Source: Clostridia bacterium (lineage in GTDB: Bacteria; Bacillota; Clostridia; Oscillospirales; Acutalibacteraceae). From it: 51,047 nucleotides of DNA. A program made the translations under genes and the position numbers. The stretch spans positions 1 through 51,047 of the forward strand of contig JAFSDL010000031.1 in the NCBI GenBank assembly GCA_017436285.1, written 5' to 3'. The notes under the pieces are model-generated. The model worked only from the letters and a program-made list of their open reading frames with translations. It was not told the origin of the DNA and made no database searches. This document shows, piece after piece, positions 1 to 51,047 of the stretch (the stretch's first letter is position 1; each line of letters opens with the position of its first letter).

Positions 1-15
1 AAACTCTCTAAAAAA
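1..15 (-). rRNA. 16S rRNA, extreme 5' end (gene runs off the left edge)
   Basis: Read on the minus strand, the window ends with TTTTTTAGAGAGTTT. This is the sequence that precedes GATCCTGGCTCAG at the 5' end of bacterial 16S rRNA. Only about the first 12-15 nt of the mature gene are inside the window, so the exact 5' end is approximate. The upstream leader and two promoters (separate entries) point the same way. Confidence 0.8.
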
Positions 16-255
16 TTGTATTAACTCATCCTCTCGGATGCCTTAACCTTTTTCAGAGCTTTCTCGCTCATTTCCGATACACTAACATATCGCTTCTTTC
101 AAACTTCTTTCGAAGCCCGTATTTTACTGTCGCAAAATCTCTTTTACGCTCAAAAAAATCTCAAGGGTTTCTTTACTTTCTCGTTGTTTAATTTTCAAGG
201 TTCGTTGCTACTCCCGAGGCTCGGTAGTTTGTCCTCAACTCGCGAGTGCCTGAAT
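16..255 (-). other. rRNA operon leader (pre-16S) with boxA-like element
   Basis: This non-coding stretch lies between the second promoter and the 16S 5' end. At 186-204 the minus strand reads CGAACCTTGAAAATTAAAC, close to the CCTTGAAAACT-type conserved element of Firmicute rRNA leaders and spacers (boxA/processing region). GC-rich complementary stretches around 205-250 could form stems. No reading frame here looks real; plus-strand frames across 184-668 are antisense to this leader and to folK. Confidence 0.65.
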
Positions 256-284
256 ATAATATCATCTCTGATATCGTTTGTCAA
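256..284 (-). promoter_or_regulatory. rRNA promoter P2 (sigma-A)
   Basis: The minus strand carries -35 TTGACA (279-284), a 17-nt spacer and -10 TATTAT (256-261). It lies about 240 nt upstream of the 16S 5' end and 148 nt downstream of P1, the usual tandem arrangement of rRNA promoters. Confidence 0.75.
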
Positions 285-403
285 CAACTTTTTTGCGATT
301 TTTCAGCGTTTTTCCAACCCACCCGGGTGTTTCGCTTTTTCTCGCCCTAAAGAGCAAACTTTCGGCTATTTCCGACCGGCTCTCTTGTCGCCAACGAGAC
401 AGA

Positions 404-432
404 ATTATATCACTACTATTTACAAATGTCAA
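404..432 (-). promoter_or_regulatory. rRNA promoter P1 (perfect sigma-A consensus)
   Basis: The minus strand carries -35 TTGACA (427-432), exactly 17 nt of spacer and -10 TATAAT (404-409). Both hexamers and the spacing match the consensus. It begins 10 nt after the folK stop codon, so the rRNA operon directly follows the folate genes. Confidence 0.8.
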
Positions 433-441
433 TACTTAATT

Positions 442-924
442 TTAAATTTTTTCAACTTTTTTTGCAGTTGATTTTTCCGCCGCTTTTTCATACTGATTTA
501 TATAAGAATAGCCCAATATATTCATATCCTTATAAAGCTCTTTTAAAGGAACAAGAACAAAATCACGCTCCCCTATCAACGGGTGCGGAACTGTTATATC
601 TGAAGAATCATTTTCATAGTTTTCAAAAAACAACAAATCCAGGTCTATTACACGGGGTCCGTTCTTAAATTCACGCACTCTGCCCATTCCTGCTTCAATA
701 CCCAGGCAAGCACCTAAAAGCATTTCAGGTGACTTGCTTGTTTCTATCTCAACAACAGTATTATAAAAGCTTTGCTGTTCCGTATAGCCCCAAGGGTCAG
801 TTTCATAAACAGAGGCGCATCTTAAGACCTTTACATCGGGCAACAAACCGAGAGCCTCTACTGCGTTTCTGATATTCTCAGCTCTGTTACCTATATTTGT
901 ACCAATACCAATAACCGCTTTCAT
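442..924 (-). CDS. folK: HPPK, 2-amino-4-hydroxy-6-hydroxymethyldihydropteridine pyrophosphokinase
   Basis: HPPK transfers pyrophosphate from ATP to 6-hydroxymethyl-dihydropterin, the step before dihydropteroate synthase in folate synthesis. The 160-residue protein has the family size. It shows the N-terminal GIGTNIGNR strand-loop, the Y-x-T-x-P-W-G segment (YETDPWG) and the signature GPRVIDLDLLFF (residues about 89-100) with metal- and ATP-binding aspartates, followed by VPHPLIGERDFVLVPL. Its ATG overlaps the folB stop in a TAATG junction, so translation is probably coupled. It is the last gene of the operon. The lysine-rich C-terminal tail (about residues 145-160) is not conserved in the family as I know it. 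Confidence 0.95.
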   Translation of the reverse strand: MKAVIGIGTNIGNRAENIRNAVEALGLLPDVKVLRCASVYETDPWGYTEQQSFYNTVVEIETSKSPEMLLGACLGIEAGMGRVREFKNGPRVIDLDLLFFENYENDSSDITVPHPLIGERDFVLVPLKELYKDMNILGYSYINQYEKAAEKSTAKKVEKI

Positions 925-1307
925 TAACCTATTATCTCCAGATATTCTTCTCTTGTGATTGTTTCTTCCACTGCAACATAATCAAAGTCTGCGCTTATGG
1001 GTGCTTCAGGCTTCTTCAAAAGAACAGTTGTGCTTGTGAGCTTGGGGTATTCTTCCATTATAGCCATACAAACCTTATTTGCGGCATATTCTATCAGGTT
1101 ATAGCTTTCGGCAGTAAAGACTGCTCTTGCAGTTTTGATTATTTTTGCATAGCTTACAGTATCGCTGAGCTCGTCACTTGCATTAGCGGGCTTTGCATCA
1201 ATAAAAGCGGTTATATCAAGCTCAAACATCTGTCCGTTAATTTTCTCTTCGGGATTTACTCCGTGATAAGCCTTTAGCCTTAATCCTTTAACGATTATCT
1301 TTTCCAT
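924..1307 (-). CDS. folB: Dihydroneopterin aldolase
   Basis: The enzyme cleaves 7,8-dihydroneopterin to 6-hydroxymethyl-dihydropterin and glycolaldehyde, feeding HPPK. At 127 residues it is a normal single-domain FolB. It begins IIVKGLRLKAYHGVNPEE, which holds the conserved Y-H-G-V/C and E residues of the family. NLIEYAANKVCMAIMEEYP and VLLKKPEAPI match the central and C-terminal parts, the latter containing the catalytic lysine region (KKPxAP). It lies 18 nt after folP and shares one base with folK (TAATG). Confidence 0.93.
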   Translation of the reverse strand: MEKIIVKGLRLKAYHGVNPEEKINGQMFELDITAFIDAKPANASDELSDTVSYAKIIKTARAVFTAESYNLIEYAANKVCMAIMEEYPKLTSTTVLLKKPEAPISADFDYVAVEETITREEYLEIIG

Positions 1308-1325
1308 TTTTTCACCTTTAATATA

Positions 1326-2138
1326 TTATAATAGTATAGAAGCCACCTTCAAGGCATCCGCAGTTTCTTTAACATCGTGAACGCGCAAAACCTGTGCTCC
1401 GTTCTGAGCGCATATAGCCGCTACTGCAACACTTCCTGCAACTCTGTTTTTAGGATTTTTTTCACCTGTTATTTCACCAACAACTCTTTTTCTTGATGCA
1501 CCGATTAACAATGGCGAATATTGTGAAAGTGTTTTACAGCTCATCAAAAGTGCAATATCATCCTCACGGCTTTTGCCGAAGCCTATTCCGCAATCAAAAC
1601 AAAGGCTATCCTCGTTTATACCAAAATCAACCGCTTGTCTTTTCATATCTCCAAAGAATGATAAAACATCCTCAACAACGCCGGTTTTATACTCTGATGT
1701 TTCTTTTGATGATTTACCGCCTGTGTGCATAAAAATCCAACCTGCATTATGAGATTTCACAACCTCTGCCATACAAGGATTAAACGCACCGCTTTCATCG
1801 TTAATTATACTGACACCATTTTCCAAAGCATATTTTGCAACCTCTGGTCTGAATGTATCAATCGACAGTGGCACCTTTGCATTCTTTACAAGCTCAGGAA
1901 GAATACTGAGCCTTTTCAATTCCTCTTCCGCAGATACTATTGTATTATCGGGTGCAGTTGAGCAAGCACCGATATCAATTATATCTGCACCTGCTTCATA
2001 AAGCTTATGAAGCCTTTCGAGAGCACTCGAAAGGCTGTTTGCTTCGCCACCATCGGAAAAAGAATCCGGTGTTATATTAAGAATCCCCATAACAAGAGGT
2101 GCATTTTTCTTTTTAATCAACTCTTTAAAAGAAAGCAT
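1326..2138 (-). CDS. folP: Dihydropteroate synthase, variant pyrophosphate loop
   Basis: DHPS condenses p-aminobenzoate with the HPPK product and is the sulfonamide target. The 270-residue TIM-barrel has NITPDSFSDGG (residues 21-31), PLSIDTFRPEVA, LIGASRKR and the terminal LRVHDV motif. The loop that is usually D-I-G-G-E-S-T-R-P-G reads DIGACSTAPD (residues 55-64). The Arg and Glu of that loop are replaced by Ala and Cys; in studied enzymes the loop contacts pyrophosphate and pABA. The rest of the protein looks functional and the operon context is intact. It overlaps the folE stop by one base (TAATG). Confidence 0.92.
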   Translation of the reverse strand: MLSFKELIKKKNAPLVMGILNITPDSFSDGGEANSLSSALERLHKLYEAGADIIDIGACSTAPDNTIVSAEEELKRLSILPELVKNAKVPLSIDTFRPEVAKYALENGVSIINDESGAFNPCMAEVVKSHNAGWIFMHTGGKSSKETSEYKTGVVEDVLSFFGDMKRQAVDFGINEDSLCFDCGIGFGKSREDDIALLMSCKTLSQYSPLLIGASRKRVVGEITGEKNPKNRVAGSVAVAAICAQNGAQVLRVHDVKETADALKVASILL

Positions 2139-2701
2139 TATTTACCACCTGTCAGCAATGACATAACCTCTGAACGAGTTCTTGCATCGCTTCTTGCACC
2201 GCCACGAAGAGCAGATGTCTGTGTAACTGCACCTGCTGCCTTTGCGCCACGCATAGTCATACAAAGATGCTCTGCTTCAATAATAACTGCTACACTTTTT
2301 GCACCCAACTCATCATAAAGGAAATCTGCAATCTGAGTTGTAAGGCGTTCCTGCACCTGAGGACGCTTTGCATATACATTTACTATACGAGCAAGCTTTG
2401 AAAGACCTATTATTCTGCCATCTGCGGGAATATATGCAATATGAGCCTTGCCAACGAAAGGCAAAAGATGATGCTCACACATTGAATATAACGGTATATC
2501 ACGAACAATAACCATTTCATCGTTGCCTGACTCATTAAAAAGCTTAAGGTGGTCATGGGCATCCTCAGAAAGACCTGAGAACACCTCTTCATACATTCTT
2601 GCAACTCTGTTGGGAGTTTCCTTAAGACCCTCTCTGTCAGGGTCCTCACCTATTGCTTCAAGAATATCTCTTACCGCTCTTTCAATTTTTTCTCTATCCA
2701 T
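2138..2701 (-). CDS. folE: GTP cyclohydrolase I
   Basis: This enzyme converts GTP to 7,8-dihydroneopterin triphosphate, the first step of folate synthesis. The 187-residue protein is a standard FolE. CEHHLLPF supplies the zinc Cys and catalytic His residues, [20 protein letters not shown] is the substrate-binding helix, and [12 protein letters not shown] carries the second zinc Cys. A GAGGGTG ribosome binding site lies at the end of the preceding gene. It is the first folate gene of the operon folE-folP-folB-folK. The alanine/arginine-rich C-terminus ([16 protein letters not shown]) is slightly extended. Confidence 0.95.
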
Positions 2702-2712
2702 TTAATTCACCC

Positions 2713-3882
2713 TCAAAAGAAAAGACAAAGTGCATTCATCTTTTCATCCGTACTGTAATAAACCTTTGCGCCTACTAAATCTGATATAAGCCCAACATCT
2801 TTATATATTGTATAAATAACACCTGTGTTGAAAAGAGTATCCTTCGCCTCCTGAAGAGATGCCTCATCATTAAAACGAAGCTCTACACATTTATAGCCTC
2901 TTAGATGAGAATTATAAACTGCGTTCTGAACCGCAGTTTCAAGCTGTTCTGTTTCAACATTATTTATAAATGCATTTTCATAAACAAAGAAGTTATATTT
3001 TTTAGCAGTGCACAAGGGAAGTGATTGTTCGATATTTCTGTGCTCTAAAAGGATATCGTCAGTGGTTACATTAAAGAATGTATGGCGAAGAACCTGTGTT
3101 GCGGTTTTTGGATCATCCCAGGTTACATCAACAAAATAGCCTTCACCGTCAAGAAGAACATAGTTCCACATATGACCAACATAGTTTTCCCCATCCTCTG
3201 TTGATTCGCCTGTTACAAGGCGATTATCAATATTGAGCCTGCTTAAAAGATACTGAAATGCTCTGGCGTAGCCCTCGCAAGAGGCTTTACCGCCAACGAT
3301 ACAACCATACGCAGTATTTGCAAAGGAGCTTGTTTCCGGGTCAACATACACACAATTTGTTACAAGGTAATCGTGAATATAAAGCTCCTTTTCATAAGCA
3401 GATGTATATTTTTCCGCACCCTTGAGAATGGCGGTTGCCATTGTTTCCAACTCAGTTTTTTGCTTCTGATAAGTTTCTTTATTTAATACATAGGTAGGTT
3501 CAAAATAGGTTTTCAAGCCCTCGGTATAAACCCTGCAGGTAAGCCCCAAACAGAAAAGGTCAGGGTTATCATAAGAAAGGGCAGTGAAAATCTTGTTAAG
3601 ATTTCCTGTAAGCATTTCGGGAATTTCTATTCTCTCAGGCATTTCATAAACGCTTTCAAGAACCACTGTGTAAACTGCTTGCTCTGCCGGGGAAAGCTCA
3701 TAGTAGCAATGCCTGTAATAGCCTGAATCAATACCTGATGCAGGTGCCTGCAAATTTTCGAATTCGGCAGGCTTAAGGCTTGTGTCATATATAGCATAAA
3801 GAAGAGTTCCGCTAACAGCTATTGCTATAAAGAAAACAACAACCAATGCGGCAAGTATTTTAACCTTTTTATTATTCTTCAT
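2713..3882 (-). CDS. Membrane-anchored transglutaminase-like (papain-fold) protein
   Basis: This is a predicted single-pass surface protein. Residues 9-33 (numbered from an in-frame TTG two codons upstream) form a hydrophobic signal-anchor, followed by an extracytoplasmic domain. The central region has the transglutaminase-like triad: Cys204 in GGKASCEGYA, His239 in VGHMWNYV and Asp254 in YFVDVTWDD. In bacteria such domains act as cysteine proteases or cross-linking enzymes of the cell surface. The ATG at 3882 is preferred because AAGGTG lies 7 nt before it. It overlaps the LCP-like gene by 11 nt and precedes folE by 11 nt, so all six genes probably share one transcript. Substrate unknown. 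Confidence 0.8.
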   Translation of the reverse strand: MKNNKKVKILAALVVVFFIAIAVSGTLLYAIYDTSLKPAEFENLQAPASGIDSGYYRHCYYELSPAEQAVYTVVLESVYEMPERIEIPEMLTGNLNKIFTALSYDNPDLFCLGLTCRVYTEGLKTYFEPTYVLNKETYQKQKTELETMATAILKGAEKYTSAYEKELYIHDYLVTNCVYVDPETSSFANTAYGCIVGGKASCEGYARAFQYLLSRLNIDNRLVTGESTEDGENYVGHMWNYVLLDGEGYFVDVTWDDPKTATQVLRHTFFNVTTDDILLEHRNIEQSLPLCTAKKYNFFVYENAFINNVETEQLETAVQNAVYNSHLRGYKCVELRFNDEASLQEAKDTLFNTGVIYTIYKDVGLISDLVGAKVYYSTDEKMNALCLFF

Positions 3883-4750
3883 TATCAATCACCTTTTCAG
3901 AAACATATACCTTCAATTTTTCTTTTGATGTTTTAGGAATAAGGTATTCTATTTTCTCTTTATTGTCTGTGAAATCCACAATAGAAATATCGCTTTTACA
4001 ATAATTTATAAGCTTTGAAAAGAGAGTATCTGCATAATTAAAATTTTCAATATTGTAAAAGGCTTCAAAGGCGGAAACAATAATTTCAGCATTAAGCCTT
4101 GAACACTCATAACCCTTTTCGGTTTCACAGATATATTTCATATACTTGAAAACCTTTTCGGGAGCGATGGTATTCTCTCCCCTTTTTAATTCAAGGAACA
4201 TATCGGGTGTATCATATTCAACATCCTTATTAACCTTAACAGTTACATCACCCAATGCTCTGAACACAGATTTATAACCGCTATCGGTAAAAAGAGTGTA
4301 TCTGTCAATATCAACATTCAGATTTTCTTCAACTGAAGACACTAACTCTTTTACTCCTGTTGTGCATAATATCTTTCCATAGGTAAGCTCTGTTTGTTTA
4401 TCCTTTTTGGTATGGTCAAAAGGAATAACTCTGACTGTTTTATTACTTAAATTTACATCAATAAGATTTATAAAACGGACATCATTACCATCGTCAGAGG
4501 TTACTGCAACAAGGAAAAGAACTTCCCCATTATATGTAACACTATCTGTTTTTTCGGTTGTGGGTGCCGGAGCTGTGCTCTCTTCATCAGATTTAATGAA
4601 AATATTATTAAAATCGTAATTCAAGGAACGCCAGAGCAAGAAGGTTGATACACTGCCTAAAAGAATTACAAATGCTATAAACAAGCATATCAAGGCAGTG
4701 GTTTTTCTTTTTTTATTTTTACGTTGTAAGTCAAAGCCATATTTAGCCAA
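3872..4750 (-). CDS. Divergent LytR-CpsA-Psr (LCP)-like membrane protein
   Basis: The protein has a basic N-terminus, one transmembrane helix (about residues 19-41), a Ser/Thr/Pro linker and an extracellular domain. Segments such as FINLIDVNLSNKTVRVIPFD, YKSVFRALGDVTVKV and the L-x-L-x-x-G-E-N-T-I-x-x-E-K-V-F-K-Y-M stretch follow the LCP pattern. LCP enzymes transfer undecaprenyl-linked polymers to peptidoglycan. The Arg/Asp residues expected in the catalytic pocket (R-D after the I-P strand and the D-G-R-x-x-R-Q region) are poorly kept, so it may be non-catalytic. The start is TTG at 4748-4750, with GAGGTG 6 nt upstream. First gene of the operon leading to folK. Confidence 0.6.
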   Translation of the reverse strand: MAKYGFDLQRKNKKRKTTALICLFIAFVILLGSVSTFLLWRSLNYDFNNIFIKSDEESTAPAPTTEKTDSVTYNGEVLFLVAVTSDDGNDVRFINLIDVNLSNKTVRVIPFDHTKKDKQTELTYGKILCTTGVKELVSSVEENLNVDIDRYTLFTDSGYKSVFRALGDVTVKVNKDVEYDTPDMFLELKRGENTIAPEKVFKYMKYICETEKGYECSRLNAEIIVSAFEAFYNIENFNYADTLFSKLINYCKSDISIVDFTDNKEKIEYLIPKTSKEKLKVYVSEKVIDNEE

Positions 4751-4789
4751 GCTAACACCTCGTTAATCGATTTATATACATACATATTA

Positions 4790-4818
4790 ATTATACTAAA
4801 ACAATAAATAAAAAACAA
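4790..4818 (-). promoter_or_regulatory. Promoter of the LCP-transglutaminase-folate operon
   Basis: The minus strand has TTGTTT (4813-4818), a 17-nt spacer and TATAAT (4790-4795), about 40 nt upstream of the TTG start. The -35 lies within the T-tract of the upstream gene's terminator. Confidence 0.55.
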
Positions 4819-4857
4819 TACTAAAAGAAAATTTAACATTTCCTTTTGGTATTGTTC
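4815..4857 (-). terminator. Rho-independent terminator after the serine hydrolase
   Basis: The minus strand forms AACAATACCAAAAG / CTTTTAGTATTGTT with one mismatch and a long A/T loop, followed by TTTTATTT. It sits 10 nt after the stop codon at 4866. Confidence 0.7.
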
Positions 4858-4865
4858 ATATTTAT

Positions 4866-6449
4866 TCATTTAACTCTTCCATAATGTGTCGGATTAAGAA
4901 TTCTGCCAACTCTGGGTACAAGAAAATCAATCCACCAATGAAACCATTTGCCTATTAAAATACATTTCAGCTTTTCTCCGACCTTTTTTGCTTTTTCTTC
5001 CGTTCCGGGAACATAGCTGGGGTACATTTTAATTCTCTTACCCTTGAACACGAATTTTAAAACTCTTTCTGCCACAGTTCCCAAAGGTCTGATATGAATT
5101 ACAAGCGTATTTTCATTTTCCCAATAGCCAAAGCAACAGGCATCAAATTTCAGTTCACCTAAAATGATTTCTCCTACACTTTTCTTTCCGTTCATTGAAA
5201 TAAAAAGTGTATTTTTAAATCCGCCATCTTCGGTCCACGAGAAAACACAACCACCATCCTTAAATTCAAATGAAAGGTTTGTCATATTGCCTACTCTGTC
5301 CTTCGCAAAAAAGACAACAGGCATTGGCAAAACGCTTATAGGAAAGCCAATAAAATTTATAAAATGACATTTTCGTAAAGAATAGGTATTCCCGTTAATT
5401 GCTTTTTCAATATTCTGTCTTTGTTCAACAACAACCTTTTTATCTTTACCAAGACTTACTTCAACACCTGTTTTCACGAAATCAGGTTCAATAAAAGCAT
5501 CGGGCATATATTTCCAGATAACATCAAGAGCTTCCTGCAAATCGCTGTGCTCCGATGTCATAACAAGGCAAGCATTATAAGACTCGAAAGAAATAGCATA
5601 TTGGCAGAACATCCCTTCTGCTCTGTAAGTATCAGGCATACCCGCACAACGCCAGAAGCCACAACCATAGCCCGCACTTGCATCAGGTGCTTTTTCGCTT
5701 ACGGAATTATCGCTTATATTACTTGTTGCCTCTTTTGTCCACCACTCAGGTATTACCTGAACGCCGTTAAATCTGCCTTTATTCTGATAACACAGAATAA
5801 GCTTTGCAATATCTTCGGTTTTAAGCTTCAATCCCCAGCCGCCTGCCTCAACACCATCGGGAGAATGCTCCCAGAAAGGAGCATCAATTCCCAGAGGTTC
5901 AAACAAACGTGGTGTAAGATATTCGGTTATTGACACGCCCAGAACCTTGCAAAGCATTTTCGATGCTACATAGTAGTTATCATTTACATAACGCCAGCTT
6001 GTTCCCGGTTCGAAAATCCATTTTGCATTAACAAAAAGTTTTAACCAATCGTCACTTTTGCTACCACGAATAGAAGTCTGTTTCCCTGCAGTCATACACA
6101 AAAGTTGATGAATTGTAAGTTTTTCTAAATATGCATCCTTCTCTTTTCTTATTTCAGGAAACACATCAACAAGCCTTGTTTCTCTTTTTATTTTCCCCTC
6201 ATTCAATGCAAAGCCATAGGCAGTAGCAAGAAAACTTTTGCTTATGGAATACACCATATGAGTAGTTTCGGGTGTTAAGGGCTTTCTCCACGATTCACAA
6301 GCAACCTTATTATCTCTCAAAATCATTAAACTATGAATATTTATGCCTCTATATGACATTTCCTCGGTCATCCTTGCGATAACCGAGGAGTCTATACCTA
6401 CTGATTCGGGAGTTTTAGCTCTTTCTATTGAATTATTCAAAATCTTCAT
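4866..6449 (-). CDS. Beta-lactamase-family serine hydrolase (class C/esterase-like)
   Basis: This is a cytoplasmic-looking serine hydrolase of the penicillin-binding-protein/class C beta-lactamase fold. The active-site S-x-x-K is SISK (Ser68, Lys71), and the second motif is YVN (Tyr154, Asn156) in the PGTSWRYVNDNYY segment. Residues beyond about 360 form an extra C-terminal beta-rich domain, as in many 500-residue esterase/peptidase members. There is no signal peptide. The start codon overlaps the end of the radical SAM gene by 17 nt, with AAAGGA just upstream, so expression is coupled to that enzyme. The substrate cannot be deduced; a resistance role is unlikely. Confidence 0.8.
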   Translation of the reverse strand: MKILNNSIERAKTPESVGIDSSVIARMTEEMSYRGINIHSLMILRDNKVACESWRKPLTPETTHMVYSISKSFLATAYGFALNEGKIKRETRLVDVFPEIRKEKDAYLEKLTIHQLLCMTAGKQTSIRGSKSDDWLKLFVNAKWIFEPGTSWRYVNDNYYVASKMLCKVLGVSITEYLTPRLFEPLGIDAPFWEHSPDGVEAGGWGLKLKTEDIAKLILCYQNKGRFNGVQVIPEWWTKEATSNISDNSVSEKAPDASAGYGCGFWRCAGMPDTYRAEGMFCQYAISFESYNACLVMTSEHSDLQEALDVIWKYMPDAFIEPDFVKTGVEVSLGKDKKVVVEQRQNIEKAINGNTYSLRKCHFINFIGFPISVLPMPVVFFAKDRVGNMTNLSFEFKDGGCVFSWTEDGGFKNTLFISMNGKKSVGEIILGELKFDACCFGYWENENTLVIHIRPLGTVAERVLKFVFKGKRIKMYPSYVPGTEEKAKKVGEKLKCILIGKWFHWWIDFLVPRVGRILNPTHYGRVK

Positions 6450-7860
6450 AGTCCTTTATATGCTCGGATTCATAGTCCTTGTAGATATCAACACTACGAA
6501 TATGCCATTGAACAAATCCGTGCTCTTCTGCCATTTTATCTGCAGTTTCTTTCCATTTGCGTGCAACATCAATTGTTTTACCAATTAAATCTTCAACTTT
6601 CTCAGGTGACTGAAGGTCAGTGGATTTAGCGCCTGATTCTTCAACAATCTTTTTGATTGCACCGGGGTTATCTACAATAGGACAAGCACGAAGCATATTA
6701 TCTGAGAATGGCTGACGAGCTTTATATGCCATAAATATCGGACTCTTAAGAGCATCAATGAAATGGGTGTCAGGATCCTTGATATTAACATTTGAATAGT
6801 GAGCAAATACACAAGGCTCACAGTCACCATTTGCGCTGATGTGGAAATACTGCTTACCACCGGCAACACAACCACCAACATATTCGCCATCGTTAAAGAA
6901 ATCAATCATAACAAGAGGTTTAACTTCTTTAAAACGCCATTTACGAACCTGGTCATACATATGTTTTCTCTGCTCTGCTGTTGCCATAAGTTCAGCTGTA
7001 GCACCACAACCTACAGGCACAAAAGAGAACAACCATGCAAAAACTGCACCCTGGTCAATAAGGAAATCCACATATTCATCAGTAGAAATAACATCTGCAT
7101 TGTACTTTGTATAACACAAGGATGTACCAAAAGGAATACCATTTGCTTTCAAACGTGCCATAGCCTCGATAGTTGCTTTGTATGTACCTTTACCTCTGCG
7201 GGAATCTGTTGTTTCTTCATTACCTTCAATAGAAATTGTAACAAGTAAGTTGCCAACCTCTTTAATTTGATTAACAAATGCATCATCGCAAAGAGTACCA
7301 TTTGTGAATGCATGGAAAAGACAATCGGGATTTTCTTTACAAAGTCTTATGATATCGTTTTTACGAACGAGAGGTTCGCCACCTGTGTAAAGATATACAT
7401 AAGTACCAACAGCTTTACCTTCCTGAATAATTTTATTCAAATCATCATAGCTCATATTAAGCTTATCGCCATATTCTGCCGCCCAACAACCTTTACACTT
7501 AAGGTTACAAGCAGTAGTAATATCAATAAGCACTGCCCAGGGAATATTACACTTATGTTCATCCATAGCAGCTTTTCTTATATCATAACTTTTCACAACT
7601 GCGTTTACAAATGGCGGAACGAGTTTAAGAATAATATTTGTATCTGTGTTCATAATAACTCTTTTTATATAGTCAGCATAAACATTAGTGGGATCGCTTA
7701 ATCTTTCTTCTAATTTTGTGAGAATTTTGAGATGAAGCTCCTCCTTAACCATTTTCTTACCCCAGGAGATGAGCTTAAAAAGATTAGCGTCATAATCTTT
7801 TTTTACATAGTCAATTCCTTGTTTTATTGCAACGTTTAACGCAGTTTCCTTCAAACCCAT
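6433..7860 (-). CDS. Radical SAM/SPASM-type enzyme
   Basis: The protein carries the radical SAM cluster motif CNLKCKGC (Cys118, Cys122, Cys125), followed by YTGGEPL (about 159-164), the SAM-binding GGE. A second cysteine-rich segment, GGCVAGGKQYFHISANGDCE, then PCVF and a later RACPIVDN, resembles a SPASM or twitch region holding an auxiliary Fe-S cluster. The first 100 residues are a helical extension. Family members modify peptides or small molecules; no precursor peptide was found nearby. AGGATG precedes the ATG. It is sandwiched between an anchored protein and a serine hydrolase in one apparent operon. The product is unknown. Confidence 0.85.
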   Translation of the reverse strand: MGLKETALNVAIKQGIDYVKKDYDANLFKLISWGKKMVKEELHLKILTKLEERLSDPTNVYADYIKRVIMNTDTNIILKLVPPFVNAVVKSYDIRKAAMDEHKCNIPWAVLIDITTACNLKCKGCWAAEYGDKLNMSYDDLNKIIQEGKAVGTYVYLYTGGEPLVRKNDIIRLCKENPDCLFHAFTNGTLCDDAFVNQIKEVGNLLVTISIEGNEETTDSRRGKGTYKATIEAMARLKANGIPFGTSLCYTKYNADVISTDEYVDFLIDQGAVFAWLFSFVPVGCGATAELMATAEQRKHMYDQVRKWRFKEVKPLVMIDFFNDGEYVGGCVAGGKQYFHISANGDCEPCVFAHYSNVNIKDPDTHFIDALKSPIFMAYKARQPFSDNMLRACPIVDNPGAIKKIVEESGAKSTDLQSPEKVEDLIGKTIDVARKWKETADKMAEEHGFVQWHIRSVDIYKDYESEHIKDYEDFE

Positions 7861-7879
7861 ATCGAAAACATCCTTTCAA

Positions 7880-8725
7880 TTAATAATTCAATCTCCACTC
7901 TTCTGTTTGCTCACCCTCAAAGGTGGCAGAACCGCTTATAGAGCCCTTGTGGGCAGAGCCCTCGATATGAAGCGGTATTTTATAATTTGCCGAGGTTACA
8001 AAACCATCTGCATTTATTTTGAGTTCAATGCTTGAACCTTTATAAACAATATCTGCGGAATCGACCTCCATAAAGCTTATATCAAAGCCTGCAACATCAA
8101 GATAACCTACCGCAGAAGCATTGTGCTTGGGAACATCATACATTCCGACGCTTTCCTCAACAAGAGTAAGCTTTATCACATATTCGTTACCTGAACGCTG
8201 AACAGTGGCAGATTTAACACCGCTTTCATCTAACGTAAAGCCATTTCGTTTAGGAAGTATTATAGGAACGGTTTCACCCTCTGAATTAACCGCCTTACCG
8301 TTTTGATAAACAAGAGTTTCCTCAACAGGCTTCACAACCCAACCAAGCATTAAATCAACAACGCTTCGAACAATTCCGCCCGCGCTACATTCTGTAACCT
8401 TGGCAGTAAAGCTTTCTGTGTGATTTACTGTTAAATTCCCTTGAAACGCCTTGGTTTTATTAACGGCATCCTTAGCCTTGGAAATTATCTGTGCTCTGCT
8501 CCACCCTGACGGGTCAGGGAGAACTATATTATTCTGAACACTTGTTTTATTTTCTTCAACTACTTTTGCAGATGTTTCTTGGGGCAAATCATTTTCTATC
8601 TTAACATCTTCTTCAAGCTCCTCTGAAAGCTCTTGCCCTTCTGTTGGTGCAAATGTTAATCCAGGTTTATATATTATTGTGGTATTAATATTATCGGTAT
8701 TTTTCTTATCATTTTCGTTAATCAA
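7880..8725 (-). CDS. Membrane-anchored protein of unknown function, 5' end uncertain
   Basis: From the TTG at 8723-8725 this gives 281 residues: an acidic linker (about 1-60), then an extracytoplasmic-looking, beta-rich domain with no family I recognise. The frame stays open upstream to 8830 and encodes a clear transmembrane segment (KYVLFISAITILIVSILIGV), but that part has no ATG, GTG or TTG start. A GTG at 8832-8834 in another frame encodes a basic start (VKRYKEK) that would join the segment if the A5 run at 8814-8818 had one more base. So the real protein is probably about 315 residues and anchored, with either a frameshift or a sequence error. It lies 19 nt upstream of the radical SAM gene. 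Confidence 0.55.
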   Translation of the reverse strand: MINENDKKNTDNINTTIIYKPGLTFAPTEGQELSEELEEDVKIENDLPQETSAKVVEENKTSVQNNIVLPDPSGWSRAQIISKAKDAVNKTKAFQGNLTVNHTESFTAKVTECSAGGIVRSVVDLMLGWVVKPVEETLVYQNGKAVNSEGETVPIILPKRNGFTLDESGVKSATVQRSGNEYVIKLTLVEESVGMYDVPKHNASAVGYLDVAGFDISFMEVDSADIVYKGSSIELKINADGFVTSANYKIPLHIEGSAHKGSISGSATFEGEQTEEWRLNY

Positions 8726-8840
8726 TAAAACACCAATTAAAATGGATACAATTAAAATCGTAATTGCTGATATAAATAAAACATACTTTCCTATTTTAAA
8801 ATCGCTATCTGCATTTTTCTTTATAACGCTTCACCACACA

Positions 8841-8883
8841 ATAAAAAAACTTAACATCGGCATTTTAATTCACCGATGTTAAG
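8841..8883 (-). terminator. Rho-independent terminator of the two-component operon
   Basis: The minus strand forms a perfect 11-bp stem, CTTAACATCGG / CCGATGTTAAG, with a 12-nt loop, followed by TTTTTTTAT. It starts 12 nt after the kinase stop codon. The next gene begins almost at once, leaving little room for its own promoter. Confidence 0.9.
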
Positions 8884-8895
8884 ATTATGTTAAAA

Positions 8896-9942
8896 TTAAA
8901 TTACAACTGTAAATTCCGAACCTTTTCCTATATCGCTTGCGACTTTAATTTCACCCTCAAGCATATTCACAACCTGCTTAGTCAAGGCGAGACCTAATCC
9001 GTTACCCTCTTGAGAATGGGAGGAGTCGCCCTGATAAAACTTTTCAAAGCAATGCTTTCGGGTTTCTTTAGACATTCCGCATCCGTTATCCGAAACGCGA
9101 ACTACAATTTTCCCGTTTTCTTTTTTGAGTTCAACTGAAATTCGTCCACCGCACGATGTATATTTTATTGCATTTGAAATCAAGTTATTCCAAACAATTT
9201 CCAGAAGAGCTTTATCACTTTTAATTGTAATTTCTTCTAAATCAACATCAATTATCAGTCTTTTCTCTTCTACCATTTCCTCAAATGATAATATACAATG
9301 GCGTATCTGTTCATCCAACATAAATTTTTCTTTTTGAATAATCCCTTGATTTTCAATTCTATTCAACTTGAGAATATTTGTTACAAGGTTAGTTAATGTT
9401 CCGATTGCTTCTGAAAGCAGATTTGTATATTCACGCCTTTTTTCTGCAGATAAATCTTTATTTTGCAATAAATCAGCATACCCCTGTATAACACTTAAAG
9501 GCGTTTTTATTTCGTGAGAAACATCAGCAACAAAATTATTTCTCATGTTTTCTAAAGAAGATATTTCTGTAAGCATTTTATTGAAATTTACCGCAAGATA
9601 ATCCATTTCACTTTTAGGCTTATCAAAAAACTCAGGAACGCGTGCATCAAAATCTCCTTTTGCCACTTTATTTGCCGCAACACATACTGCTTTAATTTTA
9701 TTATAATATACTCTTCCTTTCACCAAATATATCAAACAAGCAGAAATCGTACAACCGAGTAAAAGATATAAAATTCCTATTAAAGCCAATGAAGATGTAC
9801 CTAAACCTTTACTCATTGCTGTTGTAAGAATCAAAACCAAAAATGTTCCGTTTAGTGCAACGATAAAAAACACTGCAAAAAACTCAACAATAAAATTTCT
9901 TAATCTGCTAGCGAAAGTTTTTTCGTTTTTGTCAAATCTCAT
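8896..9942 (-). CDS. Sensor histidine kinase
   Basis: This is the membrane kinase of a two-component system. It has two transmembrane helices (about 17-41 and 50-74) with almost no external loop, a HAMP-like linker (about 75-130), and a HisKA dimerisation helix with phospho-acceptor His143 in FVADVSHEIKTPL. The ATPase domain shows NNLISNAIKYT (N box), VSDNGCGMS (G1) and GNGLGLALTKQVV (G2). Lacking a sensor domain, it probably senses a membrane or intramembrane signal. It overlaps the response-regulator stop by 4 nt (ATGA). The ligand is not deducible. Confidence 0.95.
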   Translation of the reverse strand: MRFDKNEKTFASRLRNFIVEFFAVFFIVALNGTFLVLILTTAMSKGLGTSSLALIGILYLLLGCTISACLIYLVKGRVYYNKIKAVCVAANKVAKGDFDARVPEFFDKPKSEMDYLAVNFNKMLTEISSLENMRNNFVADVSHEIKTPLSVIQGYADLLQNKDLSAEKRREYTNLLSEAIGTLTNLVTNILKLNRIENQGIIQKEKFMLDEQIRHCILSFEEMVEEKRLIIDVDLEEITIKSDKALLEIVWNNLISNAIKYTSCGGRISVELKKENGKIVVRVSDNGCGMSKETRKHCFEKFYQGDSSHSQEGNGLGLALTKQVVNMLEGEIKVASDIGKGSEFTVVI

Positions 9943-10613
9943 ACAAGAATCACCGCCTTGTAGCCTAAGCCGTGAACGGTTACTATTTCAATATCCTTAC
10001 AGGCTGAAAGCTTACCTCTGAGCTTTGTTATAAAAACATCTACTGTTCGTGGTGAGCTTTCGCTTTCGTAACCCCAAAACTCATCCATAAGCTGAGTTCT
10101 TGTAAAGGTTCTTTTGGGGTAAGACAAAAGTTTGAATAAAACATTAAATTCTTTTACTGTCAATTGCAGATTGGCTCCATTATAATAAGCTGAACATTCA
10201 ATAGCATCCAACACTAAATCACCAACAACAATTTTACTTTTGTTTGAAATATTTGCTCTTTTCAAAATTGCTTCTATTCGGAAAACAAGCTCCTTCATTA
10301 CAACAGGCTTGACGATATAATCATCAATACCCATCCTGTAACCTTTTTCTTTCGACTGAAAATCATCTCTTGCGGTCAGAAAAAGAAATGGGATATCTTT
10401 ATTGATTGCACGCACCTGCTCTGCAAACTCAAAGCCATCCATATCCTTCATCATTATATCAGAGATAATCATATCAAAGTGAAGCTTTTCCATTTCATTA
10501 AGTGCCTCAGACACACCACTGCAGCCCACAACATTATATCCTGCATCTGTAAGATACGAGCAAACAATGCGGTTAAACTGAGCATCATCTTCAACAAGCA
10601 AAACGCAAACCAT
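9939..10613 (-). CDS. OmpR-family response regulator
   Basis: This DNA-binding partner of the adjacent kinase has an N-terminal receiver with the acidic pocket VEDD, phospho-acceptor Asp52 in IISDIMMKDMDGF, the T of LTARDD and Lys in YIVKPV. A C-terminal winged helix contains RTFTRTQLMDEFWGY and SPRTVDVFITKLRGKL. The ATG at 10613 is chosen because GGAGG lies 8 nt before it; a 9-codon upstream extension has no ribosome site. Three 8-bp direct repeats lie in the leader (separate entry) and could be an autoregulatory site. Confidence 0.94.
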   Translation of the reverse strand: MVCVLLVEDDAQFNRIVCSYLTDAGYNVVGCSGVSEALNEMEKLHFDMIISDIMMKDMDGFEFAEQVRAINKDIPFLFLTARDDFQSKEKGYRMGIDDYIVKPVVMKELVFRIEAILKRANISNKSKIVVGDLVLDAIECSAYYNGANLQLTVKEFNVLFKLLSYPKRTFTRTQLMDEFWGYESESSPRTVDVFITKLRGKLSACKDIEIVTVHGLGYKAVILV

Positions 10614-10644
10614 CTTATAACCTCCGACAGAAAAATACAACTAA

Positions 10645-10668
10645 ATAACTATATAACTCTATAACTAT
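10645..10668. repeat. Three tandem 8-bp repeats upstream of the response regulator
   Basis: The sequence ATAACTAT / ATAACTCT / ATAACTAT occurs in direct tandem, 32 nt before the start codon. OmpR-type regulators often bind direct repeats, so this is a candidate operator, but low complexity is equally possible. Confidence 0.4.
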
Positions 10669-10707
10669 TTTACATTAATAATATTAACATTTTGTTAAAA
10701 CGGGGGC

Positions 10708-10746
10708 AAATAAATAACTCCAAAGAACTTTATGTGTTCTTCGGAG
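10708..10746 (-). terminator. Terminator-like hairpin at the end of the EamA permease gene
   Basis: An 11-bp stem (10718-10728 with 10736-10746, one G-U pair) spans the stop codon at 10730. On the minus strand it is followed by TTATTTATTT. The tail is weak for a classical terminator, but no other candidate exists between the permease and the divergent leader. Confidence 0.5.
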
Positions 10747-11677
10747 CTTTGTTTGATTTTATTAACTTTTCAACCGGCAACTGAGCGAGGATTATTGCTA
10801 TAAACACAAGGGCGCAACCGAATATTTCGTTTCCTGTTAATCTTTCACCAAAAAATGCACCTGCCAATGCGGCAAAAACAGATTCAAGGCTCATTAAAAG
10901 GCTTGCAACTGTTGGGTTAAGATTTTTCTGCGCCACAATCTGAAGAGTAAAGGCAATACCCGAGGACATAACACCTGCATAGAAAATAGCAAACCAGGTT
11001 CTTGAAATTGCATCCGGGTCGGGATTCTCAAAAATGAACATTCCTATTGCAGAAATAACGGCAGAAACAAAGAACTGAACAAGGGAAAGGCGAACGCCAT
11101 CAACAAATTGAATAAAGTGGTCTACTATCAAAATCTGAACAGCAAAAAGGAATGCACAAAGTATAAGAAGAAAATCTCCCATACTTATGCTCCCTGCTTC
11201 AGTAACACAAAGGAAATACATACCGCAGGTTGCAATAACAATGCAAACCCAGAGAATAGGCTTGACCTTCCTTTTAAGAAACAAGCCCAAAATCGGAACT
11301 ATGAGAATATAGAGGGTTGTTAAAAAGCCTGCTTTACCAACACTCGAATACATAATCCCGTACTGCTGAACCAATGAAGCAAGGCAAACAGAGCTACCGC
11401 AAAGAAGACCGCCTATAATTAGCTTTTTAGAAAAAAATGTTTTATTTTCATTATGCGGTCCGTTGCCGATTGACTTTTTATTCTTCTTCATTATAGCCAA
11501 TGAAACAGGTGTAAGAAAAACTACTGCGAGACAGGACCTTAAACATAAGAATGTGAAATTGCCGATTTCTTCAAGACCTTTGCTCTGAGCAACAAAAGCA
11601 GTACCCCAGATAAAAGCAGCTATTGTTAACAGCAACGATGAAACCAATGCTTTGGATTTAGTGACTTTTTCTTCCAT
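10730..11677 (-). CDS. EamA/DMT-family permease
   Basis: This integral membrane transporter of the drug/metabolite superfamily has ten predicted helices in two homologous halves of five. Typical features are the first-helix segment ALVSSLLLTIAAFIWGTAFV, FLCLRSCLAVVFL, and the second-half repeat ending SLLMSLESVFAALAGAFFGERLTGNE, an EamA hallmark. Members export amino acids or other metabolites; the substrate is unknown. The ATG at 11677 (5 nt after GAGG) is preferred to the GTG two codons earlier. It follows mcsB by 17 nt and may be co-transcribed. Confidence 0.9.
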   Translation of the reverse strand: MEEKVTKSKALVSSLLLTIAAFIWGTAFVAQSKGLEEIGNFTFLCLRSCLAVVFLTPVSLAIMKKNKKSIGNGPHNENKTFFSKKLIIGGLLCGSSVCLASLVQQYGIMYSSVGKAGFLTTLYILIVPILGLFLKRKVKPILWVCIVIATCGMYFLCVTEAGSISMGDFLLILCAFLFAVQILIVDHFIQFVDGVRLSLVQFFVSAVISAIGMFIFENPDPDAISRTWFAIFYAGVMSSGIAFTLQIVAQKNLNPTVASLLMSLESVFAALAGAFFGERLTGNEIFGCALVFIAIILAQLPVEKLIKSNKAPKNT

Positions 11678-11694
11678 ATTCACCTCTACTGCTC

Positions 11695-12705
11695 TTATGC
11701 CAGATTTTGTCTCACAAGCTGAGCCCGTAATTTATCTCTTTCAATTCTATCAAGGGGTCTGTCAACAGAAAGAGAAATTGTTGCAGGCTGCATATGAATC
11801 ATAAGTGCTTCAATCTGCGCACAATCCATATTGATTATGCCTTTAACCGCACCAAGACGAACAAGAGAGATGAGCTCCATAAACTCATTTGTATCAATCA
11901 TTCTTGCATATTTCAAAACACCATAGGCTCTGAAAATTCTATCCTCAGTAACAGGAGCTTTAAAAATCTCTTCCCTTGCAACTCTTTCCTGAGCCGCAAT
12001 CTGAAGCGCGATTGATTTAAGGTTTTCAATTGCCGCTTTCTCGGAAATACCAAGGGTTATGGTATTGCTCAAGCGGAACAAATCTCCCTTTGCCGCCGCA
12101 CCCTCACCATAGGATCCACGAAGAGAAAGACCTAACTTAGAAACGGTTGTTATAAGCTTTGTAATCTGAGAAGAGGTTACAAGAGCAGGAAGATGAAGAA
12201 CTACCGAGGCTTTCATACCCGTGCCCAAGGCAGTCGGGTCCTGAGTAAGATAACCGAGCCTTTCATCAAAAGCAAACTGAAGCTTTTCGCTTAACTGACT
12301 ATCAATTCTATCGGCAGTTCTGTAAGCTTCATCAAGAGCAAAGCCTGCATACATAACCTGAAGTCTGATATGGTCCTCCTCGTTAAGCATAACACTGACC
12401 GCTTCATCCTCTGTAAGAAGAAGCGCTCTGCCATCGCGGGAAGAGGCAAATTCAGGACTTACTAAATGCCTTTCCGCAAGAGAAACCACCTCTGCCTGAG
12501 AAAGAGTTTTCATTTCATAATAATTAAAGGAATAATCCTTTATATCCTCTGTTGCATTTTTAATAACTGAATTAACCTTTAATTTATCCTGCATTGAAAG
12601 GCTCGCAGGAAAGGGAAACCGCTTTATATTACGGGCAAGGTGGATGCTTGTGCTGATAACAACATCATTCTGAGCACCTGTACCCAGATACCATTTTGCG
12701 CTCAT
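11695..12705 (-). CDS. mcsB: McsB-like protein arginine kinase homologue, probably impaired
   Basis: McsB phosphorylates arginines on proteins and marks them for ClpCP. The 336-residue protein aligns along the family: NEEDHIRLQ (108-116), GTGMKASVVLHLPALV, RGSYGEG (196-202), SNTITLG and ERDKLRAQLVR near the end. Expected active-site residues are altered. S-S-R-I-R-L-A-R-N is STSIHLARN (18-26), losing two nucleotide-binding arginines; S-C-P-T-N is QDPTA (155-159), losing the reactive-site cysteine; and R in G-L-R-A-S is Lys165. It overlaps mcsA by 4 nt (ATGA). Neither ctsR nor clpC is present here. It may act as an adaptor or regulator rather than a kinase. Confidence 0.85.
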   Translation of the reverse strand: MSAKWYLGTGAQNDVVISTSIHLARNIKRFPFPASLSMQDKLKVNSVIKNATEDIKDYSFNYYEMKTLSQAEVVSLAERHLVSPEFASSRDGRALLLTEDEAVSVMLNEEDHIRLQVMYAGFALDEAYRTADRIDSQLSEKLQFAFDERLGYLTQDPTALGTGMKASVVLHLPALVTSSQITKLITTVSKLGLSLRGSYGEGAAAKGDLFRLSNTITLGISEKAAIENLKSIALQIAAQERVAREEIFKAPVTEDRIFRAYGVLKYARMIDTNEFMELISLVRLGAVKGIINMDCAQIEALMIHMQPATISLSVDRPLDRIERDKLRAQLVRQNLA

Positions 12706-13193
12706 TGGTTCTCCCCTCCTGCCATTAATATTGAATTAATTTCATCGCGGATTTTAACTGCGGATTCAAAATCCTGCTGACGAACTGCTTCTTCCAATTG
12801 CGCCTTCAGATTTTCCAATCTGTTGGAAGCGTTATTGGCTCCCGCAGGCTTTTTGCCCATATGAGTGCTTTTACCGTGAATACGCTGTATTGACGGAAGA
12901 AGCTTATCATAAAAAGCGGTATAACACTCTGCACAACCCATTTTTCCGTCCTTTGCAATTTCTTCAAAGCTTTTATTACAGAACGGACAACGAACAGTAT
13001 TGGAAGAATGCTCACCCTTCAAGAGAAAATCACTGAGAAAATCAGAAAAGCCTAAGCCGAAGCCTGAAAAAGCCTCTCCATAGCCTAAGGAACGGGCACA
13101 ATCTGAGCAAAGATGCACCTCTGCCGCCCTTCCGTTTATAATACGCTTCATATGCATATTTGCTTCATTTTTATTGCAATGCTGACAAAGCAT
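12702..13193 (-). CDS. mcsA: McsA-like zinc-finger/UVR-motif protein
   Basis: McsA is the zinc-binding partner and activator of McsB. Four CxxC pairs are visible: CQHC (3-6), CSDC (about 29-32), CPFC and CAEC. A C-terminal UVR helix pair (LENLKAQLEEAVRQQDFESA) of the type found in UvrB/UvrC follows. The length of 163 residues is near the family's 170-185. The ribosome site AGAGGTGA lies 5 nt before the ATG, and an own promoter lies upstream. It is coupled to mcsB by an ATGA overlap, the usual order, but the flanking ctsR and clpC genes of the classical operon are missing. Confidence 0.88.
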   Translation of the reverse strand: MLCQHCNKNEANMHMKRIINGRAAEVHLCSDCARSLGYGEAFSGFGLGFSDFLSDFLLKGEHSSNTVRCPFCNKSFEEIAKDGKMGCAECYTAFYDKLLPSIQRIHGKSTHMGKKPAGANNASNRLENLKAQLEEAVRQQDFESAVKIRDEINSILMAGGENQ

Positions 13194-13237
13194 AAAATCA
13201 CCTCTTTATTTCAAGGTTAAATACTAATTCTTATTTA

Positions 13238-13266
13238 ATTATACGACAAATTTCTTAACAATTCAA
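13238..13266 (-). promoter_or_regulatory. Promoter of mcsA-mcsB
   Basis: The minus strand has TTGAAT (13261-13266), a 17-nt spacer and TATAAT (13238-13243), 45 nt before mcsA. The -35 overlaps the stop codon of the small acidic gene upstream. I saw no CtsR-type heptad repeat (GGTCAAA). Confidence 0.65.
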
Positions 13267-13412
13267 TAACTGTCGTCATCAAAATCTTCGAAATCGTCAA
13301 ATATATAATCAAAATCCTCTGCATATTCGTAATCATAGTCATCTGCCAACAAATCACGAAAATCTGCAGGATTATGCTTTTTATATTTATCGTAATCAAA
13401 GCTAAAGCCCAT
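13263..13412 (-). CDS. Small, highly acidic protein (49 aa)
   Basis: This short gene starts with ATG at 13410-13412, with a good GGAGGG site 7 nt upstream, and stops with TGA at 13263-13265. The 49-residue product starts MGFSFDYDKYKKHNPADF and then becomes almost purely Asp/Glu/Tyr/Phe (for example YDYEYAEDFDYIFDDFEDFD). I know no family for it. The strong ribosome site, the non-random composition and the position directly before mcsA make it credible. It could be an acidic adaptor or nucleic-acid mimic, but that is inference. Confidence 0.6.
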   Translation of the reverse strand: MGFSFDYDKYKKHNPADFRDLLADDYDYEYAEDFDYIFDDFEDFDDDSY

Positions 13413-13528
13413 TTTCAATCCCTCCAATATATTATTTCGGTTTTATTCTTTTCATTAAACAAATATATATTCTCTTTGTAACAAAAAAATCTGAATATCA
13501 TATTATGCATTGAAAGGGGGTTAAGAGA

Positions 13529-13672
13529 ATGGGTTGCCTTTTCAATAATGGTAATAGCTGCACTTGGATTATCATCCTTATAATCCTCGTTTTGTTCTGC
13601 GGTAACGGTAACGGTTGCGGTAATGGTTGCGGTAATGATTGCGGTTGCAATAACAACTGCGGTTGCTGCTGA
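13529..13672 (+). CDS. Small Cys/Gly/Asn-rich membrane peptide (47 aa)
   Basis: The ATG at 13529 follows AAAGGGGG by 8 nt. The product has a short head (MGCLFNNGNSCTW), a hydrophobic helix (IIILIILVLFC) and a tail of repeated C-G-N units ending CNNNCGCC. It contains 10 cysteines in 47 residues. Similar short Cys/Gly-rich peptides occur among spore-coat and inner-membrane proteins of Clostridia. A CATATTAT element at about 13498-13505 could be a sigma-E/K -10, in keeping with sporulation, but this is weak. A strong terminator follows. The function is unknown. Confidence 0.65.
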   Translation: MGCLFNNGNSCTWIIILIILVLFCGNGNGCGNGCGNDCGCNNNCGCC

Positions 13673-13688
13673 TTAAATTAAAAAGCGA

Positions 13689-13724
13689 GACTCTGTCACC
13701 TTAAACGACAGAGTCTTGTTTTTT
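13689..13724. terminator. Bidirectional Rho-independent terminator
   Basis: The perfect 9-bp stem GACTCTGTC / GACAGAGTC (13689-13697, 13707-13715) has T-rich tails on both strands: TTGTTTTTT on plus, TCGCTTTTTAATTT on minus. It ends the Cys-rich peptide gene on the plus strand and the pgm/micropeptide transcript on the minus strand. Confidence 0.9.
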
Positions 13725-13818
13725 AGAATATCACACTGAATATCACTGATACCACACCAAGAAGCATCAGCCCTGCCATAACAAAGCAGATAACCTTTTT
13801 AGCCTTATCTGAAAACAT
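13723..13818 (-). CDS. 31-aa single-helix membrane micropeptide coupled to phosphoglucomutase
   Basis: The ATG (13816-13818) shares one base with the phosphoglucomutase stop (TAATG), the same coupling seen in the folate operon. The 31 residues are MFSDKAKKV followed by a hydrophobic helix (CFVMAGLMLLGVVSVIFSVIF) up to the stop at 13723-13725. The basic head, single helix and tight coupling argue for a real membrane micropeptide. No family is known to me. The stop codon lies in the T-tract of the bidirectional terminator. Confidence 0.55.
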   Translation of the reverse strand: MFSDKAKKVICFVMAGLMLLGVVSVIFSVIF

Positions 13819-15521
13819 TATTCAATACCAAGAAGAGCCTTAACGCTTTCGGAAATAACTGAAAGCTTATTCTCTGCTTCCTCTCTTGAAGATGCTTTTG
13901 CAGTAATGTAAATTTTGATTTTGGGCTCTGTGCCTGAGGGTCTTACAATTACTGTATCGCCACTTTCCATTCTGTAGGAAAGCACATTTGATTTAGGAAG
14001 ACCGGTTGCACCATCTGTTGTGATGCCTGTTTTATAGTCGCCAACCCAAACAACCTTACTGCCGTTGATTTCCTTGGGAGGCTCGTTACGAAGTGCTTCC
14101 ATCATATCTGCCATTTTCTGCATACCTGCGGCACCCTCGAAGGCATAGTTATCAAGCTGATTGAAGAAATAACCGTATTTCTCGTAAACAGTGTTCATAA
14201 ACTGCCAGAGAGTAATACCCTGAGCTTTATAAAATGCTGCCATTTCGCAGATAATCATTGCGGCATTAACGCCATCCTTATCACGAGCGTGGGCACCTGT
14301 AAGGTAGCCGTAGCTCTCTTCAAGACCGAGAACATATCTGTCTGCCTCACCCTTTTCATCAAGCTCTGTTACAAGCTCGCCGATATACTTGAAGCCTGTG
14401 AGAAGGTCCGCCATTTCAGCACCATATTCCTTACAAATAGCAGAAATAAGAGGTGTTGTAACAATAGTTTTAACAACAACGGGCTTCTCGGGAAGCTTAC
14501 CCTTCTCTTTAAGCTGAGAAAGAAGGTATTCGCAAAGCATTGCGCCAACCTCGTTACCTGTCATAAGCTTATATTCGCCGTTATCACGGACTGCAATACC
14601 AACACGGTCACAGTCAGGGTCAGTTGCAAGCATAAGGTCTGCAGGGAATTCCTCTGTCATTTTAAGACCTTCCTCAAACACCTGACGGATTTCAGGGTTG
14701 GGATAAGGACAAGTTGGGAAATTGCCATCGGGCTTTTCCTGAGCCTTAACAACTCTCAAATCCTCAACGCCTAATTTTTTGAGAACACGGCGAACAGGCT
14801 TGTTACCTGTACCGTTAAGAGGTGTATAAAGAACCTTAAGACCTGATTTTTTAACAACATCGGGGTTGATTGAGCAATTGAGAACAGCTTCAATAAATTC
14901 ATCCTTAAGCCAATCCTCAATATAATCAACCATATCGTCTGCAAGAGCATCCTCAAAGCTCATACGCTTAACACCATCAAACATATCAACCTTTTTCATA
15001 TATTCATAGGTTTTTGCTGCGCCCTCATCAGTAATCTGGAAGCCTCTGGGATCATAGCATTTGAAGCCATTGTATTTTGAAGGATTGTGGCTTGCAGTAA
15101 GCACAATACCGGAAGAGCAACCAAGTCTTCTGACTGCGAATGAAAGCATAGGTGTGGGCATAAGCTCGGGATAAATATAAACCTTAATACCGTTTGCCGC
15201 AAGAACGCATGCAGCACATTCTGCAAAAACATCGGATTTGATACGGGAGTCATAAGCAATTGCAACGCTGGGCTCGTCGAATTCTTCGTTAAGATAATCT
15301 GCAAGACCCTGAGTTGCCTGAGCAACTGTATAAACATTCATTCTGTTTGTGCCTGCACCGATAACACCACGAAGACCGCCTGTACCGAACTCGAGATTTT
15401 TATAAAATCTGTCAAGTATTGCTTCCTCATCGCCCTCAATGGATTTAAGCTCATCCTGCAAATCGCTGTCAAGAACTGCTTTTTTCTTCCAAAGGTCGTA
15501 AAGAGCTTTTATATCATTCAT
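13818..15521 (-). CDS. Phosphoglucomutase/phosphomannomutase (alpha-D-phosphohexomutase)
   Basis: The enzyme interconverts glucose 1- and 6-phosphate (or the mannose analogues) for glycogen, UDP-glucose and surface sugars. The 567 residues show the four family signatures: active-site phosphoserine TASHNP, metal loop DPDCDR, sugar loop GLEESYGY and phosphate loop RPSGTEPKIKIY. Length and motif spacing fit the PgcA-type family of Firmicutes. It has its own promoter (TTGATT-17-TATACT) and GGAGAG before the ATG. The downstream micropeptide is translationally coupled. The precise sugar specificity cannot be read from the sequence. Confidence 0.95.
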   Translation of the reverse strand: MNDIKALYDLWKKKAVLDSDLQDELKSIEGDEEAILDRFYKNLEFGTGGLRGVIGAGTNRMNVYTVAQATQGLADYLNEEFDEPSVAIAYDSRIKSDVFAECAACVLAANGIKVYIYPELMPTPMLSFAVRRLGCSSGIVLTASHNPSKYNGFKCYDPRGFQITDEGAAKTYEYMKKVDMFDGVKRMSFEDALADDMVDYIEDWLKDEFIEAVLNCSINPDVVKKSGLKVLYTPLNGTGNKPVRRVLKKLGVEDLRVVKAQEKPDGNFPTCPYPNPEIRQVFEEGLKMTEEFPADLMLATDPDCDRVGIAVRDNGEYKLMTGNEVGAMLCEYLLSQLKEKGKLPEKPVVVKTIVTTPLISAICKEYGAEMADLLTGFKYIGELVTELDEKGEADRYVLGLEESYGYLTGAHARDKDGVNAAMIICEMAAFYKAQGITLWQFMNTVYEKYGYFFNQLDNYAFEGAAGMQKMADMMEALRNEPPKEINGSKVVWVGDYKTGITTDGATGLPKSNVLSYRMESGDTVIVRPSGTEPKIKIYITAKASSREEAENKLSVISESVKALLGIE

Positions 15522-15559
15522 CGGAATCTCTCCTTAATTAAATTTCTTTTACTTTTTAA

Positions 15560-15588
15560 GTATATCACTAAAGTCCGTTAAAATCAAT
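15560..15588 (-). promoter_or_regulatory. Promoter of the phosphoglucomutase gene
   Basis: The minus strand has TTGATT (15583-15588), a 17-nt spacer and TATACT (15560-15565), 38 nt before the ATG. The -35 overlaps the end of the flavodoxin-like gene, so pgm can be expressed independently of the long upstream operon. Confidence 0.6.
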
Positions 15589-16214
15589 TATCTGATAAAA
15601 TTGGTACGGATTTTCTTCTCCCCTGCGGGACGGTCAATTCCGTTGGCTTTTCCAAGCTCAATGCATTTAAGAAGCCACGCCATATTTTTACCGAGGGTTC
15701 TCATAATCTGAAGCCCCTCTTCATCCTTGAGAACATCCTCTGCCTTTGCACCGTGAACCATATTCCAATAGCCCGAAGAAACAATTGGCATATTGTTAAT
15801 TGTAAAATACTTATTTAGGACATCAAAAGCGGCAGTTGAACCTGCACGGCGACAGCTTAAAATTGCTGCGGCAGGCTTATATTTGAATTTTCTGCCCCCT
15901 GCATAGAATGCTCTGTCAAGAACTGCACAAATTGTTCCTGAGGGTGCGGCATAATGAACGGGAGAACCAAAAATAATACCGTCTGCTTCTGCGGCTTTGT
16001 CAATAAGAGTATTGGCAACATCATCGGTAAATACGCAATAGCCACCATTGTTCACACAGCCCGCGCAACCGATACATCCCCTTACAGGCTTATTGCCAAG
16101 CCAGAAGATTTCTGCATCAACACCTTGTGCATTTAATTCCTTTTCTATTTCGCAAAGTGCGGTATAGGTGCAACCCTTTTCATGCGGTCCGCCATTAACA
16201 AGTAAAACCTTCAT
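15588..16214 (-). CDS. Flavodoxin-fold NAD(P)H:FMN reductase-like protein
   Basis: This is an FMN-dependent reductase of the iron-sulfur-flavoprotein/NADPH-dependent FMN reductase type. The N-terminus VLLVNGGPHEKGCTYTAL is the FMN phosphate loop, and FGSPVHYAAPSGTICAVLDR is the isoalloxazine-binding strand. RGCIGCAGCVNNGGYC (about 45-60) is a cysteine cluster as in iron-sulfur flavoproteins. At 208 residues it has the family size. It begins directly after the HAD gene stop with no spacer, so it is co-expressed with it. The electron partner is unknown. Confidence 0.88.
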   Translation of the reverse strand: MKVLLVNGGPHEKGCTYTALCEIEKELNAQGVDAEIFWLGNKPVRGCIGCAGCVNNGGYCVFTDDVANTLIDKAAEADGIIFGSPVHYAAPSGTICAVLDRAFYAGGRKFKYKPAAAILSCRRAGSTAAFDVLNKYFTINNMPIVSSGYWNMVHGAKAEDVLKDEEGLQIMRTLGKNMAWLLKCIELGKANGIDRPAGEKKIRTNFIR

Positions 16215-16871
16215 TTATATACCTCTTTCTATTATTCTCATTATATCACTTGGACTATCTACAATATATTCAGGGTTTAGACTTTCTAAAACCTTTTTAT
16301 CGCGAAATCCCCAGGTTACTGCTATGCAAGGAAGATGTGCATTTTGGCTTGTTATAACATCAACCTCAGAGTCTCCTATGTAAACAGTGCTTTCCACATC
16401 TGCGCCCATTTCCTTAACAGCCTCAAAAACGCCATCGGGTGCAGGCTTTCTTGGTACTCCTGCCCTTTCGCCGTAGGCACAGTCATAAAGACCGTTAAAA
16501 TAATCCTCCATAAGGGTCTTTACGGCAAAATCTGCTTTATTGGAAACCACTGCAACTTTAACACACTTATCTTTTAACGCCTTCATTAAATCAAGAATAT
16601 GGTCATAGGGCTTTGTGAGAATTGCAGAATGGTCTTTATAGTATTCTTTAAAATCAGAAAAACACTTATCTGTTATTTCCAAGGGTGTATTTTCAGGAAC
16701 AGAGCGTTCTATTAAAAGACGAATACCGTTACCTACAAATGAACGGATTTCCTCCGTTGTTCTTTTAGGAAGCCTGTTCTTTTCCAAGGCATAGTTCACA
16801 CTATCCCGTAAATCCCCAAGAGTATCTAAAAGTGTACCGTCAAGGTCAAAAACAACAGAATTATATTTCAT
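16215..16871 (-). CDS. HAD-family phosphatase (phosphoglycolate phosphatase-like)
   Basis: This haloacid-dehalogenase phosphatase has motif I FDLDGTLLDT with the nucleophile and acid Asp, motif II in VAVVSNKAD, a motif III lysine near RKPAPDGVFEAV, and motif IV YIGDSEVDV. The alpha-helical C1 cap and length match the Gph/PpaX subfamily. The ATG at 16871 is preferred over the TTG eight codons upstream, because it begins immediately before motif I and has GGAG upstream. It overlaps the end of the editing-protein gene by 11 nt. The substrate is unknown. Confidence 0.9.
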   Translation of the reverse strand: MKYNSVVFDLDGTLLDTLGDLRDSVNYALEKNRLPKRTTEEIRSFVGNGIRLLIERSVPENTPLEITDKCFSDFKEYYKDHSAILTKPYDHILDLMKALKDKCVKVAVVSNKADFAVKTLMEDYFNGLYDCAYGERAGVPRKPAPDGVFEAVKEMGADVESTVYIGDSEVDVITSQNAHLPCIAVTWGFRDKKVLESLNPEYIVDSPSDIMRIIERGI

Positions 16872-17421
16872 TCTCCGGGCACTCCAAATCAACAATTGTA
16901 TAGCTTCTGTTAAGGGCAGGTAAAACCTTCTCCTTCAAATCTGCAGTTGAAAATTTAACTGTTGCAGTGTTAACACATGGATGACAAGCAAAAAACTCGT
17001 CCCTGAAAACATTTTTCTCAATAAGAAGCTCAACATTCTTCTCTTTATCAAACATCAGTGAAAGAACGGTCAACGAGCCCGGTGAAACATTGAGAAGCTC
17101 TTCCATTTTCTCCCCGCTACCGAATGAAAGGCGGGAAGAATTTATCTGAGCGGAAAGGTATTTTGTTTTAAATGGCATATCACCGGGAATAAGAAGCAAA
17201 TAAAACTTTGTCTGCTGACGGTTGCAAAGAAGAAGATTTTTGCAGATTTTTGCATCGATAATCTTCTCAACACCCTCGCAAAGCTCAATTGTTGCAGCCT
17301 CATCGTGCTCGGCTCTTATGTATTCCACTCCGTTTTTTTCAAGAAAAAGATAGCTTTGCATCTCCTTTTCTGTTGCAGTTGCTTCGGGGTGGGTTGTAAA
17401 TGTTTTTTCGTTGATATACAT
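16861..17421 (-). CDS. Prolyl-tRNA editing protein (YbaK/ProX deacylase family)
   Basis: This is a free-standing trans-editing domain that hydrolyses mischarged tRNA (Ala- or Cys-tRNAPro in studied members). The YbaK fold is visible with the catalytic-lysine segment AKICKNLLLCNRQQ, the YLLLIPGD strand, a GSLTVL segment and the late HPCVNTATV motif. The 186-residue length fits the PrdX/ProXp class. It lies 13 nt after the LRR gene and overlaps the HAD gene, apparently in one transcript. Why an editing factor sits in a glycan operon is not clear. Confidence 0.85.
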   Translation of the reverse strand: MYINEKTFTTHPEATATEKEMQSYLFLEKNGVEYIRAEHDEAATIELCEGVEKIIDAKICKNLLLCNRQQTKFYLLLIPGDMPFKTKYLSAQINSSRLSFGSGEKMEELLNVSPGSLTVLSLMFDKEKNVELLIEKNVFRDEFFACHPCVNTATVKFSTADLKEKVLPALNRSYTIVDLECPENEI

Positions 17422-17434
17422 AATTTTCTCCGTG

Positions 17435-20400
17435 TTAATACTTACATTTGATTTTCTTAGTGTTACTGTTGTAGCTTGTAGATTTTCCGTAATAGGCTTT
17501 TACCCTGTACTGATAGGTTTTGCCTTTTTTGGTTTTTTTGTCAAGATATTGTATTTTTTGGTTACCCTTAACAGTTGCAATTTTTTTCCAATCACCTGAT
17601 GATGCCTTACGGTAAACATAATAGCCTGATGCACCTGTCATCCTTTCCCATTTAACAAGAATTCCTGTTTTCTTGTTTGATGCGGTAATTTCAGGTGCTT
17701 TAAGCCTTCTGATGCTTAAGCCCTTGGTATCATAGCTTGATTTTGTTGAACCGCTGTAAGCACAAACGGAATAATAGTAGCTTGTGCCACTCTTGGCTTT
17801 TTTATCAAGGTAATATAATTTACTTGTTTTGGCAATTTGCTTCCATTTTCCGCCCTTGGTTTTACGGTAAACAATGTAACCGCTTGCACCTGTCACTTTT
17901 TTCCACTTCACCTGAACACCGCTTGATGTGTTGGATGCCGATGAAAGCTTAGGCTCTGAAAGGCGTTTTATTGAAAGTGTGTTTGAATTATCCGTTGTAA
18001 CAGCCGGATTTTTAGCTTTAACAGCATAGTAATATTTGGTACCGGATTTGGCAGTTTTATCTACAAAATATGTTTTACTTGTGGTATCAAGATGTTTCCA
18101 GGAGCCGCCCTTTACCTTACGATAAACTCTGTAAGAATCTGCACCACTAACCTTACCCCAAGTAATTTTCACACCACTTGATTCATTAGAGACCTTTGAA
18201 AGCTTGGGAGCTTCAATAAATGCATCTACAAATTTCAAATCATAGTCTTTTGCATATTTTTCCGCAGTAGAGCCTTTAGCACCCCAAATGGCAAAGCCAT
18301 CCAATGGATATGACGATAATTCTAATTCAACCCAACCGAATGCCTCCATACCTATAGACTGAACACTTTGGGGAATTTCAACGTGCTTGAGCTTTGGGCA
18401 ATTCAAAAATGCGCCACCTGCAACACTTTTCAAGCCACCTTTTAATTCAACCGAAGAAAGATTTTCACAATTATAGAATGCTCTGTAGCCTATGCTTGTT
18501 ACAGACTTCGGGATTTTTATTGATTTAAGGCTTCTGCACTGGAAGAAGGTCCAATCGCGAATACGTGTTACTTTGCCGGGAATTTCGATATATGTAAGAT
18601 TCTCACAACCACAGAAAGCACTTTCGCCAATACTCTCTACATCATCAGGAATAACTACAGATGTAAGATTCAAGCAATATAAGAAAGCGCTTTTACGAAT
18701 GGATGTTACAGTATCAGGAATTTCATATTTTTTATTTGTTTTTCCTTCAGGATACTTAATCAAAGCAGTTTTATCTTTATTGAACAACACACCATTATCT
18801 GATGAATAATACTTGTTACTGCTATTAACCTTTATACCTGTCAGCTTTACACAACAGCCAAAAGCTTCCTCGCCTATACTTTTTACACCTACAGGAATTG
18901 TGATTGAAATAATACTGTCACAACCATAGAAAGCCATTTTGCCTATACTTGTAACACTTTCGGGAATTTTTATTGCTTCAAGACCTGCACAATAGGCAAA
19001 TGTACACTCTTCTATACTTGTTATGCTATCAGGAATTTCTACTGATTTAAGGCTTGTGCAATCTGAGAAAGCCCAAGCGCCTATACTTGTTACGCTATCA
19101 GGAATTGTTATTGAAGCAAGGCTTCTGCAACAAGAGAAAGCATCTTCATCTATGCTTGTTACACTATCAGGAATAGTTATTGCAGCGAGACTTTCGCAAT
19201 AAGAGAAAACCTCGTTACCTATTTTTGTTATACTATCAGGAAGCTCAACTGATGTAAGACCCGTGCATTTATAGAAAGCAGAATCACCTATATTTGTTAC
19301 ACTGCTCGGCATTTTAACTGATGTAAAGCTTATGCAATAAGAAAAAGCAGAAGCACCTATACTTGTTACACTATCGGGAATTTTAATAGCAGGAAGGGCT
19401 GTGCATTTATAAAACGCAGAATCACCGATGCATGTTACACTATCAGGAATTTCAACAGAGGTAAGACCTCTGCAATAAGAAAAAGCACCATTGCCTATGC
19501 TTGCTACGCTATCAGGAATTACTATTGATGTAAGGCTTCTGCAATAAGAGAAGGTGTCATCACCTATATTTGTTATGCTATCAGGGATTTTCACCGATGT
19601 AAGACCTGTACATTTATAGAAAATGCCATTACCTATGCTTGCTACACTATCGGGAATTTCAATTGATGTAAGACTTCTGCAATAGGAAAACGCTTCATTC
19701 CCCAAGCTCATTACGCTATCAGGAATTTCAACCGATGTGAGCCCTGTGCATTTGTAAAAAGTATAATCATTTATAGATTGCACACTATCAGGAATGTTAA
19801 TCTCTGCAAGGCTTATGCATTTATAAAAGGCTGAATCTCCTATATTGGTTACACTATCAGGAATCTTAACCGATACAAGTCCTGTGCATTTATAGAATGC
19901 AGAAGAGCCGATGCTCGTTACACTGTCAGGAATAGTAATTGCAGTAAGACCTCTGCAACGAGAGAACACAGAAGCACCTATGCTTTTTATGCTATTCGGG
20001 AGTTCAATAGATGTAAGGCTTGTGCATGCATAGAAAGCAACATCACCTATACTTGTTACGCCATCGGGAATAGCAATTGAAGCAAGACCGCTACAACGAG
20101 AGAAAGCAGAATTGCCTATACTTTTTACACTATCAGGAATGGTAACCGATGTAAGATTTATGCATTTATAAAAAGCAACATCGCCAATACTTGTTACTCC
20201 ATCTTCAATAACAATAGCTTTAATTTTTCTTCTTGATTTAGTCCAAGGGGCAGTTGAATCAATGTAGCTTGTCATATCGCCCGTACCACTAATGGTAAGC
20301 ACGCCCTTCTTATTCAAAGACCATTCAAGCTTTTCACCACAAGCACCACTGCTTGCCGCACTTGCTTTAACAATAAAAAGCTCATTAAAATCAATTTCAC

Positions 20401-20479
20401 TAAGCCCTGCATATACAGAGCCGAAAATAATTGTTATTGCAAGAAAAATTGATAAACAGCTTTTTAAAAGATTTTTCAT
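17435..20479 (-). CDS. Secreted BspA-type leucine-rich-repeat protein with three Fn3 domains
   Basis: This giant surface protein has a signal peptide (KNLLKSCLSIFLAITIIFGS), then an ISGTGDM-type cap. About 26 LRR_5 repeats of 23 residues follow (consensus I-P-D-S-V-T-S-I-G-x-x-A-F-x-x-C-x-x-L-T-S-V), most with one Cys. Near residue 560 an irregular insertion interrupts the series. Three tandem fibronectin type III domains (about 750-1015; x-W-x-x-V-x-G-A-x-x-Y-x-V-Y-R-K) end the protein. BspA-like proteins adhere to host or plant surfaces. The ATG at 20479 is chosen for GGAG 8 nt upstream; a TTG seven codons earlier lacks a site. No sortase or SLH anchor is seen. Confidence 0.9.
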   Translation of the reverse strand: MKNLLKSCLSIFLAITIIFGSVYAGLSEIDFNELFIVKASAASSGACGEKLEWSLNKKGVLTISGTGDMTSYIDSTAPWTKSRRKIKAIVIEDGVTSIGDVAFYKCINLTSVTIPDSVKSIGNSAFSRCSGLASIAIPDGVTSIGDVAFYACTSLTSIELPNSIKSIGASVFSRCRGLTAITIPDSVTSIGSSAFYKCTGLVSVKIPDSVTNIGDSAFYKCISLAEINIPDSVQSINDYTFYKCTGLTSVEIPDSVMSLGNEAFSYCRSLTSIEIPDSVASIGNGIFYKCTGLTSVKIPDSITNIGDDTFSYCRSLTSIVIPDSVASIGNGAFSYCRGLTSVEIPDSVTCIGDSAFYKCTALPAIKIPDSVTSIGASAFSYCISFTSVKMPSSVTNIGDSAFYKCTGLTSVELPDSITKIGNEVFSYCESLAAITIPDSVTSIDEDAFSCCRSLASITIPDSVTSIGAWAFSDCTSLKSVEIPDSITSIEECTFAYCAGLEAIKIPESVTSIGKMAFYGCDSIISITIPVGVKSIGEEAFGCCVKLTGIKVNSSNKYYSSDNGVLFNKDKTALIKYPEGKTNKKYEIPDTVTSIRKSAFLYCLNLTSVVIPDDVESIGESAFCGCENLTYIEIPGKVTRIRDWTFFQCRSLKSIKIPKSVTSIGYRAFYNCENLSSVELKGGLKSVAGGAFLNCPKLKHVEIPQSVQSIGMEAFGWVELELSSYPLDGFAIWGAKGSTAEKYAKDYDLKFVDAFIEAPKLSKVSNESSGVKITWGKVSGADSYRVYRKVKGGSWKHLDTTSKTYFVDKTAKSGTKYYYAVKAKNPAVTTDNSNTLSIKRLSEPKLSSASNTSSGVQVKWKKVTGASGYIVYRKTKGGKWKQIAKTSKLYYLDKKAKSGTSYYYSVCAYSGSTKSSYDTKGLSIRRLKAPEITASNKKTGILVKWERMTGASGYYVYRKASSGDWKKIATVKGNQKIQYLDKKTKKGKTYQYRVKAYYGKSTSYNSNTKKIKCKY
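18315..20205. repeat. 69-bp coding tandem repeat array (about 26 units)
   Basis: The LRR units are also repeated at DNA level with a 69-bp period. On the plus strand, blocks such as ACACTATCAGGAAT recur every 69 bp. Several units are near-identical, so unequal recombination could change the copy number and misassembly is possible. Confidence 0.85.
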
Positions 20480-20496
20480 AAAGTCCACTCCAACTT

Positions 20497-22140
20497 TCAA
20501 TAAAGCTTCAACGTTTTCTCTGCCGCTTCTCTCAGGCAGAAGCCTGTAAGAACCGTACCGTCAGAATTATATTTTTCTGTCAGGTCCTTGAGAATATTAT
20601 AGTTATCCTCTGAGGGCTTTTCCCATTGATTATAAATCGCATCAAGCAAATCACAGCACATTGAGAATTTGTTTACCCATTTTGCCATTTCCTTAAAAAG
20701 CTCAATGCTTGTATCCTCAAGCATTTCGAGGCATTTTCTCATATTGAGGTTATATTCTCTGAACTCTGCGAGAGCATCCTGTTGCCTTCCGTTTGAGAGC
20801 AGGAAATTTATATGAGAGAGCTTGTCACTCATAAATGCAGAGCTATATTTTGAAAGGCAGGAAACACCTAAATGGTCTGCAAAGTATCTGAACAATTCCG
20901 CTTTTTCTCCGAGAATTTCCTTGTGGGCATTCTTGAGAGAATTGTCAGGATTATAGCAAACAGGGTTCCAAAGATAATCGGCAATTGTCATAAGCGGAAT
21001 CTTTGAGCATTCCGCATATTCCATAACATTTGAAATAAGACCTTCACAAGCTTTATAAAGCTCAACATCTCTGCCAATAATTGCGCCAAGATGCATCTCC
21101 TGATACATTTCGCAGTCATTAACAGGGAAATTATCCCAGAAAAGAGGCTTATGCTTCGTTGAACGGAAAAGCTCTTCTGCCTCTCTTACTGTTAATACCC
21201 TTGAACAGATTTCTGCACCTGTCCAGAACATTTTAACATCAGTGGGAATACCCTGACCGAATTTTGAAATATAGTAGCCCTTTTCATCACCGCTATATTG
21301 TGTGGGACAAACTGTAAGGTTAATACTGTTATCAATTTCTTTAAGTGCCTTATATGTTTTATTGATAAGATAAATATGCGCGTCAACTATACCGTCAAAT
21401 TTTTCTTTATCTTCCTCATACTGAAAATCCCAAGGAATATCATCAAGAAGAAGTCCAAAGGTTCTAACACCGATATCATAAACACTTTTAATTTTCGCAA
21501 CAAGGCAATTAAAATCCTCTTCGGATGTATATTTATAAGTAAGCCCCGGTCCTATATTCCATGCAAAATCAAGTTGCTGTTCTGTTGCAGAATCAAAAAG
21601 CTTTTTCAGGGCTTCAAGCTCATTTTCAGGATAAAGCTCACGCCATTTTTCACGATGATAAGCATCGTCCTTTGGTGCATAATAAAAGGTATTCATTCCG
21701 TATTTTGCCATAAGGCGCATTACTGAATGACGCTTTTCGTTACTCCAGGTTTTACCATAAAAGCCCTCAATATAGCCACGGGTTTCAAAAAGCGGATAAT
21801 CCTCTAATTCACCTGTTTTCAATTCATCATTTTCAATAAGCTTGCAAAGAGTATTAACTGCTCTGAAAACACCTCTTTCAGAGGATGCCTCTATAAGCAC
21901 TTTATCCTCTGAAGCTATAATAAAATATTTTTCTTTCGAAAGTCTTGAAAGAGAATCAATATATGTAGTTTTTTTGCTGTCGCTCACTTTGATTTCAACA
22001 AGAAAACCACTATTTGTTTTTATGTTATATGATGAAAAAATCTTTTCTGCCATTTCTTTAAAATTGCCATTTAAAACAACAGAGGTAACATTGATTTTTT
22101 TACCATTCAAATTATTTTTCTGAGGTACGGGGTAAATCAT
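20497..22140 (-). CDS. GH84-type beta-N-acetylglucosaminidase
   Basis: This glycosidase of the O-GlcNAcase/hyaluronidase family GH84 removes beta-linked GlcNAc by substrate-assisted catalysis. After an N-terminal alpha/beta domain (1-115), the TIM barrel begins RGYIEGFYGKTWS (121-133) and contains YYAPKDDAYHREKWRE. The paired catalytic aspartates lie in LLLDDIP (Asp233, Asp234). A helical C-terminal region follows. No signal peptide is present, so it acts inside the cell on imported material. It overlaps the SIS gene by 4 nt, with GlcNAc kinase further upstream. The LRR gene starts 18 nt after it. Confidence 0.93.
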   Translation of the reverse strand: MIYPVPQKNNLNGKKINVTSVVLNGNFKEMAEKIFSSYNIKTNSGFLVEIKVSDSKKTTYIDSLSRLSKEKYFIIASEDKVLIEASSERGVFRAVNTLCKLIENDELKTGELEDYPLFETRGYIEGFYGKTWSNEKRHSVMRLMAKYGMNTFYYAPKDDAYHREKWRELYPENELEALKKLFDSATEQQLDFAWNIGPGLTYKYTSEEDFNCLVAKIKSVYDIGVRTFGLLLDDIPWDFQYEEDKEKFDGIVDAHIYLINKTYKALKEIDNSINLTVCPTQYSGDEKGYYISKFGQGIPTDVKMFWTGAEICSRVLTVREAEELFRSTKHKPLFWDNFPVNDCEMYQEMHLGAIIGRDVELYKACEGLISNVMEYAECSKIPLMTIADYLWNPVCYNPDNSLKNAHKEILGEKAELFRYFADHLGVSCLSKYSSAFMSDKLSHINFLLSNGRQQDALAEFREYNLNMRKCLEMLEDTSIELFKEMAKWVNKFSMCCDLLDAIYNQWEKPSEDNYNILKDLTEKYNSDGTVLTGFCLREAAEKTLKLY

Positions 22141-22874
22141 AAATGCTTTATCTCCTCTTTATATTTCTCAACAAATTTGTTGTTAATTTCATCTCCGCCA
22201 TCAACATTGGAGCTTGCGAAATGCTCGGGCACGAAGCCTTTTTTGGCACAGATATCAACTGCCTCTGCCACAACTGCATTAAGTATCAATGCACCGCTTA
22301 CTGTGGATGTGGGGCAGATTTTGCCCTCAACTCCATCAACCTCAACACAAGCATCGCCAACGCAACCAAAATTATCTAAAACAACATCTGCAATTTCACA
22401 AAGTCTTTTTCCGCTTTTGTGACGGGATTCTCCTGAATATGTATGCTCTAAATTTGTAAGAGCAACTGTTTTTACCCCCTTTTCTTTGCAAAGGAGAGCC
22501 ATATCAACAATTACACCATTTCTGCCTGAATTGGAAATAATAACAATAACATCATTTTCTTTTATCCCGTATTCTTCAAAAAGGCTTTCGGCAATTCCCT
22601 CAACACGCTCTGCAATTGTGCTTTCCGATGCAGAAATATGAAGCATCAAGGGTGGGTCCAAAATCGGTTGAATTTTAACAAGTCCCCCTGCTCTGTAAAA
22701 AAGCTCTTCAGCAAGCATATGGGAATGACCCGTGCCGAACAAAAATATTTTTCTGTTATTTATGAGAGCATCGCTGAAAAGCTCTGCTGTTTTCTCAATA
22801 CTTTCTGCACCCTCTGTTGCAATTTTATCAATTATCTGTTGATTAATCTTTATATATTCAAGATATTTTCTCAT
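22137..22874 (-). CDS. SIS-domain sugar-phosphate protein (UPF0309-like)
   Basis: This sugar-isomerase (SIS) domain protein of 245 residues has a phosphosugar-binding loop FGTGHSHMLAEEL and a second loop VIISNSGRNGVIVDMA, with a late PTSTVSGALILNAVV helix. It resembles the UPF0309 family, related to phosphoheptose isomerases. Between a GlcNAc kinase and a GlcNAcase, it probably binds or isomerises an amino-sugar phosphate; it lacks recognisable deaminase or MurQ etherase signatures. Four-nt overlaps on both sides show translational coupling. Confidence 0.85.
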   Translation of the reverse strand: MRKYLEYIKINQQIIDKIATEGAESIEKTAELFSDALINNRKIFLFGTGHSHMLAEELFYRAGGLVKIQPILDPPLMLHISASESTIAERVEGIAESLFEEYGIKENDVIVIISNSGRNGVIVDMALLCKEKGVKTVALTNLEHTYSGESRHKSGKRLCEIADVVLDNFGCVGDACVEVDGVEGKICPTSTVSGALILNAVVAEAVDICAKKGFVPEHFASSNVDGGDEINNKFVEKYKEEIKHL

Positions 22875-23767
22875 TGCATTTTCCTCGCAATTTTCAAAGC
22901 CCCTTCTTCAGGCGGTAATGTAAGTAATCCTATTTTTAAGCCGGGATGAAATTCCCTTATATCATCCGTAAAGGTGCTTTTGAAAAGCTCGTTATTCTGA
23001 AAAACTCCACCATAAAGAGAAAGCAGGGTACAATTTTTCAGTTCATTCAATAAAGCAAGCACAGTTTTGGAGAAAAAATGAGCCTCGTTAAGAATAATTG
23101 TTTTTGCAACAAAATCCTCCTCGGAAGCCTCAGCCACCTTTTGAGAAAATTGTGCAAGCACATCCTTTGTTGTTTCAGGTGAATATATCTTATCTATTGC
23201 CTGTCGGAAATCCTCAACACCGAAAAACTCTTCTGCTTTTTTCACTAATGGTGTTATTTTTCTCTCATCATAAAGCATAGCGCAGGCTTTAAGGGCATTA
23301 ACCGCAATTGAATATGCAGAGCCCTCGTCACCGAAAATGTGACCCCAACCGCCTTTTGTTTTAACATTACCGCTTTCATCAACACCTATTACCATTGAGC
23401 CTGTGCCACATACCGCAACAACCCGACAAGCATCTTCACCTGATGAAGCAAGAGCAACAAACAAATCACTGTTCATACCGATTTTTTTTGCTTTAATTAT
23501 TCCGTTACAAAGTGCATCTATAGTTTCATCTGAAGCCTCATTATCTAAGGCAGAGCAACCTATAAAAGCACTCTCAAATTCAATTTCACCAATATTCTTA
23601 TAAAGCTCATTTAATGCTTCGGAAAGGTTTTCCCGTGCTTTTTCCATGCCAACTGAATAGAAATTTATGCTTTTACCAACGGCTTTAAAAAGAATATTGC
23701 CATTTTCATCAGATACTGCTGCAGTAGTTCTTGTTCCGCCACCGTCAACACCAAGATAATATTTCAC
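22871..23767 (-). CDS. N-acetylglucosamine kinase-like ATPase (BadF/BadG family)
   Basis: This sugar kinase of the ASKHA superfamily has LGVDGGGTRTTAAV (phosphate 1), AVCGTGSMVIGV with GGWGHIFGDEGSAY (the GlcNAc kinase signature region), and a C-terminal LYGGVFQNNELF adenosine motif. It would phosphorylate GlcNAc released by the GH84 enzyme. The 298-residue size is normal. It starts 32 nt after the ceramidase-like gene and overlaps the SIS gene by 4 nt. GlcNAc is inferred from the family and neighbours; other amino sugars are possible. Confidence 0.88.
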   Translation of the reverse strand: MKYYLGVDGGGTRTTAAVSDENGNILFKAVGKSINFYSVGMEKARENLSEALNELYKNIGEIEFESAFIGCSALDNEASDETIDALCNGIIKAKKIGMNSDLFVALASSGEDACRVVAVCGTGSMVIGVDESGNVKTKGGWGHIFGDEGSAYSIAVNALKACAMLYDERKITPLVKKAEEFFGVEDFRQAIDKIYSPETTKDVLAQFSQKVAEASEEDFVAKTIILNEAHFFSKTVLALLNELKNCTLLSLYGGVFQNNELFKSTFTDDIREFHPGLKIGLLTLPPEEGALKIARKMQ

Positions 23768-23799
23768 AAGAAAACCTCCTTTTCGTTAATGTTTAGTAT

Positions 23800-25485
23800 T
23801 TAGTCTCTAATCTTTAATTCCTTTGCCATTTCAACAAAGCCCTGCATAACAGATGAGCCTGTTTTACAACCGAGAGAAATAAGCTCGTGATAATGATTCA
23901 TAGGGTCACCCATTGTATAGTCATTATCAGGAACAATGTAGCCGATTGCATCGTTTGCAAGTCCGAAAACGATTGTTTCCTCACCGAATATTTCGCGAAG
24001 TGAAGGAATACCGAAATCTGTGTGAGTAACAGAGCCATCGGCATAAAGTGAAGCGCCACCTGTTAATAAATCGCAACAGAATTCACCGGGAACCATACAA
24101 ATTTTAAGCTCGTCACCAAGCTCCATATAACCGATTTCGGAATAAACCGCATACTGCTTTTTATCTTCAACAAGAACCTTATAGTTTGCAAGCTTTAATT
24201 TACCTGCCGCCGCCATAAGATTATTTTTTATAGGAATTTTAACCTCTTTGATTCGGATATTGAGAACGGGCTTGATTTTCTTCTCCTCAACAGGCTCCCA
24301 CTCCTTGCACCAAAGGGTATATTCTCCACCATTCTGAGCAGAATTTGCAGATTCCTCAGCAATTTCTTTTTCATCATATAGGAGCTTGTCTCCCTTGATT
24401 TCATCAAGAGTTTTTGTAAGGGCAAGGGTAATTCTTCCGATTTCTCTGCCAAAGCGCACGGACATTTCATATCTGTGGTTGAGCTTGACTCCGTCATTTG
24501 TAACGCCACAAGCCATATAAATCGCACAAATTGCACCGTTAAAAAACATAAAGTTATAGCCTGCTTTGTTTATTATCTCACCCATATAGTAAACATATTC
24601 ACCACAAAGGCGTCTGCCTGAGCCCTCTTCCCCCTTTACTGCAAGACCTGCAACATCAGGGTGAGCAGGAAGATTCACGATAATTGTTGGGGTTTTGGCT
24701 TTATCATCAGGAGTAAAGGTAAGCCTTGTAATATCAGTTACGATGCTTGGTGCTGAGGGTCTGTTTTTGTTTTTAAAATAGTCCTCTTTAATATCCTTCT
24801 GAGCAATGGTAAGCTCACCTGTTGCCATATCCTTAACTGCATTTATAAGAGCATCGCTGACACCATTATATAAAAATCTCATATACTGCTCGTCTGCACC
24901 GCGCTCAAGAGCACCCTTGCCTGTATATTTTCTTTTAAGATTTCTAAAAAGCTTTGAGGGAAACTCTGTCCACAAGCCCTGAGTATCAATACAGCTATGA
25001 GCGTGAGTTGAAAAAATATTTACTGAAGCAATTTTCTTTTCAGGGAAAAGCGCCTCAAATTTTTCTTTGAACTTTTTTCTTATAATGCGAATATCACCAT
25101 TGGTTATACCGATACAGTCAATAGTGCAAAAAACAGAAACACCTCTGCCTGAGCCATCATCAAGAGCGATTGCTCTGCCCTGCATATCATCAACAACTTC
25201 TTCAACAAGGTTTTTGAATTTATTGTCAGGCACCATATAGCCACCCATATAATAGGCTTTTTTGGCATAATCAAGTGGTGTTAAAACCACATTTGAATAA
25301 CCCAGGCTCCATTTTGCTTTTCTTGATTTTTTCTCAAGAAACTCCTGAGTACCCTCATAAAAATTTTCGGGCTTATAGGCATTAACAGGTGTAAAATCAC
25401 TGCCATCCTTAATTGAATCAGCAAAGGCTTTTAGAACACCGTTTATTGTTTTGTGAAGCAATTCAACTTGTTTTTCTTTTTCCAT
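23800..25485 (-). CDS. Neutral/alkaline ceramidase-like hydrolase A
   Basis: The protein resembles the N-terminal catalytic domain of neutral ceramidases, zinc amidases. The histidine motif is FSTHAHSCID (usual T-H-T-H-S-G-P), and other blocks are RGVSVFCTIDCIGIT, IVNLPAHPDVAG and GDELKICMVPGEFCC. There is no signal peptide, unlike true secreted ceramidases, so the substrate is probably an imported N-acylated compound. The ATG at 25485 follows GGTGA. It is paralogous to the gene directly upstream (shared THAH/THTHAGFD, MVPGEF/MLPGEPF and the GY-VTPND-like region). It precedes the GlcNAc kinase by 32 nt. Confidence 0.7.
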   Translation of the reverse strand: MEKEKQVELLHKTINGVLKAFADSIKDGSDFTPVNAYKPENFYEGTQEFLEKKSRKAKWSLGYSNVVLTPLDYAKKAYYMGGYMVPDNKFKNLVEEVVDDMQGRAIALDDGSGRGVSVFCTIDCIGITNGDIRIIRKKFKEKFEALFPEKKIASVNIFSTHAHSCIDTQGLWTEFPSKLFRNLKRKYTGKGALERGADEQYMRFLYNGVSDALINAVKDMATGELTIAQKDIKEDYFKNKNRPSAPSIVTDITRLTFTPDDKAKTPTIIVNLPAHPDVAGLAVKGEEGSGRRLCGEYVYYMGEIINKAGYNFMFFNGAICAIYMACGVTNDGVKLNHRYEMSVRFGREIGRITLALTKTLDEIKGDKLLYDEKEIAEESANSAQNGGEYTLWCKEWEPVEEKKIKPVLNIRIKEVKIPIKNNLMAAAGKLKLANYKVLVEDKKQYAVYSEIGYMELGDELKICMVPGEFCCDLLTGGASLYADGSVTHTDFGIPSLREIFGEETIVFGLANDAIGYIVPDNDYTMGDPMNHYHELISLGCKTGSSVMQGFVEMAKELKIRD

Positions 25486-25495
25486 AAAAATCACC

Positions 25496-25526
25496 GAAAA
25501 GGGAGATATAAAAATCCCCCTTTTCC
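25496..25526 (-). other. Intra-operon hairpin without T-tract
   Basis: Between the two ceramidase-like genes, GAAAAGGGGG and CTCCCTTTTC can pair around an A/T loop. No U-tract follows, so this may be an mRNA processing or stabilising element rather than a terminator. Confidence 0.4.
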
Positions 25527-25538
25527 TTTCGTATTAAA

Positions 25539-26966
25539 TTATTTTACTCTCTTCATAATATCAGCAACATTTTCTGCCATTGTTTCGTTTGTTAAATAGC
25601 CGAGAGAGTTTGTTTCGTGATAATGTCTTCTGTCAAATACATCCTTACCCTGCTCAATATAAGCCTGAGTAGGATGAAGAATAAAGTCATTGGGTGTAAC
25701 GCAATAGCCTGTCATATCGTTGGTAACGCAGAAAACAAGAAGCTCCTTATCGCCAACAATATCAATAAGAGGTGTTGGGTTAATATCTGTACCCTTACCT
25801 GTTGCAGATGTTTCTGCGGGAGCCGCACCGCCATAAACAACCTCGGGGAAGGGCTCACCGGGGAGCATAAGAATCTGCTGAGTACCAAGCTTTATGTAAA
25901 CCATTTCTGTTAAAAGAGCAAGTCCGAGGTCACCCTTTTCACAGGGATAACGCTGAGATGAGCAAGCCTTGATTGATGCCATAAGAGCAAGAAGACCATT
26001 GTCAACAGGTGAATAATACTTCTGCTGAAGAACTGTAATTTCAACGGGCATTTCCTTATCGTTATCAATACTGAGAGCGGCTTTACCGAGAGTTTCACCC
26101 TCAATACGAGTTCTTTCAGGCTTATCCTCGCAGAAATCACCGGGGTCAACTGCACCAATTGCTCCAACGCCATAAAGCACATCAATATCTTTTTCATCTG
26201 TGATTGTTTTTCTGAGCCAATAGGGATAGTCTGCACTGCACTCTCTGTTGTCACCGCCAAGAGTGTTAGGATGAGCGGCATAGTTAAGGAACCACATTTC
26301 CTTACTGTTATCTGCAGGAACAAAACGGATTCTTGTGAGAACATCGTGCATTGCATTGGGCTCGCGCTTGCAGAACTGTGCTTCAGGCACCTTAACAGTA
26401 CCGATATAAAGCTTACCTGCCTTGCGATTCTTATAAGCCTCTCTTGCAACCTCTTCAAGAGATTTCAAAAGCAAGTCCATATATTCAGGGTCTTTACCGC
26501 TCTGAAGCTTATAAAGCTGACCCCAATAACCAACAGTATCAAAGCCTGCATGTGTATGAGTGCAGGAAACAAACACGCCTGCGCATTTGCTTTCCTCCAT
26601 TAAATCCTTAAGATTTGCACGAACAAGGTTAAGCTCGAAATTTGTAAGTCCGATAATATCTGCACTGATGTGAATATAACCACCGTTATCATCTGCACCA
26701 ATCCACATTGCACTTACAGTAATATCATCGTGAACCTTTTCTATTACGTGACCCATACCGTGACCTGCAACCCAATATTTCTTAGCGTGAATATCTTTTG
26801 GCATAACTATTCTTTTTGCATAACCGCAAACATAGCTATCACCCTTGATAACAGTTGGCATAGGGCGAGGAAGCGCCTCTGCCTTAACGCCTTTTCTTAT
26901 AAGCTTTTTTGAGCCTCTTTTACCAATAACTCTGACTGCCTTAGCAGCAAATTCGTTAACACCCAT
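25539..26966 (-). CDS. Neutral/alkaline ceramidase-like hydrolase B
   Basis: This is a 475-residue paralogue of the next gene. It has the zinc-site motif CTHTHAGFDTVGYWG (about 159-173), WVAGHGMGHVIE, NYAAHPNTLGG and LMLPGEPFPEVVYGGAA, matching the neutral/alkaline ceramidase N-terminal family. There is no signal peptide and the C-terminal Ig-like domain of canonical ceramidases is absent. It has AAAGGAG before the ATG and its own sigma-A promoter, so it is the first gene of the long amino-sugar operon. The amidase role is family knowledge; the substrate is inference. Confidence 0.72.
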   Translation of the reverse strand: MGVNEFAAKAVRVIGKRGSKKLIRKGVKAEALPRPMPTVIKGDSYVCGYAKRIVMPKDIHAKKYWVAGHGMGHVIEKVHDDITVSAMWIGADDNGGYIHISADIIGLTNFELNLVRANLKDLMEESKCAGVFVSCTHTHAGFDTVGYWGQLYKLQSGKDPEYMDLLLKSLEEVAREAYKNRKAGKLYIGTVKVPEAQFCKREPNAMHDVLTRIRFVPADNSKEMWFLNYAAHPNTLGGDNRECSADYPYWLRKTITDEKDIDVLYGVGAIGAVDPGDFCEDKPERTRIEGETLGKAALSIDNDKEMPVEITVLQQKYYSPVDNGLLALMASIKACSSQRYPCEKGDLGLALLTEMVYIKLGTQQILMLPGEPFPEVVYGGAAPAETSATGKGTDINPTPLIDIVGDKELLVFCVTNDMTGYCVTPNDFILHPTQAYIEQGKDVFDRRHYHETNSLGYLTNETMAENVADIMKRVK

Positions 26967-27011
26967 TTCTTTTCTCCTTTGAAAGTACTTTAAATATAAA
27001 TATACATCTAT

Positions 27012-27041
27012 ATTGTAACAAATAACACATTATAAAGTCAA
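27012..27041 (-). promoter_or_regulatory. Promoter of the ceramidase-like/GlcNAc operon
   Basis: The minus strand has TTGACT (27036-27041), an 18-nt spacer and TACAAT (27012-27017), 45 nt before the first gene. Confidence 0.6.
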
Positions 27042-27082
27042 CAAAATTACTTACTAAATAGAGAGCAAATAAATTGTGAAAA

Positions 27083-27132
27083 AACACAAAAAAAGACTGT
27101 AAAATCAAGCCTTTGCTCAATTTTACAGTCTT
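27083..27132 (-). terminator. Rho-independent terminator of rubrerythrin
   Basis: The 13-bp stem AAGACTGTAAAAT / ATTTTACAGTCTT (27093-27105 with 27120-27132) is followed on the minus strand by a run of T residues. Confidence 0.85.
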
Positions 27133-27148
27133 AACGGTGAATTTAAAA

Positions 27149-27682
27149 TCAATAATTCTCTTTTCTTACCTCGAAATAGCTCTGAGGATGAGCGCAAACA
27201 GGACAAATCTCGGGAGCCTTTTTGCCCATTACGAGATGGCCACAGTTACGGCATTCCCACATTGTTTCCTCTGCCTTTTCAAATACCTGCTGCATTTCAA
27301 CATTTGAAAGGAGCTTTCTGTATCTTTCCTCGTGGGATTTTTCAATTTTAGCTACTGCACGGAATTTTGCCGCAAGCTCAACAAAGCCCTCTTCCTCTGC
27401 TTCGTCTGCAAAGGTTGCATACATATCTGTCCATTCATAGTTTTCACCTTCAGCGGCAGCAAGAAGATTTTCTGCAGTGTTACCGAGAGCCTTAAGCTCT
27501 TTGAACCACATTTTAGCATGCTCTTTTTCGTTGTTTGCGGTTTCTTCAAAAATTGCAGCTATCTGCTGATAGCCTTCTTTTTTAGCAACAGATGCAAAAT
27601 ATGTGTATTTGTTTCTTGCTTCGCTTTCACCTGAGAATGCGGCACGAAGATTCATTTCAGTTTTTGAACCCTTAAGCTCCAT
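27149..27682 (-). CDS. Rubrerythrin
   Basis: This non-haem peroxidase reduces H2O2 in anaerobes. An N-terminal four-helix diiron domain has the ligands in [30 protein letters not shown] and [12 protein letters not shown]. The C-terminal rubredoxin-like Fe(Cys)4 domain has [12 protein letters not shown] and [12 protein letters not shown]. The ATG at 27682 is chosen for AAAGGATG upstream; a 14-codon extension lacks a site. The promoter spacer contains a perfect palindrome, suggesting repression by a redox-sensitive regulator. A single-gene unit with its own terminator. Confidence 0.96.
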
Positions 27683-27738
27683 TACAATCATCCTTTCGAA
27701 TATGTTATTAGTAATATTTCCCATTGGGAATTAATTAT

Positions 27739-27767
27739 ACTATATGGCAAAGATAAATCTTTGTCAA
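27739..27767 (-). promoter_or_regulatory. Rubrerythrin promoter with palindromic operator
   Basis: The minus strand has TTGACA (27762-27767), a 17-nt spacer and TATAGT (27739-27744). The palindrome CAAAGATAAATCTTTG (27748-27763; 7-bp arms, 2-nt centre) fills the spacer and touches the -35, so a bound protein would block RNA polymerase. Confidence 0.65.
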
Positions 27768-27832
27768 TAAACAAATTGTTAAAAATTCGCCAATATATTT
27801 TTGTTCTTTTGAACAAATAAAAGCTTAATTTG

Positions 27833-27861
27833 TTGACTTATTATTTTAAATATGATACTAT
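27833..27861 (+). promoter_or_regulatory. Promoter of the GtrA-like gene
   Basis: TTGACT (27833-27838), a 17-nt spacer and TACTAT (27856-27861) lie 34 nt before the start codon. Confidence 0.6.
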
Positions 27862-27895
27862 TTTTTCAAACTCAATTTAAAGGAGATAAAATGTT

Positions 27896-28432
27896 ATGGC
27901 AAAATTAAAAGACATTGACAAGGCTGCTGAATCCAAGGGTTCATTACTCGTAACCGTTTGGCAGTTTGTTAAATTCATCGTTGTAAGCCTTCTTGCAATG
28001 ATTGTTCAGTTCGTTCTTCTCAACACACTTCAGCTCATCCCTGCAATCAAAGACCTTTATACAGAGCCCTTCAGCTGGTGGGTTTTTGTTTACCCGGTTG
28101 CAGTTGGTGGTTTAGGTTACTTTATCGTTAGCAATGTTGCGAACATTATGGCTCAGATTGTTGCTTTCTTTGTAAACAAGGAAAAGACCTTCAATTCAGG
28201 CGCAAATGTTGCAGTTGCTCTTCCCATTTACATAGCTTTCACAATCGGACTTATCCTTTTCTCTGCTTGGCTCAACCCCACTCTTAAGGATGTTTTCCTT
28301 AACTTTGAATGGTGCAACGAAACAGCAGCAAAGAACATTGCAACTATGATTTGTTCAGCAGTTCAGTTCTTCCTCTATTTCCCTGTTGACAAAATCCTTT
28401 TCCACAAGAAAAAAGAAGAGAAAGCTGAATAA
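27896..28432 (+). CDS. GtrA-like four-helix membrane protein
   Basis: This small integral membrane protein has about four helices (near 20-45, 62-92, 108-130 and 145-168) and a lysine/glutamate-rich tail. WQFVKFIVVSLLAMIVQFVLL and the segment NIMAQIVAFFVNKEKTFNS match the GtrA/DPMS-like family, proposed to flip or assist lipid-linked sugars. No glycosyltransferase is adjacent. AAGGAG precedes a 5-codon minileader (ATG at 27890) that overlaps the true start at 27896. Monocistronic, between its own promoter and terminator. Confidence 0.8.
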   Translation: MAKLKDIDKAAESKGSLLVTVWQFVKFIVVSLLAMIVQFVLLNTLQLIPAIKDLYTEPFSWWVFVYPVAVGGLGYFIVSNVANIMAQIVAFFVNKEKTFNSGANVAVALPIYIAFTIGLILFSAWLNPTLKDVFLNFEWCNETAAKNIATMICSAVQFFLYFPVDKILFHKKKEEKAE

Positions 28433-28444
28433 TTTAAAAGTTAA

Positions 28445-28486
28445 AACACCCTTGATTTTCGCAAAGAAAATCAAGGGTGTTTTTTC
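28445..28486 (+). terminator. Rho-independent terminator of the GtrA-like gene
   Basis: A 15-bp stem, ACACCCTTGATTTTC with its complement, has a GCAAA loop followed by TTTTTT. The 113 nt from here to 28600 contain no gene that I can support. Confidence 0.92.
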
Positions 28487-28600
28487 GTTTCAAACTATAA
28501 ATTGTGTTATTTGCGCATATTTCGTTTTTTACGAACCCGAAGCGTACAAAGGTACGTGAGTTTGGTGAGAAAAAAGCGAAAGATGCGTGAAGAACGCAAT

Positions 28601-28945
28601 TTAGAAATTCTGACCATTCCAACCCCAGTCATTATAACCGGTGTATTTAACATAAATTCTATCGGGTGAAATACCAAGCTCATTTTCAAGAATATCGCAA
28701 ACTACCTTGGTCATTTTCTCACTTGCAGAGGAATTAACCTGACCGAGCAAATCCACATCAACTATTGCGCTGTCCTTTGAATTATCACCTTTAAACCAAA
28801 GCTTTATGCCGTCTTCAATTCCAACCATAAGCCAAGCCTCTGTTTTACCGGGAAAGCTTTCAATTGCTTTACCGAAGGCTGTTTTAAGTGCTTCGCATTT
28901 TTCGGGTGCTACTGTTTTTGTTGTTTTAAGATTAATATAAGGCAT
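28601..28945 (-). CDS. MIF/tautomerase-superfamily protein
   Basis: The 114-residue protein starts MPYINLKTTKTV, with the amino-terminal proline used as catalytic base after Met removal. SAIVDVDLLGQ and the C-terminal DRIYVKYTGYNDWGWNGQNF resemble macrophage-migration-inhibitory-factor-like phenylpyruvate tautomerases. The ATG at 28945 follows AGGAGG by 7 nt. The longer upstream frame runs through the repeat hairpins and is rejected. It is downstream of an M20 amidohydrolase and may share its transcript. The substrate is unknown. Confidence 0.82.
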   Translation of the reverse strand: MPYINLKTTKTVAPEKCEALKTAFGKAIESFPGKTEAWLMVGIEDGIKLWFKGDNSKDSAIVDVDLLGQVNSSASEKMTKVVCDILENELGISPDRIYVKYTGYNDWGWNGQNF

Positions 28946-28972
28946 AGATATTCCTCCTGTTATATGTATTCT

Positions 28973-29034
28973 AAGGTGCAGGCGAGCCTGCGCCTTACGT
29001 TTTTCTGTGGTACAGGCAAGCCTGTACCTTACGG
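28973..29034. repeat. Pair of REP-like palindromes
   Basis: Two imperfect direct copies of a short palindrome lie in tandem, GGTGCAGGC-GA-GCCTGCGCC (28975-28994) and GGTACAGGC-AA-GCCTGTACC (29009-29028). Each is followed by TTACG. They fill the gap between the tautomerase and M20 genes. The compensatory changes keep both arms paired, as in REP/BIME elements. Confidence 0.65.
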
Positions 29035-29051
29035 TTATTTTACCATTATTT

Positions 29052-30254
29052 TCAATGATTTTCAAGCCAAGAAAATGCACTGTGCGCCAGAACTGCACTA
29101 CCAATGGGCAGTACACTTTCATCAAACCTTACCTTAGGATGATGTTGAGGATAGAGATACCCTTCTTCAGAATTTCCTGCAGCTAAAGCCAGCATCACCG
29201 AGGGTATTTCCTGACTGATATATGAAAAATCCTCACTGCCACCGCTTTTATTGGTTCTTCCGCCCATTTTTTCTGTGTTCAGAACCAAATCTTCACCGAA
29301 AGCCTCAGTTAAATATCTCTCAATTTCTCCTGAAAGCTCTCTATCGTTTTCAAGTGGAGGACAGCCGTTGCCAAAATCGGCAGTGCCTTTTCCGCGAAAA
29401 GTACTCGCAATCCCCTGCGTGATTTCACAAACGCGTTTTTTAATGTGACTGCGTACTTCTTCATCATAGGCGCGTAATGTACCCTCCAGAACAGCTTTAT
29501 CTGCAATAACATTCCCTGTTGTTCCTCCGTTCAATTTTCCGATTGTGAGGGTTGCTTCATCAGATACCCCCAATTCTCTTGCATTTATTTCTTGCAAGGC
29601 TATAAGAATGTGGGCACCGATTGTAAGAGCATCCACCCCCTGCTGAGGTGTTGAGCCGTGGCAACCCTTTCCCTGAATATTAATTGTGAAATAATCTGCC
29701 GCAGGTGCACTCACACCATTTGCTACAATAATTGTTCCTGTTTTTAAGGGTAAGCCTGCCATTACGTGAAGCATTAATGCCACATCAGGCTCCGGATTTT
29801 CAAGAACACCGTTTTCAATCATATTTTTAGCACCTGAAAGAATTTCTTCTGCAGGCTGAAGCATTAATTTTACTGTTCCTTTTATTTCATTTTCGTGGTT
29901 TTTCAGAAGCCTTGCCGCACCTAAAAGCATAGCGGTATGAAAATCGTGACCGCAGGCGTGCATATTTCCGTTTTTACAGGCAAACTCAACCTCTGCTTCC
30001 TCCTCGATTGGCAAAGCATCCATATCTGCTCTTAAAAGAAAGGTTTTGCCTTCACCTTTTCCTATAAGAGCAACAAGTCCGTTTTTACCGCAAGATTCAA
30101 CCTCACAACCTATTTTCTCCAATTTGTTTTTCACAAATTTTGTTGTTTCTGAAAGCTCAAAGCCAACCTCTGCATTCTGATGTAAATACCTTTGATTTTT
30201 AACAATTTCATTTTCAATTTCTTTGGCTTCTTTTAAAAAATCAATGCCCCTCAT
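29052..30254 (-). CDS. M20-family amidohydrolase
   Basis: This metallo-aminoacylase/carboxypeptidase-like enzyme (hippurate/IAA-amino-acid hydrolase subfamily) releases amino acids from N-acyl compounds. RADMDALPI (75-83), MHACGHDFHTAMLLGAA (98-114, metal His and Asp), LQPAEEILSGA (catalytic Glu) and the late SGGSEDFSY motif are all present. The 400-residue length is normal and no signal peptide is seen. It starts 9 nt after spoVAE. The acyl and amino-acid specificity is unknown. Confidence 0.92.
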   Translation of the reverse strand: MRGIDFLKEAKEIENEIVKNQRYLHQNAEVGFELSETTKFVKNKLEKIGCEVESCGKNGLVALIGKGEGKTFLLRADMDALPIEEEAEVEFACKNGNMHACGHDFHTAMLLGAARLLKNHENEIKGTVKLMLQPAEEILSGAKNMIENGVLENPEPDVALMLHVMAGLPLKTGTIIVANGVSAPAADYFTINIQGKGCHGSTPQQGVDALTIGAHILIALQEINARELGVSDEATLTIGKLNGGTTGNVIADKAVLEGTLRAYDEEVRSHIKKRVCEITQGIASTFRGKGTADFGNGCPPLENDRELSGEIERYLTEAFGEDLVLNTEKMGGRTNKSGGSEDFSYISQEIPSVMLALAAGNSEEGYLYPQHHPKVRFDESVLPIGSAVLAHSAFSWLENH

Positions 30255-30263
30255 TTATATCTC

Positions 30264-30617
30264 CTATTTTGCTTTTGGTTTTGTAATACAGGACATAATA
30301 AGACCCGCAATAACTGCTGCCATAATACCGCCTGCCCCCGAGGTCAAGGGACCTGTCAGAATACCAATCCACCCGTCCTTATCAATAATTTCCTTTGTGC
30401 CCTTAACAAGATTTGCACCAAAGCCCAAAAGCGGTACGGTTGCACCTGCCCCTGCAAATTTTTCCAGGGGCTCAAACCAACCTAAAGCACCAATCACAAC
30501 ACCTGCAACCACAAAGCCCACAAGAATTCTGCCTGCTGTCAATTTGGTTTTATCAATAAGAATCTGACCCACAACACATATGAGACCGCCAACTACAAAG
30601 GCTTTTAAAAACATCAT
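30264..30617 (-). CDS. spoVAE: Stage V sporulation protein AE (SpoVAE-like)
   Basis: This is a component of the SpoVA channel moving dipicolinic acid into the forespore. The 117-residue protein, with about four hydrophobic segments, matches the family end to end: FLKAFVVGGLICVVGQILID, FEPLEKFAGAGATVPLLGFG and a C-terminal KPK. The ATG at 30617 follows GAGGTG; the TTG upstream is rejected. spoVAC and spoVAD, the usual partners, are not adjacent. A metabolic M20 gene follows within 9 nt and sigG lies 520 nt away on the other strand. Confidence 0.9.
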   Translation of the reverse strand: MMFLKAFVVGGLICVVGQILIDKTKLTAGRILVGFVVAGVVIGALGWFEPLEKFAGAGATVPLLGFGANLVKGTKEIIDKDGWIGILTGPLTSGAGGIMAAVIAGLIMSCITKPKAK

Positions 30618-30683
30618 AAAAACGCACCTCAAAAGATAAATTGCTATTTTATATTTTGTAGTTTAGCGGATAATATACAAAAA

Positions 30684-30727
30684 GTGGACTGATTTGTTCA
30701 ACTTGAAGGTTGAATAAATCAGTCCAC
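30684..30727. terminator. Long bidirectional hairpin
   Basis: A 19-bp near-perfect inverted repeat (30684-30702 with 30709-30727, one G-U pair, 6-nt loop) is flanked by A-runs on the left and right. It can act as a terminator on both strands (TTTTTG on minus). It separates the 59-aa gene from spoVAE. Confidence 0.75.
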
Positions 30728-30754
30728 AAAAAAGCAGTGCATTTCTGCACTGCT
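30728..30754 (-). terminator. Rho-independent terminator of the 59-aa gene
   Basis: The perfect 9-bp stem AGCAGTGCA / TGCACTGCT has a GAAA tetraloop on the minus strand and is followed by TTTTTTG, starting 9 nt after the stop codon. Confidence 0.88.
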
Positions 30755-30762
30755 GAAGGTTT

Positions 30763-30942
30763 TTATTCTGCAACTGTTTCGCTAACGAAATCTTCGTCAA
30801 GGCAAGAGCAGGAAACATAGTTATCTTCATCATAGCCCTGAGGAGCGTTTTTAGCTTTGATTTTTTCAATGATAACATAAACTGCTGCTGCAGCTGCTGC
30901 GATTGCGGCGATAATGCCTACGATTTTTAAAACCTTTTTCAT
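30763..30942 (-). CDS. Small membrane-anchored protein (59 aa), unknown
   Basis: The ATG at 30940-30942 is preceded by TTGGAGG, with a consensus promoter upstream and a perfect terminator downstream, so this is a complete single-gene unit. The product has an N-terminal helix (VLKIVGIIAAIAAAAAAVYVII), a basic stretch (EKIKAKN), and an acidic tail with CSCLDED. It has no family known to me. A role in sporulation is possible because sigG and spoVAE flank it, but its promoter is a vegetative (sigma-A) type. Confidence 0.75.
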   Translation of the reverse strand: MKKVLKIVGIIAAIAAAAAAVYVIIEKIKAKNAPQGYDEDNYVSCSCLDEDFVSETVAE

Positions 30943-30983
30943 ATTAAAAATCCTCCAATTACTTTTTTAAATAAGTTAATTTA

Positions 30984-31011
30984 ATTATACCACAGTAAAC
31001 AGGTTTGTCAA
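30984..31011 (-). promoter_or_regulatory. Promoter of the 59-aa gene
   Basis: The minus strand has TTGACA (31006-31011), a 16-nt spacer and TATAAT (30984-30989). Confidence 0.7.
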
Positions 31012-31038
31012 GTAAAACAAATACTACAATTATTAAAA

Positions 31039-31066
31039 TTTGGTAAACAAAGCAGTGATTACCAAA
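31039..31066. repeat. Inverted repeat upstream of sigG
   Basis: TTTGGTAA (31039-31046) and TTACCAAA (31059-31066) form perfect 8-bp arms around 12 nt. It lies 72 nt before sigG and 28 nt from the divergent promoter, so it may be an operator or a leader hairpin. Confidence 0.45.
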
Positions 31067-31137
31067 CACTTTTCAGGCAATACTCTTTTTGTGGGAGAAA
31101 TCCGCAGGAATTACATAAAAAAAGAAGGAGTGCCTGT

Positions 31138-31908
31138 ATGTATTTTAAGAAAGTGGAAATATGCGGAATTGATACCTCTACCCTGAAGGTGATGCCTGAA
31201 AAGGAGAAAAATATATTATTAGAAAAAGCAAAAAAAGGTGATAAATTCGCCCGCGAACAGCTTGTAACAGGCAATTTGCGTCTTGTTCTCAGTGTTATTC
31301 AACGATTTGCAAACAGAGGAGAAAATCTTGATGACCTTTTCCAAGTGGGTTGCATAGGGCTTATGAAAGCTATTGATAATTTTGATACAAGCCACGATGT
31401 CCGCTTCTCAACCTATGCAGTTCCGATGATTATAGGCGAGGTCAGAAGATATTTGCGTGATAACAACCCTGTAAGAGTAAGTCGGTCTATGCGTGACACC
31501 GCCTACCACGCTATGCAGGCAAGAGAAAAGCTGAGCAATGAACTTAACCGTGAACCCACAGTTGAGGAAATTGCAAAAGCGTTAGGCAAAGAAAAAAGCG
31601 AGGTGGTAATTGCCCTTGAGGCAATAGTTGACCCCGTTTCATTTTACGAGCCTGTTTTTTCCAATGGTGGCGACACAATTTTTATTATGGACCAATTAGG
31701 CTCAGATGAAAGTGACGGTGACTGGATTGACGAAATTTCAATGAAAGAGGCAATCAAAAATCTGCCTCAAAGAGAGAAAAAAATTCTTTCAATGCGATTT
31801 ATGAGAGGAATGACACAAACCGAGGTGGCAGAGGAAATCGGTATATCTCAGGCACAGGTTTCAAGGCTTGAAAAAAGCGCAATTAACACTATAAAAGGGA
31901 CAAGCTGA
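31138..31908 (+). CDS. sigG: Forespore sigma factor G
   Basis: This is the late forespore-specific RNA polymerase sigma factor. The N-terminus KKVEICGIDTSTLKVMP is characteristic of SigG. Region 2 is near-invariant (NLRLVLSVIQRF, DDLFQVGCIGLMKAIDNFD, FSTYAVPMIIGEVRRYLRDNNPVRVSRS). Region 3 and the region 4 helix-turn-helix (MTQTEVAEEIGISQAQVSRLE) follow. AGAAGGAG precedes the ATG. The spoIIG genes (spoIIGA, sigE), adjacent in Bacillus, are absent. A hairpin terminator overlaps its stop codon. Confidence 0.95.
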   Translation: MYFKKVEICGIDTSTLKVMPEKEKNILLEKAKKGDKFAREQLVTGNLRLVLSVIQRFANRGENLDDLFQVGCIGLMKAIDNFDTSHDVRFSTYAVPMIIGEVRRYLRDNNPVRVSRSMRDTAYHAMQAREKLSNELNREPTVEEIAKALGKEKSEVVIALEAIVDPVSFYEPVFSNGGDTIFIMDQLGSDESDGDWIDEISMKEAIKNLPQREKKILSMRFMRGMTQTEVAEEIGISQAQVSRLEKSAINTIKGTS

Positions 31909-31928
31909 GACTTGTTCCTTTATTTTTG
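31894..31928 (+). terminator. Terminator of sigG
   Basis: AAAGGGACAAG (31894-31904) pairs with CTTGTTCCTTT (31911-31921), followed by ATTTTTG. The stop codon lies between the arms. Confidence 0.8.
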
Positions 31929-31956
31929 TTGATAAAATCTGTTAATATGGTATAAT
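31929..31956 (+). promoter_or_regulatory. Promoter of the glycosidase operon
   Basis: TTGATA (31929-31934), a 16-nt spacer and TATAAT (31951-31956) lie 36 nt before the first gene. Confidence 0.6.
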
Positions 31957-31992
31957 TATTTAAAAGACTAATTGTATTGCGAGGTATTGCTT

Positions 31993-33780
31993 ATGCTTAA
32001 AAGTAAAATTGCATTTGTTAACAATAAGCCTTTTATTGAAATAAATGGTAATTTATACGCCCCCCTTGCATACACCACATATTTTGACGAGTGTGGCGAA
32101 TGGTCTGATTTTATCAAGAATGGCTATAAAATATTTTTTGTAAACATTTCATTCACCGATTTGCCAATTAATAATATCACCGGCTTTTCACCTTTTATAA
32201 AAGGCGTTTTTGAAACTGAGGTGCCTGATTTTTCTGATTTCGATGATATAGTAAAGGTCATTATATCAGAATGTCCTGATGCTTTGATTTTTCCGAGAAT
32301 TAATATCTCAATGCCTCGAAAATGGGTGAATGAAAACCCATATGAAACAGTAGAAACATTAAATGGTGGCCCCCGAGAATCCCTCTTTTCTAAGAAATTC
32401 AGGCATGATGGTGCAGAGCTGTTAAAGAAATTGCTCGTTCATATCCGGTCTGCTGATTATAATAAAAGAATTGCAGGCTATCAGCTTTGCGGCGGAACAA
32501 CACAGGAATGGATTCACCACGACCTTTGGGGCTCATATTCAGAAACGGGTATGAAAATGTTTTCGGAGTGGTGCTTTGAAAAGCACGGGATTAATAATAT
32601 AAAAGCTCCCGAAAAAGAGGATTTCAACAAAGGCGTTCTCACAGAAGAAACGCAGAAATATTACGAATTTTGCAATGAAGAAATAACAAGGACTATCAAT
32701 CATTTCGCAAGGGTCACTAAAGAAGTTATAAACAACGAACAGATAGTGGGTGTGTTTTACGGCTACAATGCTTTTGTTTGCGATTGTCTCTGGGGGTTAC
32801 ACGGATTAGCTCATATCATTGACTCACCATACATAGATTTCTTTTCATCCCCCTGCTGTTATGACTGCAACAGAGCCTTAGGCTTTGACTGGGGTGATAT
32901 GATTCCTGCAGATTCTCTGAGGCTTCACAACAAGCTTTATTTCGTTGAATGTGACATCCGAACCAATCTTACCGGAAGAATGCAGGATTCCCGACCCGGA
33001 AAATATCCCGAAGACATCTATCAACTATACGATGAAAAAGGCAACAAAACGGCATGGTGCGGACCTGACACTCTTGAGCTGTCAATTTCTGCTATCAGAA
33101 AAGCTTTTGCACATCAGGTCACAAAAGGCTCAGGTATATGGTGGTTTGATATGTGGGGCGGTTGGTATCACAACACAGAAATTATGAAAGAGCTTCAAAG
33201 CCTTCAAAAAATTTACAACGCCACCCTATCAGACAAAACTGAAAATGCACTATCAGCCGAAGTGGCGCTATTCATTGATGAAAACGCATACAGAAACTTA
33301 CCGCGCGGTAACAGCTTACTTAATATGGTAAACCATTACAGAGTAAAAATGGGAACATCAGGCATCCCCTTCGATATTTATATGGTTGAGGATGCCCAAA
33401 GGGTTATCAGTAAATACAAGGCTGTGATTTTCACTGCCCCAAAGCCATCTGAAGCAGGCAAAAAAGCAATTGACATTTGCAAAAAGCTTAACATCCCATT
33501 TATTTCTGCAGAAGATGACAACTCATTTCCCACCACCGAAGAAATCAAAAACGAGCTTATATCCTTCGGTATCCATTGCTATAACAACGACGGTTGTGTT
33601 GTTTATTCAGGAAACGGTCTTCTTGGAGTTCATACAGTAACAACCGGTGAAACAAAAATAGCATTACCACAAAAAATAAAAATCAAAGCATTATGCGGTA
33701 TGGAGCTTGATAATGCTGAGGCAAACAGCCTGACCCTAAAGCTTCCTATACACAGTACAGTAATATTTAAAATTAATTAA
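31993..33780 (+). CDS. Putative glycoside hydrolase (GH42-like beta-galactosidase fold)
   Basis: This is a 595-residue cytoplasmic protein. The first part looks like a TIM barrel (FIEINGNLYAPLAYTTYF, then RIAGYQLCGGTTQEW, whose Glu could be the acid/base). A middle GVFYGYNAFVCD stretch and GSGIWWFDMWGGWYHN precede a Rossmann-like C-terminal domain (VALFIDENAYR, KAVIFTAPKP) like the GH42 middle domain. Assignment to GH42 is by pattern only; it may belong to an unclassified family. The ATG at 31993 follows GAGG; the TTG seven codons upstream is rejected. It is first of three plus-strand genes with a phosphodiesterase and a GH36 enzyme. Confidence 0.5.
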   Translation: MLKSKIAFVNNKPFIEINGNLYAPLAYTTYFDECGEWSDFIKNGYKIFFVNISFTDLPINNITGFSPFIKGVFETEVPDFSDFDDIVKVIISECPDALIFPRINISMPRKWVNENPYETVETLNGGPRESLFSKKFRHDGAELLKKLLVHIRSADYNKRIAGYQLCGGTTQEWIHHDLWGSYSETGMKMFSEWCFEKHGINNIKAPEKEDFNKGVLTEETQKYYEFCNEEITRTINHFARVTKEVINNEQIVGVFYGYNAFVCDCLWGLHGLAHIIDSPYIDFFSSPCCYDCNRALGFDWGDMIPADSLRLHNKLYFVECDIRTNLTGRMQDSRPGKYPEDIYQLYDEKGNKTAWCGPDTLELSISAIRKAFAHQVTKGSGIWWFDMWGGWYHNTEIMKELQSLQKIYNATLSDKTENALSAEVALFIDENAYRNLPRGNSLLNMVNHYRVKMGTSGIPFDIYMVEDAQRVISKYKAVIFTAPKPSEAGKKAIDICKKLNIPFISAEDDNSFPTTEEIKNELISFGIHCYNNDGCVVYSGNGLLGVHTVTTGETKIALPQKIKIKALCGMELDNAEANSLTLKLPIHSTVIFKIN

Positions 33781-33796
33781 ATCAGGAGATGATTTT

Positions 33797-34783
33797 ATGT
33801 TAAAAAGCAAGAAAAAAATCGTTATTTCGGTTATTTCTGCTGTTATTGTTGTGGCAATAATTACAACCTCTCTCGCATTATATTTCGCAAGATACGCCCT
33901 TGACAGAAACGATACCGAAGCTTTCTTCAGAGAAAATGTAAAAGCGGTTGGCTTTGATAACACAATCGAAACCGCTATTCCTCAAACAGAGCTTTATGAT
34001 TTAATTCAAAACCACTTCAACTCTGAATTACCCGAAGGCAAAACAGAAAAGAAGGCAGTTATAATTGGTTATGATGGTTGCCGAGCAGATATACTCAGAG
34101 AAAAAAATGATAATGGTGCTATAAACGCCTTACTCAATGACGGCGCTTCCATCAGCCTTGCTTATTGCGGTGGTGTAAATTATCCCGAAAAGAACACACA
34201 AGATACCTCTACAGCTCCCGGTTGGTGCTCAATTCTCACAGGCGAATGGGCTGATGTTCACGGCGTAACAGGTAACGACATCACTAAAAGTCTTGACACC
34301 AAAACACTTTTGACAAGCCTTGTTGAGAACGGAAGCATTGACAACTCAGTTTTCCTGACAAAATGGAAGGGTCATTTTTCAAGAGCTGATGCAACATATT
34401 TAGACGAAAAGCAATATTGTGAAGACAATGGTATAAAAACAGAATACACTCTTTGCAAAAATGATGAAGCTACCCACGAAGCTGCTGTTGCTGAATTTTC
34501 AGAAAAGGATTGCGCTGATTTTACGTTTATCATTTATGAGCACACTGATTCAACAGGTCACAACAAAGGCTTCACCTTCAACAACCCTGAATACAAGCAG
34601 GCCTTTCTTGATGAGGATGCCTGCGGTCTTGAAGTAATAAATACCATAAAGGCTCGCGAAAGCTATGAAAATGAGGATTGGCTCATTGTTGTTACAAGCG
34701 ACCACGGTGGCATCGGCACAGATCACGGTGATGAAAGCATCCAGGAGAGGATGACCTTTATTGTAGCAAATAAAGAATTCTGA
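33797..34783 (+). CDS. Membrane-anchored alkaline-phosphatase-superfamily phosphodiesterase
   Basis: The 328-residue protein has a signal-anchor (IVISVISAVIVVAIITTSLALYF in two parts, about residues 8-30) and an extracytoplasmic metal-dependent hydrolase domain. IIGYDGCRAD supplies the first metal Asp, DTSTAPGWCSILTG the nucleophile Thr/Ser region, EHTDSTGHNKGF further metal ligands, and VVTSDHGGIGTDHG the last Asp-His pair. The pattern fits nucleotide pyrophosphatase/type I phosphodiesterases. GGAGATG precedes the ATG by 8 nt. It may remove phosphate or phosphodiester groups from surface glycans used by the neighbouring glycosidases. Confidence 0.8.
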   Translation: MLKSKKKIVISVISAVIVVAIITTSLALYFARYALDRNDTEAFFRENVKAVGFDNTIETAIPQTELYDLIQNHFNSELPEGKTEKKAVIIGYDGCRADILREKNDNGAINALLNDGASISLAYCGGVNYPEKNTQDTSTAPGWCSILTGEWADVHGVTGNDITKSLDTKTLLTSLVENGSIDNSVFLTKWKGHFSRADATYLDEKQYCEDNGIKTEYTLCKNDEATHEAAVAEFSEKDCADFTFIIYEHTDSTGHNKGFTFNNPEYKQAFLDEDACGLEVINTIKARESYENEDWLIVVTSDHGGIGTDHGDESIQERMTFIVANKEF

Positions 34784-34805
34784 AAAAGCCCAAAGGAGAA
34801 GCTGT

Positions 34806-37268
34806 ATGAAAAAACTATTGAACAGTAATATAACGGATATAAGCCTTTCCACCATATTTATGGGGCTTATGATTTATTCTGCATATTCATTATGGTACAT
34901 ATTCAACGGAACCCAAAGCGGTGCAGATATCCACCTTTACACCGTGCTTTCAGGTATGGCAATCGGTTGGTTCCTTGTTATGTTTATCAATTCTGCATTA
35001 AAAAAAACAAATTGGATTCCCAAGCTTATTGCATTCATTGTGGGCAACGGTTTCTTTCAAGGCTTGATTTGGGGAATAAATGCGAAAATCAATAAAGAGT
35101 ACCTTTTGAATGACCAGGTAGTCATTAAGACCTTCACTGTTGCATTCTCTTTATCTGCGATACTTCTTTTAGTTGCTTTTATTTTAAGAGCTAAAAAGAA
35201 ACAGAAAATTCTAAGCCTTATTCTTGCAATTGTTTATTTTATAATTTCCTGTGGTGGTGTAATTGTTTTGAACGAAGAAAACATCAAGGCTTTGGAATAT
35301 AAGCAGGATATAAAATTTGATACTATGGAGTCCCACGAGATAGAAAAAGAAGAGATAGCCCTTGCTTCACAATGGTATGAGGACAGCTTCTTCGGTATTC
35401 ATAAAAAAATGCCCTTCACATTTAAAATTGATGGTGAAGCCTTTAACCCTACTCAGTGGGAACAGCACCTTACAGAAGAGCCCGAAATCGGCTCAGTATA
35501 TGAAGGCGGAAAAACCTCTTATTTAGTTTACAAAAACAAAAGCACTGACCTTGAGGTAACTGTTGAGGCGACCTTCTTTGAAAAGAATGCCACTTGCCAA
35601 TGGACAGTTTATCTTAAAAACACAGGCAAAAACAATTCAGGTGTTATAAGTGATTTTTATGCTCTTGATTTCAGCTTTCCGACAGGCAAGGCAGACCTTT
35701 ACTATTCAATGGGTAGCGATACTGCCGCAAGTGATTTCTCACTTATAAAAAAGAATCTGAATTTTATTGAAAGAAAATTCAGTGGTGTTGACGGTAAGCC
35801 AACCGAAAGCCACCTCCCCTATTTCAACATTCTTGGTGAAAGCTATGGTTTAGTTCTCGGCATCGGTTGGACAGGTCAGTGGGCATCGGGCATTTCTGCT
35901 AAAAGCGGTGAAACCAGCATAACAGTTAAACAAGAGAATTTTGAAGCCTATCTTCTCCCCGGTGAAGAAATCCGTTCACCCCTTATTTCCCTTAGCTTTT
36001 ATGATGACACAAATGCACTTAAGGGCTTCAACCTTTTCAGAAATTGGGTTATGGACTCTGTTTATCCGGAAAATATAAAGAAGAATTATTACACCGTAAT
36101 GGAGCTTGCAGGACCTGTTTCCTCAAGAACCTCTGATGAAATTCTCAATATTCTTGACAATGAAATTGCAGACAGCGTATATGAAGAAATAGACGCCTTC
36201 TGGATGGATGCAGGCTGGTACAGCTATAACGAGGGCTGGTACGATGGCGTAGGTAACTGGACTGTTGACGAAAGCAGATATGACAACGGTATATCAGAGC
36301 TTTCAGATTATGCCACTAAAAAAGGGCTTAAGCATACCCTTTGGTATGAGCCTGAAAGAGTTTACCCCGGCACACAATTCCACACCGTAGGCTCTGAAAA
36401 CGAAGAATGGTTAATCTCTGCTGATGGCGAGGATAACCTTATGTGGAACCTTGCAAACGAGGATGCCTTCGAATATTATTGCGATTATCTTCTTAACTCA
36501 ATGAAGGAAAACGGAGTTACAATTTACCGCCAGGATTTTAACTTTGCGCCTCTCAAATATTGGCAGAAGGCAGATGCCGAGTATTATGGCGGAAGAACAG
36601 GTATATGCGAAAACCACTATGTAACAAACCTTTACAGGTATCTTGATTATCTCACAGAAAACATTGACGGTCTTATTATTGATAACTGTGCATCAGGCGG
36701 CAAACGTCTTGACCTTGAAATCACTTACCGCAGTATTGCATTCTGGAGAAGTGACTACAACTGCAGCTATCACCCCGACCTTTTTGATGCAACTCAATCT
36801 ATGACATACGGCATTTCCTTCTGGCTTCCCATTACGGGTGCAAACCTTTATATGTCAGATGAGTACGCAGGGAGAAGTGCTATTATGCCCTTGGTGCTTA
36901 TGGATTTCTTCTCTCATCAGCATCCCGAATACAGCTTGTATTTAGAACAAAGAGCATTAATGGGTGGTAACTACTATCCCCTTGAATTCGGAAGCTTTGA
37001 TAACGATAGAATGCACGCGATGGAGTTCATTTCAAGAGATGCAACAGAAGGTACTGTATTGATTTACAAGAGAGCAAATGTTAAAGATACAGAATACACC
37101 ATTAATTTTAACGGTCTGAAAACAGCAACCGATTACAAAATATATGACATTGATAATCCCGAAAAGGTTTACACAATGAGTGGCATTGACCTTATGCAAG
37201 AAGGACTCACAATTCCCCTCCCCGAAGAAGGTCAGAAGGCAATAATTCTGATGTTTGAGGCAAAATAA
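34806..37268 (+). CDS. GH36 alpha-galactosidase fused to an N-terminal membrane domain
   Basis: Residues 1-155 contain about five hydrophobic helices (near 14-35, 45-64, 73-92, 106-128 and 134-156). The rest is a GH36 glycosidase: beta-sandwich (about 190-420), then the barrel with AFWMDAGWYSY, HTLWYEPERVYPG, the nucleophile Asp577 in YRQDFNF, and DNCASGGKRLDLE with acid/base Asp650 in WRSDY. GH36 enzymes are normally soluble, so this one is probably tethered to the membrane with the catalytic part outside, like the phosphodiesterase upstream. AAAGGAG precedes the ATG. Specificity (alpha-galactoside or alpha-GalNAc) is uncertain. Confidence 0.85.
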   Translation: MKKLLNSNITDISLSTIFMGLMIYSAYSLWYIFNGTQSGADIHLYTVLSGMAIGWFLVMFINSALKKTNWIPKLIAFIVGNGFFQGLIWGINAKINKEYLLNDQVVIKTFTVAFSLSAILLLVAFILRAKKKQKILSLILAIVYFIISCGGVIVLNEENIKALEYKQDIKFDTMESHEIEKEEIALASQWYEDSFFGIHKKMPFTFKIDGEAFNPTQWEQHLTEEPEIGSVYEGGKTSYLVYKNKSTDLEVTVEATFFEKNATCQWTVYLKNTGKNNSGVISDFYALDFSFPTGKADLYYSMGSDTAASDFSLIKKNLNFIERKFSGVDGKPTESHLPYFNILGESYGLVLGIGWTGQWASGISAKSGETSITVKQENFEAYLLPGEEIRSPLISLSFYDDTNALKGFNLFRNWVMDSVYPENIKKNYYTVMELAGPVSSRTSDEILNILDNEIADSVYEEIDAFWMDAGWYSYNEGWYDGVGNWTVDESRYDNGISELSDYATKKGLKHTLWYEPERVYPGTQFHTVGSENEEWLISADGEDNLMWNLANEDAFEYYCDYLLNSMKENGVTIYRQDFNFAPLKYWQKADAEYYGGRTGICENHYVTNLYRYLDYLTENIDGLIIDNCASGGKRLDLEITYRSIAFWRSDYNCSYHPDLFDATQSMTYGISFWLPITGANLYMSDEYAGRSAIMPLVLMDFFSHQHPEYSLYLEQRALMGGNYYPLEFGSFDNDRMHAMEFISRDATEGTVLIYKRANVKDTEYTINFNGLKTATDYKIYDIDNPEKVYTMSGIDLMQEGLTIPLPEEGQKAIILMFEAK

Positions 37269-37286
37269 AACAAAGAAATAAAGCTA

Positions 37287-37331
37287 TACGGAGCAAACCG
37301 ACTATGACAAGTTAGTTTGCTCCGTATTTAT
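37287..37331. terminator. Convergent terminator
   Basis: TACGGAGCAAAC (37287-37298) pairs perfectly with GTTTGCTCCGTA (37315-37326) over a 16-nt loop, followed by TTTATTTATTTTT. It ends the GH36 operon and can also serve the minus-strand anti-sigma gene. Confidence 0.85.
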
Positions 37332-38183
37332 TTATTTTTCCTGTTTCTTTTCAGCAGAGTCGTAAATTACATTTCCGTCATAATCCCATCTTATAACGCG
37401 GTTGTTATAATCATAGTTGATTTGTAAATAATCATCATTGTTACTCCAAGAGATGCTGTCACTATCTCCGAATTCATCATTATTTCCGTTTTCAAAATCC
37501 ATCCAGCCTTCTACATACCCCGGCAATTCTTTATTACCGTTTTTCTCTTTTGACCAGATTTCTTTTCCGTTTAAAATAATCACATCAACATCGGGATATC
37601 TGTCGGCACCATTCTTAGAAAGATCTACAAGCTCAATCCCTGATACACAAAGATTTTTCTCTCTTGAAGAGCGAGAAATAACAGTTGTAACTATACTTAT
37701 ATCATATATTACTTTACCGTTTTTTTCATAAACATTTCTTTTCATCTCTCCATCTGATATTCTTGCTGTTTTATATACAATGAAAAGCTTATCCACTTTT
37801 TTGTTTGAATAAGTTACATCATCAGTGTATTTGTGAGCACATTTAACTTCAATATCAGTATCAGGCTTTATATATGCTTTAAAAAGAAGATTGTAACTGC
37901 CTGAAAGAACAAGTCCGCAAAGCATTGATGCAATTATAATGGTAAGTATTTGCTTTTTTCTTTTTTTCTTCATCAGGCAAACGAATTCTTCTGATGTTGA
38001 TTGGTCATCACAAGTAAAAATCACGCCCGAATATTTTTCGTAATCCTTTTTACATTTTTCGCAATCTTTCAGATGCTCTTCAACAGCAGTTTTCGTTGTA
38101 TCATTCACTGCACCATCGTAATATAAAGGCAACAGGTCTTCAACAATTTTGCAATCCAAAGTATTTTTATGTTTATTACTCAT
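37332..38183 (-). CDS. Zinc-finger anti-sigma factor
   Basis: This membrane-spanning anti-sigma factor partners the ECF sigma upstream. It has an N-terminal zf-HC2 domain, CKIVEDLLPLYYDGAVND, then EEHLKDCEKCKKDY (Cys...His-x3-Cys-x2-Cys, zinc anti-sigma motif). One transmembrane helix follows (ILTIIIASMLCGLVLSGSYNLLF), then an external domain of about 180 residues with no family I recognise, presumably the sensor. The ATG at 38183 has GAGAGG 9 nt upstream; an ATG three codons earlier sits directly against it. It overlaps the sigma gene by 8 nt. Confidence 0.88.
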   Translation of the reverse strand: MSNKHKNTLDCKIVEDLLPLYYDGAVNDTTKTAVEEHLKDCEKCKKDYEKYSGVIFTCDDQSTSEEFVCLMKKKRKKQILTIIIASMLCGLVLSGSYNLLFKAYIKPDTDIEVKCAHKYTDDVTYSNKKVDKLFIVYKTARISDGEMKRNVYEKNGKVIYDISIVTTVISRSSREKNLCVSGIELVDLSKNGADRYPDVDVIILNGKEIWSKEKNGNKELPGYVEGWMDFENGNNDEFGDSDSISWSNNDDYLQINYDYNNRVIRWDYDGNVIYDSAEKKQEK

Positions 38184-38688
38184 AGTATCCATCCTCTCTC
38201 ATTTTTTCGTTTATCATTTTTCTTGCTCGGTGGTAGGTAACCCTTGCCCATTCCTCGCTTTTTGAAAACAGCCTTGCAATATCGGAAAAGCTCAATTCTC
38301 CGAAAACTCTTAAGGTAAACACCTCTTTATAAGGTTCCTTTATTTCGTGGAGAATTTTATGAATGTTAAATACCGCTTCTTTTTTTGATACACTTTCTTC
38401 AACATTTTCATTTGAATAAAGTTTTTCAAAATAGCCATCATCTGAAATTTCCCTACCCTGCTTTTTGCATTTATTAAGGAATATTCTTTTGGCAATTGCA
38501 CAAAGCCAGGTATAAAGGCTGCTTTCACCTGCAAATCCGCTTTTGGTACTCATTGCTTTAAGAAAGGCTTCCTGAGTGATGTCCGATGCCATATTTTCAT
38601 CGTGGCAAAGAGAAAGCACATAGCGATAAACCGCGTTATATTCACCGCACAAAATCTCGTCAGTTATTCTTTCTGCTTTTCTTTTCAC
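38176..38688 (-). CDS. ECF-family RNA polymerase sigma factor
   Basis: This is a group IV sigma factor with region 2 (YNAVYRYVLSLCHDENMASDITQEAFLKA, in pieces) and region 4 (YKEVFTLRVFGELSFSDIARLF, HTH), linked by a short spacer. The GTG at 38686-38688 is taken as start, preceded by AAAGGATGGTG. A TTG at 38736 would add 16 residues but lies inside the -10 of an ECF-type promoter, upstream of the likely transcription start. It is probably autoregulated and held by the membrane anti-sigma factor encoded next. Confidence 0.9.
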   Translation of the reverse strand: MKRKAERITDEILCGEYNAVYRYVLSLCHDENMASDITQEAFLKAMSTKSGFAGESSLYTWLCAIAKRIFLNKCKKQGREISDDGYFEKLYSNENVEESVSKKEAVFNIHKILHEIKEPYKEVFTLRVFGELSFSDIARLFSKSEEWARVTYHRARKMINEKMREDGYYE

Positions 38689-38728
38689 TCTTTCACCATC
38701 CTTTTTCTTATCTTCACCGGTGCGTTGG

Positions 38729-38757
38729 TTAGACAACCGAAACTAAAAAACGTTACA
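38729..38757 (-). promoter_or_regulatory. ECF-type (autoregulatory) promoter
   Basis: The minus strand has TGTAAC (38752-38757), a 17-nt spacer and GTCTAA (38729-38734), like the TGAAAC-N16/17-CGTC class of ECF promoters. A vegetative -10 TATAAT (38782-38787, with TTACAG 16 nt further upstream) precedes it and could supply basal transcription. Confidence 0.6.
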
Positions 38758-38794
38758 AGCTTTTTCAAAAAATTTTAAAACATTATACCACACA

Positions 38795-38838
38795 AGCAAA
38801 AAACTGTAAGCAGCTTTTAAAGCAAACTTACAGTTTTA
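38795..38838 (-). terminator. Terminator of the HTH-desulfoferrodoxin gene
   Basis: AAACTGTAAG (38801-38810) pairs with CTTACAGTTT (38827-38836), with T residues following on the minus strand (TTTTTTGC). A small inner GCTTT/AAAGC stem adds stability. Confidence 0.8.
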
Positions 38839-38870
38839 AAAACAATCAAATAAAAATTATAACTGTTATT

Positions 38871-39455
38871 TTATATCTTCTTTTTCATAAGTCCGTGTTT
38901 ATTACAATAAATATAAACAAATCCTCTGCCGCGAAGCTGAAATCGAGTTTCTGCATTTCCTTCAGGATAAAATTTAACGAACTGAACTCTGTCTGATGTA
39001 AGATAAGCCATAAAGGAAATAAAATGAGTTTTTGTCATTTCGTGATTTACTGTTATAAAATGCTCATCCTCAACCTTTTCAATTGTAACCTCGTGCGCCT
39101 CATCAATTTCTTCTGCCTCAAGAGGTGGCAAAGCAATTCCGCAACAGCTTATAACCGCATCCCCAGTTGTGTGAATAATATTCCCACAAACAGGACAAGC
39201 ATAAAATTTTGAACGGAGTATGTTAGCAGATGTATTTTGATTTATAACAGTATCACCGCTCATCAGCTCCATAACAGAAACTCCGAGAGCTTTAGCAAGA
39301 GGTTCAACAAGTGTAATATCAGGCAAGCCTTTTGCTGTTTCCCATTTTGAAACCGCCTTACTGCTTATTCCTATTTCATCTGCAAGCTTCAGCTGCGTTA
39401 TACCTTTAGCTTCTCTCAGTTTTTTTATTGTTGTACCTGTTATATAGCTATTCAT
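38871..39455 (-). CDS. XRE-type HTH regulator fused to a desulfoferrodoxin (superoxide reductase) domain
   Basis: Residues 6-62 are a Cro/C1 helix-turn-helix (KKLREAKGITQLKLADEIGI, then SSKAVSKWETAKGLPD). Residues 83-110 are a desulforedoxin-like Fe(Cys)4 knuckle: Cys87, Cys90, Cys104, Cys105 (CPVCG...CCG). Residues 115-190 match the superoxide-reductase domain with every iron ligand kept: His121, His138 (VNHEM), His144 (KTHFI), Cys184 and His187 (YCNKHGL). In desulfoferrodoxins this Fe(His)4Cys site reduces superoxide. Fused to a DNA-binding domain it more likely senses superoxide, oxygen or metal. AGGAGG precedes the ATG. It has its own promoter, structured leader and terminator. Confidence 0.9.
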   Translation of the reverse strand: MNSYITGTTIKKLREAKGITQLKLADEIGISSKAVSKWETAKGLPDITLVEPLAKALGVSVMELMSGDTVINQNTSANILRSKFYACPVCGNIIHTTGDAVISCCGIALPPLEAEEIDEAHEVTIEKVEDEHFITVNHEMTKTHFISFMAYLTSDRVQFVKFYPEGNAETRFQLRGRGFVYIYCNKHGLMKKKI

Positions 39456-39473
39456 TTAATACCTCCTTAGTTT

Positions 39474-39552
39474 TAAAGTCAAATCGGGCAAAAGTACCGA
39501 AACACCACCGTTTAAGGCTGGTTAGGAGATACTTTATCCACTCTTGACTTTA
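39474..39552 (-). ncRNA. Candidate structured 5' leader of the HTH-desulfoferrodoxin mRNA
   Basis: In the minus-strand transcript, TAAAGTCAA pairs with TTGACTTTA (9 bp). Inside it, after a symmetric 8/8 internal loop, AAAGTA pairs with TACTTT, and the 33-nt apical part can form ACCA/TGGT. The apical TCTCCT is complementary to the Shine-Dalgarno AGGAGG at about 39461-39466, so an alternative fold could hide it. I do not recognise a known riboswitch class. Confidence 0.4.
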
Positions 39553-39559
39553 TATCAAA

Positions 39560-39588
39560 ATTATAGCTCCCGGCAACATATATGACAA
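39560..39588 (-). promoter_or_regulatory. Promoter of the HTH-desulfoferrodoxin gene
   Basis: The minus strand has TTGTCA (39583-39588), a 17-nt spacer and TATAAT (39560-39565), giving a leader of about 95 nt. Confidence 0.65.
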
Positions 39589-39654
39589 CCTACTCTTCGT
39601 AGAATAAGATAATTCCGGAAAATTATTTACAATTTGGATTTTTAGAGTTAATAA

Positions 39655-39683
39655 TTGCATTGCGTTTCTATCGGTGATATAAT
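39655..39683 (+). promoter_or_regulatory. Promoter of the P-loop kinase gene
   Basis: TTGCAT (39655-39660), a 17-nt spacer and TATAAT (39678-39683) lie 46 nt before the ATG. Confidence 0.65.
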
Positions 39684-39729
39684 ACTCTCATAACAACAAC
39701 TCAACTTCATAATTAACAAGGAATAAAAA

Positions 39730-40239
39730 ATGATTATTTTAATTACAGGAGCATCCCATACAGGCAAAACCGCACTGGCTCAAAGGCTTCTTGAAAAATA
39801 TAAGTACCCATATCTTTCAATAGACCATTTAAAAATGGGATTAATCCGTAGTGACAATACTGATTTAACACCCTTAAGCAATGATAATGAACTTACGGAA
39901 TATCTATGGCCCATCGTCAGAGAAATGATTAAAACCGCTATTGAAAACAAGCAGAATTTAATCGTTGAGGGCTGTTATATTCCTTTTGATTGGGAAAAGG
40001 ATTTCCACAAAGAATATCTGCCAAGCATCAAATTTTATTGCCTTGTAATGAGCGAAAATTATATTAGAAGCAAATTTGATAATATAAAGTTATTTGCAAA
40101 TGTTATAGAAAATCGTTTGAATGATTCGGATTTTACAATGGAAAAAGCAATAACTGAAAATAAAAAAATTTCAGAGCTCGCAAAAAAGTACCAAGTCAAC
40201 TGTATTATTATTGACGATAACTATGAAATAAATATATAG
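39730..40239 (+). CDS. P-loop kinase-like NTPase
   Basis: This 169-residue single-domain protein begins with the Walker A loop GASHTGKT (residues 7-14). It continues with YLSIDHLKMGLIRS, a substrate-binding Asp/Lys region typical of small-molecule kinases, and NLIVEGCYIP, a Walker-B-like strand. It looks like the adenylate-kinase-related ATPases often annotated as 2-phosphoglycerate-kinase-like or AAA proteins. AAGGAA precedes the ATG. Monocistronic. The substrate is unknown. Confidence 0.72.
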   Translation: MIILITGASHTGKTALAQRLLEKYKYPYLSIDHLKMGLIRSDNTDLTPLSNDNELTEYLWPIVREMIKTAIENKQNLIVEGCYIPFDWEKDFHKEYLPSIKFYCLVMSENYIRSKFDNIKLFANVIENRLNDSDFTMEKAITENKKISELAKKYQVNCIIIDDNYEINI

Positions 40240-40270
40240 AAAAAAGCAGTTCAGAAGAACTGCTTTTTTC
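40239..40270. terminator. Bidirectional terminator between convergent genes
   Basis: GCAGTTC-AGAA-GAACTGC (40246-40263) is flanked by AAAAAA and TTTTTT, so it works on both strands for the kinase and the GH95-like gene. Confidence 0.92.
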
Positions 40271-42363
40271 TATATCAAAACATATTCTGCATCTGTCTGA
40301 GTTTCAAAGGTAACTGTAGTCCCTTTTCTATCAAGAGGAACTTCTTTATTATCCGCTTTGTTGATTACAGCTTTTATGCCCTCACATTCAACAGTGCATT
40401 TTCTGCCTTTAAGGCTCTTGATTTTAAGAGAAGAAACCTTTTCATTTTTAAGCTCTGCAGAAACGAGAAATGCACCGTCTGCACGAAGATTTTCAAAGCT
40501 TGCATCGTCAGTTTTTTTCCAGCAAGGGAACAATCTGATTATTCCCTCATAGCTTTGCATAAGCATTTCATTGATAGTTGCAGGAACCATCGTAAGATGC
40601 TCAATACCGCCACCGTGATGACGGAAAAGTCTGTTGGGAAGCGCAAATTCTTTAATATTCTGATGAATACCCTCAATAAGAAAATCAGGGTCAACACCAA
40701 GTCTTGCGCCTGCAGGAAGATAAGAGTTTGAACCATTATCGTCAAGCCTTCTGTCATCCATAAAATATGAATTCTTAGCGATTTTCAGAAGCTTTTCTCC
40801 TGAATTAAAGCCTATCTGAGAGCAGGGATAAATATGCTGAAGACCAACTGTGTTATCATCTCTCCAGCGAATACCGAACTTTGAATACCTGAAGCATTTT
40901 TTACCCTTTTTGATAAAGGTCGGGAAATCGCTGAAGTTTTCAATAATATCCTCCCACATGGAATATTTTTCAGAGTTAAGTCCAAGCTCCTTAGCCATAT
41001 CGTAAACGCCCTTAAACAACAGCTTTACAAGTCCCATTGAATTTATAGCATTTATAGTATTAATCTGCCCTATATGAGTAAGAGCATTGAATTTCTCACC
41101 GCGATAATAGGGAATTTCATGGGCGGCATCACCCTTGATTACATATCTTCCCCTTTCTTTAATAAGATAATCCTCCCAAAATGCCGCAGTATTTAAAACA
41201 AAATCATAATAGTTTTCAAGAGCATATTCCTTATCATAGGTTGAAAACCAATGCATAATCGGAATAACACAAGCATAAGCGGCGTGGCTTTTCTGACCGA
41301 GGAAAAGTATTCCGTGCTCCTTGCAATCTGCCTGGCTGTAAACATCAAGAGCCTTAGGACCGAAGCTGACAGGGAACGCATAGCCCTTACAACCAAAGAA
41401 TTCAGCAAATTTCTTTGCTTCCTTCTTCATATCGTTAACAGGTGACATATATCCGTCAAAAAGCTCGGGATGGTTAGCGGAAAAAATGCAATAATAAGGG
41501 GCTTCATAGTTATAATTCATATGGTAATCCCCTGCCCAAGGGAAAAAGTCATCGGTTATAAAGTTACCGAAAAGTCCGGGAGGGAATTCAGTATTACCCA
41601 TACAGCCTGCAAGGTGATAAAGGCTTGAATTATAAAAGCTCTCAATTTCTTTATCCTGAAGTGTTACCTTGGATACAGAGAAGAATTTTCCCCATTTTTT
41701 CTCTGTTTCAGCCTTATCAGCGTCATAATCACCCGCACAAGCTGATTCAAGAGCTCTGGTTATGTAATCCTCTGCATCAAAATTTGTAGCAACTGATACA
41801 CAATAACGGGTTATTTTAAATCCGTTTGATATATATGTGCTGATTTCCCTCAAGGAAACTGAAACACCTGTTTCTCTTATAACATCTTCACCGCAGAATT
41901 TTCGGGAATAGCATTTTACACCATTTTCTTCCCACTGAGAATTTACTGAACCGCAGGTATCGGGAAGCTTGATATCAACATTTTTACCTGCTTCTGTTTC
42001 AGGTGATTTTATTTCAAAATAAATGCGGTTTTCAGGGGCAACAAAAAACTCAATTTCTGTACTTCCGAATTTACATTCCAGCATACCTTTATTAAAATAT
42101 TGCTTTATATTGTAATTCTCCGAATCGATATTCTTTATTATTAAATCCCCTACTGCTTTTATACCGCCCTCTTTATGAGCACCGGGAGTAAATTTCCAGA
42201 AATCGCATTTTGAAATGTGAATAACAAGGTCTTTTTCGTCATTATCAAAAACAACACCCAAATCACCGTTACCGCACATTGCACCTGCAGGGATTTTATA
42301 AACCACTCTACCGTCAACGGTATTTACAGGCTTTGAAGTTATTTCATTAAAATATGTGTTCAT
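40270..42363 (-). CDS. GH95-like glycoside hydrolase (alpha/alpha barrel)
   Basis: This 697-residue protein has an N-terminal beta-sandwich (1-230), a helical barrel (about 250-600) and a C-terminal beta domain. The late block INEMLMQSYEGIIRLFP, then LRADGAFLVSAELK and SLKGRKCTVEC, follows the pattern of GH95 alpha-L-fucosidase/galactosidase proteins. No signal peptide is present, so the substrate is intracellular. The ATG at 42363 has GGTGAT upstream. An ATG seven codons earlier directly follows the promoter -10 and lies before the expected transcript start. Exact family and substrate are uncertain. Confidence 0.65.
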   Translation of the reverse strand: MNTYFNEITSKPVNTVDGRVVYKIPAGAMCGNGDLGVVFDNDEKDLVIHISKCDFWKFTPGAHKEGGIKAVGDLIIKNIDSENYNIKQYFNKGMLECKFGSTEIEFFVAPENRIYFEIKSPETEAGKNVDIKLPDTCGSVNSQWEENGVKCYSRKFCGEDVIRETGVSVSLREISTYISNGFKITRYCVSVATNFDAEDYITRALESACAGDYDADKAETEKKWGKFFSVSKVTLQDKEIESFYNSSLYHLAGCMGNTEFPPGLFGNFITDDFFPWAGDYHMNYNYEAPYYCIFSANHPELFDGYMSPVNDMKKEAKKFAEFFGCKGYAFPVSFGPKALDVYSQADCKEHGILFLGQKSHAAYACVIPIMHWFSTYDKEYALENYYDFVLNTAAFWEDYLIKERGRYVIKGDAAHEIPYYRGEKFNALTHIGQINTINAINSMGLVKLLFKGVYDMAKELGLNSEKYSMWEDIIENFSDFPTFIKKGKKCFRYSKFGIRWRDDNTVGLQHIYPCSQIGFNSGEKLLKIAKNSYFMDDRRLDDNGSNSYLPAGARLGVDPDFLIEGIHQNIKEFALPNRLFRHHGGGIEHLTMVPATINEMLMQSYEGIIRLFPCWKKTDDASFENLRADGAFLVSAELKNEKVSSLKIKSLKGRKCTVECEGIKAVINKADNKEVPLDRKGTTVTFETQTDAEYVLI

Positions 42364-42384
42364 TTTTATCACCAACCACCCCAT

Positions 42385-42413
42385 ATTATAAGGATTTTAT
42401 TATATTAAATCAA
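42385..42413 (-). promoter_or_regulatory. Promoter of the GH95-like gene
   Basis: The minus strand has TTGATT (42408-42413), a 17-nt spacer and TATAAT (42385-42390). The -10 touches the first in-frame ATG and therefore decides for the later start at 42363. Confidence 0.65.
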
Positions 42414-42432
42414 GTTAATTTTTCTATGTAAA

Positions 42433-42470
42433 TATTGAAAATTCCCACCTACATTTCAGTAAGTGGGAAT
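42433..42470 (-). terminator. Terminator of the BlaR1-like gene
   Basis: A 12-bp stem (42441-42452 with 42459-42470, one mismatch) is followed by TTTTC on the minus strand, 19 nt after the stop codon. Confidence 0.75.
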
Positions 42471-42488
42471 AACACATTTTAGCTATGT

Positions 42489-45023
42489 TTAATTTTCAAC
42501 ATAATCCGATGGCTCAATTCCGTAATGATAATAAACCTCGTACCTTATATTCTCTTCAAGACTTATCATAGTTTCTTCGTCGTCATACTCAACATCCTCT
42601 AAAATATAGTCTTCAATATTTTCTTCTTTAGGAAGAACACGATAACTTTTCATCGTGTATTTCAATTCATCCTTTGTACTGAACACTATTTCTACGGGTG
42701 CTACCCCTGAACCAACTGACACTACCTTACCGTTTTCAAGGTTATATTCTTCATATAAAGTAACTGCATAAACAGTAAGTGTATCTTTCTCATCATCTTT
42801 TATTCTGTGCAAAATCTCGTGAGATTCAAAGGCTTTAGCAGAGGGGTTCTTAGCTTTATTTATGGTGTTTATAAAATAATTTCCGTTATTTTCTCTTAAA
42901 ACAACTTCACCAACAGCCTCTTCTAAAGCATACACTTTTCTCAGGAACTCCGTTGGCTCTACTCCTTGCACGCCCCAATACGGAATATTCTCATCACCAT
43001 CCTTGAGAACTATATTGCCGTTTTCGATTTCAATATCAAGGAACTTTTTCTTAAGCTCACCAGACACCCCATTTTCATAATCATAGTAAGTACACTTTAT
43101 CTTTACTTCACCATTTTTAGTCTTGTAAAATTCAGCAGACTGACCGGGATAATTAAAGGTATTTATATATTCAGGTTCTTCCTCGCCAACCTCTACTGCT
43201 GTAAAAACAATTGTGAAAAGGCCTGATGTCGGACCGTAAGTAAGAGCACAATTTTCATCTTTTCCATCATTATCAATATCAAATGTTGAAGAATCCATTA
43301 TCAATCTGAATTCTGTTGGCTCTGATAACGGAAGTGTGGACCAAAACAAATTCTTTACGAACTCACAATAAGTATCGTCAATTTCATAAAAGTAGCTTGA
43401 AAGAGGATTTATTATTGGTTGAACAGTTACATTTTCTTTATTAATATCATGTGTTGAGAGAATTGCTCTCATTTCCGAAATAGTTGCACCACCGACGTAA
43501 GCAAAGCTGTTATCAGAAACAGCCTCCTGAGCAGTATTCACCAAATAGCATTTATAATCATCCTCAGCCATTTGCCATATATAAATAGTTAAACCACCAT
43601 CTGTTGATACATCAAAGAATTGGGGATATATATTTTCCAGCTTTTCCATTGAACCATAATCAGCTTCAGAATCAAAATATTCTTTTGCAGCGTTTTCACA
43701 AAACTCAAGCTGTTCTCCGATATATCTTTGAGAATCAAGAGCTTGCTCCTGCAGATGCAACGGAAATTTTCCTTTTATATCATCAACATAAAGTGAACCA
43801 TCATGGGGTTCCCAATATTCAAGTAATCTATAATGCCCGTGCGACCCTGTTCTTTCAGCAGTAATTACTGTAGGAATATACGTTCCTGTTTCTAATTTTA
43901 TATCACCATTTTCGCAACTATATTCGTGATATAAAACCCACATATAAACAGTAGTTTTATTGACAGATTTTTCAACACCCAATACCTTATGGTGTACTGC
44001 GATAAAGTTATTATCGGTATAGCCTTCGCTATAATGATGGTCTGCTATCTGGGTATCAAGGAACACAGACAACTCATCGTCTAACGAGGTTTGGAAATTT
44101 GTTAAGAAACAAACTGCAACCACTATACTTATAATTATCGCAACAATAATAAGCCAAAACGCCGGTTTCTTATAATTCAATACAGATTTAACCCTGTTCT
44201 TCACGCCAACCTCACCAAACGCAACAGGACAAGCAGCAATCATTCGTCTGTTCACACTGCAAGTTAAAAGAGCTTGAGAATAATCTGCTTTTTGTTCATT
44301 ATTAAATTCCTTTACAACCTTTTCATCACAGGCAAGCTCAATATCACGACAGAGAAGAATATAACCAAGCCAAACCATAGGATTAAACCAATGGATTGTA
44401 AGAATTAAGAACCCGAGAGGCTTCCATAAATGGTCTTTTCTGCGAAGATGTGCTTTTTCGTGAGCAATAACATGCTCCATATCCTGCTCGTTCATATTAA
44501 ACGGTAAATAAATTTTGGGCTTAATTATACCGAGAACAAAAGGTGATAGCACGGCTTCACTCTGATAAATGTTATCACAAAGCAGAACTGCCGTTCCGAT
44601 TTTCCTCTTCAATCTTATAAAGCTTATAGCTGTATAAATTAAAAGAGCTACAATTCCTACAACCCATATAACAGCCAATATTGTTGTTATATCCACAAAA
44701 TTTCCTGCAGGTCTTGTAACGCCCTCAAAGTAGTTGCCTTTGAGATAATTGTTAACCCGATTGTCTATTATCGTAACACCTGATTCAATCTGAGGTCTTG
44801 GAGAATCAACAGGCTTACTTATAGTTTCGGCACTCGGTATAAGGCTGAAAACACTTTCAAAAGAAAAAGGCATAATAAGGCGTAATCCTGCAATTCCCCA
44901 AAGAACGCAATTCACCCATTTAGGTGCTTTTTTCAATATAATTCTTAACAGCACAATAGCAAGAACAATCCAACAAGCAGAAATGCTCATATTGACTATT
45001 TTTAAGAATATATCAGCCATCAT
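42489..45023 (-). CDS. BlaR1/MecR1-type M56 membrane metallopeptidase with unusual sensor region
   Basis: This 844-residue signal-transducing protease presumably cleaves the BlaI-type repressor next to it. There are transmembrane helices near 12-31, 40-60, 113-137 and 205-225. The M56 zinc motif HEKAH (His188-His192) and the downstream Glu in RDIELACDE (about 229) are present. A last membrane helix near 290-310 leads to a 530-residue external part. This part is not a penicillin-binding domain; it holds two similar copies (about 325-455 and 735-840; YHEYSCENG.. and YEEYNLENG..) around a middle domain. The start overlaps the repressor stop by one base. Confidence 0.88.
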   Translation of the reverse strand: MMADIFLKIVNMSISACWIVLAIVLLRIILKKAPKWVNCVLWGIAGLRLIMPFSFESVFSLIPSAETISKPVDSPRPQIESGVTIIDNRVNNYLKGNYFEGVTRPAGNFVDITTILAVIWVVGIVALLIYTAISFIRLKRKIGTAVLLCDNIYQSEAVLSPFVLGIIKPKIYLPFNMNEQDMEHVIAHEKAHLRRKDHLWKPLGFLILTIHWFNPMVWLGYILLCRDIELACDEKVVKEFNNEQKADYSQALLTCSVNRRMIAACPVAFGEVGVKNRVKSVLNYKKPAFWLIIVAIIISIVVAVCFLTNFQTSLDDELSVFLDTQIADHHYSEGYTDNNFIAVHHKVLGVEKSVNKTTVYMWVLYHEYSCENGDIKLETGTYIPTVITAERTGSHGHYRLLEYWEPHDGSLYVDDIKGKFPLHLQEQALDSQRYIGEQLEFCENAAKEYFDSEADYGSMEKLENIYPQFFDVSTDGGLTIYIWQMAEDDYKCYLVNTAQEAVSDNSFAYVGGATISEMRAILSTHDINKENVTVQPIINPLSSYFYEIDDTYCEFVKNLFWSTLPLSEPTEFRLIMDSSTFDIDNDGKDENCALTYGPTSGLFTIVFTAVEVGEEEPEYINTFNYPGQSAEFYKTKNGEVKIKCTYYDYENGVSGELKKKFLDIEIENGNIVLKDGDENIPYWGVQGVEPTEFLRKVYALEEAVGEVVLRENNGNYFINTINKAKNPSAKAFESHEILHRIKDDEKDTLTVYAVTLYEEYNLENGKVVSVGSGVAPVEIVFSTKDELKYTMKSYRVLPKEENIEDYILEDVEYDDEETMISLEENIRYEVYYHYGIEPSDYVEN

Positions 45024-45397
45024 TATTCTCCTTGCCTGAATCTGTCAATCATCCTTTGAACTTCATCAATTTCCTTTTCTGAGATTTTTTGATGCTTGGT
45101 AAATGCAGCAATGAATGCAGGAAGAGAGCCTTCAAAGGTTTTTTCAACCATTTCATTGATTTCCGAAGCCTGAACCTCATCCTTTGAAACTAAAGAAGAA
45201 ACAATTGTGTTTTCATTTTTCAAAACACCTCTTTCAGACAAGCGCTTGATAACGGTGTATGTAGTGGTAGGCTTCCAGCCCAACTGCTCTTTACAAATAT
45301 TAACAAGTTCGCTGCTTTTGATAGGTTCGTGCTCCCACAAAATCAAACAAAAACGATATTCACTTTCAAAAACTTTTGGTATTTCCAGTATAACCAC
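45023..45397 (-). CDS. BlaI/MecI/CopY-family transcriptional repressor
   Basis: This winged-helix repressor has FESEYRFCLILWE, ELVNICKEQLGWKPTTTYTVIKRL (recognition helix region; in pieces) and a C-terminal dimerisation helix pair. In this family signal-induced cleavage by the M56 partner relieves repression. Two identical-type palindromes lie in its promoter. The start is uncertain. The GTG at 45397 overlaps the ribosome site AAGGAG, whereas a CTG at 45386-45388 has ideal 8-nt spacing and begins where family members usually begin (LEIPKVFESE). The stop overlaps the BlaR1-like start (TAATG). Confidence 0.9.
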   Translation of the reverse strand: MVILEIPKVFESEYRFCLILWEHEPIKSSELVNICKEQLGWKPTTTYTVIKRLSERGVLKNENTIVSSLVSKDEVQASEINEMVEKTFEGSLPAFIAAFTKHQKISEKEIDEVQRMIDRFRQGE

Positions 45398-45402
45398 TCC
45401 TT

Positions 45403-45420
45403 AACTCTAACATATTAGAG
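45403..45420. promoter_or_regulatory. Repressor operator 1
   Basis: ACTCTAA-CATA-TTAGAGT is a perfect 7-bp palindrome just upstream of the repressor ribosome site. It has the same arms as operator 2, with centres about 32 bp (three helical turns) apart. Confidence 0.8.
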
Positions 45421-45431
45421 TTTATCTTCAA

Positions 45432-45463
45432 CCCAACTCTAACACATTAGAGTTGGATTGTCA
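45432..45463 (-). promoter_or_regulatory. Repressor promoter with operator 2
   Basis: CCAACTCTAA-CACA-TTAGAGTTGG (45432-45455, 10-bp arms) covers the spacer and -10 of a promoter: TTGACA (45458-45463), 17 nt, TAGAGT (45435-45440). Binding would block the promoter, giving autorepression. Confidence 0.8.
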
Positions 45464-45477
45464 ATATATTTTCAAAA

Positions 45478-45512
45478 CAAAAATAAGCAATGCGCATTTT
45501 TAACACATTGCT
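45478..45512 (-). terminator. Terminator of the adenylate-kinase-like gene
   Basis: AGCAATG (45486-45492) pairs with CATTGCT (45506-45512), followed on the minus strand by TATTTTTGTTTT. Confidence 0.65.
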
Positions 45513-45534
45513 CTGTTTTATTTATATTCAATTT

Positions 45535-46032
45535 TTAACTCAAACAAATATCACTTATATATTTATCTGCTTCTTCTCTTGATCTGAAAATTATAATTTC
45601 CTTCTCTTCCTTATATTTCTCAATCAACTCATATATTTTCGAGAGAGTTGTTTGAGGAAATTCTTTTATGAAGAGTTCAAACTCAGGGTCTAATTCTGTT
45701 TCAAGCCAGGGCAAATCATAGCGTCCCTTACCTATCCGCTCCGTTGCACCCTGTATGCAGATTTCAGTGGGCAAATCAAAAAGAAAAACAGAGTCACACT
45801 CTCTAATACGCATTTCAATTGTTCTACTGTAATTCCCGTCAATTATCCATTCAGTTGTTTCAAATATTTCCTTTATTCTCTCATCAAATTCATCTCTGGG
45901 AATATGAGTTTTATCGGGCTTATGCCAGATAGCATCGAGATAATATAAAGGAAGCCCCGTGCATTTTTGCAGTTTCTCTGCAAAGGTTGTTTTACCGCTA
46001 CCGGGACAACCTATAACAATAATCTTTTTCAT
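45535..46032 (-). CDS. Adenylate-kinase-like P-loop protein (FlaR/topology-modulation type)
   Basis: The 165-residue P-loop NTPase has Walker A GCPGSGKTT (residues 8-16), LYYLDAIWHKP, WIIDGNYSRT and SVFLFDLPTEICIQGATER. These are all features of the small kinases annotated as DNA topology modulation protein FlaR or adenylate kinase. Such enzymes probably phosphorylate nucleosides or small molecules; the topology name is historical. It follows the hypothetical gene upstream after 24 nt. Confidence 0.82.
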   Translation of the reverse strand: MKKIIVIGCPGSGKTTFAEKLQKCTGLPLYYLDAIWHKPDKTHIPRDEFDERIKEIFETTEWIIDGNYSRTIEMRIRECDSVFLFDLPTEICIQGATERIGKGRYDLPWLETELDPEFELFIKEFPQTTLSKIYELIEKYKEEKEIIIFRSREEADKYISDICLS

Positions 46033-46056
46033 TTTTTATCAATCTTTTCTTTCAAT

Positions 46057-46455
46057 TCACAGACCAAGAATATAAATACCGTTATAAGCTTTTGCTTTAA
46101 TAAGCCATTCCAAAACAATCGTATAATCTTCAGGCTTTTTCTCTTCCAGAGCTATTATCATTTCCTCAACCTGCTCAGGCGAATAATAATTAATACCGCA
46201 CCAATCAATTTCTCCGCATTTTAAATTGTTATATGTACCATTCCTGAATACATCCTTATACTCTTTATAGAAAATCTCCCAATCAGAGCCATGCATATAT
46301 AATGAGCTGTTTCTCCAGTTATCAATTCTATCTATGGAAACAATGCTCCTGATATCTGTCCCTCTTTTAAGCTGGCAGAATTGCAATTCTAAAAAATCAG
46401 AACCGCCAAAAGCTCTGCGTTCATCCTGATTATTGAAAATATGAAACAGCATCAT
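46057..46455 (-). CDS. Hypothetical cytoplasmic protein (132 aa)
   Basis: I do not recognise a family. The protein is soluble, rich in aromatic and acidic residues, and starts MMLFHIFNNQDERRAFGG. It contains WRNSSLYMHGSDWEIFYKEY and a late GIDWCGINYYS-like stretch (EIDWCGINYYSPEQVEEMI). The ATG at 46455 has AAGGGTG upstream, and a TTGCAA-17-TAAAAT promoter lies between it and a more distal ATG at 46524, which excludes the longer form. It may be co-transcribed with the kinase downstream. Confidence 0.65.
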   Translation of the reverse strand: MMLFHIFNNQDERRAFGGSDFLELQFCQLKRGTDIRSIVSIDRIDNWRNSSLYMHGSDWEIFYKEYKDVFRNGTYNNLKCGEIDWCGINYYSPEQVEEMIIALEEKKPEDYTIVLEWLIKAKAYNGIYILGL

Positions 46456-46483
46456 ATCACACCCTTTAAAATACGCTAACATA

Positions 46484-46512
46484 ATTTTACCATTGATGCA
46501 GAAGAATTGCAA
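46484..46512 (-). promoter_or_regulatory. Promoter of the 132-aa gene
   Basis: The minus strand has TTGCAA (46507-46512), a 17-nt spacer and TAAAAT (46484-46489). Confidence 0.55.
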
Positions 46513-46520
46513 CTCATCTT

Positions 46521-46550
46521 TCACACATTTTCACCTGTGTCCATATAATG
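46521..46550 (+). promoter_or_regulatory. Possible sigma-E promoter of the cotJ operon
   Basis: CATATAAT (46543-46550) resembles a sigma-E -10 (CATACANT), with an A/T-rich -35 region about 15 nt upstream. cotJ in Bacillus is sigma-E dependent. A vegetative reading of the same -10 is possible. Confidence 0.4.
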
Positions 46551-46595
46551 TACCAAGCGCAAATATGCGCTATTCACCTAAAAAGGAGAATTATA

Positions 46596-46829
46596 ATGGA
46601 CAAATACAACAACATTTATATGGTTGAAACGGCAATGCGAAAGCAAAATGCGGATTGCCCCTGCAACTGTGTAACAACAGTTCTTCCCAATGATACTGTT
46701 GTTGCTATGGCATATGTACCGTTTCAGCTTGACAAAACAACCTATTCTGCGGAGATGGCGCTGTGCGAAGGCACACTCTTCCCCGTGCTTAACAAACCAT
46801 TTTGCGGAAGAAGTGTTATGAATGGCTGA
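46596..46829 (+). CDS. cotJA: Spore coat-associated protein CotJA
   Basis: This is a small coat component made in the mother cell. The 77-residue protein has a Cys-rich head (NADCPCNC) and the family core DTVVAMAYVPFQ, then YSAEMALCEGTLFPVLNKPFCG. The ATG at 46596 has GGAG 7 nt upstream; a longer frame from 46548 is rejected. It overlaps cotJB by 8 nt. First gene of the interrupted cotJ operon. Confidence 0.9.
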   Translation: MDKYNNIYMVETAMRKQNADCPCNCVTTVLPNDTVVAMAYVPFQLDKTTYSAEMALCEGTLFPVLNKPFCGRSVMNG

Positions 46830-47073
46830 AAGAAATAAGCTTCTCCGCAAGCTTCAGGCTGCAAAGTTCGCTGCCTGGGAATTGCATTTATATCTTGACA
46901 CGCACCCTTGTGACAAGGCTGCAAACGAAATGTTCAGAAAATACACAAACGAAGCCAAAATGCTCAAAAAAGAATTTGAAGACAGGTTCGGACCTCTTAC
47001 CGTGACAAGCTCAAATGAAGCCGACTGGCTCTGTGACCCATGGCCATGGGAAAATCAAGGGAGTTGTGACTGA
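46822..47073 (+). CDS. cotJB: Spore coat protein CotJB
   Basis: CotJB assists assembly of the CotJ proteins into the coat. The 83-residue protein shows the family pattern: KLQAAKFAAWELHLYLDTHP, then AANEMFRKY, FGPLTVTSSN and the C-terminal CDPWPWE. It overlaps cotJA and ends 2 nt before the cotJC start, the standard gene order. It appears intact. Confidence 0.92.
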   Translation: MAERNKLLRKLQAAKFAAWELHLYLDTHPCDKAANEMFRKYTNEAKMLKKEFEDRFGPLTVTSSNEADWLCDPWPWENQGSCD

Positions 47074-47075
47074 TT

Positions 47076-47183
47076 ATGTTTATGTATGAAAAGAAATTAC
47101 AGTATCCTGTAAACATTAAAAACCCGAACCCCAAACTCGCACAAATCATAATTACTCAGTATGGCGGTCTATATGGTGAATAG
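47076..47183 (+). pseudogene. cotJC: cotJC, 5' fragment interrupted by a prophage
   Basis: CotJC is a manganese-catalase-like spore coat protein of about 190 residues. Here only the first ~31 codons remain. The reading starts MFMYEKKLQYPVNIKNPNPK and reaches the family's QYGG, where normal CotJC continues P-D-G-E-L. Instead five further codons (LYGE, stop TAG at 47181) follow and then prophage DNA. The rest of the gene is not in the window. If the prophage excises precisely, cotJC would be restored, so it may be an interrupted rather than a dead gene. Confidence 0.88.
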
Positions 47184-47185
47184 AT
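47157..47185. other. Prophage attachment-site junction in cotJC
   Basis: Homology to cotJC stops just after the codons for QYGG (47157-47168), so the crossover core should lie in or next to CAGTATGGCGGT. The core length cannot be set without the other junction. Confidence 0.6.
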
Positions 47186-47215
47186 ATAATATCGAATAAT
47201 TGAACAAAAAGGAAA

Positions 47216-47251
47216 CTCCCCGCCGATTTTATTCGGTGGAGAGTGGTTTTT
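47216..47251 (+). terminator. Terminator just inside the prophage
   Basis: CTCCCCGCCGA (47216-47226) pairs with TCGGTGGAGAG (47233-47243, one mismatch), followed by TGGTTTTT. It would stop transcription arriving from the cotJ operon. Confidence 0.65.
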
Positions 47252-47380
47252 CAGCAAGATACCAGCAAATGAGATAACAATCATTTTTTGCGATTTATGA
47301 GCGTTAGAGCTGTAAAAACCGCTGTTTTCTGCGTTTTATAAACATAAATGTTGATAAGCAGCAAGTTACCAGCAAGTTAA
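47252..47380. repeat. Four 11-bp CAGCAAGWTAC repeats in two tandem pairs
   Basis: The copies are at 47252-47262 (CAGCAAGATAC), 47263-47273 (CAGCAAATGAG, degenerate), 47359-47369 (CAGCAAGTTAC) and 47370-47380 (CAGCAAGTTAA). The two pairs are 107 bp apart, all in one orientation. Position, length and spacing fit arm-type integrase binding sites beside an att core. Confidence 0.65.
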
Positions 47381-47387
47381 AATAAAA

Positions 47388-47424
47388 AATCCCCATCAGG
47401 AAAAATAATTCTTGATGGGGTTTT
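47388..47424 (-). terminator. Terminator of the prophage late operon
   Basis: The minus strand forms CCCCATCA / TGATGGGG around a 14-nt loop, followed by ATTTTTTATTTT, directly after the amidase stop codon. Confidence 0.85.
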
Positions 47425-47427
47425 GTG

Positions 47428-48273
47428 TTACTTTTTAATTGTTTTAGCTTTTGCGAGGCAGCCTTTGCCGAAGGTGTTGAGTCTTGCGAGTTTGGTTTTT
47501 GTGAGTTTGGTTTTCTTCCTGAAATCTGCAACTGCTTTAGCAGTTAACGGACCGTAGTCGCCGTCAACGTCAAGGTTATAATTGCCGAACCAATTAAGGA
47601 ATTCCTGAAGGAGCTTAACCTGGGTTCCGGTATCACCCTGCTTCAGATAGTAGCGAGTCTTTTTGACTTTCTTGCCCTTCTTATTGGTTTTATAATATGT
47701 CACCTTAACAGATGGGAAGGTCCCCTGATATTTTTTCTTTTCAGGGAGAGCCACACCGTAATAGTCACAGATACCTTTCGCAATTGCTTCCCCAATTGCT
47801 TTAGTGTTCTTTCTAATAAAATCAGAACCCTCTTTTGTATCGTGGAATTCCGCCTCAACATAAACCGTTAAGCCGTCCGCAGAATTGATTTCATAGAAAT
47901 CGGGCTTTTCAACAAGTCTTTCTGCGCTCTTGCCGGGAGTGATAGGTGCAAGGCGGTTGAATACTGCCTCGCCCACTTTCTTATGTTCACCGGTTAATTT
48001 ATAGAGAAGAATCTGAGTTCCGCCGGTAACATTGTGCTTCGCAGTTGCGTTTGTGTGAATTGCTACATGCAAATCTGCGCCGAAAGCGTTACTCTCTCTT
48101 ACTCTTGCATACATATCATCGTTATAGGTGCATTCGGTATCGAAACCTGCCTTAACGAGATATGCAGCACAGTATTTTGCTATCTTATGGCAGACCGCTT
48201 TTTCGTTGGTGCCGCCTGTTGCATAAGCATTATGAACCTGGTTGCTCGGAGAAAGATATATTCTCTTGGCCAT
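47428..48273 (-). CDS. Phage endolysin: N-acetylmuramoyl-L-alanine amidase with peptidoglycan-binding domain
   Basis: The lysin cuts the amide bond between MurNAc and the stem peptide. Residues 4-175 are an Amidase_3 zinc domain: LSPSNQVHNAY with the first zinc His, NEKAVCHKIA with the zinc Glu, HVAIHTNA with the third ligand, and VYVEAEFHDTKEG with the catalytic Glu. A lysine-rich linker leads to a peptidoglycan-binding helical domain (LKQGDTGTQVKLLQEFLNWF, DGDYGPLTAKAVADF). There is no signal peptide, so release depends on the holin. TAATG coupling joins it to the holin gene. Confidence 0.92.
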   Translation of the reverse strand: MAKRIYLSPSNQVHNAYATGGTNEKAVCHKIAKYCAAYLVKAGFDTECTYNDDMYARVRESNAFGADLHVAIHTNATAKHNVTGGTQILLYKLTGEHKKVGEAVFNRLAPITPGKSAERLVEKPDFYEINSADGLTVYVEAEFHDTKEGSDFIRKNTKAIGEAIAKGICDYYGVALPEKKKYQGTFPSVKVTYYKTNKKGKKVKKTRYYLKQGDTGTQVKLLQEFLNWFGNYNLDVDGDYGPLTAKAVADFRKKTKLTKTKLARLNTFGKGCLAKAKTIKK

Positions 48274-48656
48274 TATTCGTCACTCCTTTCTGAATCATCT
48301 GTTACATTATCATTTTCGGAGACAGGGTGAGCTTCAATGGGGTAGTTTTCTTTTTCTATAGTGTGGGAGTCAATTTTTGAGGTTGTTGATTCCTGGGGAA
48401 TACGAACATCGTAGCTTGTCCCGTAAGTAAGAGCACGTTCACTGTCGCTCATACCTGCAGTTGTAGGGTCAACAAGCACGCCGAAGAATGCAAGAATGTT
48501 GATACCCATTGCCACAATTTCAAGTACTTCATTCTCTGTGATGGGCGGTACCACACCGAACATTCCTAAAAGCTGATAGACAAAAGAAATAATCAATGCA
48601 AATGCAGCTAACAGGAACACCTTGTTTTTAAGTCTTTCTTTAATGTTGATTTTCAT
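48273..48656 (-). CDS. phiLC3-type phage holin
   Basis: This small membrane protein forms lesions for endolysin release. The 127 residues start KINIKERLKNKVFLLAAFAL, with two hydrophobic helices (about 13-35 and 43-62). The diagnostic VDPTTAGMSDSERALTYG segment of phiLC3-like holins follows, then a longer than usual acidic tail (about 45 residues). It shares one base with the amidase start and overlaps the upstream gene by 17 nt. Confidence 0.9.
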   Translation of the reverse strand: MKINIKERLKNKVFLLAAFALIISFVYQLLGMFGVVPPITENEVLEIVAMGINILAFFGVLVDPTTAGMSDSERALTYGTSYDVRIPQESTTSKIDSHTIEKENYPIEAHPVSENDNVTDDSERSDE

Positions 48657-48951
48657 TTTTAAAATCCTCCTTTGGTAAAAAATTTAATAATTCTTCCACT
48701 TTATGCTTCACTTCACCATTTCCGCCGTATTTTATGTATTTTTCACCTGCAGCAATACGCTCGGAAAGTGGCATTTCGTGAGACATAATAGTAAGCCTTT
48801 TGATAGATAGGTAATTGTCAAGAGCGTGTTCGCTCTGCTCCTCAACCCACTTTTCCCACTTACGAATAAACTTGTACACCCTCATAGCAGTTGTGACTAT
48901 TACACCGAGAGCCGTAAGAACCGATGCAATCAAGAGTATATCGTTAGCCAT
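48640..48951 (-). CDS. Small phage membrane protein (103 aa)
   Basis: One N-terminal transmembrane helix (LLIASVLTALGVIVTTAM) is followed by a charged, helical cytoplasmic part (FIRKWEKWVEEQSEHALDN). Its position before the holin suggests a second holin-like or antiholin function, but I do not recognise the family. The ATG at 48951 has AAGGTG upstream; a GTG three codons earlier is rejected. It overlaps the preceding gene by 8 nt. Confidence 0.7.
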   Translation of the reverse strand: MANDILLIASVLTALGVIVTTAMRVYKFIRKWEKWVEEQSEHALDNYLSIKRLTIMSHEMPLSERIAAGEKYIKYGGNGEVKHKVEELLNFLPKEDFKNENQH

Positions 48952-49171
48952 CGGATTCACCTTCTTTCAACCCCTGCTTAATACTCTCAACAAAATCAAA
49001 ATACTCTTTGAATTCTTCAGGCTTTGTATCTCTCTGCCTTAAGATAGCAAGCTCATCATCAACAGAATATTTGGTTCGTATCGCCTGAATGATTTTGTCT
49101 TTATAGGTAGGTTCTTTTGCTTTTTCAAGAAGTGCCTTTGTTTTCGGCATAAATTTAAGTAAATTTTCCAT
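48944..49171 (-). CDS. Small phage protein of unknown function (75 aa)
   Basis: This short, charged, helical protein starts MENLLKFMPKTKALLEKA and ends with an acidic FVESIKQGLKEGESDG. The ATG at 49171 follows AGGTGG and lies just after the stop of the large tail-region gene. Such small genes often lie between tail and lysis modules. No domain was recognised. Confidence 0.65.
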   Translation of the reverse strand: MENLLKFMPKTKALLEKAKEPTYKDKIIQAIRTKYSVDDELAILRQRDTKPEEFKEYFDFVESIKQGLKEGESDG

Positions 49172-49172
49172 A

Positions 49173-51047
49173 TTATTCACCACCTAAATAATGAGCATCA
49201 ACATTTTCAATTTCGGGTTTGTTTTGGTAATACAATACAACATCTTTGACATAACCATTTTCCACAACTGCGTTATATTCTTCAAAGAAAGCACTTGCAA
49301 GTTCTTCGCTTTCGGTGTATAAGCACAGCTCACATATAAAGTGGCTCTCTCTTGTTTCGCCTTGATAAGCACCGCTTTTAGTTTCAAAATTGCCCTTGGA
49401 AAAACTACCGTTGTCCACCACAGTTTTAGCGGTATTGGTAAAACTCATAGTTGAACCGTCAGCAAGAACACAAACCGCATCCACTATGGATTTAGGGTCT
49501 GTTAATCCCGCCAAATTGTTGCTACTGTCAAATGCCGGTTTGAATGGTGAGGTAGCCAAACACCTAACGGGATTATCGCCTGCTTGTTCAAACGCACACA
49601 AATCAACAATGCAACTGACCCAATAGTAACCACCTGTAATAGTACCCCTTGACATTTTAAGGTCAACTATTTTTGCATTGTCACTTGTTGTTTTACCCTC
49701 AAACTCTGCAAGGTTGTAAGTGTATGATTTTATATAGTCGATTTCTTTTTCTTTGAACTCTGCAAGAGCTTCTTCGGTTACATATTCCTGTTTTTTGTAC
49801 TCTGACTCAACAACAGGTGATGTGGCACAGGAATATTTACCCCAAGATTCTGTCAAGGTGCTATCTGTGTTTATATCAGATACAATTGCTGCACGAATGT
49901 CAACAATTCTGCTTGTATCAAGGGCTAAATCAGGATAGCAATTGCCCTTTGCGATAACCATTGCACCCTCACTATCATCGTTGCCGAAGCTGCCGCCATA
50001 GCCTTTTACACTCACATAAGCATACTCAACATCATGTGCAATACTGCCATCAGAATTTTTGAATACCGCTTTACCCTCGCTATCAAAGGTAAGCTGAACA
50101 GTATCGTGATTGTAGAAGCGGAAAAATTCAGACACATTGCCATCGCTTATTTCGTATGTGCCATCTTCGGTTACAAATTCAGAAATATCGGCATAGTTAT
50201 CATTTTTAAAGCATTCGGGGTATTCTGATTTCTCAATAACCTCAACTATGCCTGAGGGCTTTCTGAGGGTAAAGCCTGTTACTCCATTGTGAAGAGTAAC
50301 GCCAATTCCGGAGCCCCTGAATTCTTTGCTTTCCCCGACAACGTCCCAAGAGCCGTACACCGCCTTATTGCCTCGCCAAGCCCTTACATTACCATTGGGA
50401 ATAGTAATATTTTCAAGGTTAAGAAGTGGTGCGAGTTTTTCATAACCGCTTGTATCTTTATTTACCACCGAATACACATAATTATCAAGATAGCTTGTTC
50501 GCACCTTTGAGGACGCGTATGTGGTCTTGTCTTCAGGGCAAGTATGAGTAGTTTTTGCAACACAGGGGTCAACAGCTTCATAAAGTGAATAGCCATCACC
50601 ATAGATTTCATCAACGAATACACAATGGCTCAAGCCCTTATTAACAAGAAGCTCACCACTATTCATATCAACAGTTTCCTCTAATGTGAAGTTACTGTCG
50701 AAGGTATAACCCCTATTACTCTGCGGATACGGATTACCACAAATAAGATTTGCAAAGGCACTGCACACAAGACCATAGCCTGTGCCGCCCGTTGCAGAAA
50801 TTTCAGTATGACCGCTAACGACATCTGCCCTTTTACCCTCTGCAACAAAGCCACCATCATAGGCAACTGAATAAGGGTCATTCAAGGCATTAAGAGCAGT
50901 TTCAGCAGATACCTCGAAGCCCACATAATGAGAGTTTACCCACCTGCTTGAATAGGGTACACCGTAAAATCTTCTGCCCGATTCCATAAGACGAGTAGAA
51001 TCATTCCAGCAGATTTCTTTTCGGGCTTTAAATAAGAAATCCTTGAT
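49173..51047 (-). CDS. Phage tail-region protein with possible cysteine-peptidase domain, 5' end outside the window
   Basis: At least 624 residues are present. The frame stays open for 20 codons past the ATG at 50987 up to the window edge, so the N-terminus is missing and that ATG is internal. Around residues 90-170 (from the edge), GTGYGLVCSAFANLI, then LSHCVFVDEIYG and YEAVDP, resemble an NlpC/P60- or CHAP-like Cys-His arrangement. The middle and C-terminal parts are beta-rich without recognised domains, as in tail fibres. It may be a tail-associated wall-degrading or host-binding protein. No homologue was identified with certainty. Confidence 0.65.
   Translation of the reverse strand: MKDFLFKARKEICWNDSTRLMESGRRFYGVPYSSRWVNSHYVGFEVSAETALNALNDPYSVAYDGGFVAEGKRADVVSGHTEISATGGTGYGLVCSAFANLICGNPYPQSNRGYTFDSNFTLEETVDMNSGELLVNKGLSHCVFVDEIYGDGYSLYEAVDPCVAKTTHTCPEDKTTYASSKVRTSYLDNYVYSVVNKDTSGYEKLAPLLNLENITIPNGNVRAWRGNKAVYGSWDVVGESKEFRGSGIGVTLHNGVTGFTLRKPSGIVEVIEKSEYPECFKNDNYADISEFVTEDGTYEISDGNVSEFFRFYNHDTVQLTFDSEGKAVFKNSDGSIAHDVEYAYVSVKGYGGSFGNDDSEGAMVIAKGNCYPDLALDTSRIVDIRAAIVSDINTDSTLTESWGKYSCATSPVVESEYKKQEYVTEEALAEFKEKEIDYIKSYTYNLAEFEGKTTSDNAKIVDLKMSRGTITGGYYWVSCIVDLCAFEQAGDNPVRCLATSPFKPAFDSSNNLAGLTDPKSIVDAVCVLADGSTMSFTNTAKTVVDNGSFSKGNFETKSGAYQGETRESHFICELCLYTESEELASAFFEEYNAVVENGYVKDVVLYYQNKPEIENVDAHYLGGE

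Follow-up and report, generated by a model that had tools for sequence, protein, structure and literature searches.

Elements with serine recombinases interrupt the spore-coat gene cotJC: a candidate excision switch in a clostridial genome and its relatives

The cotJ operon and the prophage end

The window, that is, the whole stretch of 51,047 nucleotides analysed here, constitutes the whole of contig C26 in a source genome of 2.05 Mb (63 contigs, 84% complete). Near its right end an intact cotJA and cotJB precede a truncated cotJC, and the remainder of the contig is phage DNA:

46596..46829, plus strand: cotJA, intact (PF11007, E 5e-17)
46822..47073, plus strand: cotJB, intact (PF12652, E 2.3e-26)
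47076..47183, plus strand: 5' piece of cotJC, codons 1-31 followed by four element-derived codons and a stop (PF05067 positions 1-35; translation)
47157..47168, plus strand: attachment core, host side, CAG TAT GGC GGT (Q28-G31), the break being shared with G003 and further S1 junctions
47168..47190, plus strand: attP half-site, element side, TCTATATGGTGAATAGATATAAT
47184..51047, no strand: prophage, left end only, truncated where the contig stops
47428..48273, minus strand: endolysin (Pfam domains Amidase_3 and PG_binding_1)
48273..48656, minus strand: phage holin, Phage_holin_1 (PF04531; phrog_962, phrog_297)
48640..48960, minus strand: small phage ORF of 106 aa, unassigned (PHROG search at E 0.01 without a match)
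48944..49183, minus strand: small phage ORF of 79 aa, unassigned (PHROG search at E 0.01 without a match)
49173..51047, minus strand: large phage ORF of at least 604 aa, running off the contig (no Pfam or PHROG match)

A sequence-only reading of this DNA had described intact cotJA and cotJB, a cotJC that breaks off just past QYGG, and a phage lysis cassette on the opposite strand. The two Pfam matches agree with the first point, the endolysin and holin on the minus strand bear out the last, and the truncated frame (47076-47183) translates as MFMYEKKLQYPVNIKNPNPKLAQIIITQYGGLYGE before its stop codon, with four codons between the break and the stop. Beyond codon 31 the cotJC of intact congeners runs on as QYGGPDGELGASLRYL.

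In flanks of free attP sites from viral contigs a significant dyad was found in 40 of the 45 tested, and because its centre is GG or CC in 34 of these 40, we place, by analogy, the probable crossover dinucleotide at the GG in codon 31 (47166-47167). A half-site scoring model built from free phage attP sites was applied to the 23 bases to the right of this central GG. The score of 14.39 was equalled in none of 5000 shuffles, and was reached at 3 of 102,048 window positions on both strands, the half-site itself being one of the three. Since an attP half-site sits at the junction and the same break point recurs in the cotJC of other genomes, a break produced by chance or by chimeric assembly is unlikely. 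The contig does stop within the prophage, 3.9 kb beyond the break, and no 3' half of cotJC was found in the same MAG, as an assembly chimera would have it. Against this explanation stand the half-site, the identical break elsewhere and six genomes assembled as a single contig, with the split at S1 or S2 (sites defined below) and both pieces on that contig. We regard a chimera, which the sequence-only reading had itself raised and which the relatives contradict, as exceedingly improbable.

Searches for the other end in the window's own genome gave the following. An S1-type LSR (large serine recombinase) was absent from the assembly when the G003 recombinase was the query; an LSR on contig C49, 30% identical to that query, scored like a generic LSR and was rejected. 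The 5' piece was the sole Mn_catalase match in this 2.05-Mb, 84% complete genome. A 35-base stretch of the junction had no exact match in viral contigs, the endolysin as query found no relative, and an Rfam search of 45000-51047 returned no match. For this genome, a switch would be suggested by the junction taken together with the relatives.

Split cotJC genes and their recombinases in relatives

The congener G003 contains both halves of cotJC, with an LSR adjoining the 3' half: a 485-aa LSR is followed 84 bp further by YGGPDGELGASLRYL and onward. This is the far end that the sequence-only reading had predicted, with the cotJC region from GELxASLRYL onward beside an integrase; a 3' fragment at the far end is thus present in relatives, and in the window's own genome it was not found. 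Of 300 genomes (species) sampled from one family, at least 83 had a split cotJC. The breaks recur at sites S1 (GGNGGN of codons 30-31), S2 (approximately codons 62-65) and S3 (approximately 135-136), plus a more thinly supported S4 (approximately 174-175), all adjoining codons for Mn-ligand motifs. Two or three sites were in use in 17 of 75 classified genomes. Where one gene holds three elements, cotJC lies in four pieces, spread across 48 kb in G126 and across 88 kb in Ruminococcus flavefaciens SAb67. Other named strains with a split cotJC are A. senegalensis An867, in which 53 kb separate the S1 pieces, and Acutalibacter sp. 1XD8-36, with 23 kb. Element sizes range from 2.3 kb up to prophages; the 2.3-kb elements of two congeners conserve the LSR and both cotJC halves, and no phage structural gene was seen in them. 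An intact cotJC with an empty site occurs in G190, G072, G046, G314 and G306, species from genera that also hold split ones. Two further candidates were discarded: G232, considered as an empty-site congener of G139, has another Mn-catalase type at the fetched place, and L231, taken for an intact cotJC, proved to be a 3' piece.

Another possibility raised at the outset, a second complete cotJC elsewhere, was seen in a minority: 73 of 83 split genomes lacked a full-length Mn catalase and 10 had one, a ratio biased by the choice of most split genomes for lack of a strong match, so that carriers of a full-length copy are under-sampled. The 82 genomes read in detail were likewise chosen for a weak best match.

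Each of S1, S2 and S3 has an LSR family of its own (domains PF00239, PF07508 and PF13408 in the relatives), and related recombinases are found at S4. Among the best 80 genome loci by LSR similarity, a cotJC piece lay beside the LSR at 76 S1-type loci, and the same held for 18 of 25 S2-type and 13 of 13 S3-type loci, compared with 1 of 22 for lower-scoring LSRs; the search patterns contain no cotJC, and the query LSRs themselves had been taken from cotJC junctions. S1 element polarity is distributed at random over the LSR tree (24 changes vs. 25.6 with shuffling, and a value as low in 164 of 500 shuffles), which argues against recombinase read-through from the cotJ promoter as a general rule. 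In G266 a single LSR frame of 727 aa runs on into the cotJC 3' piece.

In the relatives, the S1 recombinase family recombines the GGNGGN of codons 30-31 with a dyad attP that measures approximately 46-48 bp and has GG or CC at its centre. There are also free phage relatives. One viral contig (L268) covers the two S1 junctions found in R. flavefaciens SAb67, at 98.3% and 96.1%, the junctions overlapping by 7 bp on it; since the free attP on this contig is that of an element closely related to the SAb67 one, excision is precise. The automatically chosen common core, the longest run at each of 29 junctions, measured 3-19 bp, and three picks failed.

Reading frame, selection and sporulation

Rejoining by the automatic core was in frame at 26 of the 29 junctions compared in relatives. 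The three failures were G242 (a register shift) and two misplaced cores, G126 S2 and G119 S3; the G242 and G119 S3 joins were judged by eye. When split genes were joined at fixed codons, 13 of 13, G126 included, were open from start to stop. Estimates of dN/dS were 0.037, 0.014 and 0.019 for split pairs (dS exceeding 1 in two of the three) and 0.029 and 0.044 for intact pairs, a third intact pair not being computable because of saturation. The pieces of split cotJC genes are under purifying selection. In the joined frame the 3' pieces do not have their own start, and internal stops occur in a few table rows.

SpoIVA, a gene marker for spore formers, was found in 29 of 30 genomes including that of the window (27 of the 30 being split), and in 4 of 4 genomes reached via named loci. 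Sigma-K-like promoters were detected in 25 of 95 cotJ upstream regions vs. 1.8 by shuffling, these being loci of which some share a genome. Upstream of LSRs, sigma-E and sigma-K patterns were not enriched (0-2 of 158), and a loose -10 pattern was slightly raised (36 vs. 22.4 shuffled). In the skin element of C. difficile, the available part of the published account describes the LSR as constitutive and the recombination directionality factor (RDF) as the regulated, mother-cell-specific component (PMC5025042). From the presence of SpoIVA and the sigma-K-like cotJ promoters we infer that excision may be timed to the mother cell. A weak RDF candidate is a 73-aa ORF carried by the 2.3-kb elements; its versions in the two congeners share 51% identity, with a weak third-position excess (27, 27, 42). 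Apart from this ORF the genes of these elements are co-directional, which had suggested the recombinase read-through considered above.

Excision model, rival explanations and known systems

We consider it likely that cotJC in the window is interrupted by a prophage from a large group of LSR elements with cotJC as bacterial attachment gene, and that excision in the mother cell rejoins the gene. The element would be excised in the sporulating mother cell, probably once an RDF is made there, as in the skin of C. difficile; cotJC would then be rejoined and the coat Mn catalase produced, and the spore would retain the interrupted copy. The phage would lose nothing, because mother-cell DNA is discarded, and would find shelter in a gene with conserved active-site codons that are difficult for the host to alter. 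Where cotJC is multiply split, a functional enzyme would be expected only after all elements have left. With less assurance, we favor a broader reading of cotJC as a shared docking gene, on which distinct phage LSR lineages may have converged at four sets of Mn-ligand-motif codons that are hard for the host to change. The host would then have made production of the spore enzyme depend on as many as three independent elements leaving in a coordinated way, within a cell whose genome is doomed. The result would be a four-piece bacterial gene assembled by developmental excision, in a system conserved across many gut and rumen Oscillospiraceae genera and relatives.

Temperate phages might instead use the conserved active-site codons simply as attB, leaving the gene off in lysogens, without developmental regulation and freed by occasional induction. 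LSRs without sporulation-type promoters, the random polarity of S1 elements, the free phage relatives and the other full-length Mn catalase in 10 of 83 split genomes would all fit such a passive target, which we nevertheless judge unlikely: the cotJC pieces are under purifying selection while split, two or three elements share one gene whose pieces stay open, and two congeners retain 2.3-kb elements that showed no phage structural gene but have kept their LSR, along with the two conserved gene halves. A reading of the split genes as pseudogenes in decay, broken up by mobile elements, would fit the 3' pieces that lack a start in the joined frame and the internal stops of a few rows. The full-length frames of all 13 joined genes speak against decay, and dN/dS of 0.014-0.037 already contradicts it in three congener pairs, making this account very improbable. 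There is hardly any likelihood that each piece functions as a polypeptide of its own or that joining takes place at the level of RNA or protein. The fused frame of G266 is the sole hint in that direction; the att anatomy, the site-bound LSRs and the free attP all belong to DNA recombination, element polarity is unconstrained, and the 32-codon middle piece of G126, which has no start, makes little sense as a protein.

The excision model resembles skin in sigK of B. subtilis and C. difficile, where, in the part of the source available, a prophage-like LSR element lies inside a mother-cell sporulation gene that joining restores (PMC5025042). The skin-like switch proposed by the sequence-only reading is supported in the relatives; it did not anticipate that cotJC has more than one site, that one gene can hold more than one element, or the scale of the phenomenon. 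The skin target is a sigma factor, whereas the target here is a coat enzyme, and cotJC has several sites and recombinase families, with up to three elements per gene. The same principle operates in SPbeta (spsM), vfbin (spoVFB), vrin (spoVR), gin (gerE) and yin (yabG), which occupy spore-surface or late sporulation genes; as described in the available parts of these papers, none lies in cotJC, and there is one element per gene, without such recurrence (PMC4191935, PMC5595907, PMC10747680). The earlier reading knew of no characterised cotJC example, and the open literature searched yielded no cotJC-intervening element. The cotJC elements thus extend skin-like gene-intervening elements to a new target gene.

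Phage control of sporulation through reversible interruption has so far been described gene by gene and element by element, in Bacillus, Geobacillus and Clostridium relatives, as far as the accessible accounts go. Here one coat gene has several sites and several recombinase families among at least 83 of the 300 species sampled from one family. The hosts include many spore-forming gut and rumen bacteria, with the gene in two, three or four pieces and a recombinase for each element; since cotJC is cut by removable elements, it probably needs rejoining before use in spore formation. A comparison of small relics, active phages and intact alleles now offers a direct test of whether the elements are parasites, partners or both. 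These systems also supply LSR families with predictable attB sites, and attP reveals which gene a free phage targets. Annotation may label split cotJC genes as broken or missing.

The cyanobacterial elements that interrupt nifD and other genes used in heterocysts are similar in ranging from approximately 1 kb upward, in occupying genes of a differentiated cell and in occurring several per gene, Rivularia nifD carrying four according to the available part of the source (PMC4874684). They differ in phylum and cell type, and the cotJC elements include temperate phages, with free attP in viral contigs. The phi027 prophage of C. difficile likewise has its attachment site near a cotJC-like gene, CDR20291_1465, a CotJC homologue named cotG in PMC12122855. 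In the available parts of the two reports, the phi027 site is described as adjacent to the gene, not within the coding sequence, and a different attP is given (PMC11222575, PMC12122855).

The split cotJC of the window and its relatives

In the window, the cotJ operon runs into phage genes near the contig end.
46596-46829, cotJA, intact (Pfam)
46822-47073, cotJB, intact (Pfam)
47076 (start) to 47183 (stop), cotJC 5' piece, QYGG followed by LYGE and the stop (translation)
From there to the contig end, on the strand opposite to cotJ, an Amidase_3/PG_binding endolysin, a holin, then unassigned phage ORFs

Pfam and translation thus agreed with the sequence-only reading, which had described intact cotJA and cotJB, a cotJC broken after QYGG and phage lysis genes in opposite orientation. 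That reading had named a second complete cotJC as evidence against a switch; neither a second Mn_catalase match nor the 3' half of the window's cotJC was found in the source assembly (2.05 Mb, 63 contigs, 84% complete, the window being all of contig C26). The 3' part beside an integrase, which it had expected, was absent from this assembly and present in a congener, G003. There the 5' piece breaks at the same QYGG, followed by an opposite-strand lysin-like ORF (by eye), and the 3' piece (QYGGPDGELGASLRYL...) lies on another contig, where a large serine recombinase (LSR) of 485 aa, with Resolvase, Recombinase and Zn-ribbon domains, ends 84 bp before it; terminase and portal genes are on that contig. 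In a second congener (G014) lysis-like ORFs (by eye) immediately precede the 3' piece, and in a third (G012) a serine recombinase lies beyond a middle piece. Mn_catalase matches were obtained in 17 of 22 searched genomes of the genus, and cotJC is intact in several other congeners. Empty sites, with intact cotJC, were seen in five species (G190, G072, G046, G314 and G306) of genera that also hold split genes.

To the right of the crossover point, the window junction scores as a half-site of attP, the phage attachment site: none of 5000 shuffles scored as high, and the score was reached at 3 of 102,048 positions of the window, the junction itself included. Because of this score, the element is very probably a prophage with an S1-type recombinase, its integrase lying past the contig end. 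Two other window ORFs were recorded, one of at least 604 aa (49173-51047, -) without a Pfam or PHROG match, and a large one (42489-45397, -) beside a small regulator ORF, which we take to resemble a BlaR1/BlaI-type pair.

Insertion sites, recombinases and spread in the family

Base-by-base comparison, in register, of 29 junctions (16 S1, 10 S2, 3 S3), together with the S4 cases, gave the following sites in cotJC.
S1, codons 28-32
S2, codons 62-65
S3, codons 135-136
S4, after HYQRFG, codon about 174

Automatic joining restored the conserved protein at 26 of the 29 junctions; at the other three it failed through the register or the core chosen. With joining at fixed codons, thirteen split genes gave open frames of 198-247 codons, one of them (G126) from four pieces. 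S4 is supported by a smaller set (G012, L272, L162, the near-identical L184/L185, and Ruminococcus flavefaciens SAb67), and a recombinase adjoins it in G012, L272 and SAb67. A profile search aligned CotJC with 1jku, the Mn catalase of L. plantarum. We take the ligands of 1jku to be Glu35, Glu66, His69, Glu148 and His181; by this alignment they correspond to about E35, E65, H68, E136 and H169, so that no insertion site would be more than about five codons from a ligand.

S1, S2 and S3 have their own recombinase families. When 16 S1 recombinases were searched against genome contigs, a cotJC piece lay beside the recombinase in 76 of the best 80 loci (75 within 200 bp, one at 1.7 kb); the search patterns contain no cotJC, but the queries had been picked at the junctions of that gene, and no fewer than three loci (G003, G145, G242) are themselves alignment rows. 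L176, one of the exceptions and not counted, has an apparent 5' piece at the contig edge. The S2 alignment gave 26 family matches above 500 bits, of which 25 became loci, and 18 of these held a piece anywhere within about 1.5 kb on each side. For S3 all 13 family matches above 600 bits had one; alignment rows account for six of the high-scoring S2 loci and four of the S3 loci. Among lower-scoring loci the counts were 1/5 (S2) and 0/17 (S3). At S4, G012 and L272 have recombinases that share 36% identity, and the SAb67 one has a match to each of them. At G266:C1:915073 onward (L331, L082:9574-11622) an S2 recombinase frame runs stop-free into the cotJC 3' piece, a frame of 727 aa.

At least 229 of 300 sampled genomes of the family had an Mn_catalase match. 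Eighty-two of the 229, picked for a weak best match (30 + 52), were re-searched match by match. Once other catalase-like proteins were excluded, cotJC-like rows remained in 79 (none in G131, G187 and G235), and in 75 of these the gene was split, with two or more pieces visible in 59.

Site use in the 75 split genomes, classed by profile coordinates with wide limits, not by 75 read junctions; five rows whose first base was no more than 3 bases from a contig start were discarded
S1 only, 24
S2 only, 25
S1 and S2, 13
S3 only, 9
S2 and S3, 2
All three, 2

In eight more genomes, each also with a full-length Mn catalase, a cotJC piece adjoined a recombinase of the S2 or S3 type, bringing split cotJC to at least 83 of the 300. 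A full-length match also occurred in 2 of the 75, hence in 10 of 83 overall, an underestimate because weak matches were picked first.

Excision and retention of split genes

Among the best 80 recombinase loci on viral contigs, 22 held a cotJC piece. In 45 of the remaining 58, the sequence past the recombinase was long enough for an inverted-repeat (dyad) test, and 40 of the 45 showed a dyad (at most 2 of 100 shuffles as good), with centre CC in 19 and GG in 15; this dyad is a free attP. Viral contig L268 matches one SAb67 S1 junction at 98.3% identity over 1.5 kb (5961-7466) and the other at 96.1% over 0.67 kb (7460-8124), the two stretches overlapping by 7 bases. Judged by these matches, L268 represents, in its free form, a close relative of an element that is integrated in SAb67. 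It shows that excision is precise, unless it is phage DNA packaged in a circular or permuted state, and bears on precision, not on timing.

Joined split pairs gave dN/dS values of 0.037 (G139/G297), 0.014 (G075/G193) and 0.019 (G126/G225), and intact pairs 0.029 and 0.044, a third being saturated; for the split pairs, dS exceeded 1 in two out of three. In both G139 and G297, S1 is occupied by a 2.3-kb element whose recombinase is 72% identical between the two; the element also carries an Amidase_6 gene and a 73-aa ORF, and its ORF list holds no phage structural gene. Because both genomes carry this element, cotJC was probably split before the two diverged and has been retained since, which is the main argument for use of the joined product. 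Apart from the recombinase, the Amidase_6 gene (L066:3204-3686, -) is the only gene of any size in these elements, with 79% identity between the two. The ORF at the cotJA position in both genomes has long tandem peptide repeats (SPATTGNSANAQNRMNSAV-like; L065:4445-5233, -, 263 aa; L066:4126-5382, -, 419 aa).

Sporulation, polarity and elements that share a gene

SpoIVA was found in 29 of 30 genomes tested, including the window's (27 of the 30 are split; the exception, G014, is 80% complete), and in all four genomes reached via named loci. Sigma-K-like promoters occurred upstream of cotJB in 25 of 95 loci, some sharing a genome, against a shuffled mean of 1.8. Upstream of recombinases they numbered 0-2 of 158, no enrichment, and a loose -10 pattern occurred 36 times versus 22.4 shuffled (largest shuffle 32). 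The C. difficile skin element has a constitutive recombinase and a mother-cell specific directionality factor (PMC5025042), and the missing piece for the cotJC elements would therefore be such a factor.

Across the recombinase tree, the polarity of S1 elements behaved as random (77 rows, divided 42 to 35; 24 changes versus 25.6 shuffled, as few in 164 of 500 shuffles), which speaks against fixed-orientation models. Near-identical S1 recombinases are oppositely oriented in cotJC (L182 versus L188, L177 versus L180), with free attP centres of GG or CC.

Known elements in sporulation genes interrupt sigK, spsM, spoVFB, spoVR, gerE and yabG (PMC4191935, PMC5595907, PMC10747680); the main texts of these papers do not contain the word cotJ, nor does that of a systematic recombinase survey (PMC10083194) contain the word catalase. 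The C. difficile phage phi027 adjoins a CotJC homologue (PMC11222575, PMC12122855). Our searches of the open PMC library listed no report of an interrupted cotJC. Heterocyst genes are a known case of multiple elements within a single gene, with four in Rivularia nifD (PMC4874684). In G126 the cotJC pieces (at 86646, 90757, 111517 and 134320) lie on one contig and one strand with a recombinase in every gap. SAb67 also has four pieces on one contig.
53353-53445, 86753-86872, 122297-122641 and 141275-141364, cotJC pieces
53472-54947, recombinase ORF, S1 type
86904-88508, recombinase ORF, at most weakly like any tested family (55 bits)
139733-141268, recombinase ORF, S4 type

Three of these pieces are the only Mn_catalase matches in SAb67, the fourth being too short for the profile. 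On one G253 contig (G253:C2:257787-356897) two pieces are 98 kb apart, well above the usual prophage size; the gap is perhaps an ICE or nested elements.
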